From the NCBI GenBank assembly GCA_025963965.1, contig JAOPZS010000093.1, forward strand, positions 1 through 35,726: a DNA stretch of 35,726 bases, read 5' to 3'. This DNA comes from Solirubrobacterales bacterium (GTDB taxonomy: Bacteria > Actinomycetota > Thermoleophilia > Solirubrobacterales > Solirubrobacteraceae). Shown here in pieces: positions 1-35,726 of the stretch. The number at the start of each line of letters is the position of its first letter. Positions within the stretch are counted from its first letter, which is position 1. The notes beneath the pieces were generated by a model. The model was not told where the DNA came from, searched no databases, and was given only the letters and a program-made list of their open reading frames with translations. The position numbers and the translations under genes are program-made.

Positions 1-298
1 GAAACTGCGCTGGCCCCGAGTAACAGCGGCTGGACCCAAGTAGAACCGGCGGTAGCACGCGACGTGCTTGAGCACAGCCAACGTTCGACGTGGCGCGGGC
101 TTCAATCCCTATCCCCTTTGGGACATGGCCACAACTACGCGTGTGCGATGCGCCACTCGCGCTCGTAGCAGCAATGAGCGAAACCGAAATCGCCGCTAAG
201 AATCTACGCCCCACCGCGCGGAGGGTAGGGCATCCGGGAACCGCACAGCTTTGCATAGAGCGTGCTCGCCATTCCTATATCCATTCCTACCGAACCCC
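1..298. other. Noncoding stretch, no gene recognised
   Basis: This stretch is visibly less GC-rich than the rest of the window and I find no convincing coding region in it. An 81-codon open frame at 90-335 has no ribosome binding site, no recognisable protein and runs through the terminator and into the tRNA-Glu region, so I do not call it. The first ~165 nt are open in frame 1 on the plus strand but resemble nothing I know. It could be spacer DNA or the eroded end of a gene outside the window. Confidence 0.4.
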
Positions 299-330
299 AA
301 AAAACGAGAAAAGCCCCGGAAGCCGGGGCC
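299..330 (-). terminator. Rho-independent terminator of tRNA-Glu
   Basis: A perfect 7-bp GC stem (GCCCCGG 313-319 with CCGGGGC 323-329, loop 320-322) is followed on the minus strand by TTTTCTCGTTTTT. It lies 9 nt past the 3' end of tRNA-Glu and is the expected terminator for that gene. Confidence 0.85.
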
Positions 331-338
331 GATGAAAG

Positions 339-411
339 TACCGCTACCGGGATTCGAACCCGGGTTTCCGCCATGAGAGGGCGGCGTCCTAGTCCCCTGG
401 ACGATAGCGGC
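339..411 (-). tRNA. tRNA-Glu (anticodon CTC)
   Basis: Read on the minus strand this 73-nt segment folds as a complete cloverleaf. The acceptor GCCGCTA pairs with TAGCGGT (one G-U at position 1-72), the discriminator is A, the T arm holds GGTTCGAATCC, and the anticodon stem CCGCC/GGCGG encloses the loop CTCTCAT with anticodon CTC, which reads GAG. CCA is not encoded. A possible -10 (TAGCCT, minus strand 434-429) lies 17 nt upstream. GAG is the dominant Glu codon in most genes here. Confidence 0.95.
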
Positions 412-521
412 GCGCTCGCGTCGGGTCGAGGCTAGCAAAGCGGCCAGAACGAGCGCGGCCACGGCACCGGGTTCGTGGCGGTGCTGCCCATGCCGTTGCG
501 ATATCTTCGCTGCCCACCCGC

Positions 522-605
522 GCGGATGTGGCGGAATTGGTAGACGCGCACGGTTCAGGTCCGTGTCTGGGAAACCAGGTGGAGGTTCGAGTCCTCTCAT
601 CCGCA
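522..605 (+). tRNA. tRNA-Leu (anticodon CAG)
   Basis: This 84-nt tRNA has a long variable arm, as expected of class II tRNA-Leu. Acceptor GCGGATG pairs with CATCCGC, the discriminator is A, the T loop is GGTTCGAGTCC, and the anticodon stem CACGG/CCGTG encloses TTCAGGT with anticodon CAG, reading CTG. It is divergent from tRNA-Glu. A TATCTT hexamer at 502-507 may be its -10. CCA is not encoded and no U-tract terminator follows. Confidence 0.95.
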
Positions 606-660
606 TTCGCCCGGAGCCGCCTCCAGCACGCGAGGACCCGGCGCCCGACAGCGCCGGCGC

Positions 661-1578
661 TTAGGCGAGCGAGGCTGGACCCGCCGCCGCGGCGCTGCCG
701 GCGCCCGGCGCCGCGAAGCGAGCGATGAACGCCAGCGACACGTCCGCGACGTCTCGCCAGCCACCGTCCACGACGAGCGCGTGCCCTCGGCCCGGGATCT
801 CGACCTTCTCGGTGACCCCCTCGTTTCGCTTCTGCTTCTCGTAGGAGGCGTTGGCGATCGCCGGCGGCACGGTGTTGTCCTTCTCGGCAGCGACGATCAG
901 GAGCGGTCCCCGCTCGGGGTTCTTGCTGTCTACCTTCACCTCGGTCCAGGGGTTCAGGTTGGCGGTGGCGGCCTGGAAGATCGGCGTTCCCGAGCCCGGG
1001 ACGGCGAAGCTCTCGTACAGCTCCTTCGCCTCGTCCTCGCCCACCGCGTTGGCGAAGCCGAACTTGAACTGCTCGAAGGTGAGCGGGACTGCGCGATGGT
1101 GGTTGGCCGGGTTGCGGAGCACCGGCGCAGCCGACTTCAAGGCGGAGATCGGCAGCGGCAGCACGCCGCGGAACGGGGCCGGCGAGATCGCCACCGTCGC
1201 CGTCGCCACGCCGCGCCCGGCGAGGATCTGCACCAGCAGCCCGCCGAAGGAATGGCCGATGATCGCCGGCTTCCTCTCGAGCCCGCCGATCACCTCCTCG
1301 AAGTGGTCGGCGATCTGCCCGACGCCCTTGCGAGCGAAGAGGTCCGGGTTGGCATTGCCCTCCGCGACGGTCGCTGGGTCGTCGGGCCAGCCGGGCGCGA
1401 CAGCGACGTAGCCCGCCTCCTCGAACAGCGCCGCCCAGCGGTCCCAGCTGTTCGCGAGCAGCCACAGGCCGTGGACGAACACCACCGGCTGCAGACCGCT
1501 CGCGTTGGCGCGCTGGACCTGTTCGGCCTCCCGCTCGGTTACCGACCCTGTTTGCTGCGGCTCACCGTTCGTGCTCAT
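661..1578 (-). CDS. Alpha/beta hydrolase
   Basis: A 305-aa soluble alpha/beta-hydrolase-fold protein. The oxyanion strand is FVHGLW (residues 34-39), the nucleophile elbow is GHSFGG with Ser110, the likely acid is Asp234 in the AEKD turn, and the catalytic His is His266 in GRGHAL, so the triad looks complete. The ~28-residue N-terminus and the Ala-rich C-terminus are low complexity and there is no signal peptide. The ATG at 1578 has a good ribosome binding site (AGGAGA, ~7 nt upstream). A TTGACT (minus strand 1639-1634) and a 12-nt palindrome lie upstream. The terminator at 1725-1757 separates it from the LPXTG gene, so it is probably transcribed alone. The substrate cannot be told from sequence; esterase or lipase-like activity is the usual expectation. 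Confidence 0.8.
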   Translation of the reverse strand: MSTNGEPQQTGSVTEREAEQVQRANASGLQPVVFVHGLWLLANSWDRWAALFEEAGYVAVAPGWPDDPATVAEGNANPDLFARKGVGQIADHFEEVIGGLERKPAIIGHSFGGLLVQILAGRGVATATVAISPAPFRGVLPLPISALKSAAPVLRNPANHHRAVPLTFEQFKFGFANAVGEDEAKELYESFAVPGSGTPIFQAATANLNPWTEVKVDSKNPERGPLLIVAAEKDNTVPPAIANASYEKQKRNEGVTEKVEIPGRGHALVVDGGWRDVADVSLAFIARFAAPGAGSAAAAGPASLA

Positions 1579-1620
1579 GTCGATGTCTCCTGTGCTCCCT
1601 TGGGTGGACGCATGCTCCTC

Positions 1621-1632
1621 CCATCCGGATGG
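1621..1632. promoter_or_regulatory. Palindrome between hydrolase start and upstream terminator
   Basis: CCATCCGGATGG is a perfect 12-nt inverted repeat 42 nt upstream of the hydrolase start. A TTGACT hexamer (minus strand 1639-1634) lies immediately upstream of it, so it would sit inside a promoter spacer, where a repressor could bind. No good -10 follows at 17 nt (AGCATG), so this is a weak proposal. Confidence 0.25.
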
Positions 1633-1724
1633 AAGTCAAGCGCGCGCGATCGAGCGCCATGCAGTGCCGCCGCACGAGCGCGGGAACGCCGGGCGCGCCG
1701 CAGGATCGTCGCTCGCGCACGACG

Positions 1725-1757
1725 AAAAAGAGCCGCCGGCCCGTGGGCCGGCGGCTC
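1725..1757 (-). terminator. Rho-independent terminator of the LPXTG gene
   Basis: A 13-bp perfect stem (1730-1742 with 1745-1757, loop GT) of GAGCCGCCGGCCC type is followed on the minus strand by TTTTT. It lies 64 nt past the stop codon of the wall-anchored protein and is one of the two clear U-tract terminators in the window. Confidence 0.85.
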
Positions 1758-1820
1758 TCAAAAGACTGCCGTTGCGTCGGGGCTGTCGATCAGTCCCGCA
1801 GCGACTCCGCGTCGTGTCGG

Positions 1821-2276
1821 CTAGCGGCCACCTTCACGGCGACGGCGCTGCATCATCACGATCGAGAAGCCGGCACCCATCAGTACCACGCCGATGCCGA
1901 AGCTCCAGCGGAGGTCGAAGCCGGTGAACGGAAGCGTTTTCGCAGCCGCTTCTTTCGCCGGGCTCGAGCTCGTCGTGGGTTCGGTCGTTTTAGGCGTCGT
2001 CGTCGTCGGCGTGCCTTCTTCTTTCGACGGCGACGTGCCGGTGCTCGGCGTCGTGGGCGTCGTAGGCGTCGTCGTCGTTTTCGGTGTGGTCGGGGTCTGG
2101 CTGTAAGGCGAGGTTTCTTCCGCCGCCACCGCCGAGCCCGGCGCGAGCAGCGCCAGCGCCATCAGCAGCACGATCGGGAGGGCGACCAGCGCGCGTACCG
2201 TGCTGGATCGTCTGGTCAAGGGCGCTGCGCCTGCTGTCCGTGGCCTGCTCGAGGCCATGACGTCGGTCCGAGTCAT
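1821..2276 (-). CDS. Small Thr/Pro-rich LPXTG cell-wall-anchored protein
   Basis: A 151-aa exported protein. Residues ~1-29 are a basic N-region, ~30-51 a hydrophobic signal segment ending AVAAE, ~54-112 a low-complexity Thr/Pro/Ser stalk, 115-119 the sortase signal LPFTG, ~124-141 a membrane segment and 142-151 an Arg-rich tail. This is the textbook layout of a sortase substrate; no sortase gene is in the window. The ATG at 2276 is chosen because GGAGG stands 5-6 nt upstream; the open frame extends to 2363 without a comparable site. All Glu codons I read are GAA, unlike the GAG-using cytoplasmic genes. The stalk probably lifts a tiny surface patch or serves as a glycosylated spacer; the function is unknown. 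Confidence 0.8.
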   Translation of the reverse strand: MTRTDVMASSRPRTAGAAPLTRRSSTVRALVALPIVLLMALALLAPGSAVAAEETSPYSQTPTTPKTTTTPTTPTTPSTGTSPSKEEGTPTTTTPKTTEPTTSSSPAKEAAAKTLPFTGFDLRWSFGIGVVLMGAGFSIVMMQRRRREGGR

Positions 2277-2420
2277 GCCAACCTCCGTTTTGGTGGTGTG
2301 ATGGGTGTTTCGGCCCTCCGAGAGGGCCTCCTTTAATGCCGGTCGAAGCGGTGCAACTCGCAAGCTACTGCCTCTGGTTCGCCGTGAACAGGCTCTCGCC
2401 TGCCTTCCATACCCCGAATG
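2277..2420 (-). promoter_or_regulatory. Structured leader upstream of the LPXTG gene
   Basis: The 219-nt gap between the acyl-CoA ligase and the LPXTG gene carries two hairpins on the minus strand. One is CAGGC-GAGA-GCCTG (a GNRA-type tetraloop, about 2389-2402); the other is GGCCCTC/GAGGGCC (2312-2328). A strong AAAGGAGG motif abuts and partly enters the second stem yet has no start codon at the right distance. No U-tract follows. I could not match it to a riboswitch class. Confidence 0.35.
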
Positions 2421-2495
2421 ATCTATCAGTTTGGCCGGTCGACATAACGTCTTGGACGCAATTACCGCAGAAACGACCGCGCAAACCGCCGACTT

Positions 2496-4136
2496 TCAGA
2501 CCTTGACGCGTCCTTCGAGCCTGCCCTCGGCGAGCTGGCCGCGCAGAACCTTCTTGTCGAACTTGCCGACGCTCGTCTTCGGGATCTCGCCGATGAACGC
2601 GAACTCGTCGGGCAGCCACCACTTCGCGACGCGGCTGCTGAGGTGCTCCACCAGCTCCTCGGCGCTGGCCGCGCCCTCGCCGCTCAGCACGACGCAGCAC
2701 AGCGGGCGCTCCGCCCAGCGCTCATCCGGCTTGGCGATCACGGCCGCCTCGATCACGCTCGGATGCGACATCAGCTCGTTCTCGAGCTCGACCGAGGAGA
2801 TCCACTCGCCCCCTGACTTGATCACGTCCTTCGAGCGGTCCGTGATCTGCACGTACGCCTTCTCGTCGACCGACGCGATGTCACCGGTCCGCAGCCAGCC
2901 GTCGTCGAACTTCTCTGGGTCCGGATCGCGGAAGTAGCTCGATGCGATCCACGGCCCTCGCACCTGGATCTCGCCGGTCGACTCGCCGTCCCAGGGCACC
3001 TCCTCGCCCTCGTCGCCGACGAGTCGCAGCTCGACCCACGGCAGCGGCCGGCCCTGCTTGGCGCGGTCCTCCCAGTGCTGAGCGTCGTGCTCGCCGTCCT
3101 CGCGCGGGCGCGAGTACGTCGCCACCGGGCTCGTCTCGGTCATGCCCCAGGCCTGATAGATCCGCACACCGTGGCGCTCCTCGAAGTCCTTCATCAGCTG
3201 CTTCGGCACGGCCGAGCCGCCGCAAGCGGCGTTCGTCAGCGACGACAGGTCGACATCGGGGTGCTCGTCGGCGTAGCGGAGCAGGTCCTGGAAGATCGTC
3301 GGCACGCACCCCATCAGCGACGGGCGCTCGGAGGCGATCAGCTTCGCCAGCGGCTCCGCGCCGAGGAAGCGGTCCGGCAGGATCAGATCGGAGCCGGCGA
3401 GCGCCGCGCCGTAGGGAAGGCCCCATGCGTTGGCGTGGAACATCGGGACGACCGCCAGCACTCGGTCGTTGCGCGACAGGCCGTTGCCGTCGCTCATCAG
3501 CGTCGCCGAGGAATGCAGGCTGATCGAGCGGTGCGAGTAGAGCACGCCCTTCGGGTTGCCCGTCGTGCCGCTTGTGTAGCAGAGCGCGGCCGCCTGGCGC
3601 TCGTCCAGCTCCGGGTAGTCGAAAGGGCCGCCGCCTGCCTGCTCGAGCAGATCCTCGTAGCGCAGCGCGTTGGGCAACGAGCCGGTGTCCCCGTCACCCA
3701 TGACGACGTAGTGGGCCACCCCCTCGAAGCTCGGCGCGAGCTTCTCCAGCACTCCGACCAGCGAGTCGTCCACGAAGATCACCCGGTCCTCGGCGTGATT
3801 GACGATGTACGTCAGCTGCTCAGCGAACAGCCTGATGTTGAGCGTGTGCAGCACGGCTCCCGTGCACGGCACGGCGAAGTACAGCTCGAGGTGGCGCTGG
3901 TTGTTCCAGGCGAAGCTCGCGACACGATCGCCCTGCTCGACCCCCAGTTCGCCGAGCGCCCGTGCGAGCCTGTCGACGCGCTCGGTCAGCGCAGCATGGG
4001 AGATCCGCTGAGCTGACCCGTCCGGCATCAGCGTCACCACCTCCGAGCCGTGGTTGGCGCTCTGCATCCGGCGGCGGATGTGGTTGAGCGTCAGCGGAAA
4101 CTCGTTCTGCATCAACCCCAGCAGCATCTCCGTCAT
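2496..4136 (-). CDS. Long/medium-chain fatty acid--CoA ligase
   Basis: A 546-aa ANL-superfamily acyl-CoA synthetase that should convert a fatty acid, ATP and CoA to acyl-CoA via an acyl-adenylate. The P-loop is YTSGTTGNPKG, the A5 motif YQAWGMTETSP, the A7 motif GWLRTGD, the A8 hinge DRSKDVIKSGGEWIS, and the A10 lysine lies in PKTSVGKFDKK. Length and motifs fit the AlkK-like medium/long-chain group. The ATG at 4136 is chosen over the longer frame to 4226 because GGAGG lies 8 nt upstream. It follows the GT4 gene by 40 nt on the same strand and may share its transcript. The substrate chain length is not readable. It could feed the beta-oxidation enzymes encoded at 22-25 kb. Confidence 0.88.
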   Translation of the reverse strand: MTEMLLGLMQNEFPLTLNHIRRRMQSANHGSEVVTLMPDGSAQRISHAALTERVDRLARALGELGVEQGDRVASFAWNNQRHLELYFAVPCTGAVLHTLNIRLFAEQLTYIVNHAEDRVIFVDDSLVGVLEKLAPSFEGVAHYVVMGDGDTGSLPNALRYEDLLEQAGGGPFDYPELDERQAAALCYTSGTTGNPKGVLYSHRSISLHSSATLMSDGNGLSRNDRVLAVVPMFHANAWGLPYGAALAGSDLILPDRFLGAEPLAKLIASERPSLMGCVPTIFQDLLRYADEHPDVDLSSLTNAACGGSAVPKQLMKDFEERHGVRIYQAWGMTETSPVATYSRPREDGEHDAQHWEDRAKQGRPLPWVELRLVGDEGEEVPWDGESTGEIQVRGPWIASSYFRDPDPEKFDDGWLRTGDIASVDEKAYVQITDRSKDVIKSGGEWISSVELENELMSHPSVIEAAVIAKPDERWAERPLCCVVLSGEGAASAEELVEHLSSRVAKWWLPDEFAFIGEIPKTSVGKFDKKVLRGQLAEGRLEGRVKV

Positions 4137-4176
4137 CCCCTGTACCTCCGTTAATCCCGCAGGACCTTCTGCCCAC

Positions 4177-5400
4177 TCAAACCCCTCTGGGCACGCCCTT
4201 CGGGGCGGCCAGCCTTGCCGTGCCATCGTAGATCGCCAGCGTGCGCTGGGCGATGTCGTCCCAGTCGAAGCTCAGCACGTGCTCTGAGGCTTCCGCCACC
4301 AGCCGGTCGCGCAGCGCCTCGTCGACGAGCAGCCGTTCCATCATCACGCCGAGGTGCTCCGCGTCGCCGCCGTTGAAGCGCAGCCCGACCCGCTCCCCCC
4401 GGGGCACGACCTCCCGCAGCCCGCCCGTGTCGGCCACTATGCAGGGGCAGCCCGACGCCATCGCCTCGAGGGCGACCAGGCCGAACGGCTCATAGATCGA
4501 AGGCACGACGCACAGGTCGGCGATCCGGTAGAGCGAGTGCAGCACGTCGTCCCCGATCCAACCGAGGAACGTTCCGTGCTCCGACAGCCCGAGCTGCTGC
4601 GCCTGCTGCTTGAGCTCGGCCTCGTGCGTGCCGCTGCCGGCCACCAGGAAGCGCACGTTGCCGACCTGCTCGATCAGACGCGGCATCGCGTCGAGCGCGA
4701 GCTGGAAGCCCTTCTCGTAGACCAGCCTGCCGACCAGCAGCACCAGCCGCTCCTGTGGCGCGGCGAACTTGCTGCGCAGCGCCTCGAGGTCCTCGATCGG
4801 ACGCAGGTCGCTCGGATCGACGCCGTTCGGGATCACCGTCACGCGGCTCTCGTCGATGTCGAACACGTCGGCGACGTGGCCGCGCATGTAGTAGGAGCAG
4901 ACGATCACGCGATCCGCCCGTTGCGCCATCCATCGCTCGACCGAGTGGATGTGCGACTGCGGCGGGTTGGCCACCCAGCCCTGATGGCGGCCGTGCTCGG
5001 TGGCGTGGATCGTCGTCACGTACGGGATCCCCAGGCGGTCTGAGAGCGCCCCGGCGGCGCTCGCCACGAGCCAGTCGTGGCCGTGGATCAAGTCGTAGGA
5101 GTGCTCCAGCGCGAGTGCCTCGCCGGCGGCGAGCATGTCCTCGTTCATCTGCTCGACCCACGCCACGAACCGGTCGAGGTCCCGCGGCCAGCCCGGCTCG
5201 GGCACGCGGTGTACCTCCACGCCCCCCGGGCGCAGCGCCGTGGATGCCGGCTGGGGAGCGTCGGCGGCTCCCCGCGTCAGCACGTCGACCGCGAGTCCTT
5301 GGCGAACCAGGCCCTCGGCGAGCTTGCGAACGTGGCGCGCGAGACCGCCCTCGATCACGGGGGGATACTCCCAGGAGAGGACGAGCACGCGGTCGCTCAC
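4177..5400 (-). CDS. GT4-family glycosyltransferase (glycogen-synthase-like fold)
   Basis: A 407-aa GT-B retaining glycosyltransferase. The N-terminal domain starts with the glycogen-synthase-like signature SWEYPPVIEGGLARHV and contains HGHDW; the C-terminal GT4 domain has LVGRLVYEKG and the EX7E motif in EPFGLVALEA, which binds the nucleotide sugar. There is no membrane segment. It most resembles actinobacterial glycogen synthases/GlgA-like or mannosyl/glucosyltransferases; donor and acceptor cannot be fixed. I choose the GTG at 5400 because TAGGGT sits exactly 7 nt upstream with no ribosome binding site, the leaderless pattern seen repeatedly here. A GTG at 5409 is the alternative. Confidence 0.85.
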   Translation of the reverse strand: MSDRVLVLSWEYPPVIEGGLARHVRKLAEGLVRQGLAVDVLTRGAADAPQPASTALRPGGVEVHRVPEPGWPRDLDRFVAWVEQMNEDMLAAGEALALEHSYDLIHGHDWLVASAAGALSDRLGIPYVTTIHATEHGRHQGWVANPPQSHIHSVERWMAQRADRVIVCSYYMRGHVADVFDIDESRVTVIPNGVDPSDLRPIEDLEALRSKFAAPQERLVLLVGRLVYEKGFQLALDAMPRLIEQVGNVRFLVAGSGTHEAELKQQAQQLGLSEHGTFLGWIGDDVLHSLYRIADLCVVPSIYEPFGLVALEAMASGCPCIVADTGGLREVVPRGERVGLRFNGGDAEHLGVMMERLLVDEALRDRLVAEASEHVLSFDWDDIAQRTLAIYDGTARLAAPKGVPRGV

Positions 5401-5485
5401 GCCAGGCACCCTATCTCCCGCGGCAGGTACGCCCTGTCTAGCCTTTTGTCAGCCCTCCGACATCGCGATGCGCCATGATCGGCCC

Positions 5486-6076
5486 GTGGGCGCGCCGCAG
5501 CCGCTCTTCTACTTCGGGGCGATGTCGCCCTACTCGTGGTTCGCAGCCGAGCGGATCGGGACGTTGCTGCCACAGGCCCGCTGGCAGGGCGTGCTCGCCG
5601 GCGCCGTCTTCAAGGCCAACGACCGCACCTCCTGGGGGCTGACGGACGGGCGCGAGGCCGGCATCGCCGACTGCGAGGCACGCGCCGCCCGGTATCGGCT
5701 GGGCCCGATTCGATGGCCCGAGGAATGGCCCACCAACGACCTCGCGGTCGCGCGCGCGATGGTCTACGCCGACCGCCACGGGCAACTCGAGCGCTACGCG
5801 CTGGCAGCGATGCGCCTGTGCTTTCTCGAGGGCGTCGACCTCGGCGAGCTCGACGCCGTGCTCGAGGCTGCGCGACGCGCCGGCCTGGACGCCGAGGCGC
5901 TCCGCGAGGGAATCGGCGGCGAGGACGTCAAGCTGGAGCTTCGCGCGGTCACCGATCGAGCGCTCCAGGACGGCGTGTTCGGCGTGCCGTCGATCGTGAT
6001 CGGCGAGGAGCTCTACTGGGGCGATGACAGCCTCGAGCGCGCCGCCGCCACCTATCGCGTGCTCGACGAGCTCTGA
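5486..6076 (+). CDS. DsbA-family / 2-hydroxychromene-2-carboxylate isomerase-like protein
   Basis: About 196 aa with the thioredoxin-fold layout of the DsbA/HCCA-isomerase (kappa-GST-like) family. The N-terminal strand leads into FYFGAMSPYSWFA, where the family's SPYS motif replaces CXXC, and the cis-Pro region is GVFGVPSIVIG followed by EELYWGDD. Since CXXC is absent it is not a disulfide oxidoreductase; HCCA isomerases use glutathione at the Ser, and actinobacteria usually have mycothiol instead, so the cofactor is open. The GTG at 5486 follows CATGAT by 6 nt (leaderless-like); an in-frame ATG at 5468 would add 6 residues. It is divergent from the glycosyltransferase. Confidence 0.75.
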   Translation: MGAPQPLFYFGAMSPYSWFAAERIGTLLPQARWQGVLAGAVFKANDRTSWGLTDGREAGIADCEARAARYRLGPIRWPEEWPTNDLAVARAMVYADRHGQLERYALAAMRLCFLEGVDLGELDAVLEAARRAGLDAEALREGIGGEDVKLELRAVTDRALQDGVFGVPSIVIGEELYWGDDSLERAAATYRVLDEL

Positions 6077-6128
6077 GCCGACGCCGGGGAACGGCGCCGA
6101 AGCTTCTCGCGGCTCGCCGCGGCTCCGG

Positions 6129-6392
6129 TCAGCCTTCCTGCGGGCGCGGCGTCAGGTCGATCTCGAGCTGGCGCGGCGAGGGCCGCAGCGGCTCGCTCGT
6201 CTGCCGCGGGCGACCCCGCTTGGCCCAATGACCGATCACTTCACGGCTGCGGCAGCTGTAGTAGTTGACCCGCCTGTCGGTCGGCTGGAGGGCAAGGCCG
6301 CCCGGTGCGGTGCCCGTGACGACCGCGTGGAAGCGCCGACCCTTTCGGTCGACCTCGACGATGTCGCCGGTCTGTATGCCCTCGAGTCGCAT
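6129..6392 (-). CDS. Small basic protein with SH3/KOW-like N-terminus
   Basis: An 87-aa protein that I do not recognise as a named family. Its first ~45 residues (IQTGDIVEVDRKGRRFHAVVTG) have the strand pattern of a small SH3-like beta barrel, followed by RRVNYYSCRSREVIGHW and a basic tail rich in Arg and Pro. The ATG at 6392 has GGAG 10 nt upstream, and the plausible start plus the non-random composition argue for a real gene. It is divergent from the NYN gene, with about 100 nt between. Nucleic-acid binding is a guess from the fold pattern and charge. Confidence 0.55.
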   Translation of the reverse strand: MRLEGIQTGDIVEVDRKGRRFHAVVTGTAPGGLALQPTDRRVNYYSCRSREVIGHWAKRGRPRQTSEPLRPSPRQLEIDLTPRPQEG

Positions 6393-6494
6393 CGCGTTGA
6401 ACTCCAGCAGATCGCCTCGCCCGGACGCCCGTGCGGACTCCCGACACCCCTTCGGCGCCGTGCTGAGCAGGCTGGCAGGTTCTACGCTGGGCCT

Positions 6495-6872
6495 GTGCGG
6501 TGGCTCATCGACGGCATGAACGTGATCGGCACGCGGCCGGACGCCTGGTGGAGGGACCGCCATCGCGCGATGGTGCTCCTCGTCGACCGGCTCGAGCGCT
6601 GGTCGGCCTCGACCGGCGAGGACGTGACGGTCGTCTTCGAGCAGCCGCCCGTGCCGCCGATCCGCTCGAGCGTGATCGTCGTCGCGCACGCGCCGAGGCC
6701 CCGCCGGGACTCGGCCGACGACGAGATCATCCGGCTGCTCGCCGCCGAGTCCGAGCCGGGGGCCGTGAGGGTCGTCACGTCCGACGGCTGGCTTTCCGAC
6801 CGGGTGCGCGCGAGCGGCGCCACCGTCGAGCCCGCCGCACCCTTCCGGGCCCAGATGGAAGCGGAGCTGTGA
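6495..6872 (+). CDS. NYN-domain (YacP-like) predicted RNase
   Basis: A 125-aa single-domain PIN/NYN-fold protein. Strand 1 carries the acidic residue and Asn of LIDGMNVIG, a central segment reads DSADDEIIRLL, and the last conserved acid lies in VVTSDGWLSDRV; these match the metal-binding residues of YacP/Rae1-type nucleases, which cleave mRNA or rRNA. The GTG at 6495 follows TACGCT by 6 nt with no ribosome binding site, so a leaderless message is likely. Its stop overlaps the next start (GTGA), coupling it to the cyclase fusion. The RNA target is unknown. Confidence 0.75.
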   Translation: MRWLIDGMNVIGTRPDAWWRDRHRAMVLLVDRLERWSASTGEDVTVVFEQPPVPPIRSSVIVVAHAPRPRRDSADDEIIRLLAAESEPGAVRVVTSDGWLSDRVRASGATVEPAAPFRAQMEAEL

Positions 6873-8275
6873 TTCCCGAAACCCATTACGCCCGCAGCGG
6901 CGATGCCAGCATCGCCTACCAGGTCGTCGGCGAAGGCGGCCTCGACCTGATGTTCCTGACGGGCTGGATCACGCAGATCGAGCACCTCTGGGAGGCGCCG
7001 GCGAATCAACGCTTCCTCGAACGGCTCGCCGCGTTCGGCCGGCTGATCCTGTACGACAGCCGAGGCACCGGCCTCTCCGAGCGGGTGCTCGACTCCTACA
7101 CGGTCGAGCAGGAGGTCGAGGACGCGCTGGCCGTGCTCGACGCCGCCGGCAGCGAACGCGCGGCCGTGCTGACCTACGCGCTGGGTGGTCTCGTCGGCGC
7201 GCACCTCGCGGCCGAGCACCCCGAGCGAATCGGCGCGCTGGTGATGTACGCCTCGGCGGCCCGAACGTCCTGGGCGCCCGATTACGACTGGGCGATGACC
7301 GTCGAGGAGCGCGAGGCGCTTGCCGAGCGAAACATCGCGACCTGGGGGGAAGTCAACGCCGAGGCGATGGCCGCATGGGCGCCTTCGATGGCCAGCGACC
7401 CGTCGCTTGTCGCGTGGTTCGCCCGCATGCAGCGGCTCGCCGCGAGCCCGACCGAGGCGCGCGTGATCTCCCGCGCGATGACCGACCTCGATGTCCGCCA
7501 CCTGCTGCCCCGCATCCGCGTGCCGACACTCGTCATGCACCGCCCCCAAGAGAAAGTCTGGGACGTGCGCCACTCGCGCTACCTCGCCGAGAACATCCCC
7601 GGCGCGCGCTACGTCGAGCTCGACGGCGAGGACTCCTTCCCGTTCGTCGGGGACAGCGACGCGATCGCCGAGGAGATCGAGGAGTTCCTGACCGGCGGAC
7701 GTCGTGGCGGCGAGCTCGAACGCGCGCTGTTGACCGTCATGTTCACCGACATCGTCAACGCGACGGCACGGGCCGCTGAGCTGGGCGACGGGCGCTGGCG
7801 AGACCTGCTCCACCGCCACGACGAGACCGTGCGCCGGCAGCTGGCGCGCTTCGACGGGCGCGAGGTCAAGACCGTCGGCGACGGCTTCCTCGCGACATTC
7901 GACGGCCCGCCCTCCCGCGCGCTGCGATGCGCGCTGGCGATCACCGCCGCCACGCGTGAGCTCGGCATAGAGGTGCGGGTGGGCGTCCACACCGGCGAGT
8001 GCGAGCTGATCGGTGATGACGTCGGTGGCATGGCCGTGCACATCGCCTCGCGCGTCGGCGCGCTGGCTGCGCCCGCCGAGGTGCTCGTATCCGGGACCGT
8101 CTACGGGACCGTCGTCGGCGGCCCGTTCGAGTTCACCGACCGCGGCTTGCATCAGCTCAAGGGGGTGCCCGGCCCGTGGCCGCTGTTCTCGCTCGGAGCT
8201 CGTCCCTCGGCAGCCTCCGCAGCGGCGCCCGGCGCGGACCCCGCCAAGCCGGCTCCCGCCGAGAAGATCTCGTGA
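6869..8275 (+). CDS. Degenerate alpha/beta hydrolase fused to class III adenylate/guanylate cyclase
   Basis: A 468-aa two-domain protein. Residues ~5-277 are an alpha/beta-hydrolase fold in which the nucleophile elbow GxSxG reads TYALGG (Ala104) and the position of the catalytic His reads DS (Ser256), so both essential residues appear lost and the domain is probably a ligand sensor. Residues ~285-440 are a class III nucleotide cyclase with metal-binding Asp294 (FTDIV) and Asp338 (VGDGF), the substrate Lys in EVKT and Arg395; the usual Asn of the VNxAxR motif is His391, a frequent actinobacterial variant. It should make cAMP or cGMP. The Ala/Pro-rich tail is low complexity. GTG start overlaps the NYN stop; its own stop overlaps the next GTG. 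Confidence 0.85.
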   Translation: MIPETHYARSGDASIAYQVVGEGGLDLMFLTGWITQIEHLWEAPANQRFLERLAAFGRLILYDSRGTGLSERVLDSYTVEQEVEDALAVLDAAGSERAAVLTYALGGLVGAHLAAEHPERIGALVMYASAARTSWAPDYDWAMTVEEREALAERNIATWGEVNAEAMAAWAPSMASDPSLVAWFARMQRLAASPTEARVISRAMTDLDVRHLLPRIRVPTLVMHRPQEKVWDVRHSRYLAENIPGARYVELDGEDSFPFVGDSDAIAEEIEEFLTGGRRGGELERALLTVMFTDIVNATARAAELGDGRWRDLLHRHDETVRRQLARFDGREVKTVGDGFLATFDGPPSRALRCALAITAATRELGIEVRVGVHTGECELIGDDVGGMAVHIASRVGALAAPAEVLVSGTVYGTVVGGPFEFTDRGLHQLKGVPGPWPLFSLGARPSAASAAAPGADPAKPAPAEKIS

Positions 8276-8472
8276 GGCGCCTGCTTCGCTCCTACCGGAT
8301 GAGTCCGGTAGGAGGCGGCGTGGCCCTCGTGCTCGGCGCGGCGATCCTCGTGCTGGCGGTCGGGCCGACGCACGACCAGACGCCGGCTCTCGTCGTGATC
8401 GTCGCCGTGCTCGCGGTCATCTGCGTGCGGGCTGTATTGGCGCACGAGCGTGAGCGCGACGGCGGGAGCTAG
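8272..8472 (+). CDS. Small two-helix membrane protein
   Basis: A 66-aa protein beginning at a GTG that overlaps the cyclase stop codon (GTGA), so its translation is probably coupled. It has a basic N-terminus (RRLLRSYRM), two hydrophobic segments (~15-32 and ~40-57) separated by a short polar turn THDQT, and a charged C-terminus HERERDGG. The positive-inside rule suggests both ends in the cytoplasm. No family recognised. It could anchor or modulate the cyclase fusion, but only position suggests this. Confidence 0.6.
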   Translation: MRRLLRSYRMSPVGGGVALVLGAAILVLAVGPTHDQTPALVVIVAVLAVICVRAVLAHERERDGGS

Positions 8473-8521
8473 CAGGACCGCTCGCCGGCTCGAGCTCGCG
8501 ATCGGCCCCCCAGCCGGCCGC

Positions 8522-8550
8522 TTGACCGATCACATCGCCTCACCTAAAGT
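8522..8550 (+). promoter_or_regulatory. Sigma-70-type promoter of the chorismate-lyase operon
   Basis: TTGACC (8522-8527) is followed after exactly 17 nt by TAAAGT (8545-8550). This is the best housekeeping-type promoter in the window. It points at the chorismate-lyase-like gene starting at 8601 and predicts a transcript start near 8557. Confidence 0.7.
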
Positions 8551-8554
8551 CCTC

Positions 8555-8573
8555 GTAAGCGCTCTGTAAGCGC
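8555..8573 (+). repeat. Direct repeat with 11-nt period at the predicted start of transcription
   Basis: GTAAGCGC occurs at 8555-8562 and again at 8566-8573, so two copies lie one helical turn apart on the same face. They cover the predicted transcription start of the promoter at 8522-8550 and end 27 nt before the ATG at 8601. The placement suits a repressor that binds direct repeats, for example an OmpR/PhoP-type or MerR-unlike regulator; no regulator gene is adjacent. Confidence 0.5.
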
Positions 8574-8600
8574 CGGGCCACGGATGGACGAGAGGACGAC

Positions 8601-9209
8601 ATGATCGCCGACCGACTCGCAGCCCGACACTTCACCGCGCAGGCAGAGCTGCCGGCCGATCTCGAGACGATCGAGCTCGGCGCGCTGGACGCCTTCCTGC
8701 GGAACCTGCTCGTGACCGACGGCACCGTCTCACGCTCACTGGAAGCCCACACGCTGCGCCCGGTCACGGTCGAGCCGGTCGAGCAGTCCGAAACGCTCCC
8801 ACCGGCACCCGTCGCGCGCCACCTGCGCCTCGATCAGGACGAAGCGTGCATGCGCCGCCGTGTCGTGATGCGGATACATGGCTCCGAGCCGTCGGTCTGG
8901 GCCGAGTCCTTCGTCGTGCCGGGACGGGTGCCGGTCGAGTTCCTGCGCGAGCTCAACGAGAACAGCCGCGGCATCGGCGGCTCACTCGAGCGGCTGAAGC
9001 TCGAGAGCTGGCGCGAGCTGCTGTGGTTCGGTCTCGGCACCCCCCCGCCCTGGCCGGCGAAGAGCGCCACGACGAGGACGCTCCGTCGCGCCTACCTGAT
9101 CCTGATCGAGCGACGCCCGGCGCTGCTGATCGCCGAGGACTTCGCCCTGACCGAGCGCAACGGGGCCTTGGCGATGGCTGGAGCCGACGAGGAGGGTCCC
9201 GCCCGATGA
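8601..9209 (+). CDS. Chorismate lyase-like protein (DUF98/UbiC-type)
   Basis: A 202-aa protein with the pattern of the DUF98 chorismate-lyase family: LDAFLRNLLVTDGTVSRSLEA near residues 29-49, then RRRVVMRIHG and WAESFVVP around residues 93-113, where the Glu matches the acidic residue that contacts the substrate in the family. Such enzymes eliminate pyruvate from chorismate to give 4-hydroxybenzoate; the mycobacterial example Rv2949c works with the ligase-carrier FadD22. The ATG at 8601 has GAGAGGA ~6 nt upstream and a strong promoter at 8522-8550. Its stop overlaps the next start (ATGA), so it is coupled to the aryl ligase-carrier-acyltransferase protein, which strongly supports the assignment. 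UTRA-type regulators share the fold, but no helix-turn-helix is present. Confidence 0.75.
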   Translation: MIADRLAARHFTAQAELPADLETIELGALDAFLRNLLVTDGTVSRSLEAHTLRPVTVEPVEQSETLPPAPVARHLRLDQDEACMRRRVVMRIHGSEPSVWAESFVVPGRVPVEFLRELNENSRGIGGSLERLKLESWRELLWFGLGTPPPWPAKSATTRTLRRAYLILIERRPALLIAEDFALTERNGALAMAGADEEGPAR

Positions 9210-12082
9210 GCGTTCACCCGGCCGAGCAGGCCGCGCAGAACGCCAACGCGAGCCTCGTCCTCGATCGCCGATTGGAGGCCGGTGGCGGGGATTCTCCCGC
9301 CTACGTGAGCGACCGGATGTCGCTGAGCTACGCAGAGCTGCTGCGAGAGGTCGCGCGCATGGGGAACCTGCTGCGGGCGATCGGCGTGCGCCGGGAAGAG
9401 CGCGTGCTGCTCGTGCTCGACGACACGCCCCTGTTCCCCGCCGCCTTCATCGGGGCGATGCGAATCGGAGCGGTTCCCGTGCCCGTCAGCGTCCGCGAGC
9501 ACGGCGAGAACTTCCGCCACTTCATCGAGGACTGCTACGCACGCGTCGTCGTCTGCGAGGAGCCGTTGCTGGCTCCGCTGCGCGCGTCGCTCGCGGGCCT
9601 CGACGTGCGCTTCCTGACCTACGGAGGGCCCGACGGAGACCCGGCGGTGCTCGACCTCGGCACCGCCCTGGCCGAGCAGGAGGACGAGTGCGAAGCCGTC
9701 CCGACGCATCCGGACGACATGGCCTTCTGGCTGTACACATCCGGCTCGACCGGCCGCCCCAAGGGCGTCGTCCACCTGCACAAATCGATCGCGGCGGTCT
9801 GCGAGAGCTTCGGACGCGAGATCTTCGAGCTGACCGCCGAGGACCGGGTGTTCTCGACGACCAAGCTCTACCACTCCTACGGCCTCGGCAACAGCTTCGC
9901 CTACCCCCTGTACTTCGGAGCCAGCGCCGTCCTGCTCGAGGGCACCCCGGCGCCCGAGCGGCTGCTCGACGCGCTGCGCAGGCACCGGCCCACGGTGCTC
10001 TGCTCGGTCCCCGCCCTCTACCGCCAGCTCGTCGACGACCCCGACACCGACGGTGCCCTGGACTCCGTGCGCATCTGCATCTCCGCCGCCGAGCCGCTGC
10101 CGGTCGGAACGTTCGAGCGCTGGCGCGATCGCTTCGGCATGGAGATCCTCGACGGCATCGGCGCCACCGAGATGTTCGTCACGTTCTGCTCGAACCGGCT
10201 CGGCGACGTCGCGCCGGGCACGACAGGCCGCGCCGTCCCCGGATACGAGCTGCGGCTGCTCGACGAGCTGGGCGCGGAGGTGCCGGGCGAGGGCGAGGGC
10301 GCGCTGCAGGTCCGCGGCGCCTCGCGCGCGGCGCACTACTGGCATCAGCAGGAGCGCACACGCGTGTCGATGCCCGGCGAGTGGCTGACGACCGGGGACC
10401 GCTTCCGGCGCCGCGAGGACGGCCGCTACGTCTACGTGGGCCGAAGCGACGACATGCTCAAGGTCGGCGGACTGTGGGTGTCGCCGATCGACATGGAGCT
10501 GGCAATCTCAGAACACGCCGGCGTCAGCGGCGTCGCGGTGGTCGGAGCGCGGATCGACGACTACATGCGCCTCGCCGCGTTCGTCGAGGCGGCACCGGAC
10601 GCCGGAGACGCACAGCAGCTGACCGACGAGCTCCGCGAGCTCTGCCGCGAGCGGCTGCGCGAGCACGAACAGCCGCATCTGATCCGCTTCGTCGACGCCC
10701 TGCCGCGGACGGTCAACGGCAAGCCGCGCCGCTTCATGCTGCGTGCGCAGATCGAGCAGGAGCTGGGCGAGCTGGCGAGCGCGGCCGATCGCGCCGCGGA
10801 GGGGATCGGCTCCGGTGCCGGCGATCAAGCCCGGCCGGTCGCGGGCCTCGGCCAGCTGGACCCGGCCGAGCGCGAGCGCGCGCTGCTCGAGCTGATCGGA
10901 GGCGAGACCGCGACGCTGCTCGGACTCGCGTCGGCGGCGATCGACCCGTCCCGCAGCTTCGCGCAGCTCGGTGTCGACTCGCTGATGGCGGTCGAGCTGC
11001 GCAACCGGATCGCCGCCGCGAGCGGCCTGCGGATCGCATCGACGCTCGTCTTCGACCACCCCACTCCTGTCGCGGCGGCGCGAGCGCTGAGCGCCGAAGC
11101 CGAAGGCCGCGCGGCGCCCGCCGCCGAGCTCTCGGCGGCGGAGCTGGCCGCGCTGGCGGAGCTCGACGCCGGGCCGGGCCGGACTCGCATGCCCGGCGGG
11201 TCCCTCGGGTTCCGCCTGAAGAGCTCGGCGGTGTTGAACGCGCTGGTGCCCGCCCGCGTCGCGGTCAGGCGCGCGATGGGTCTCGCGCCGGCCCTCTGGG
11301 AGCTCGACGAGGAGGACCGCGAGCAGTCTTGCAAGGCGATCGCCGCCGTCGTCGCCGACACGGTGCGGGCGGACGAGCAGGAGCAGCTCGCCAAGGCGCA
11401 CCTCGCCGAGGCCCTCGCCTACCGGGCGCTCTTCTGGCAGCGACCCTGGACCGCCCGGATCGACCCCGACTCGAGCCGGCGCATCGACCAGGCGCTGGCG
11501 AGTGGCCGTGGAGTGCTGCTGAGCGCCTGTCACATCGGCCCCTACCAGCGACTCGATCGCGTGGCCCCGTTCCGCCGCAGGCGCACCTACCTGGTCCCCG
11601 GCGCGTGGTACTTCGAGCGACCGTCGCCGGGGCAGTGGGGTCGGCGTCTGGCGCGCTGGCGCAAAGCGACGAAGAGCCTCCCGGTGCGTGCGAGCGGCTC
11701 CTTTCGGATCGTCCAGGCGCTGCTCGAACGCGGCGAGGCCGTGTTCCTGTTCTTCGATCTGCCCGGGCCGCGCCAGACCCGCTTCCTCGGCAAGCCGGCG
11801 ATGCTCGCGGATGGCACAGCGCAGCTCAGCGTGCGCACCGGCGCCCTCGTCCTGCCGCTGCGCGCGCGGCGCGAGGGCCATCACGCGCACGTGCAGGCGG
11901 CGCCGGCGATCGACCCCCGGGACCTCGACGGCGTCGATCAGCTGCACGCTCGGCTCGCCGAGATCCACGCGGCGTGGATTCTCGAGAACCCGGCTGCGAT
12001 GGAGGACCCTCGCGAGGTCGGATGGGGCGACGGCGCGACCGCCGAGGCATGGATAGCGCCGGTGCCGGCGAGGGGCGACTGA
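9206..12082 (+). CDS. Aryl-AMP ligase / acyl carrier / LpxL-type acyltransferase fusion
   Basis: A 958-aa three-domain protein. Residues ~25-515 form an adenylation domain of the benzoate/4-hydroxybenzoate group (YTSGSTGRPKG 177-187, YHSYGLGN 222-229, ILDGIGATE 314-322, GDxxRR near 398, A10 Lys506); these motifs closely recall mycobacterial FadD22. Residues ~548-630 are a carrier domain with phosphopantetheine site Ser592 in GVDSLMAVELRNR. Residues ~700-935 are an LPLAT/HtrB-PatA-like acyltransferase (GRGVLLSACHIGPY, FFDLPG, ADGTAQLSVRTGA). The usual HX4D/E motif reads HIGPYQ, so the acid at His776+5 is Gln. Predicted role: activate 4-hydroxybenzoate (or a relative), load it on Ser592 and pass it to a lipid or glycolipid. 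ATG overlaps the chorismate-lyase stop; the PPTase at 13292 should supply the prosthetic group. Confidence 0.85.
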   Translation: MSVHPAEQAAQNANASLVLDRRLEAGGGDSPAYVSDRMSLSYAELLREVARMGNLLRAIGVRREERVLLVLDDTPLFPAAFIGAMRIGAVPVPVSVREHGENFRHFIEDCYARVVVCEEPLLAPLRASLAGLDVRFLTYGGPDGDPAVLDLGTALAEQEDECEAVPTHPDDMAFWLYTSGSTGRPKGVVHLHKSIAAVCESFGREIFELTAEDRVFSTTKLYHSYGLGNSFAYPLYFGASAVLLEGTPAPERLLDALRRHRPTVLCSVPALYRQLVDDPDTDGALDSVRICISAAEPLPVGTFERWRDRFGMEILDGIGATEMFVTFCSNRLGDVAPGTTGRAVPGYELRLLDELGAEVPGEGEGALQVRGASRAAHYWHQQERTRVSMPGEWLTTGDRFRRREDGRYVYVGRSDDMLKVGGLWVSPIDMELAISEHAGVSGVAVVGARIDDYMRLAAFVEAAPDAGDAQQLTDELRELCRERLREHEQPHLIRFVDALPRTVNGKPRRFMLRAQIEQELGELASAADRAAEGIGSGAGDQARPVAGLGQLDPAERERALLELIGGETATLLGLASAAIDPSRSFAQLGVDSLMAVELRNRIAAASGLRIASTLVFDHPTPVAAARALSAEAEGRAAPAAELSAAELAALAELDAGPGRTRMPGGSLGFRLKSSAVLNALVPARVAVRRAMGLAPALWELDEEDREQSCKAIAAVVADTVRADEQEQLAKAHLAEALAYRALFWQRPWTARIDPDSSRRIDQALASGRGVLLSACHIGPYQRLDRVAPFRRRRTYLVPGAWYFERPSPGQWGRRLARWRKATKSLPVRASGSFRIVQALLERGEAVFLFFDLPGPRQTRFLGKPAMLADGTAQLSVRTGALVLPLRARREGHHAHVQAAPAIDPRDLDGVDQLHARLAEIHAAWILENPAAMEDPREVGWGDGATAEAWIAPVPARGD

Positions 12083-12091
12083 GCGGGCTGC

Positions 12092-13267
12092 TCAGAAGTC
12101 AGGCGCCGCCGGCAGGCCTGCGTAGTTCTCCGCGAGGCTCGTGGCCGCCGCGCGCGATCGCGACAGGTGCTCGAGCCGCGCGAGCTGCAGGCGCCGCTGG
12201 AACGGGCCGCCTCCGAGATCGTGCAGCAGGTTGGTCATGTAGTTGGAGAAGTCCTGTACCTGCCAAACACGCCGCAGGGCCGCAGTCGAGTAGCCCGCCA
12301 GGCCAGCCTCCTCGCCGCTCGAGTACCAGGCCCCCAGCGCCGCCGACAGCAGGCGCGCATCATTGACAGCCAGGTTGAGGCCCTTCGCGCCGGTCGGCGG
12401 GACGATGTGTGCGGCATCGCCGAGCAGGAACAGGCGTCCATGGCGAAGCGGCTCGCAGACGAAGCTGCGCATCGGTGTCACGCCCCTGTCGATCACCGGC
12501 CCTTCCCCCACCCGCCATCCGTCGGAGGCGAGGCGGGCTTGCAGCTCCGCCCAGATTCGCTCGTCGGACCAGTCCTCGATCCGCTCGTCGCTCGGAACCT
12601 GCAGGTAGAGACGGCTGATCGTCGGGGAGCGCATCGAGTAGAGCGCGAAGCCCCGGTCGTGCCAGCCATAGATCAGCTCGTCGGTCGTGGGCGCGGCTTG
12701 CGCGAGGATGCCCAGCCACGCGAACGGATAGACGTACTCGTGCTCGGTCAGTGCGCCGGCCGGCACAGATGCCCGGCAGACGCCGTGAAAGCCGTCGCAG
12801 CCTGCGATCACGTCGCACTGCAGCTCGGCGCTCTGCCCGTCCTGCTCGAAGGAGATCCGTGGACGCTCGCCGTCGTAGTCGTGCAGGCGCGTGCCTGTGA
12901 CGCCGAAACGGATCTCCCCTCCCCGCTCCAGGCGCGCGGCGATCAGGTCCTTGAGGAGCTCCTGCTGGCCGTAGATCGTGATCCGCCGTCCGGTGAGCCC
13001 GGTGATGTCGACCCGCTCGGTCGCGCCGGGGCGGCGCAGGTAGATGCCCTCGTGCACCAGTCCCTCGCGCGCCATCCGCTCTCCCACGCCGAGCTCGTGC
13101 ATCAACTCGACGGTGTTCTGCTCGAGCAGCCCGGCTCGCACGCGCTGCTCGACGTGCTCGCGCGAGCGGCACTCGATCACGACCGACTCGACGCCGGCCC
13201 TTTCGAGCATCAGCGCGAGCATCAACCCGGCCGGCCCCGCCCCGACGATGCCGACCTGCGTTCTCAC
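12092..13267 (-). CDS. pobA: 4-hydroxybenzoate 3-monooxygenase
   Basis: A 391-aa class A flavoprotein hydroxylase that converts 4-hydroxybenzoate to protocatechuate with NADPH and oxygen. Hallmarks are the FAD loop GIVGAGPAG at residues 6-14, RVRAGLLEQ, the AGCDGFHG segment, the substrate-binding RSPTISRLY region equivalent to the Ser/Arg/Tyr cluster of Pseudomonas PobA, and GDAAHIVPPTGAKGLNLA. I choose the GTG at 13267: it gives an N-terminus MRTQVGIVGAGPAG that lines up with known PobA and sits 7 nt after TAATAT. An ATG at 13276 overlaps that box. It converges on the aryl ligase gene with 9 nt between, and no protocatechuate ring-cleavage genes are nearby. Confidence 0.92.
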   Translation of the reverse strand: MRTQVGIVGAGPAGLMLALMLERAGVESVVIECRSREHVEQRVRAGLLEQNTVELMHELGVGERMAREGLVHEGIYLRRPGATERVDITGLTGRRITIYGQQELLKDLIAARLERGGEIRFGVTGTRLHDYDGERPRISFEQDGQSAELQCDVIAGCDGFHGVCRASVPAGALTEHEYVYPFAWLGILAQAAPTTDELIYGWHDRGFALYSMRSPTISRLYLQVPSDERIEDWSDERIWAELQARLASDGWRVGEGPVIDRGVTPMRSFVCEPLRHGRLFLLGDAAHIVPPTGAKGLNLAVNDARLLSAALGAWYSSGEEAGLAGYSTAALRRVWQVQDFSNYMTNLLHDLGGGPFQRRLQLARLEHLSRSRAAATSLAENYAGLPAAPDF

Positions 13268-13274
13268 GGCGCAC

Positions 13275-13284
13275 ATATTAATCT
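13275..13284. promoter_or_regulatory. Overlapping back-to-back -10 boxes for pobA and the PPTase gene
   Basis: The minus strand reads TAATAT (13280-13275), 7 nt before the pobA GTG. The plus strand reads TAATCT (13279-13284), 7 nt before the PPTase GTG. The two boxes overlap by 2 nt in an AT-rich island inside a 24-nt intergenic gap. Both messages would therefore start at or next to their start codons. Confidence 0.6.
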
Positions 13285-13291
13285 GCCGGGC

Positions 13292-13972
13292 GTGGGCGGC
13301 CCGGCGAGAGCCCTTCAGGCGATCCTCCCGGCGGGTGCCGTCGCGGCGGAGATCGAAGATGACGGTGCCGCGGCCGATCCCTCGGCAGGCCTGTTTCCCG
13401 AGGAGCGCTCGGCGGTCGAGGACGCCAGCGACTCGCGGCGCCGGGAGTTCGCCGGCGGCAGGGCCTGCGCGCGCTCAGCGCTCGCGATGCTCGGGATCTC
13501 ACCGGTGGCGCTGCCCGTGCTGGAGGACGGCGCCCCGGCGTGGCCCGCCGGCGTCCTCGGCAGCATCACGCACAAGGGCAACTACAGGGCCGCTGTGGTG
13601 GCGCCGGCCGCTGAGCTTGCGGCGCTCGGTCTGGACGCGGAGCTGGACGATGGCCTTGCGGCGGGCGTCCTCGACAGCGTCGCGTTGCCCGCCGAGCTCG
13701 ATCTCATCGAAACCCTGCTCTCTCGGCACCCCGGACCTGCCTGGGACCGCCTGCTCTTCAGCGCCAAGGAGGCGGCCGTCAAGGCCGCCCTCGCCCTCGG
13801 TCGTGGGCGCCCTGAGCTGCGGGCGACCGAAATCGCGCTGGATCGGGCCGGGACGTTCCAGGCCCGCGTGGCCTTGACGGCAGGGGGACGGCCGCCCCTG
13901 CCCCCCCTCGAGGGCCGCTGGCTGGCACAGCGCGGGATGCTGATCGCCGTCGCCACGATTCGCCGGCTGTGA
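13292..13972 (+). CDS. 4'-phosphopantetheinyl transferase (EntD/Sfp type)
   Basis: A 226-aa transferase that moves phosphopantetheine from CoA to a carrier-protein serine. Visible motifs are FPEERSAV, the basic helix RRREFAGGRACAR, GSITHKGNYRAAVVA (the family's S-x-T-H-x-x-G region), LGLDAE with the magnesium-binding acid, and FSAKEAAVKA, the catalytic WxxKEAxxK-like helix. The pattern is EntD-like. The GTG at 13292 is chosen for its position 7 nt after TAATCT; the open frame upstream is a shadow of pobA. It is the natural activator of the carrier domain in the 958-aa protein at 9206-12082. Confidence 0.88.
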   Translation: MGGPARALQAILPAGAVAAEIEDDGAAADPSAGLFPEERSAVEDASDSRRREFAGGRACARSALAMLGISPVALPVLEDGAPAWPAGVLGSITHKGNYRAAVVAPAAELAALGLDAELDDGLAAGVLDSVALPAELDLIETLLSRHPGPAWDRLLFSAKEAAVKAALALGRGRPELRATEIALDRAGTFQARVALTAGGRPPLPPLEGRWLAQRGMLIAVATIRRL

Positions 13973-14061
13973 GCTGGCGCTGTGGCGTCCTGTCACCTGG
14001 ACCGCCGGTGCGGCGCGTGCGGGAGGCAGTTTCGCCCCGCGCACGTGAGCGGCCCGGCTGA

Positions 14062-14135
14062 TCGGGACGGCCAGATTCGAACTGGCGACCCCCTCGTCCC
14101 AAACGAGGTGCGCTACCAGGCTGCGCCACGTCCCG
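14062..14135 (-). tRNA. tRNA-Pro (anticodon TGG)
   Basis: On the minus strand the acceptor CGGGACG pairs perfectly with CGTCCCG, the discriminator is A, the D loop holds AGCCTGGTAGCGC, the anticodon stem CCTCG/CGAGG encloses TTTGGGA with anticodon TGG (reads CCA and relatives), and the T arm is CCAGTTCGAATCTGG. The tRNA is 74 nt long; CCA is not encoded. The C1-G72 start pair is typical of bacterial tRNA-Pro. Confidence 0.95.
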
Positions 14136-14207
14136 AGCCTCCGAGTCTACTGCCGCACCTCCCGATGGGACCCGCAGGCCGGCCCGCTGCTAGCCTCCGC
14201 CACCGCC

Positions 14208-15482
14208 ATGGCCGACGTGCAACCGCTCCGAGCCCTTCACTACGAGCCGTCTGTCGTCGGCGAGCTCGAAGACGTCGTGGCGCCGCCGTACGACGTGATC
14301 GATGACCGCCAGCGCGCCGCGCTGCTCGGCCGCTCGCCGTTCAACGTCGTCTCGGTCGACCTCCCGAAGCCCGGCCCCGACGGCGGGGACCCCTACGAGA
14401 CGGCGGGCCGAGAGTTCCAGAGCTGGCAGGCCAGCGGCGCGCTCGTGCGCGACACCGAGCCGGCGTTGTGGGCGCACACCCAGGACTACGCCGGCCCGGA
14501 TGGCGTAGCGCGCACGAGACGGGGCTTCTTCTGCCGCGTGCGAATCGAGGGCTACGGCCCCGGCAAGGTGCGCCCGCACGAGCGGACGCACCCTGGGCCC
14601 AAGGAGGACCGGCTGCGTCTGACGCGCGCCACGAAGGCGAACATCTCGCCGATCTTCTCGCTTTACTCCGATCCTCAGCAGGCGGCGTGGGGGGCGCTCG
14701 AGCCGCTCACAGCCGAGCAGCCGTGGGCGGACGTCACCGACGGCGACGGGACCCGGCACAGGCTCTGGCGCGTCGCGGATCCAGGGGCGATCGAGGCGGT
14801 CCGCGCGGCGACGGCGAACGTCGAGCTGCTGATCGCCGACGGGCACCACCGCTACGAGACGATGGACGCATACGCCGAGGAGGTCGGCGGCGAGGGCGAG
14901 CACCGCTACATCCTGATGTGCCTCGTCGCGCTCCAGGATCCGGGCCTCACGATCTTCCCGACGCACCGTCTCGTCAAGGGCCTCGACGAGGACAGGCGCC
15001 TCGCCCTCGACGCGGCGCTCGCGCGCGACTTCGAGATCGCCGAGGTGAGCCGCGACGATCTCGCGCCGGCGCCCCAGGGCGAGGAGCCCACGCCCCTGCA
15101 GATGGGCTACGTGAACGGCCGCGACGAGCGCTGCCTGCGCCTGACGCTGAAGGACCAGGCGATCGCCGACGCGGCGCTGGCAGGCCACACCGAGCCGTAC
15201 CGCCACCTCGACACGGGTGTCCTGGAGACGCTGATCCTCAAGGACGCGCTCGGCATGAGCGACGAGGACATCTCGCATTTCAACGGCATGTTCTACGCGC
15301 GCGACACCGACGAGGCCGTCTCGAAGGTTCGCTCGGGCGAGTACGACGCAGCGTTCGTGATGCGCCCCACGCCGGTCCGCCAGGTCCGCGAACTCGCCGC
15401 CGAGGGCGAGAACATGCCACCGAAGTCGACGTTCTTCTATCCGAAGCTGCTCACGGGGCTCCTTTTCAACCCGTTGGCCTGA
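14208..15482 (+). CDS. DUF1015 family protein
   Basis: A 424-aa cytoplasmic protein of the DUF1015 family, whose biochemical role is not established as far as I know. Characteristic blocks are VAPPYDVIDD near residue 24, VRPHERTHPGPKEDRL near 123, the LLIADGHHRYET segment near 206, and the C-terminal PPKSTFFYPKLLTGL. The His-rich GHHRYET and the PHERTH block look like an active or metal site. Start ATG at 14208 lacks a ribosome binding site; TAGCCT lies 11 nt upstream, so the leader would be only a few nt. It reads away from tRNA-Pro and stands alone. Confidence 0.85.
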   Translation: MADVQPLRALHYEPSVVGELEDVVAPPYDVIDDRQRAALLGRSPFNVVSVDLPKPGPDGGDPYETAGREFQSWQASGALVRDTEPALWAHTQDYAGPDGVARTRRGFFCRVRIEGYGPGKVRPHERTHPGPKEDRLRLTRATKANISPIFSLYSDPQQAAWGALEPLTAEQPWADVTDGDGTRHRLWRVADPGAIEAVRAATANVELLIADGHHRYETMDAYAEEVGGEGEHRYILMCLVALQDPGLTIFPTHRLVKGLDEDRRLALDAALARDFEIAEVSRDDLAPAPQGEEPTPLQMGYVNGRDERCLRLTLKDQAIADAALAGHTEPYRHLDTGVLETLILKDALGMSDEDISHFNGMFYARDTDEAVSKVRSGEYDAAFVMRPTPVRQVRELAAEGENMPPKSTFFYPKLLTGLLFNPLA

Positions 15483-15560
15483 AAGGTCCGCTGCACACAC
15501 CTATCCGTCCGGCGGGGTATCATTGGTGTCAGTGGGGAAGTAACGATTGAAGGGACGCCA

Positions 15561-15995
15561 ATGGGTCAGACGCAAGAGCTAGCAAGGATGAAAGCCACCG
15601 CTCGACGCGACGGCACCGGGCTTCGCCACACCGTTCAGGTCCGCGACCATCAGCTGATCGTCGACGAGCTGGTCACCAAAGGCGGCGACGACGCCGGCCC
15701 GGATCCGCTCGAGCTGCTCGCCGTCAGCCTCGCATCGTGTACGGCGATCACGGTGGAGATGTACGCCGCTCGCAAGGGCTGGGATGTCGGGCACCTCGAG
15801 GTCGATGTCGAGTACAGCCCCGCCGAGCGCGGCTGCCCCACGAAGTTCCAGCTCGTGATGCGGTTCCCGGAGGGCCTCCCGGAGGACCAGGTCGAGCGCC
15901 TCCGCGTGATCGCCGCCAAGTGTCCCGTGCACCGCGCGCTCGACGGCGAGGTCATGTTCCAGGAGCGCATTGAGCGCGTACACCTGGCCGCCTGA
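15561..15995 (+). CDS. OsmC/Ohr-family peroxiredoxin-like protein
   Basis: A 144-aa protein of the OsmC superfamily, small thiol peroxidases that reduce organic hydroperoxides or act on other small electrophiles. The two signature cysteines are in SLASCTAITVEMYAARKGW (~residue 60) and AAKCPVHRAL (~residue 122), matching the YhfA/OsmC branch rather than Ohr. ATG 15561 has AAGGGA 7-8 nt upstream. TATCAT at 15518-15523 is a possible -10. The 3' end overlaps the Nudix gene by 26 nt, so the two are cotranscribed. Confidence 0.85.
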   Translation: MGQTQELARMKATARRDGTGLRHTVQVRDHQLIVDELVTKGGDDAGPDPLELLAVSLASCTAITVEMYAARKGWDVGHLEVDVEYSPAERGCPTKFQLVMRFPEGLPEDQVERLRVIAAKCPVHRALDGEVMFQERIERVHLAA

Positions 15996-16569
15996 CCCCT
16001 CCGCAGCCCCCCGCCTCACGGCCGGTGCGGCCGACCCGGTCGCCTCCGCTGTACTCGTTCCCCTCTACCGCGCCGACGGCGCGACACGCGTCGTGCTCAC
16101 GCGCCGGCGCTCGGACCTGCGCAGGCACGCCGGGGAGATCTCCTTTCCGGGCGGCCGCCACGACCCCGGCGACGCCGACCTGGCCGAGACGGCCCTGCGC
16201 GAGGCCGAAGAGGAGATCGGGCTGCCCCGCTCGCAGGCGCGGTTGATCGGCGAGCTGCCCGCCACCTCGACGTTCGCGACCAACTACGTGATCCATCCGT
16301 TCGTCGCGACGATCCCGCCGGGCATCGCCTGGGAGCTGTCGCCGAAGGAGGTCGACGCCGTGCTCGAGCTGCCGCTTGCGAGCGTTCGCTCGGGGCGTAC
16401 GATCACGACTCTCGAGCGACGCGGGATCACCTTCCAGACCGACGCATACGTCGTCGACGAGCACCTGGTCTGGGGTGCCACGGCGCGCATCATCGAGCAC
16501 CTCCTGGCACGGCTGAGCGACGATCCGGAGGCGCCGCTCGCGCTCCCCGCCGGCAGAACCGAGCACTGA
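15970..16569 (+). CDS. Nudix hydrolase, CoA pyrophosphatase (NudL) type
   Basis: A 199-aa Nudix protein. The Nudix box runs GGRHDPGDADLAETALREAEEEIGL (about residues 61-85, key residues G, E and REAEEE), and is directly preceded by LTRRRSDLRRHAGEISFPGG, the UPF0035 signature of enzymes that split CoA into 3',5'-ADP and phosphopantetheine. The start is the TTG at 15970: AGGAG lies 5 nt before it and the frame has no better start. It begins inside the OsmC gene. Both genes may serve in handling oxidised or damaged thiol compounds, which is inference. Confidence 0.85.
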   Translation: MSAYTWPPDPSAAPRLTAGAADPVASAVLVPLYRADGATRVVLTRRRSDLRRHAGEISFPGGRHDPGDADLAETALREAEEEIGLPRSQARLIGELPATSTFATNYVIHPFVATIPPGIAWELSPKEVDAVLELPLASVRSGRTITTLERRGITFQTDAYVVDEHLVWGATARIIEHLLARLSDDPEAPLALPAGRTEH

Positions 16570-16613
16570 CCGCAGCGGCGCCGTCAATCGGCAGCGTCGC
16601 GGCCCAGGCGTCC

Positions 16614-17123
16614 TCAGGCGCCGGGTGTCCAGCCGGTCAGGGTCGACCAGATGTCCGTCCCGAGCGCCTCGCCCGGGACGATCCCGGGCAGCGCCCGTGG
16701 CCAGAGCCCACCGAGCGCGACCATCAGCGAACCGAGCAGCGCCGTCCAGACGCCCTCGAGCAGCGACACTCCAAGCGTGGCGCTGAACGGGGTCGCCGGG
16801 TCCACCATGCGGTACAGCACGCACGCGCTCGCCAGCAACCCGAGCAGCACCACCGCGCCGCCAGCGCCGTCGGGCACTGCAGACGCCGCCCGAGCGATCG
16901 GGAACAGCGCATCGAGCATTGCCAGCCCGGCGAGGACCAGCAGGATCACGCTCAACCCTCCCAGCGCCTGCTCGCCCGTGAGCTGCCCGGCGTGGTGTGC
17001 GAGCGCACCGGAGCCGGACGTCGCCGCGCCGGCTGAGTACCAGGGCAGGAACACGGAGACGATCAGGATGATCGCGCCCAGCGCGGAGACGAAGAGGCCG
17101 TATCGAGAGCGCTCGCTTGTCAT
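16614..17123 (-). CDS. Four-helix membrane protein, unknown
   Basis: A 169-aa integral membrane protein with about four hydrophobic segments (residues ~8-28, 56-77, 85-105 and 125-145). The second half of the first helix ends FLPWYS, a motif seen in many small actinobacterial membrane proteins of unknown role. ATG 17123 has GGGAGA ~6 nt upstream; an in-frame GTG at 17147 would add 8 residues. It converges with the Nudix gene. No catalytic motif is visible and I cannot assign a function. Confidence 0.65.
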   Translation of the reverse strand: MTSERSRYGLFVSALGAIILIVSVFLPWYSAGAATSGSGALAHHAGQLTGEQALGGLSVILLVLAGLAMLDALFPIARAASAVPDGAGGAVVLLGLLASACVLYRMVDPATPFSATLGVSLLEGVWTALLGSLMVALGGLWPRALPGIVPGEALGTDIWSTLTGWTPGA

Positions 17124-17200
17124 CGCTCTCCCATCGGATGACGTCACGCGCGGCTTGATCGCCGGCGAGCAAGATCCTCGTTCGTATGAGCCTCAGAGCC

Positions 17201-17695
17201 CTAACGCGCGAGGAGCGACCCGACCGCCGTGAGCGCGGCGGCGACCCAGGCCTCGGTCTGCCGCGGATCCTCCCTCAGCCACGCCGCCGGAATCCGATTT
17301 CGGCCGGTCAGCCTGATGGCGATCGCCTCGCCCTCCTCGCGCGCCGCGGACGGCCCACCCTCGCCGGATGCCTCGTACACGAACCCGCGCACGGTCGTAT
17401 CGATCGTCTGCGTCAAGAACAGCTCGAGGCGCGTCGTGTGCAGCGCCTGGAGCTCGTCCCCAGAGCCGCCGGCAGTGCCGAGCAGCCAGCAGCAGACCGC
17501 GACCCCGTCGAGTGCGCCGCGGAGCGTCGCCAGCCGGTCAGGGGTGCCGATCCAGCACTCCGCGCCGAGCGCCTCGATCGCCTCGCAGCCGCTCTGCGAA
17601 CGGGTGGTGATGCGCACGGCGTGCCCGGCCGCCAGCAGCTGCCCGGCGAGCTCGCGCCCGCGGCAGCCCCCGCCGACGATCAGCACCCGAGCCAC
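17201..17695 (-). CDS. NAD(P)-binding Rossmann-fold protein
   Basis: A 164-aa protein opening with the dinucleotide-binding strand-loop-helix VLIVGGGCRGRELAGQLLAAGHAVRITTRS (residues 4-33, glycines GGGCRG), typical of extended SDR/NmrA-like or epimerase proteins. It is shorter than full-length members (usually 250 aa or more) and lacks a visible YxxxK, so it may be a sensor or a minimal reductase. The GTG at 17695 follows TAAGAT by 8 nt with no ribosome binding site: a leaderless start. The substrate is unknown. Confidence 0.7.
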   Translation of the reverse strand: MARVLIVGGGCRGRELAGQLLAAGHAVRITTRSQSGCEAIEALGAECWIGTPDRLATLRGALDGVAVCCWLLGTAGGSGDELQALHTTRLELFLTQTIDTTVRGFVYEASGEGGPSAAREEGEAIAIRLTGRNRIPAAWLREDPRQTEAWVAAALTAVGSLLAR

Positions 17696-17724
17696 GGCCG
17701 GGCATCTTACGGGTGTGCCTCAAC

Positions 17725-17742
17725 GGCCCGGCGAGCCGGGCC
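17725..17742. terminator. Hairpin after the Clp-N-like gene
   Basis: GGCCCGGC and GCCGGGCC form a perfect 8-bp stem with a 2-nt gap, 38 nt beyond the stop of the Clp-N-like gene and upstream of the Rossmann gene. There is no U-tract, so it is at best a U-less terminator or an mRNA-stabilising stem. Confidence 0.4.
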
Positions 17743-17779
17743 GGCGCAGTTCAGGGCGCCGGCGCGTGACCACGAGCGC

Positions 17780-18193
17780 TCAGGCGGCGAGCAGCTCGAT
17801 CCGCTCGAGAACCTCGTCGCGGTCGGTGCCGTGGGCCCGGAGCACGTGGTTGAACTCCGTGCCGTAGACGTCGATCACCGCGACCAGCACGTCGATCGTG
17901 CCGAAGCACGGGGCGTTGCGGCGTGCGGCCGCGAGCGCGGCGGCGTCGCCGACCCGCGCAACGATGTCGCCCGATCCGATCGGGTCCTCGGCCTCGTGGT
18001 GCTCGGCGACGCCTTCCAGCGCCGCCTCGCTCACGCCGAGCGCCTGCAGCGCCACGCCGGCCTCGCCGTGCAGGCGCAGGATTCGCAGCCAGCGCTCCGC
18101 CTCGGCCTCACGAGAGAGGGCGAACGGGATCGCCGTCGATGCCATGCCGAGTACGAGCGCGGCGTCTAGGTCGGGTGAGGGATGATCGGTCAC
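17780..18193 (-). CDS. Clp N-terminal-domain-like protein
   Basis: A 137-aa helical protein. Its second half, FGTIDVLVAVIDVYGTEFNHVLRAHGTDRDEVLERI, matches the Clp-N repeat pattern (G-T-x-x-hLLhAh...G...VL...G.d...h), and the first half (ILRLHGEAGVALQALGVSEAALE) looks like a weaker copy, so it may be a pair of Clp repeats without any AAA+ module. The GTG at 18193 overlaps the phosphatase stop (GTGA), coupling it to the STAS-PP2C genes. Clp-N domains bind adaptors and substrates of ClpC/ClpA; a stand-alone copy could be an adaptor or competitor. Family assignment is moderate. Confidence 0.6.
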   Translation of the reverse strand: MTDHPSPDLDAALVLGMASTAIPFALSREAEAERWLRILRLHGEAGVALQALGVSEAALEGVAEHHEAEDPIGSGDIVARVGDAAALAAARRNAPCFGTIDVLVAVIDVYGTEFNHVLRAHGTDRDEVLERIELLAA

Positions 18194-20223
18194 AGGGCCA
18201 CCTCCTGGGTGCGTGCCAGCGCGCGCGCACGAAGCGGCGCGACGTTGTCGTGGGTGAGGGTTAGGCGGGGGGAGCCTTCCCCGCGGCTGATCTGCAGCAG
18301 CGCGTTGCCGTGGTCGGCGGCGATCGCGCGCGCCGAGGCGAGCACGCGGTCGATCTCGCCCGGGGCGACTCCGGCGGCGAGCAGAAAGCGTCGCGTGCGG
18401 GCGCTTCCCGCCTCGCGGCCGTCGAGCTCGATCTCCTCGCTGACGATCACCGGGCGGCCCTCTCCCCCGGAGATCCCGAGCAGGCAAGCCGCCATGTCGT
18501 CGGGTCTGCGGTCGGTCTGCTCACGGACGCGATCGAGCAGCGCGGCGGCGGTCGTCGCCTCCGCGTCTCGCTCGAGCTCGCGAAGGGTGTCGGACAGCCG
18601 CTGCGTGCCGTACAGCTCGCCGCCGGTCCTGGCCTCGATCACGCCGTCCGTGTAGAACGCCGCGACGGCGCCACCCGGCACGGAGAGCACCGTCTGGCGA
18701 GTGCCCGTCGGGCGCCCCGCGCCGATCGGGGGCGCTGAGCAGGCGATGATCGGCGCGTTGGGGTCCAGACCGCTGAGGAGCGGATGAGGATGCCCGGCGC
18801 AGGAGTAGCTCAGCAGGCGCTCACGCGGATCCCACGTCGCCAGCACGACGGTCGCGAAGGACTCGCCCAGCTGGCGCTCGAGCGCCGGGGCGGCCGCGCG
18901 GAGCGCCTCGCGCGGGCCGAGGCCCGCCTCGAGGTAGGCGCGCAGCGTGTACCGCAGCAGCGTGGTGTGGGGCAGCGCCTCGCGACCGTGACCGGAGACG
19001 TCCCCGACGATCACCGCGACCAGCCCCTCGGGCAGCGCGAACACGTCGTAGAAGTCACCGCCGGCCCCCGGTCCCGAGGCGGGCCGGTAGGCCGCCGTCG
19101 TCGTGACGGGGCCGAGACGGGCGGGAAGCTCCGGCAGCAGGGCGCCCTGCAGAAGCCCGACGTCCTCGAGCAGCTCGCGGCGCTGGCGGTCCAGCCTGCG
19201 CACTCGCCCGGCGGCGAGGCGCGACGTCGTCGCAAACGCGAGCGCGGCGAGCGCCAGCACGCCGATCAACAGCCACACGCTCGTAGGGATCACGCCGATG
19301 ATTCGTGTGACGGTCGTGACCAGCGGCGAGCTCTTCGCCGGTGGGGCGCGATGGGCTGCGCGAGGAGCGTGGGCCGGCAGGTTCGCGCCCGAGTTCCTCA
19401 CAGCAGCCCCGGCGGCGGCGGAGGTCAGCGCGAAGGATCCGCCGGCTGCAGCATTGCCGGTGCGACGAAGCTGTTTGGAGCCTGCGCCCGGGCGGCGCGG
19501 CTTGGTGGTGCGAACGGCGTGTTCGCCTGCGAGCACAGGCGGCGTTTCAGCGGCCGCCCTGGCTTCCGGCGAGGATGCCGCGAGGCCGTTCGCGGCTGCG
19601 GTCGCCGTCTGCAGAGCTGCGCCTTCATTGCTCCCCGCAGCTGCGAGTGCGGCGGCTTCGACGGCTTCGCGCGCCAGCCGCGCCTTCTTCTCCTTGTAGC
19701 TTTCGCGCCCGGACTTCTTGCGCTCTTCTTCGTGCGCGCGACGGCGTTCTTCACGGCTGCGTTCGCTCGAGCCTTTCGAGGCTGCCGGCGACCCGGTCGC
19801 CGCGCGCGAGCTGTTCTTGACGCCCGTCTTGCCGGAGCTGCCGGCGGCTTTGCGCGCCGCCCGGTCGGCAGCGCGTTCGGCGCGTTCGGCCCGGCGCGTC
19901 GCCTTCGAGCTGGCGTCGGTGCCTGCTCGCGGTGTGCCCGTCGCCGCGCCCGAGCCTGCTTCTTCGCTCTTCGCCGGGGTCCCGTTCGCTTCGGCGGCGC
20001 GTTCGCTGCGGCGTGCGAGTCGTTCGGCCTTGCGAGTCGATGCCGAACGTTCGGCTCCGGCTTCACCGGAGGCTCCGGCTTCGGTGGGGGCCGGCGCGGG
20101 CTGCGCCGCGGAGTCCGCCGCAGCGGGCTCGAACAGCACCGCGAGGGCGATCAGGATGCAGAGAGCGAGCGCCAGGCTCGCCGGTGGCGCGAAGGTTTTC
20201 AGTACACCGGAACGACGGGCCAT
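18190..20223 (-). CDS. Membrane-anchored PP2C/SpoIIE-type serine phosphatase
   Basis: A 677-aa protein. Residues ~12-33 are an N-terminal membrane anchor, ~34-300 a long Ala/Arg/Ser/Glu low-complexity segment with charged stretches near 105-185, ~305-332 a second membrane helix, ~335-365 a linker helix (RRLDRQRRELLEDVGLLQ), and ~365-585 a SpoIIE phosphatase domain with metal ligands Asp390 (GGDFYDVF), Asp408 (GDVSGHG), Asp526 (YTDG) and Asp575/576 (DDMAA). Residues ~592-677 resemble a degenerate RsbW-like kinase fold. It should dephosphorylate a STAS anti-anti-sigma factor, most simply its neighbour. The ATG at 20223 overlaps the STAS stop by one base. Glu codons switch from GAA in the loop to GAG in the catalytic part. 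Confidence 0.85.
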   Translation of the reverse strand: MARRSGVLKTFAPPASLALALCILIALAVLFEPAAADSAAQPAPAPTEAGASGEAGAERSASTRKAERLARRSERAAEANGTPAKSEEAGSGAATGTPRAGTDASSKATRRAERAERAADRAARKAAGSSGKTGVKNSSRAATGSPAASKGSSERSREERRRAHEEERKKSGRESYKEKKARLAREAVEAAALAAAGSNEGAALQTATAAANGLAASSPEARAAAETPPVLAGEHAVRTTKPRRPGAGSKQLRRTGNAAAGGSFALTSAAAGAAVRNSGANLPAHAPRAAHRAPPAKSSPLVTTVTRIIGVIPTSVWLLIGVLALAALAFATTSRLAAGRVRRLDRQRRELLEDVGLLQGALLPELPARLGPVTTTAAYRPASGPGAGGDFYDVFALPEGLVAVIVGDVSGHGREALPHTTLLRYTLRAYLEAGLGPREALRAAAPALERQLGESFATVVLATWDPRERLLSYSCAGHPHPLLSGLDPNAPIIACSAPPIGAGRPTGTRQTVLSVPGGAVAAFYTDGVIEARTGGELYGTQRLSDTLRELERDAEATTAAALLDRVREQTDRRPDDMAACLLGISGGEGRPVIVSEEIELDGREAGSARTRRFLLAAGVAPGEIDRVLASARAIAADHGNALLQISRGEGSPRLTLTHDNVAPLRARALARTQEVAL

Positions 20224-20630
20224 CAGCCTGCCGCCGTCGTGCTCCCCTGGACGAAGCCGAGCGCGTCCTGCAACGTCGGGACGATCTCGAACATTCCGTC
20301 GAGGCCCGTCAGTTCGAAGATCCTCAGCACGTTCTCATCGGTGCACGCGACCGCCAGCCGCACGCCCGGATCGAGCGCGCGCTGCGCGCCGACGAGCACG
20401 CCCAGCGCGGTCGAGTCGATGAAGCCGACACCGGACAGGTCGACGACGACGTGGCGGCTTTCTGCCGACTGCACGTCTGCCAGGGCCCACTTCAGGCTCG
20501 GCGCCGAGGCGAGGTCGAGGTCGCCCTCGACCGCCAGCAGGCTCGTGTCGTGCGCCAGCTCCTTGCGCGTGATCAGGAAGCTGACCTCACCGGGATCCGT
20601 ATCGCCTTGGTTCGCTCCGATGGCCTGCAT
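20223..20630 (-). CDS. STAS-domain anti-sigma factor antagonist
   Basis: A 135-aa single STAS-domain protein of the RsbV/SpoIIAA class. The core runs LLAVEGDLDLASAPSLKWAL, then VVVDLSGVGFIDSTALGVLVGAQ, in which the Ser of DSTALG is the residue that a partner kinase phosphorylates and that keeps the protein from binding it. The ATG at 20630 is chosen for GGGAG ~7 nt upstream; the frame extends 22 codons further without support. It leads a three-gene overlapping set with the PP2C phosphatase and the Clp-N-like protein. No free RsbW kinase or sigma-B gene is in the window. Confidence 0.88.
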   Translation of the reverse strand: MQAIGANQGDTDPGEVSFLITRKELAHDTSLLAVEGDLDLASAPSLKWALADVQSAESRHVVVDLSGVGFIDSTALGVLVGAQRALDPGVRLAVACTDENVLRIFELTGLDGMFEIVPTLQDALGFVQGSTTAAG

Positions 20631-20721
20631 CTGCGCTCCCTGATGTCGAGGTGCCGGTTCAGTCCAGCGCCAGCGGTAGATGGCGGGGACAGGCATGGCT
20701 TCGGCGGATCAGCCGGGAAGC

Positions 20722-20750
20722 TTGACCTGCGCGGTCCGCGCTCGTACACG
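20722..20750 (+). promoter_or_regulatory. Possible glyS promoter
   Basis: TTGACC (20722-20727) is followed after 17 nt by TACACG (20745-20750), which misses the final T of a good -10. A second -10-like box, TAGCAT (20792-20797), lies 10 nt before the glycyl-tRNA synthetase ATG. Either could serve; the choice needs a mapped transcript start. Confidence 0.4.
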
Positions 20751-20763
20751 TGTCCGGCGCACT

Positions 20764-20781
20764 GTCCCCCGGCCGGGGGAC
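20764..20781. promoter_or_regulatory. 18-nt perfect palindrome upstream of glycyl-tRNA synthetase
   Basis: GTCCCCCGGCCGGGGGAC is a perfect 18-nt inverted repeat 26 nt before the synthetase start. Relative to the TTGACC/TACACG promoter it would be the first thing transcribed; relative to TAGCAT (20792-20797) it covers the -35 region, where it could be an operator. It has no U-tract. Confidence 0.45.
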
Positions 20782-20807
20782 GCGACTGGACTAGCATCCT
20801 CGCCCTG

Positions 20808-22238
20808 ATGACCGCGGCAGGCGACACCGAGGAGACGACCGCGCGCGACGTCGTGACGATGGACAAGATCGTCGCGCTCTGCAAGCGGCGTGGCTTCGTG
20901 TTCCCCTCCTCGGAGATCTACGGCGGTGTCGGCTCCACATACGACTACGGCCACTACGGCGTGCTGCTGAAGAACAACGTCAAGGGCGAGTGGTGGCGAG
21001 CGATGCTCCAGGAGCGCGACGACATCGTCGCGATCGACTCCGCGATCCTGCAGCACCCGCGCGTCTGGGAGGCCTCCGGCCACCTCGCCGGCTTCACCGA
21101 CCCGCTCGTCGACTGCCGCACCTGCGGCCAGCGCTTCAGGGCGGACCATCTCGCCGAGCTGGCCTGCGGGCGCAAACCCTCCAAGCACCCGGGGGAAACG
21201 GACGAGTGCGACCTGACCGAGGCGCGCGACTTCAACCTCATGTTCGAGACGACGATCGGGCCCGTCAAGGAGTCCGGCGCGACGGCCTACCTGCGCCCGG
21301 AGACCGCGCAGGGGATCTTCATCAACTTCAAGAACGTCCTGCAGTTCTCGCGCAAGAAACCGCCGTTCGGGATCGCCCAGGTCGGCAAGTCCTTCCGCAA
21401 CGAGATCACGCCGGGCAACTTCATCTTCCGCACGCGCGAGTTCGAGCAGATGGAGATGGAGTTCTTCGTGCCCCCCGGCGAGGCCGACCGCTGGTTCGAG
21501 CACTGGCTGGCCGAGCGCGAGCGCTGGTACACGGCGCTGGGAATACGCGCCGACCATCTGCGCCTTCGCGCCCACGACGCGGATGAGCTATCCCACTACT
21601 CCTCCGGGACCAGCGACGTCGAATACCTGTTCCCGTCCACCGCCGGAGGTGGCGGAGGCCGCTGGTCGGAGCTCGAGGGGATCGCCAACCGCGGCGACTT
21701 CGACCTCACCCGCCACGCCGAGTTCTCCGGCGAGAAGCTCGAGTACTTCGACCAGGCAAGCGGCGAGCGCTACGTCCCGCACGTGATCGAGCCGGCCGCC
21801 GGAGCCGATCGCGCGACGCTGGCATTCCTGGTCGACGCCTACGACGAGGAACTGGTCGAGCGCGAGGGAAGCGGCGAGGGCGAGATGCGCACGGTGCTGC
21901 GCCTGCACCCACGGCTGGCGCCCGTCAAGGCGGCGGTGCTGCCACTGGTCAACAAGGACGGACAGCCTGAGCTCGCCCGTGAGCTCCATCACGCGCTGCG
22001 CTCGCGCATGCAGGCCGAGTACGACGCGGGCGGCGCGATCGGGCGCCGCTACCGCCGCCAGGACGAAATCGGAACACCGTTCTGCTTTACGATTGACCAC
22101 CAGAGTCTCGAGGACCGCACGGTGACGTTGCGCGACCGTGACTCGCTGGCCCAGGAGCGGCTGCCGATCGAGGGACTCGCCGAGGAGGTCGAGCGACGCA
22201 TCACCGCGCCCTGGAAGACCCCCAAGCTGGAGCATTGA
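20808..22238 (+). CDS. glyS: Glycyl-tRNA synthetase (single-chain, dimeric type)
   Basis: A 476-aa class II aminoacyl-tRNA synthetase that charges tRNA-Gly. It begins with the family-specific VTMDKIVALCKRRGFVFPSSEIYGG, has YLRPETAQGIFINF, the class II motif 2 FRNEITPGNFIFRTREFEQME, a CRTCG zinc-like pair, and the anticodon-binding domain at the C-terminus (VLPLVNKDG...). It is the homodimeric alpha2 form, not the alpha/beta pair; the name glyQS is also used. ATG 20808 lacks a ribosome binding site and follows TAGCAT by 10 nt; the internal ATG at 20859 (MDKIVAL) is a less likely start. The next gene begins 10 nt downstream. Confidence 0.95.
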   Translation: MTAAGDTEETTARDVVTMDKIVALCKRRGFVFPSSEIYGGVGSTYDYGHYGVLLKNNVKGEWWRAMLQERDDIVAIDSAILQHPRVWEASGHLAGFTDPLVDCRTCGQRFRADHLAELACGRKPSKHPGETDECDLTEARDFNLMFETTIGPVKESGATAYLRPETAQGIFINFKNVLQFSRKKPPFGIAQVGKSFRNEITPGNFIFRTREFEQMEMEFFVPPGEADRWFEHWLAERERWYTALGIRADHLRLRAHDADELSHYSSGTSDVEYLFPSTAGGGGGRWSELEGIANRGDFDLTRHAEFSGEKLEYFDQASGERYVPHVIEPAAGADRATLAFLVDAYDEELVEREGSGEGEMRTVLRLHPRLAPVKAAVLPLVNKDGQPELARELHHALRSRMQAEYDAGGAIGRRYRRQDEIGTPFCFTIDHQSLEDRTVTLRDRDSLAQERLPIEGLAEEVERRITAPWKTPKLEH

Positions 22239-22248
22239 AAGGAAGCGA

Positions 22249-23409
22249 ATGGACTTCGACCTGACCGACGAGCAGCGCCTGATCCGATCGACCGCGCGTG
22301 AGTTCACCGACAACGAGATCGTGATCCAGTCGCGTGAAAACGCGCGCAATCACCACTTCGATCTCGATCTCGTCAAGAAGGTCGCCGACCAGGGCTACCT
22401 CGGCGCGGTCGTCCCCCAGGAGTACGGCGGCGCCGGGCTGGACTACCTCTCCTACGGGCTGATCGTCGAGGAGATCGGGCGCGGCGACTCGGCGATCCGC
22501 ACGGTGATCTCGGTGCAGACCTCGCTCGTCTGCTCGGGGATCGTCCGCTGGGGCACCGAGGAGCAGAAGCAGAAGTACCTGCCGAAGCTCTGCTCGGGCG
22601 AGTGGCTCGGCTGCTTCGGCCTGACCGAGCCGGACACCGGATCGGACGCGGCCAATCAGCGCACGCGCGCCACCAAGACCGACGGCGGCTGGGTGATCAA
22701 CGGCAACAAGATGTGGATCTCGATGGCCAACTACGCGAAGGTCGCGATGATCTTCGCCCAGACCGACCCGTCGCTCGGCACCAAGGGCCTGGCTTGCTTC
22801 ATCGTCGACACCGACCAGCCCGGCTACAAACCGCAGACGATCGAGCACAAGATGGGCCTGCACGGCTCCGACACCGGCTCGATCGCGCTCGAAGACGTCG
22901 AGGTCACCGACGAGCAGATGCTCGGCGGAGTCGGCGACGGCTTCAAGGTCGCGATGTCGAACCTCGACTCCGGCCGCTACTCGGTCGCCGCCGGCTGCGT
23001 CGGCATCTGCCAGGGCTGTGTCGAGGAGTCCGTGAAGTACTCGACCGAGCGCCAGCAGTTCGGCAAACCGATCGCGAGCTTCCAGCTCGTGCAGGCGATG
23101 ATCGCCGACATGACCGTGAAAACGGAGGCGTCGCGGATGCTCGTGTGGCGGGCCGGGTTCTTGAAGGACAAGGGCCAGCCGAACACGCTCGAGACGTCGA
23201 TCGCCAAGCTCCACGCCACCGAGTCCTCGCTGGAGTGCGCCAACATGGCTATCCAGGTCCACGGCGGCGCGGGCTACGTCGACGACCATCCCGTCGAGCG
23301 CTACCTGCGCGACGCGCGCGTGACGACGATCTACGAGGGCACCTCGCAGATCCAGAAACTGATCATCGGGCGCCAGATGACTGGTATCAGCGCCATGGTC
23401 CCCGCCTAG
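22249..23409 (+). CDS. Acyl-CoA dehydrogenase
   Basis: A 386-aa FAD-dependent acyl-CoA dehydrogenase, which makes the 2,3-double bond of acyl-CoA in beta-oxidation. Motifs are CFGLTEPDTGSDA and MWISMANYAKV of the middle domain, RQQFGKPIASFQLVQAM, HGGAGYVDDHPVERYLRD and the catalytic-base segment IYEGTSQIQ with Glu. The length is usual. ATG 22249 has AAAGGAAG ~5 nt upstream. It starts 10 nt after glyS and ends 6 nt before the hydroxyacyl-CoA dehydrogenase, so all three probably share a message. Short-chain specificity is likely but unproven. Confidence 0.92.
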   Translation: MDFDLTDEQRLIRSTAREFTDNEIVIQSRENARNHHFDLDLVKKVADQGYLGAVVPQEYGGAGLDYLSYGLIVEEIGRGDSAIRTVISVQTSLVCSGIVRWGTEEQKQKYLPKLCSGEWLGCFGLTEPDTGSDAANQRTRATKTDGGWVINGNKMWISMANYAKVAMIFAQTDPSLGTKGLACFIVDTDQPGYKPQTIEHKMGLHGSDTGSIALEDVEVTDEQMLGGVGDGFKVAMSNLDSGRYSVAAGCVGICQGCVEESVKYSTERQQFGKPIASFQLVQAMIADMTVKTEASRMLVWRAGFLKDKGQPNTLETSIAKLHATESSLECANMAIQVHGGAGYVDDHPVERYLRDARVTTIYEGTSQIQKLIIGRQMTGISAMVPA

Positions 23410-23415
23410 CCCGCG

Positions 23416-25077
23416 ATGGCCACCGAGCGTTCCGCGGCCGAGGCAGCCGGCGAGCCCGCGCGCATCGTCGGGGTGCTCGGTGCGGGCACGATGGGCGCCG
23501 GCATCGCGCAGCTGGCATGTCGCTCCGGGGCGCAGACGCTGCTGTTCGACCCGGTACCCGAGGCGCTCGAGAAGGGACGCGAGCGCGTGCTCGACGGCCT
23601 GCGCCGCGAAGCCTCGAAAGGGAAGCTGAGCGCCGAGGAGGCGCACGCGGCGGGCGAGCGGCTGCAGACGGTCGCCGAGCTGGACGCGCTCGCGGATTGC
23701 GAGCTGGTGATCGAGGCGGTGCCGGAGCGCCTGGAGCTCAAGCACGAGATCTACGGACGGCTGTCGCAGATCGTCGGAGAGCGCTGCGTGCTCGCCACGA
23801 ACACCTCCTCGCTCCCGGTCACGGCGATCGCGGCGGGCGCCACGCATCCCGAGCGCGTCGTCGGCATGCACTTCTTCAACCCGGCGCCCGTTATGGCGCT
23901 GCTGGAGGTGATCGCCGGAGTGCGCTCGGGCGAGCCGGCGCTGCGCCTGGCGCGGGCCACCGGCACGGCTATGGGCAAGACGGTGATCGATGCGAGCGAC
24001 GGACCCGGGTTCCTGGTGAACCGCTGCAACCGCCCGTTCGGCCTCGAGGCGCTGCGGATGCTCGCCGAGCGGATCGCTCCGATCGAGACGATCGATCGCA
24101 TCTGCCGCGTCGAGGGAGGCTTTCGGATGGGGCCGTTCGAGCTGATGGACCTGGTCGGGATCGACACCGGGCTCGAGGTCTCCAGGTCGTTCTACGAGCT
24201 GAGCTTCGGCGAGCCGCGCTGGCGCCCGTCGCCGATCGCCGCGCGCTACGCCGCCGCCGGCATGCACGGCCGCAAGAGCGGCGTCGGCTACTACGACTAC
24301 AGCGGCGTCGCCGGCGGGGGGCGCTATCGCGAGGAGGACCCGCCCCCGCCGAGCGCAGAGGCGGGCGCTGCCGAGGGCGTGATCGTGGTCACCGGCGAGG
24401 GCGTGCTGGCCGACGAGCTGCGCGCGGCCGTCGCCGGCGCCGGGTTCGAGCTGCGCGGTCCGCACGAGCCGAGCGGCGGTGTGCTGCCGTCGCTGATAGT
24501 CGAATGCGACCGCGAGCCGGTGTCCGAGGAGCCGGCGGGCAGCGTCGCCGCGGCTGCCGAGCGGGGCGCCGCGCGGATGGTGCTGTGCGCGCACGGGTCA
24601 CTGAGCGCGCTCGAGCCGGGCGGCAGCGCCGTCGGCTTTCACGTGCTGCCGAGCTTCGAGCGGGCCGGCCTGGTCGAGCTGACGCGCTCGGAGACGTCCT
24701 CGCCGCTCGCCGCAGAACGGGCCGAGCGGCTGCTGGCGGCGCTCGGCAAGCACGTCGTCTGGGTCGGCGACGCGCCGGGCCTGGTGCTCGGGCGAATCGT
24801 CTGCCAGGTGATCAACGAGTCTGCCTTCGCGCTCGGCGAAGGGGTGGGCGAGGCGGGCGACATCGACACGGGCATGCTGCTCGGGATGAGCCATCCGCGC
24901 GGCCCACTCGAGTGGGCCGACGCGATCGGCCTCGATCACGTGACTGCCGTGCTGGGAGCGCTGCAGCGCGAGTACGGCGAGGAGCGCTACAGGACGGCGC
25001 CGGCGTTGCGCCGGCTGCTCGCCGCCGGGCGCACGGGACGGGCCGCCGGCGGGGGATTCTTCGACTATCCGGGCTGA
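23416..25077 (+). CDS. 3-hydroxyacyl-CoA dehydrogenase, two C-terminal domains
   Basis: A 553-aa NAD-dependent 3-hydroxyacyl-CoA dehydrogenase (PaaH/FadB2 type) for the third step of beta-oxidation or phenylacetate degradation. The Rossmann domain has VLGAGTMGAGIAQ (~residue 19), the catalytic His is in GMHFFNPAPVM, and GPGFLVNRC opens the first C-terminal domain (to ~320). A linker rich in Pro and Glu precedes a diverged segment (~340-450), and a second C-terminal domain (VLGRIVCQVINESAFALGEGV onwards) ends with GFFDYPG. The doubled C-terminal domain is known in PaaH-type enzymes. No ribosome binding site; translation is probably coupled to the gene ending 6 nt upstream. Confidence 0.9.
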   Translation: MATERSAAEAAGEPARIVGVLGAGTMGAGIAQLACRSGAQTLLFDPVPEALEKGRERVLDGLRREASKGKLSAEEAHAAGERLQTVAELDALADCELVIEAVPERLELKHEIYGRLSQIVGERCVLATNTSSLPVTAIAAGATHPERVVGMHFFNPAPVMALLEVIAGVRSGEPALRLARATGTAMGKTVIDASDGPGFLVNRCNRPFGLEALRMLAERIAPIETIDRICRVEGGFRMGPFELMDLVGIDTGLEVSRSFYELSFGEPRWRPSPIAARYAAAGMHGRKSGVGYYDYSGVAGGGRYREEDPPPPSAEAGAAEGVIVVTGEGVLADELRAAVAGAGFELRGPHEPSGGVLPSLIVECDREPVSEEPAGSVAAAAERGAARMVLCAHGSLSALEPGGSAVGFHVLPSFERAGLVELTRSETSSPLAAERAERLLAALGKHVVWVGDAPGLVLGRIVCQVINESAFALGEGVGEAGDIDTGMLLGMSHPRGPLEWADAIGLDHVTAVLGALQREYGEERYRTAPALRRLLAAGRTGRAAGGGFFDYPG

Positions 25078-25110
25078 GCGCTCTCACGGCGCGGCGACCG
25101 GCGGCGTTGA

Positions 25111-25593
25111 ATGGGTGTGAGCGCGACGCTTCCGCCCTTCCAGGGCTTCCTCGACGCGAACCGCGACGCCGTCTGGCGGTTCCTCCTGGCATCTGTGGGG
25201 CGCGAGGAGGCAGACGACTGCTTCCAGGAGACGTTCATCGCCGCGCTGCGCGCCTATCCGCGCCTTCGGGCGGACTCGAACCTGCGGGCATGGGTGCTGA
25301 CGATCGCCCACAACAAGGCACTCGACGCGCATCGCGCCCGCGCTCGCCGGGCGGTGCCCGTCTCCGAGCCGGACGCAGGCGCAGAAGGACCCGGGCATCC
25401 ACCGGCACGCGACGACGTGCTGTGGACGGCGGTGAACGGGCTGCCCGCAAGGCAGCGCTCGGCGGTCGTGCTGCGGTTCGTCGCGGACCTCCCCCACCGT
25501 GACATCGCTGCCGCGATCGGCTGCTCGGAGGAGGCGGCGCGACGTTCGCTTCACGAGGGGTTGGCCAAGCTCAGAAAGGTGGTGCCGGCATGA
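25111..25593 (+). CDS. ECF-type sigma-70 family sigma factor
   Basis: A 160-aa extracytoplasmic-function sigma factor. Region 2 covers ~residues 18-78 (EADDCFQETFIAALRAYPRL...LRAWVLTIAHNKALDAHRAR) and region 4 ~107-156 (LPARQRSAVVLRFVADLPHRDIAAAIGCSEEAARRSLHEGLAKLR), the helix-turn-helix that reads the -35. There is no region 3 and no anti-sigma partner. ATG 25111 has no ribosome binding site; GTG 25117 is an alternative. Its stop overlaps the start of the alkyltransferase gene (ATGA), which suggests that it controls or is controlled by alkylation repair. Confidence 0.85.
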   Translation: MGVSATLPPFQGFLDANRDAVWRFLLASVGREEADDCFQETFIAALRAYPRLRADSNLRAWVLTIAHNKALDAHRARARRAVPVSEPDAGAEGPGHPPARDDVLWTAVNGLPARQRSAVVLRFVADLPHRDIAAAIGCSEEAARRSLHEGLAKLRKVVPA

Positions 25594-26252
25594 GCAGCGT
25601 CTCAGACGGATCTCGAGAGTCGATGCGGCAGAGGCTGCGGCGTGTCGACCCGGCCCGGAGGCAGGCGAGCGTCGAAGCCGCCGCTGCCGCCGCACGCCTT
25701 GCCGAGCGCGCGGCGGCGGAGGGGCTGGCGGACATCGCCTACACGCAACTGGACTCCCCGCTCGGCAGGCTGATGGTGGCCGGCACGAGCAGCGGTCTGG
25801 TGCGGCTGGCGTTTCCCGAGGAGCAGCCCGACTCCGTGCTGGAGCGGCTCGCGACGAGGATCTCGCCGCGCATCGTCCACTCGGCGACTCGGCTCGAACC
25901 CGTGCGCCGCCAGCTCGAGGAGTACTTCACCGGACGCCGGCGGCGATTCGAGGTCCCGCTCGACTGGTCGCTGATCGGGCCGTTCGGCTGGCGTGTGTTG
26001 AGCGCCACGGCCGCGATCCCGTACGGGGGCGTGTTGAGCTACTCAGAGGTCGCGGGCGTCGCGGGAAGCCCGCGCGGCTCCCGAGCCACGGGCAACGCGC
26101 TCGGAGCCAACCCGATCCCGATCGTGATCCCGTGCCACCGCGTGCTGCGCAGCGGCGGTGCGCTGGGCGGCTATGCCGGCGGCCTGGAGCGCAAGCGCTG
26201 GCTGCTGGAGCTCGAGGGCGCGCTGGCGCCGAGCCAGCAACGGCGCGCCTAA
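25590..26252 (+). CDS. ogt: Methylated-DNA--protein-cysteine methyltransferase
   Basis: A 220-aa O6-alkylguanine-DNA alkyltransferase. The C-terminal domain has the acceptor Cys182 in IPCHRV, preceded by the helix-turn-helix and arginine-finger region (YSEVAGVAGSPRGSRATGNALGANP) and followed by GYAGGLERKRWLL. The N-terminal ribonuclease-like domain starts near residue 48 (IAYTQLDSPLG). Residues 1-47 are an extra, very Ala/Arg-rich helical extension not found in ordinary Ogt. The ATG overlaps the sigma-factor stop by 4 nt, so the two proteins are made together. One suicidal alkyl transfer per molecule is the known chemistry; a link from alkylation state to the sigma factor is my inference. Confidence 0.9.
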   Translation: MSSVSDGSRESMRQRLRRVDPARRQASVEAAAAAARLAERAAAEGLADIAYTQLDSPLGRLMVAGTSSGLVRLAFPEEQPDSVLERLATRISPRIVHSATRLEPVRRQLEEYFTGRRRRFEVPLDWSLIGPFGWRVLSATAAIPYGGVLSYSEVAGVAGSPRGSRATGNALGANPIPIVIPCHRVLRSGGALGGYAGGLERKRWLLELEGALAPSQQRRA

Positions 26253-26283
26253 AGTAAATCGGGCGCTCGCGCGATGGATAGCC

Positions 26284-27519
26284 ATGGCAGCGAGCTCGAG
26301 CGCCGAGCCCGGCGACGCCCAGGCCCGGGTGAGCGAATCCGTCCCGCGGACGTTCCTGGCGGGCGACGGCCTGCGCGCGATCGCAGCGATCGCCGTGCTC
26401 GTGCTGCACGCCGCGATCGTGGTCTCCTTGGCGAAGCACGCGCCGGGCTTCGCCGCCGAGGACGAGCATCCCGGCCAGTACCGCGCGATCGCCGGCGGCG
26501 CCGCGCCGCTGCTGGCCCTGACGCGGCTGGGCATCTACATCTTCTTCGCGCTGTCGGGCTACCTGCTCTCCCGGGGCTTCCTGGCGGCCTACACACTCGG
26601 CACCCCCCGCCCCCCGGTCATGCGCTACGCGCGCAACCGGGTGCTGCGCATCGTCCCGGCCTTCTGGGTCGTGCTGGGCGTGTATCTGACCTGGAACCAC
26701 GCCTGGCGCTCGGGCGGGGTCGACGGGCTGCTCGCCACCTTCGGCTTCGCGCAGAACTACCACCACACCGCCGCCGCGGTGATCCCGCAGGCGTGGACGC
26801 TGGACATAGAGGTCGCCTTCTACGCGCTGATTCCGGTCGTCGCGTTGATCGTTCTCGCGGCGAGGCGGCCCCGCCGTGGCACACCGGCGCGGCGGCTGCG
26901 CCTGGTCCTCGGTGTGCTGGCGGCGGCCTACGCCGGGAGCCTGGCGCTGAAGCACACGGCGGGCCGGCCGGTCGACCACACCTACAACCTGGGCGGGTAC
27001 CTGTTCGCGTTCATCCCGGGTGTGGCGCTGGCGGCGATCGAGCCGTTCGCGGCGCCGCGGCTGCGCGAGAGGCCTGACGGCAGCCGCTGGGCCTGGGCCG
27101 CGCTCGGCGCGGGCGCCGCGCTGCTCGCGCTCTACGTGTACGCACCGGCCGGGCAGTACGGACTTCGACTGCTGCTCGCGACGCTCGGTTGCGGCGCGGT
27201 GCTCGCGGCGCCCCTTTCGCTGCAATGGGCGACGGGGGGCTGCTGGCGCGTGCTCGACAACCGCCCGATCCGCTGGCTCGGCCAGCGCTCCTACGGCATC
27301 TACCTGATCCACCTGGGCTTGATGGGTCACGTGCTCGTGCGGATCGGGAGCGGCCACTCCTACGCCACGACGTTCCTGGCGCTGACGGCCGCCTCGGCGC
27401 TCGCCACGATCGTCGCGGCCGACCTGCTGTGGCGGCTGATCGAGCGACCGATCCTGCAGCGCCGGCTGCCGTGGCGGGGGGCGGAGTTCGCGACGCCCGG
27501 CTCGCTGCGCGCCGGCTAG
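26284..27519 (+). CDS. Acyltransferase 3 family membrane protein
   Basis: A 411-aa integral membrane acyltransferase of the OafA/acyltransferase-3 family with about ten hydrophobic segments. The opening GDGLRAIAAIAVLVLHA holds the conserved Arg and His, then FFALSGYLLSRGF, RYARNRVLRIVPAFW and WTLDIEVAFYAL follow, and RSYGIYLIHLG lies near the end. Such proteins O-acetylate or O-acylate extracytoplasmic sugars, peptidoglycan or lipids. ATG 26284 is chosen because upstream residues in the frame read as a shadow of ogt; TAAAGT at 26250-26255 may be a -10 and overlaps the ogt stop. Its stop TAG shares the palindrome CTAG with the stop of the convergent gene. Confidence 0.85.
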   Translation: MAASSSAEPGDAQARVSESVPRTFLAGDGLRAIAAIAVLVLHAAIVVSLAKHAPGFAAEDEHPGQYRAIAGGAAPLLALTRLGIYIFFALSGYLLSRGFLAAYTLGTPRPPVMRYARNRVLRIVPAFWVVLGVYLTWNHAWRSGGVDGLLATFGFAQNYHHTAAAVIPQAWTLDIEVAFYALIPVVALIVLAARRPRRGTPARRLRLVLGVLAAAYAGSLALKHTAGRPVDHTYNLGGYLFAFIPGVALAAIEPFAAPRLRERPDGSRWAWAALGAGAALLALYVYAPAGQYGLRLLLATLGCGAVLAAPLSLQWATGGCWRVLDNRPIRWLGQRSYGIYLIHLGLMGHVLVRIGSGHSYATTFLALTAASALATIVAADLLWRLIERPILQRRLPWRGAEFATPGSLRAG

Positions 27520-28502
27520 GGCGTGAACGGCACGCCGAGCGTGCGGGTCAGCCAGGTGTTCCTGTCGGGGGCCCCTTCGTAGGCGCCTTCGCCTTCTTCG
27601 TCGTAGTAGAAGCCCCACCACCACCAGATGCCGGCGCCGTTGACGCGGCTTCCTTCCTGCAGCGCCGCTTCGGTCGCCGTCGTGGCCGTGCCGAGGTTCT
27701 CGGCGGAGGGGTCGTGCCAGCGATTGGGCCCGTAGGAGGGCAGGTCGGGCACGATCCTGGTCGCGGACGCGGTGTTGGCCGAGTAGTAGGCGAGGCCTTC
27801 GCGCACCCACTGTTCATATGCCGGTGCCGTCTTGCGTTCGCTGTCGTAGAACAGCGGATTGATCTGCCCGACCAACGGCGTGATTTCTTTCACGTACTGC
27901 GGCGACCAGCGGCCGGCGGTTGCCGGCGCGACGACGGCGAGCCGGCCCGTGAAGCCGCGGCGCGCGAAGAGCGCGTCGATTTCCCCGAGCAGCTCGAGGT
28001 AGGCGTGCGAGGTCGGGTAGGGCTCGAAGTCGAGCGACAGGCCTCCCAGCCCGAGCGAGATGACCGTTTCGACAGCCGCCAGGATGTTGGCCCGCACGCT
28101 CGGTTCTTCGAGCTTCAGCGATTTGCCTTTGACCTTGCCCGCGAACGATGCGACGGCCGTGATGTCCGTCCCGTGGGCGGCGTTGTAGGCGCTGGTCTGC
28201 GAGACCCAGAGCGAGAGCATCTTCAGCACGCGCTTGTTCAGCTTCAGCCGTCCGTCGTTCTTCAGTTTCGGCAGCGGCAGCAGGTTCTGCCCGATCCCAT
28301 ACGCCTGCAGCGCTTCGAGCGTTTCCGTGACGAGCGCCGGCGGGTGTTCGTTGGCGACGAACCCGAACGGTATGTAGGTGAGCGCTTCCTCCGGTGGGAG
28401 CGACGCGCTCGCAACGGGCGCACCGGCCCCGCTCACGCAGGCGAGTGCCGCGGTGAGCGCCGCAGCGGTGATCAGCAGCCTCGTGCGACCCCTCAGCCCC
28501 AT
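27516..28502 (-). CDS. Secreted GH18-like glycoside hydrolase
   Basis: A 328-aa exported protein. Residues ~1-33 are a signal peptide (RGRTRLLITAAALTAAL...VASAS), and the rest fits a TIM barrel of the GH18 type, with the catalytic strand LGGLSLDFEPY: Asp and Glu are in the D-x-E positions while the earlier Asp residues of DxxDxDxE are Gly/Ser. The C-terminal GAGIWWWWGFYY is a typical last barrel strand. It may cleave chitin- or peptidoglycan-like glycans or only bind them. ATG 28502 follows TAGAGT by exactly 7 nt (leaderless). About 19 of 23 Glu codons are GAA by my count, unlike trxB next to it. Confidence 0.65.
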   Translation of the reverse strand: MGLRGRTRLLITAAALTAALACVSGAGAPVASASLPPEEALTYIPFGFVANEHPPALVTETLEALQAYGIGQNLLPLPKLKNDGRLKLNKRVLKMLSLWVSQTSAYNAAHGTDITAVASFAGKVKGKSLKLEEPSVRANILAAVETVISLGLGGLSLDFEPYPTSHAYLELLGEIDALFARRGFTGRLAVVAPATAGRWSPQYVKEITPLVGQINPLFYDSERKTAPAYEQWVREGLAYYSANTASATRIVPDLPSYGPNRWHDPSAENLGTATTATEAALQEGSRVNGAGIWWWWGFYYDEEGEGAYEGAPDRNTWLTRTLGVPFTP

Positions 28503-28535
28503 GCGGGGGACTCTAGTGCCGGGGCGGCAGCGACG

Positions 28536-29546
28536 CTAGTCGGCGGCCGGCGCGTACTGCTCCTCGGCGGGGTCGCCGAGCGGCATCCCCTCCGGGACCG
28601 GCACGCCGGGCGTGTCGCGCAGGTACCACTCGGCGTCGAGTGCCGCCTCACAGCCCGAGCCGGCCGCGGTGATCGCCTGGCGGTAGGTGTGGTCGACGAG
28701 ATCGCCGGCGGCGAAGACACCGGGCAGCTTGGTGCGGGTCGAGCGGCCCTCGGTGATCACGTAGCCGCCGTCGTCGACGTCGACCTGACCGCGCACGAGC
28801 CCCGACTGCGGCTCGTGGCCGATCGCGATGAACGTGCCCGAGACGAGCAGCTCTCGCTCCTCGCCGGTCTCGATGTTCTGCACGACCGCATGACCGAGCG
28901 CGTTGTTCTCGCCGGCGACGAACTCCTTGATCGTGTACGGCGTCAGGAACTCGATGTTCTCCTGCGCCTGCGCCCGCTCGAGCATGATCTTCGAGGCGCG
29001 GAACTCCTCGCGGCGATGCACGACGGTGACCTTGCTGGCGAACTTCGACAGGAAGATCGCCTCCTCCATCGCGGAGTCGCCGCCGCCGACGATCATCGTC
29101 GTGGCCTGCTTGAAGAAGGCTGCGTCACACGTTGCGCAATAGCTCACGCCGCGTCCGGATAGGGCCTCCTCGCCGGTCACGCCGAGCTTCTTGTGCTCGG
29201 CGCCCATTGCGAGGATCACGGTGCGGGCGCGGTGCTCGGTGTCCCCGACCCAGACGCTGTGCACGCCACCGGGCTCGGTGGCGAGCTGGATGCGGTCGGC
29301 CTGATCGGTCTCCAGGCGCGCGCCGAAGCGCGCGGCCTGGTCGCGGAAGCGCTGCATCATCTCGGGCCCCATCACGCCGTCCGGGAAGCCGGGGTAGTTC
29401 TCGACGTCGGTCGTCTGCTGGAGCAGGCCGCCCCAGGCGAAGCCCTCGATCACGAGCGGGTTGAGGTTGGCGCGGGCCGTGTACAGCGCGGCGGTGTAGC
29501 CGGCCGGTCCGCTGCCGACGATGATCACGTTCTCGATGTCGCTCAT
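28536..29546 (-). CDS. trxB: Thioredoxin reductase
   Basis: A 336-aa FAD/NADPH flavoenzyme that reduces thioredoxin in the cytoplasm. It has the FAD loop IIVGSGPAGYTAALY (residues 8-22), the redox-active CATC in GVSYCATCDAAFF, the NADPH loop VGGGDSAMEEA, HRREEFRAS for the 2'-phosphate, and the FAD tail GVFAAGDLVDHTYRQAITAAGSGCEAA. The C-terminus carries ~25 additional acidic and Pro residues. ATG 29546 has CGGAG ~6 nt upstream and an AT-rich promoter-like stretch at 29595-29639. No thioredoxin gene is adjacent. Confidence 0.95.
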   Translation of the reverse strand: MSDIENVIIVGSGPAGYTAALYTARANLNPLVIEGFAWGGLLQQTTDVENYPGFPDGVMGPEMMQRFRDQAARFGARLETDQADRIQLATEPGGVHSVWVGDTEHRARTVILAMGAEHKKLGVTGEEALSGRGVSYCATCDAAFFKQATTMIVGGGDSAMEEAIFLSKFASKVTVVHRREEFRASKIMLERAQAQENIEFLTPYTIKEFVAGENNALGHAVVQNIETGEERELLVSGTFIAIGHEPQSGLVRGQVDVDDGGYVITEGRSTRTKLPGVFAAGDLVDHTYRQAITAAGSGCEAALDAEWYLRDTPGVPVPEGMPLGDPAEEQYAPAAD

Positions 29547-29600
29547 CGCTTCTCCGTTCCACCCCCCGAAAGGGGCTCTGATCCTCTTCCGTTCCGCATT

Positions 29601-29639
29601 ACTTTACTTTGTATAGTGTATCACTCCGGCCCGTTTCAG
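29601..29639 (-). promoter_or_regulatory. AT-rich promoter region of trxB
   Basis: This is the most AT-rich short stretch in the second half of the window. On the minus strand CTGAAA (29639-29634) and TATACA (29615-29610) are separated by 18 nt; TACACT (29620-29615) and TAAAGT (29606-29601) are alternative -10 boxes. It serves trxB, about 55-65 nt downstream. No SigR-type GGAAT/GTT pair was seen. Confidence 0.45.
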
Positions 29640-29670
29640 GAGCCTGTGCGGAGCGCTCTCCAGCCCCAGG

Positions 29671-30849
29671 CTAGACGGTGGCGGTCGGCTCGGCGGCTGC
29701 GTTTCGCACGCCGGGGGATTCCCTGTGCTCGGCTTCGCGCCAGTGCGCGACGGTCCGGCGCAGCTGGAAGTAGGCGATCGCGCCGGGCAGGGTCGGCAGC
29801 CAGAACGAGATCGCGCGGTAGGACAGCACGGCGAGAACCGCCAGTTCGAGGTTCACACCGAATGCCGCGAACGCGCCGATCATGCCTCCCTCGACGCCGC
29901 CGAGGCCACCGGGCAGCGGCAGCAGGTTGCCGAGGGTGCCGATGAAGTACGCCATCCAGATGACGGTGAAAGGCGGCGGCGAGCCGAACGCGTGAAACAT
30001 CGCCCACAGCACGGAGATGTCAAAGCCCCACCAGGCCAGCGCGCCGAGCAGACCGGCGTCGCGCGAGCGGATCACGTCGAAGGCGGTGCGAACACCGCTG
30101 GCGGTCAGCGCGGGAATGGTCGCGGTGCGCGCGACCCAACGCGTCAGCCGGCCCGAGCCGGACGCCCAGCGCTCCATCCGCCGCTCGATGTCGCCGGGCA
30201 GCAGCGTCAGCGCCCCCGCCGCGGCGAACAGCACGGCGGCGACGATCGCCGGCACGTACGTGAGCGCGAATGAGCCGCCCCCGGGGAAGAGACCGGTGCC
30301 GAGACCGAGCCCGTCGACCAGCAGCGAGCCGGCGTAGATCACATAGAGGATCACGATGAAGGCCACCATCCGGCAGGCGACGAGACGGGGTTCCATGCCC
30401 GACCGGCGCAGCGACCAGGCGGTCAGGGCGACGCCTCCGGCGCCGGCGGCGGCGAACAGGCGCGTCGCGACCAGGCCGGCCATCGTGATCTCGTAGCTCT
30501 CGAGCCAACCGATCCTCTCGAGGTGGCTCTGGGGGTGCTCGCGCGTCACGAAGATCGAGCGGAACAGCACGACGTAGCCGGCGAAGGAGAGCATCTCGAG
30601 CACGACGCCGGCGATGATCCACCAGGTGTTGCCGCGCTCGATGCGATGCACGGTGGTCCCCGCGTCGGTCAGCTTCGGCAGGACGAAGTACAGGAACGCG
30701 ACGGCCGAGAGAATGAAGACGGTGAACGCGAAGACCTGACGGCGGGTCAGGCGGACCCGCGGCATCTCCTCCTCGTGGCCGTTGCGCGCGCGCGCAGCGT
30801 CCTGCCCCTCGTTCCCCGCTCTCCCCCCGGATTGCACGCTGCCCGCCAT
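29671..30849 (-). CDS. Flippase-like (UPF0104/MprF N-terminal-type) membrane protein
   Basis: A 392-aa membrane protein of the lysylphosphatidylglycerol-synthetase-transmembrane family. After a charged ~33-residue N-terminus there are about eight hydrophobic segments, with the family signature LPLPGGLGGVEGGMIGAFAAFGV around residue 315. Members move lipids or lipid-linked sugars across the membrane, as in MprF and AglD-related proteins. ATG 30849 has AGGGGAAG directly upstream. It lies 21 nt after the PAP2 gene on the same strand and is probably cotranscribed with it, suggesting a shared lipid-handling role. Its substrate is unknown. Confidence 0.8.
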   Translation of the reverse strand: MAGSVQSGGRAGNEGQDAARARNGHEEEMPRVRLTRRQVFAFTVFILSAVAFLYFVLPKLTDAGTTVHRIERGNTWWIIAGVVLEMLSFAGYVVLFRSIFVTREHPQSHLERIGWLESYEITMAGLVATRLFAAAGAGGVALTAWSLRRSGMEPRLVACRMVAFIVILYVIYAGSLLVDGLGLGTGLFPGGGSFALTYVPAIVAAVLFAAAGALTLLPGDIERRMERWASGSGRLTRWVARTATIPALTASGVRTAFDVIRSRDAGLLGALAWWGFDISVLWAMFHAFGSPPPFTVIWMAYFIGTLGNLLPLPGGLGGVEGGMIGAFAAFGVNLELAVLAVLSYRAISFWLPTLPGAIAYFQLRRTVAHWREAEHRESPGVRNAAAEPTATV

Positions 30850-30870
30850 CTTCCCCTCGCTACCTCGCTC

Positions 30871-31824
30871 TCAGCCGGTCTGGTGTGCGATTCCCTCCAA
30901 CGTCCCGACAGCCCGGCCGACTCTGGCCAGGGCGGGACCCGCCAGCGGCTCCATCCGCCGCACGGCGAGCGTCAGGGCGGCCCCGGCGATCAGGTCGACG
31001 ACGTAGTGCTCGCCGAGATAGACGAGCGCGAAGCCCAACGTCCCTGCGTACGCCGCGCCGAGCGCGCCCGGCAGCGGTCCCGCCTCGGCGAGCAGGAGCG
31101 CGGCCATCAGGGATGTGGCGAAGTGCAAAGAGGGCATCGCAGCCAGAGGGTTGCCTCCGAAGACACTGTAGAGCGAGCCCCAGCCGTCTCTCCAGAAGTG
31201 CTCGCCGTACTCGACCATCATGCGCCGCACCTCGAGCTGCTCCCCGCTCGCGCCGTCCTCGCGGGCACCGGCGGCGTACCAGGGCGGAGCGGTGGGCACG
31301 AGCCAGTAGAAGCTCGCGCCGACGTCGAACACGGCATAGGTCATCACGGCAGCACGCGGGAAGCGCCCTGGATGGCGCGCGAGGATGTAGAGGAGCGAGC
31401 CGTGCGGGATCGCGAACCAGCTCCAGTGGGTCCACACGAGCACGCGGTCGAGCGCCCGCCAGCTGGGACCGTCCGGACCGCTTCGCGCGAGGGCGCGCTG
31501 CAGGCGCGTGCTCGGAAGCTCACCGAGCCCGAGGATCCGGTCAGCGACGATCGGATAGTTGACGCGCACGCGCGCCGCCTGGGTGCCGGCGTCGTCGTGC
31601 GGCGTCTTGTACGCGGCAAGGTACGCCCACATCTGAAGCGCACACACGGCTACGTCGCGCTTGGCGGAGCGCCGCGCGGCGACGGCCAGCCCGAGCGGCG
31701 CGCCGAACGCGACGGTCTGCATGACCGCCGGCGGCAGCGGTGCGCGCTTGCGCAGCAGGGGGGCGGCGATCCCCGCCGCGACCATCGCCCACGCGGTCGC
31801 TCGGATCGCCTTGGACAGACGCAC
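30871..31824 (-). CDS. PAP2-superfamily membrane phosphatase/transferase
   Basis: A 317-aa protein with about six membrane segments. The C-terminal half carries the PAP2 motifs in the form found in AUR1/inositolphosphoryl-transferase-like proteins: MPSLHFATSLMAALL (PSLH, nucleophile-assisting His) and YLGEHYVVDLIAG (H-x3-D, the phosphate-attacking His and its Asp). Substrates are typically lipid phosphates or phospholipid headgroups at the outer membrane face. I start at the GTG 31824 because TATACT stands 8 nt upstream and the longer frame is an Arg-rich shadow of the amidotransferase gene. It precedes the flippase-like gene. Confidence 0.8.
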   Translation of the reverse strand: MRLSKAIRATAWAMVAAGIAAPLLRKRAPLPPAVMQTVAFGAPLGLAVAARRSAKRDVAVCALQMWAYLAAYKTPHDDAGTQAARVRVNYPIVADRILGLGELPSTRLQRALARSGPDGPSWRALDRVLVWTHWSWFAIPHGSLLYILARHPGRFPRAAVMTYAVFDVGASFYWLVPTAPPWYAAGAREDGASGEQLEVRRMMVEYGEHFWRDGWGSLYSVFGGNPLAAMPSLHFATSLMAALLLAEAGPLPGALGAAYAGTLGFALVYLGEHYVVDLIAGAALTLAVRRMEPLAGPALARVGRAVGTLEGIAHQTG

Positions 31825-31832
31825 GCGCGGGG

Positions 31833-31838
31833 AGTATA
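31833..31838 (-). promoter_or_regulatory. -10 box of the PAP2 gene
   Basis: On the minus strand TATACT lies 8 nt before the GTG of the PAP2 gene, in an otherwise GC-rich spacer of 53 nt. It is the best single -10 hexamer in the window and supports a leaderless message for PAP2 plus flippase. Confidence 0.6.
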
Positions 31839-31877
31839 GGCGCGGCCGGGGCGCGCCAAGCGGCGGACGCGCGAGCG

Positions 31878-32621
31878 CTACCCGGGCGCCTCGGCGAGGG
31901 CCGTGCGCGCCGCGGCGGCAACGAGCGCGGCGATCACCTGGCTGTCCTCGTCGGCCTCGGGGTGCCATTGCACGCCGAGCGCGAAGCGCTTGCCGGGCAC
32001 CTCGATCGCCTCGGTCAGCTCGTCGTCGAGGGCGGCGACGCCGCTCGCCACGAGACCGGCGCCGAGGCACTCGACGCCCTGGTGATGGTGGGACTTGGTC
32101 GTGTGCACCGACTCGCCGGCGGCGGCCTGGGCAAGGGACCCGGCGGCGAGATTGACCTCGTGATCGGCGCCGTCGAAGGAGCCGACGACGCGACGATGCT
32201 CGCCGTGCCCGAAGCGGTCGGGCAGATGCTGGATCAGCGTGCCGCCGCAGGCGACGTTGATCAGCTGCATGCCGCGGCAGATGCCGAGGAGCGGCAGGTC
32301 GCGCTCGATCGCGCCGCGCGCCAGGGCGATTTCGAAGCGGTCGCGCTCGGGCACCGTGTCGACCGTGTGCTGCTCGCGCGCCTGCCCGTAGCTGGCCGGG
32401 TCGATGTCGGCGCCGCCGGCGAGGATCAGGCCGTCGAGCAGCGCCAGGACCTCGTCGGGTTCCTCGACGAGTTGCTCGTCGGGGGGCAGCATCAGGGCCA
32501 GGCCGCCGGCACGCTGCACGGCCTGGACGTAGTTCATGGGCAGTAGCGCGGCGTCCAGCTCCCAGACGCTCCAGCGCGCCTTCTCCAGGGTCGTGCAGAT
32601 ACCGATCACGGGCCGTGCCAT
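31878..32621 (-). CDS. Class I glutamine amidotransferase, gamma-glutamyl-GABA hydrolase (PuuD) type
   Basis: A 247-aa peptidase-C26 protein that should hydrolyse a gamma-glutamyl amide such as gamma-glutamyl-GABA. The nucleophile Cys115 is in LLGICRGMQLINV, the partner residues His220 and Glu222 are in VQWHPEAD, the oxyanion-forming LAGGADIDP is at residues 68-75, and KSHHHQGV is the family's conserved His cluster. The ATG at 32621 lies exactly 7 nt after TATGGT; an upstream ATG at 32633 falls inside that box. It is divergent from the crotonase gene. No polyamine genes are nearby, so the physiological substrate is uncertain. Confidence 0.85.
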   Translation of the reverse strand: MARPVIGICTTLEKARWSVWELDAALLPMNYVQAVQRAGGLALMLPPDEQLVEEPDEVLALLDGLILAGGADIDPASYGQAREQHTVDTVPERDRFEIALARGAIERDLPLLGICRGMQLINVACGGTLIQHLPDRFGHGEHRRVVGSFDGADHEVNLAAGSLAQAAAGESVHTTKSHHHQGVECLGAGLVASGVAALDDELTEAIEVPGKRFALGVQWHPEADEDSQVIAALVAAAARTALAEAPG

Positions 32622-32713
32622 CGAATACACCATAGGATCAACGCGCCCGCGACGCCGTGGCAGCGGTCCTCGCGCGCGGGCAGCGGCGTAGCGCACCCAC
32701 CAGAGGAGGCCAG

Positions 32714-33523
32714 ATGAGCGAGACCGAGACGCTTGAGACCGTGAACCTGTCAATCGCCGAGGGCGTCGCGACGATCGAGCTCAACCGGCCTGAGACGCTG
32801 AACGCCTGGAACGCCCAGTTCGGAGCCGACGTGATGACGGCGCTCGAGCGCTGCCGCGACGAGGACGCGGTGCGCGCGGTGCTGATCACCGGCGCGGGGC
32901 GCGGCTTCTCCTCAGGCGCGGACCTTCGCGAGCTGGGCGGGGCGGCGAGCGCGGAGGAGCGCCCGGACGGCGTCTACAAGCAGCTGACGCAGGTCTACCA
33001 CCCGATCATGGTCGGCATCCGCGAGCTGCCCAAGCCGGTCGTCTCGGCGGTCAACGGCCCCGCGGTCGGCATCGGCTGCTCGCTGGCGCTGTGCTCGGAC
33101 CTGATCATCGCCGCCGAGAGCGCCTACTTCCTGCTGGCGTTCGTGAACATCGGCCTGGTGCCCGACGGCGGCTCGTCGCTGTGGCTGCCGACGCGGATCG
33201 GGATGACGCGGGCGATGGAGCTGTGCATGCTCGGCGAGCGCCTGCCGGCCGCCAAGGCGCTCGAGTGGGGCCTGATCAACAGGGTGGTACCGGACGACTC
33301 GTTGCGCGAGGAGTCAGCGGCGCTCGCCGGGAGGCTGGCGGCCGGCCCGACGCGCTCCTATGCCGGGACGAAGCGCCAGCTGAACAACTGGCTGTACACG
33401 CGCATGGGCGAGCAGCTCGAGCTGGAGGCGCAGATCCAGCGGGAGATGGCGGGCAGCGAGGACTCGATCGAGGGAGCGATCGCGTTCGTCGAAAAGCGCC
33501 CAGCCCGATTCAAGGGCCGTTAG
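32714..33523 (+). CDS. Enoyl-CoA hydratase/isomerase family protein (PaaG-like)
   Basis: A 269-aa crotonase-fold protein. The CoA-thioester oxyanion hole is formed by AGRGFSSGADL and NGPAVGIGCSLALC. The two catalytic Glu of true enoyl-CoA hydratases fall on Ser (GCS) and Phe positions in my alignment by eye, whereas Asp in IGLVPDGGSS matches the base of PaaG-type isomerases. So double-bond isomerase or 1,2-epoxyphenylacetyl-CoA isomerase-like chemistry is more likely than hydration. The ATG at 32714 has AGAGGAGG ~5 nt upstream; the upstream codons of the frame are not supported. Confidence 0.88.
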   Translation: MSETETLETVNLSIAEGVATIELNRPETLNAWNAQFGADVMTALERCRDEDAVRAVLITGAGRGFSSGADLRELGGAASAEERPDGVYKQLTQVYHPIMVGIRELPKPVVSAVNGPAVGIGCSLALCSDLIIAAESAYFLLAFVNIGLVPDGGSSLWLPTRIGMTRAMELCMLGERLPAAKALEWGLINRVVPDDSLREESAALAGRLAAGPTRSYAGTKRQLNNWLYTRMGEQLELEAQIQREMAGSEDSIEGAIAFVEKRPARFKGR

Positions 33524-33590
33524 CGGGGCCGGCTCGTGGCAAACGTCATCAAGCGCCTCCCGTCCAGGGCTGAATAGAATCCCCGCCGCC

Positions 33591-34430
33591 TTGGGCCATC
33601 TGATCCTCACACCGCTCGCCTTCTTCACGCCGCAGTCGGGCGGCTCCCCGCAGGCGAACGAAATCGACAGCCTCTACAAGATCCTGCTCGTGATCGCGGT
33701 GGTGATCTTCGTGGCGGTGATGGGGGCGATGATCTACGCACTGGTCCGCTTCCGTGCCCGCAAGGGCGTGACGCCGGCGCAGATCCGCGGCAACACGCGC
33801 CTGGAGGTCGGCTGGACGGTCGCGGCGGCCGTGGTGTTGATCGCGCTGGCGGTCGTCACGTTCATCAAGCTCCCGTCGATCCAGAACCCGCCCAACTCGG
33901 GCCCCGAAGGCGACCGGCTCACCGCCGCCGGCAGCCTGCAGTTCGCGAGCATCCAGCAGAAGGCGCCGCCGAACGGCAAAGCGCTGAAGATCCAGGTGGT
34001 CGGACGGCAGTTCATCTGGCAGTACGTGTATCCCGGCGCCAGCGAACCGGACGGCCTCGGCGCTCCGTACTCCTACGAGGAGATGGTCGTGCCGACGGAA
34101 ACGACGGTGTCGCTGGACGTGCAGTCCTCGGATGTGCTGCACGCCTGGTGGGTGCCGGAACTCGGAGGCAAGGTGCAGGCCGTCCCGGGCTACCACAACT
34201 ACACGTGGTTCAAGATCCCCAAGCCGGGGATCTACAAGGGCCAGTGCGCGGTGCTCTGCGGCCGCGGGCACGCGCGCATGATCGCGACCGTGCGCGCCGT
34301 CCCGCCGGCGACCTTCGACGCATGGCTGGCGGGCCGCAAGAAGCAGCTCGCGGAAGCCAACGCGGCGGCCAAGGAAGAGCGCGCGAAGCTCAGCAAACAG
34401 ACCGGCGCAGGCCAGGTCGAAAACCCCTAG
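33591..34430 (+). CDS. ctaC: Cytochrome c oxidase subunit II
   Basis: A 279-aa subunit II of an aa3-type oxidase. Two membrane helices (~30-50 and ~76-94) precede a cupredoxin domain with the CuA ligands: His in DVLHAWW and GQCAVLCGRGHARM (two Cys, His, Met). VVGRQFIWQYVYPG is the aromatic electron-entry region. There is no fused cytochrome c. The only start in frame is the TTG at 33591; TAGAAT (33575-33580) lies 10 nt upstream and no ribosome binding site is seen, so a very short leader is likely. ctaD follows 22 nt downstream. Glu codons favour GAA (8 of 12 by my count). Confidence 0.92.
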   Translation: MGHLILTPLAFFTPQSGGSPQANEIDSLYKILLVIAVVIFVAVMGAMIYALVRFRARKGVTPAQIRGNTRLEVGWTVAAAVVLIALAVVTFIKLPSIQNPPNSGPEGDRLTAAGSLQFASIQQKAPPNGKALKIQVVGRQFIWQYVYPGASEPDGLGAPYSYEEMVVPTETTVSLDVQSSDVLHAWWVPELGGKVQAVPGYHNYTWFKIPKPGIYKGQCAVLCGRGHARMIATVRAVPPATFDAWLAGRKKQLAEANAAAKEERAKLSKQTGAGQVENP

Positions 34431-34452
34431 GAACGAGGACCGACCGCACGAC

Positions 34453-35726
34453 ATGGCCACCTACGTAGCCCCCGTCCCCCAGGTCGCAGCCCACCGCGTC
34501 GAACGCGAGGCGAAAGGCTGGACGAGCTGGATCACGACGACCGATCACAAGCGGATCGGGATCATGTACATCGTCACGACGTTCGTGTTCTTCCTGCTGG
34601 GCGGCGTCGAGGCGCTGATGATGCGCCTGCAGCTCGGTTCGCCGAACAACGCGCTGGTCACGCCGACGACGTACAACCAGCTGTTCACGATGCACGGGAC
34701 GACGATGATCTTCCTGTTCGTCGTGCCGATGATGGCGGGCCTGGCGAACTACTTCGTGCCGCTGATGATCGGCGCCCGCGACATGGCGTTCCCGCGCCTG
34801 AACGCGCTGTCGTACTGGCTGCTGCTGGCCGGCGGCCTGGTCTTCTACTCGTCGATCTTCTGGAACCCGCCGGAAGCGGGTTGGGTCAGCTTCATGCCGC
34901 TGGCCAACTCGACGTTCTCACCGGGAGGCGGCGAGGACGCGTGGATCTACCTGATCCACCTGACCGGCATCTCCTCGATCCTCGGGGCGATCAACTTCTA
35001 CGCGACGATCGCGAACATGCGCGCGAAAGGGATGAGCTGGGGGCGCCTGCCGCTGTTCATCTGGACGATCCTCGTCTACTCGGTGCTGATCGTGTTCGCG
35101 ATGCCGGTGATCGCCGCGGCGGTCACCCTGCTGCTCACCGAACGGCACTTCGGAACGCATTTCTTCGACGCCACGGAGGGCGGCTCGCCGGTGCTGTGGC
35201 AGCACCTGTTCTGGTTCTTCGGCCATCCGGAAGTGTACATTGCCATCCTGCCCGGAATGGGTGTGACCTCGCAGTTGCTCTCCGTGTTTGCGCGCAAGCC
35301 GATCTTCGGCTATCGCGCCATGGTGTACGCCATCCTCTCCATCGGTTTCCTCGGATTTGTGGTCTGGGGTCATCACATGTTCATGAGCGGCATGAGCCCG
35401 TACTCGGCAATGGCCTTTTCGGTTCTGACCATGACCATCGGTGTTCCCTCGGCTATTAAGACGTTCAACTGGATCGGAACTTTGTGGGGTGGCCAGATCC
35501 GCTTCACTACGGCGATGCTGTTCGCGCTGGGTTTTGTTTCCCTGTTCGTCACCGGTGGAATCAGCGGGATTTTCCTTGGCCAGCCGGCGCTCGATCTGTA
35601 CTTCCACGATACCTATTTCGTGGTCGGGCACTTCCACATGATCATGGGCGTGGCGGCCATCTTCGGCATGTTCGCCGGCACGTTCTACTGGTTCCCGAAG
35701 ATGTTCGGCCGCATGATGAACGAGTC
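34453..35726 (+). CDS. ctaD: Cytochrome c oxidase subunit I, 5' part (runs off the window)
   Basis: The first 424 codons of the heme-copper oxidase subunit I, open to the window end. Ligands are visible: His81 (FTMHGTT, heme a), His258 and cross-linked Tyr262 in GHPEVY, the CuB pair GHHMF, and HDTYFVVGHFHM for hemes a3 and a. ATG 34453 has GAGGA 14 nt upstream. Up to codon ~256 codons are nearly all G/C-ending (4 T-ending of 256). From about 35221 onward 27 of ~168 end in T, and the protein (SIGFLGFVVWGHHMFMSGM, KMFGRMMNE) looks like oxidases of Acidobacteria rather than actinobacteria. A chimera or recombination joint within the conserved WFFGHPEVY region is suspected. Confidence 0.9.
   Translation, partial: MATYVAPVPQVAAHRVEREAKGWTSWITTTDHKRIGIMYIVTTFVFFLLGGVEALMMRLQLGSPNNALVTPTTYNQLFTMHGTTMIFLFVVPMMAGLANYFVPLMIGARDMAFPRLNALSYWLLLAGGLVFYSSIFWNPPEAGWVSFMPLANSTFSPGGGEDAWIYLIHLTGISSILGAINFYATIANMRAKGMSWGRLPLFIWTILVYSVLIVFAMPVIAAAVTLLLTERHFGTHFFDATEGGSPVLWQHLFWFFGHPEVYIAILPGMGVTSQLLSVFARKPIFGYRAMVYAILSIGFLGFVVWGHHMFMSGMSPYSAMAFSVLTMTIGVPSAIKTFNWIGTLWGGQIRFTTAMLFALGFVSLFVTGGISGIFLGQPALDLYFHDTYFVVGHFHMIMGVAAIFGMFAGTFYWFPKMFGRMMNE

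Follow-up and report, generated by a model that had tools for sequence, protein, structure and literature searches.

The mycobacterial Rv2949c-FadD22 route, in which FadD22 passes an aryl group to a polyketide synthase (PKS) and contains no acyltransferase, leads to phenolic glycolipids. The part of PMC8253772 that deals with the E. coli ape cluster has ApeH loading 4-hydroxybenzoate directly on an ACP and proposes that ApeD, a predicted lysophospholipid acyltransferase, anchors the aryl polyene product; the ape proteins are separate, and ketosynthases build the polyene before transfer. FAAL-like ligase-LPLAT fusions are mentioned in one sentence of PMC8460268, and PatA and VexE are described as LPLAT-family enzymes acylating sugar hydroxyls, with VexE taking ACP-bound donors (PMC4792965, PMC9597891).

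We compared these systems to a locus in a window of 35,726 nucleotides (contig JAOPZS010000093.1) from a soil actinobacterium of the Solirubrobacteraceae, the assembly of which (G000) consists of 147 contigs and is ~90% complete. A sequence-only reading had proposed four genes here, and all four are present:

8601..9209, + strand: Rv2949c-like chorismate lyase, 202 aa (ATG 8601; PF01947)
9206..12082, + strand: 958-aa fusion of aryl ligase, carrier and LpxL/PatA-like acyltransferase (ATG 9206; Pfam, NCBIfam, counterpart in G002)
9284..10723, + strand: A domain (AMP-binding plus C-terminal subdomain) of benzoate-CoA ligase type (profiles, pocket alignment, tree)
10910..11089, + strand: carrier domain with GVDSL motif (Pfam PP-binding; likeness to type I PKSs)
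11240..11995, + strand: LpxL/PatA-like acyltransferase domain with His776, Glu804, Asp851 and Gln781 (Pfam, alignment)
12092..13276, - strand: PobA, p-hydroxybenzoate 3-hydroxylase, 394 aa (NF006091, structure 7on9, counterpart in G002)
13292..13972, + strand: Sfp/PptT-type phosphopantetheinyl transferase (PPTase), proposed carrier activator (4PPT_N, ACPS; PptII/PptT structures)

The start codon of the fusion overlaps the lyase stop as ATGA, the coupling that had been claimed, and the three-domain protein is borne out by AMP-binding (residues 27-379), AMP-binding_C (430-506), PP-binding (569-628) and Lip_A_acyltrans (679-930) matches, all above the Pfam cut-offs. The fusion and pobA are convergent, with 9 bases separating their ends, and the PPTase is assumed to start at GTG 13292.

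We consider it somewhat probable (roughly 0.55) that these genes form a compact aryl-transfer cassette, in which a hydroxybenzoate (4-hydroxybenzoate or protocatechuate) would be loaded on the carrier and passed directly to a hydroxyl acceptor. The lyase, judged by its family, would convert chorismate into 4-hydroxybenzoate, part or all of which PobA, here biosynthetic, would hydroxylate to protocatechuate. The PPTase would add phosphopantetheine to Ser592 of the carrier, and the A domain, again by family, would adenylate the hydroxybenzoate and load the carrier in cis. Without polyketide extension, the acyltransferase would then transfer the carrier-bound aryl group straight to a hydroxyl on the precursor of a glycolipid or polysaccharide, yielding an aryl ester. 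What the computation shows is the domain content, the linkage in two genomes, the confinement of the cassette to these two of the genus genomes searched and an A-domain lineage apart from FadD22. The locus has in common with the Rv2949c-FadD22 route that a PF01947 lyase occurs close to an A domain for aryl activation that is joined to a carrier, an arrangement also seen in genome G546, and it differs by its acyltransferase and by the addition of PobA. The ape cluster resembles it in placing 4-hydroxybenzoate on an ACP and in having a predicted LPLAT-type acyltransferase, but not in a fusion. The likeness to PatA and VexE lies in LPLAT-family action on sugar hydroxyls and, for VexE, in ACP-bound donors; both use fatty acyl donors in trans with no fused ligase or carrier, and PatA keeps the HX4D motif.

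The lyase, fusion and pobA genes recur in the same order, with all frames open, in one other Solirubrobacteraceae genome (G002, JADGPL010000005.1; the record is titled a MAG). Protein identities are 54.5% for the lyase, 62.7% for the fusion (over 947 aligned codons) and 75.4-76% for PobA, and third codon positions differ more often than second ones (54.5 versus 29.2% in the lyase gene, 46.7 versus 20.9% in the fusion gene and 40.4 versus 12.4% in pobA). Conserved order, open frames and this excess together indicate that the cassette is more than a chance assembly. The flanks are otherwise unrelated, with no other called window gene matching the G002 region except for a distant ligase match. 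The expected co-occurrence of four genes in relatives thus holds for lyase, fusion and pobA in the one relative found and fails for the PPTase: the G002 genome has no 4PPT_N match, so this gene is not kept with the cassette. The fusion is present in 2 of 24 genus genomes, and the same two carry PobA at at least 76% identity. Among the matches listed, full-length fusions occur in 2/61 near genomes, and the carrier-acyltransferase part is matched in 2 of 399 class genomes. The lyase family is found in four of these 399, two being the fusion bearers, which are also the only two of the 17 genus genomes in the class sample to have it. A GTDB-wide scan for the fusion used two narrow peptide patterns and may thus miss divergent fusions. 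Acyltransferase frames in G004 (C127), G006, G003 (C12) and G341 are without ligase or carrier in Pfam searches, that of G004 matching no Pfam family at all. A candidate in G387, whose open frame had been given as 1692, was rejected: its own frame has 459 codons, and the 392-aa ORF matches neither ligase nor carrier.

The gene at 8601-9209 had been read as chorismate-lyase-like, and the family match is well above the cut-off (PF01947, 48.7 versus 22 bits); the cyanobacterial equivalog NF037993 scores only 22.3 versus 175 bits. Arg-86, Arg-138 and Glu-179, which presumably correspond to UbiC residues R76/E155, are invariant in four aligned sequences and common to the solved family member 2nwi. 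A Pfam search found no second family, such as a DNA-binding domain, in the 202 residues. Family match, single domain and shared residues together disfavor a UTRA-type sensor, and lyase function is predicted.

The A domain scores 477 bits (499 bits in G002) with the benzoate-CoA ligase family model TIGR02262 (cut-off 375.25), in agreement with the aryl type that had been claimed. Its proposed FadD22-like nature did not hold: the FadD22 model PRK06060 gives 262.7 bits on the fusion against a cut-off of 1228, with FadD22 of G546 reaching 1315.8, and we reject membership. In a tree of 18 rows, the fusion A domains group with ligases from G052 and G035 (support 100/99), which are catabolic ligases of benzoate type from the same order, and FadD22 falls outside this group. 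Judged by this sequence lineage, the resemblance of the cassette to the mycobacterial pathway is convergence. In the pocket comparison called for earlier, the fusions have Val-Thr and Val-Ser (Val-325/Thr-326 in the window) where FadD22 has Gln-Thr and where two solved benzoate ligases (2v7b, 4eat), 4wv3 and two catabolic relatives all have His-Ile. Lys-506 in the NGKPRR motif is, we assume, the catalytic lysine. That the locus serves ordinary aromatic catabolism, its benzoate-CoA ligase having gained fusion partners by accident, is barely credible: the nearest A domains do adjoin aldehyde dehydrogenase and enoyl-CoA hydratase genes, in G052 also a catechol dioxygenase gene, but no such genes are among those tested at the window locus, the neighboring lyase would supply substrate from chorismate, and each of the three fusion domains retains 62-67% identity from one genome to the other.

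Over ~62 residues, the carrier shares 59-61% identity with proteins annotated as type I PKSs, and Ser592 in its GVDSL motif is the expected phosphopantetheine site. Only one other PP-binding match was found in G000, in a 93-aa frame. A plasmid search returned 117 records; in none did the match extend over 80% of the query, and the 15 matches listed are carrier-sized. The PPTase gene matches 4PPT_N (87.2 bits) and ACPS in Pfam. Its existence had been correctly called, but not its EntD type: PptT/Npt models score 131.9 and 133.6 bits versus 31.6 for EntD, all three below their own cut-offs, and its structural relatives are PptII/PptT, so that it is rather PptT/Npt-like by score.

The acyltransferase matches PF03279 (Lip_A_acyltrans) with 29.4 bits in the full protein and 33.8 bits as a domain alone (cut-off 22.3), as do 8 of 12 aligned members at E 0.01. 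A point against aryl transfer is that the donors of PatA, LpxL and VexE are fatty acyl ones. The catalytic His of PatA is kept in all 22 distinct rows (His776 in the fusion), whereas an Asp or Glu at +5, as in the H-X4-D/E motif, is found in 0/22, with Gln781 in the fusion. The block-3 Asp (Asp851) is again present in 22/22, and a profile alignment pairs it with PatA D202 and not with the catalytic E200. The activity is putative because the motif acid is missing and the invariant Asp pairs with D202. In PatA, the D131A variant retains 37% activity, and E149, aligned with a Glu in 18 of our 22 rows (Glu804), is modelled as contacting the mannose acceptor (PMC4792965). Nine of 12 stand-alone relatives adjoin glycosyltransferases, a hint that the acceptor may be a sugar or glycolipid, which is a better guess than the "lipid or glycolipid" originally put forward. 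The nearest glycosyltransferase among the window genes tested lies at 4180-5409; the only candidate among the G002 flanking genes tested is PMT-like, 2.6 kb past the fusion.

A conceptual problem is which aryl acid would be used. PobA is normally catabolic, and its gene, convergent and outside the lyase-fusion unit, could serve as a mere overflow or removal route, with the A domain using 4-hydroxybenzoate itself. We regard this as a serious possibility, if on the wrong side of even odds; it concerns only the choice of aryl acid and is compatible with our main explanation. The family assignment is clear (NF006091, 566.5 versus 351 bits; best solved relative 7on9, a 4-hydroxybenzoate 3-monooxygenase), and the stricter equivalog TIGR02360 gives 497.7 bits, below its cut-off of 538.7. 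Against an overflow route, our profile search for two ring-cleavage families, intradiol (PF00775) and LigB (PF02900) dioxygenases, found neither in G000 or G002, and protocatechuate thus has no obvious onward degradation. An O-methyltransferase beside pobA in G002 was considered as a further step from protocatechuate to vanillate and set aside as weak: of the 23 other genus genomes, 12, including G000, have long matches to it at 54-70% identity, and G014 has a short fragment, so its position may be accidental.

Alternatively, the fusion might load an aryl starter for a polyketide or fatty-acid system in trans, as FadD22 does, its acyltransferase then delivering to a lipid the finished chain instead of the aryl group alone. 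The PKS-like carrier would fit this, as would G546, where a lyase of this family has as neighbors a true FadD22 and a large frame that contains a PKS-like carrier. G002 also has two strong ketosynthase matches, on a contig other than that of the cassette. Yet in G000, at ~90% completeness, the ketosynthase search found nothing of PKS strength, its two PF00109 matches being partial and weak (22.8 and 20.1 bits against a cut-off of 20.8), in line with the absence of a polyketide step that had been claimed, and in both genomes the genes tested around the cassette include no ketosynthase. The direct fusion of carrier to acyltransferase favors transfer of whatever the A domain loads, and we consider loading in trans unlikely.

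By analogy with petrobactin, whose biosynthesis includes 3,4-dihydroxybenzoyl-loading steps, a protocatechuoyl conjugate might act as a catechol iron ligand, an amphiphilic siderophore, with the acyltransferase forming an ester or amide. Such a product would require PobA, and both the confinement of linked pobA to the two fusion-bearing genomes and the absence of the two ring-cleavage families would agree with it. The tested window and G002 flanking genes include none for siderophore export or uptake or for NRPS condensation, and we judge this reading quite improbable.

The remark that no such three-domain fusion was known needs qualifying: a ligase-LPLAT fusion as such was mentioned earlier, in PMC8460268. 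The likeness is an adenylating ligase joined to an LPLAT; these ligases are fatty-acyl ones, and the passage on them does not describe an aryl ligase, chorismate lyase or pobA alongside. We found no aryl version in the open-licence literature, with no match for lyase, carrier, acyltransferase and adenylation combined, for benzoate-CoA ligase with carrier and LPLAT, or for Solirubrobacter hydroxybenzoyl glycolipids. Nor did that literature yield a paper on chorismate pyruvate-lyase that names Rv2949c. We tentatively propose, somewhat short of even odds, that direct aryl transfer yields envelope glycolipids or polysaccharides bearing aryl esters, of a class not described before, with a chorismate-derived hydroxybenzoyl or protocatechuoyl group activated, carried and transferred by one polypeptide without extension. 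Evolution would have built this enzyme, independently of FadD22, by joining a benzoate-type ligase of catabolic origin to a PKS-like carrier and a sugar acyltransferase, and would have recruited PobA from degradation into biosynthesis. If true, one three-domain enzyme would be enough for hydroxybenzoate surface decoration, a shortcut past the chain-building machinery needed by known aromatic-lipid pathways, and the PKS machinery used for phenolic glycolipids and aryl polyenes would be dispensable for it. Aryl loading fed by chorismate would then have arisen a second time, by convergence, and there would be a small enzyme on which aryl transfer to sugars or lipids could be tested directly, as well as a lead to the function of the PatA-like acyltransferases beside glycosyltransferases in these bacteria.

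We confirmed the four cassette genes proposed by the sequence-only reading in gene calls and translations of the window.

Genes of the cassette (all Pfam matches over curated cut-offs)
8601-9209, plus strand: Rv2949c-like lyase
ATG at 9206, overlapping the lyase stop, plus strand: fusion of 958 aa, with AMP-binding, AMP-binding_C, PP-binding and Lip_A_acyltrans in this order
End 9 bases past the fusion end, minus strand, opposite to the fusion: pobA, with FAD_binding_3
Diverging from pobA, plus strand: PPTase, with 4PPT_N and ACPS

A single open frame at 6500-8275 of the window combines an alpha/beta hydrolase domain with a guanylate/adenylate cyclase domain. Among NCBIfam models, PobA scores over the subfamily model of 4-hydroxybenzoate 3-monooxygenases (566.5 versus 351 bits) and under the stricter TIGR02360 (497.7 versus 538.7 bits). 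The PPTase had been called EntD-type, but the PptT/Npt models outscore EntD, although all three stay below cut-off, and among solved structures it comes closest to PptII/PptT-type enzymes.

The proposed FadD22-like nature of the aryl ligase (A) domain did not hold. The domain scores 477 bits with the NCBIfam model for benzoate-CoA ligases, over the cut-off of 375, and falls far short of the FadD22 equivalog threshold (262.7 versus 1228 bits). A maximum-likelihood tree built from 18 ligase rows groups both fusion A domains with catabolic ligases of two genomes from the same order, G052 and G035 (support 100/99), leaving outside two FadD22-like rows from genome G546, one of which was verified at 1315.8 bits. 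The fusion domains share 49-52% identity with the catabolic ligases versus 31-34% with FadD22. Neighbours of the G052 and G035 ligases include aldehyde dehydrogenase and enoyl-CoA hydratase genes, joined in G052 by a PaaX-type regulator and an adjoining catechol dioxygenase (PF00775). Over ~62 residues, the carrier domain shares 59-61% identity with sequences from plasmids, and of the 15 such sequences listed, 10 are annotated as type I PKS. Twelve stand-alone acyltransferases of the genus are 41-48% identical to that of the fusion. By these relationships, the lyase and aryl ligase-carrier arrangement arose independently of its mycobacterial counterpart.

We compared the A-domain pocket, defined as the two positions following TEM-x or its equivalent. 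His-Ile occupies it in solved benzoate ligases (2v7b, 4eat), an anthranilate ligase (4wv3) and both catabolic relatives. Benzoate ligase entries 6m2o and 6m2u carry Ala-Ala; they otherwise read like 4eat in the printed alignments, and we thus take them for putative engineered variants. The fusions deviate from the His-Ile pattern with Val-Thr and Val-Ser, placing a small hydroxyl residue where FadD22 (Gln-Thr) also has Thr. Loss of the benzoate pattern together with this hydroxyl residue would fit, short of proof, a hydroxylated substrate.

Intradiol dioxygenase (PF00775) and LigB (PF02900) ring-cleavage families are absent from the window's genome (G000, ~90% complete) and from G002, the other genus genome with lyase, fusion and pobA; each search was positive in 4 of 14 control genomes. 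PF00775 does adjoin the ligase of the catabolic relative G052. The absence speaks, short of proof, for PobA acting in biosynthesis and for a protocatechuoyl product. G000 contains only two PP-binding matches and only two weak PF00109 matches (22.8 and 20.1 bits, short parts of the profile), the PF00109 matches being putatively thiolase-like. G002 has two strong ketosynthase matches (231 and 198 bits) in PKS-sized frames and three weak ones. No ketosynthase of FabF or FAS strength was seen in either whole genome, for which genome incompleteness may partly account.

Searching for the domain order across genomes, as had been suggested, identified one relative of the full fusion among the matches listed and the pattern hits. 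Among the matches listed from 61 near genomes, only G000 and G002 matched over nearly full length, and a carrier-acyltransferase query matched 25 of 399 class genomes, covered whole in these two. Two narrow peptide patterns, run against the GTDB collection, produced 40 hits, of which one, JADGPL010000005.1 (a Solirubrobacteraceae MAG), is a relative; it is the G002 locus, identical across 17,822 shared bases. Four of 399 class genomes (17 from the genus) carry the lyase family, namely G000, G002 and two genomes from another family; at phylum level it was present in 5 of 396 genomes, G000 being one. Of 24 genus genomes, G000 and G002 are likewise the two with high-identity PobA, and eleven more gave weak, often partial matches (24-40% identity). 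The G002 gene order of lyase, fusion and pobA is that of the window, and no other called window gene matches the region except for one distant ligase hit; the three genes were thus kept together in otherwise unrelated surroundings. The expected co-occurrence therefore extends to these three, but not to the PPTase: five of the 24 genus genomes score above the 4PPT_N cut-off, G002 not among them, and the PPTase is outside the conserved set. In genomes G016 and G019, the PPTase shares a contig with carrier matches in frames of >1300 residues. In the G002 locus (L032), a PF01596 O-methyltransferase (14202-14942), with relatives widespread in the genus, adjoins pobA in the position held by the PPTase in the window. 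In genome G455 (L113, 4339-6140), a gene 27% identical to PobA overlaps a match to the lyase family that is weak, at 22.4 bits over a cut-off of 22; this is perhaps another lyase and hydroxylase pairing.

Among solved chains, a profile built from 12 members of the acyltransferase family matched three sequences of PatA and two of lipid A acyltransferases at E <0.01 (1.2e-4 to 1.1e-3). All of 22 distinct aligned rows have the His and none has an acid (D/E) five residues later, whilst the segment that aligns with FDLPGP contains an Asp in every row; the stand-alone copies mostly read HxGP. According to PMC4792965, PatA uses an H126-E200 pair, D131 of its HX4D motif appears structural, with D131A retaining 37% activity, and E149 and R164 make modelled contacts to the mannose acceptor. 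The missing HX4D acid alone is thus no predictor of inactivity. The invariant Asp, however, aligns with PatA D202, so the catalytic dyad is putative. Glu aligns with E149 in 18 of 22 rows, and the R164 position is Arg in both fusions and variable across the family. Among selected neighbours, a glycosyltransferase adjoins 9 of the 12 stand-alone genes (loci L035, L036, L037, two in L039, L040, L041, L044, L045) and none was present at those examined elsewhere, two each in L038 and L042 and one in L043. Wzz-like genes lie near the acyltransferases of L035 and L041, flippase-like genes in L035 and L044, and an epimerase gene in L035. The glycosyltransferase neighbours suggest a sugar acceptor for the family. 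None was found among the genes examined beside the fusion in the window and G002, and its acceptor would be a sugar by kinship with the stand-alone enzymes. More distant members of the acyltransferase family in three other genomes (G284:C1 1156950-1175220, G344:C206, G033:C9) lie a few to ~20 kb from open frames that are very large and have carrier matches. Such neighbourhoods suggest that LPLAT enzymes off-load polyketides in this bacterial family.

For the sequence-only reading, this exact three-domain fusion had no known described counterpart. One sentence in PMC8460268 already mentions ligase-LPLAT fusions for FAAL-like domains, resembling ours in joining these two activities. Aryl polyene clusters resemble the cassette in its proposed steps, since PMC8253772 describes or proposes for them aryl loading on an ACP and LPLAT anchoring. 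Sugar acylation by an ACP-dependent LPLAT is known for VexE (PMC9597891). To the extent of the literature searched, novelty lies in how the genes are combined, in the convergent origin of that combination and in the linkage of PobA. Our best reading of the cassette, held at slightly better than even odds (about 0.55), is that the bacterium would load hydroxybenzoate, or protocatechuate, on the carrier and transfer it directly to an acceptor, dispensing with polyketide extension.
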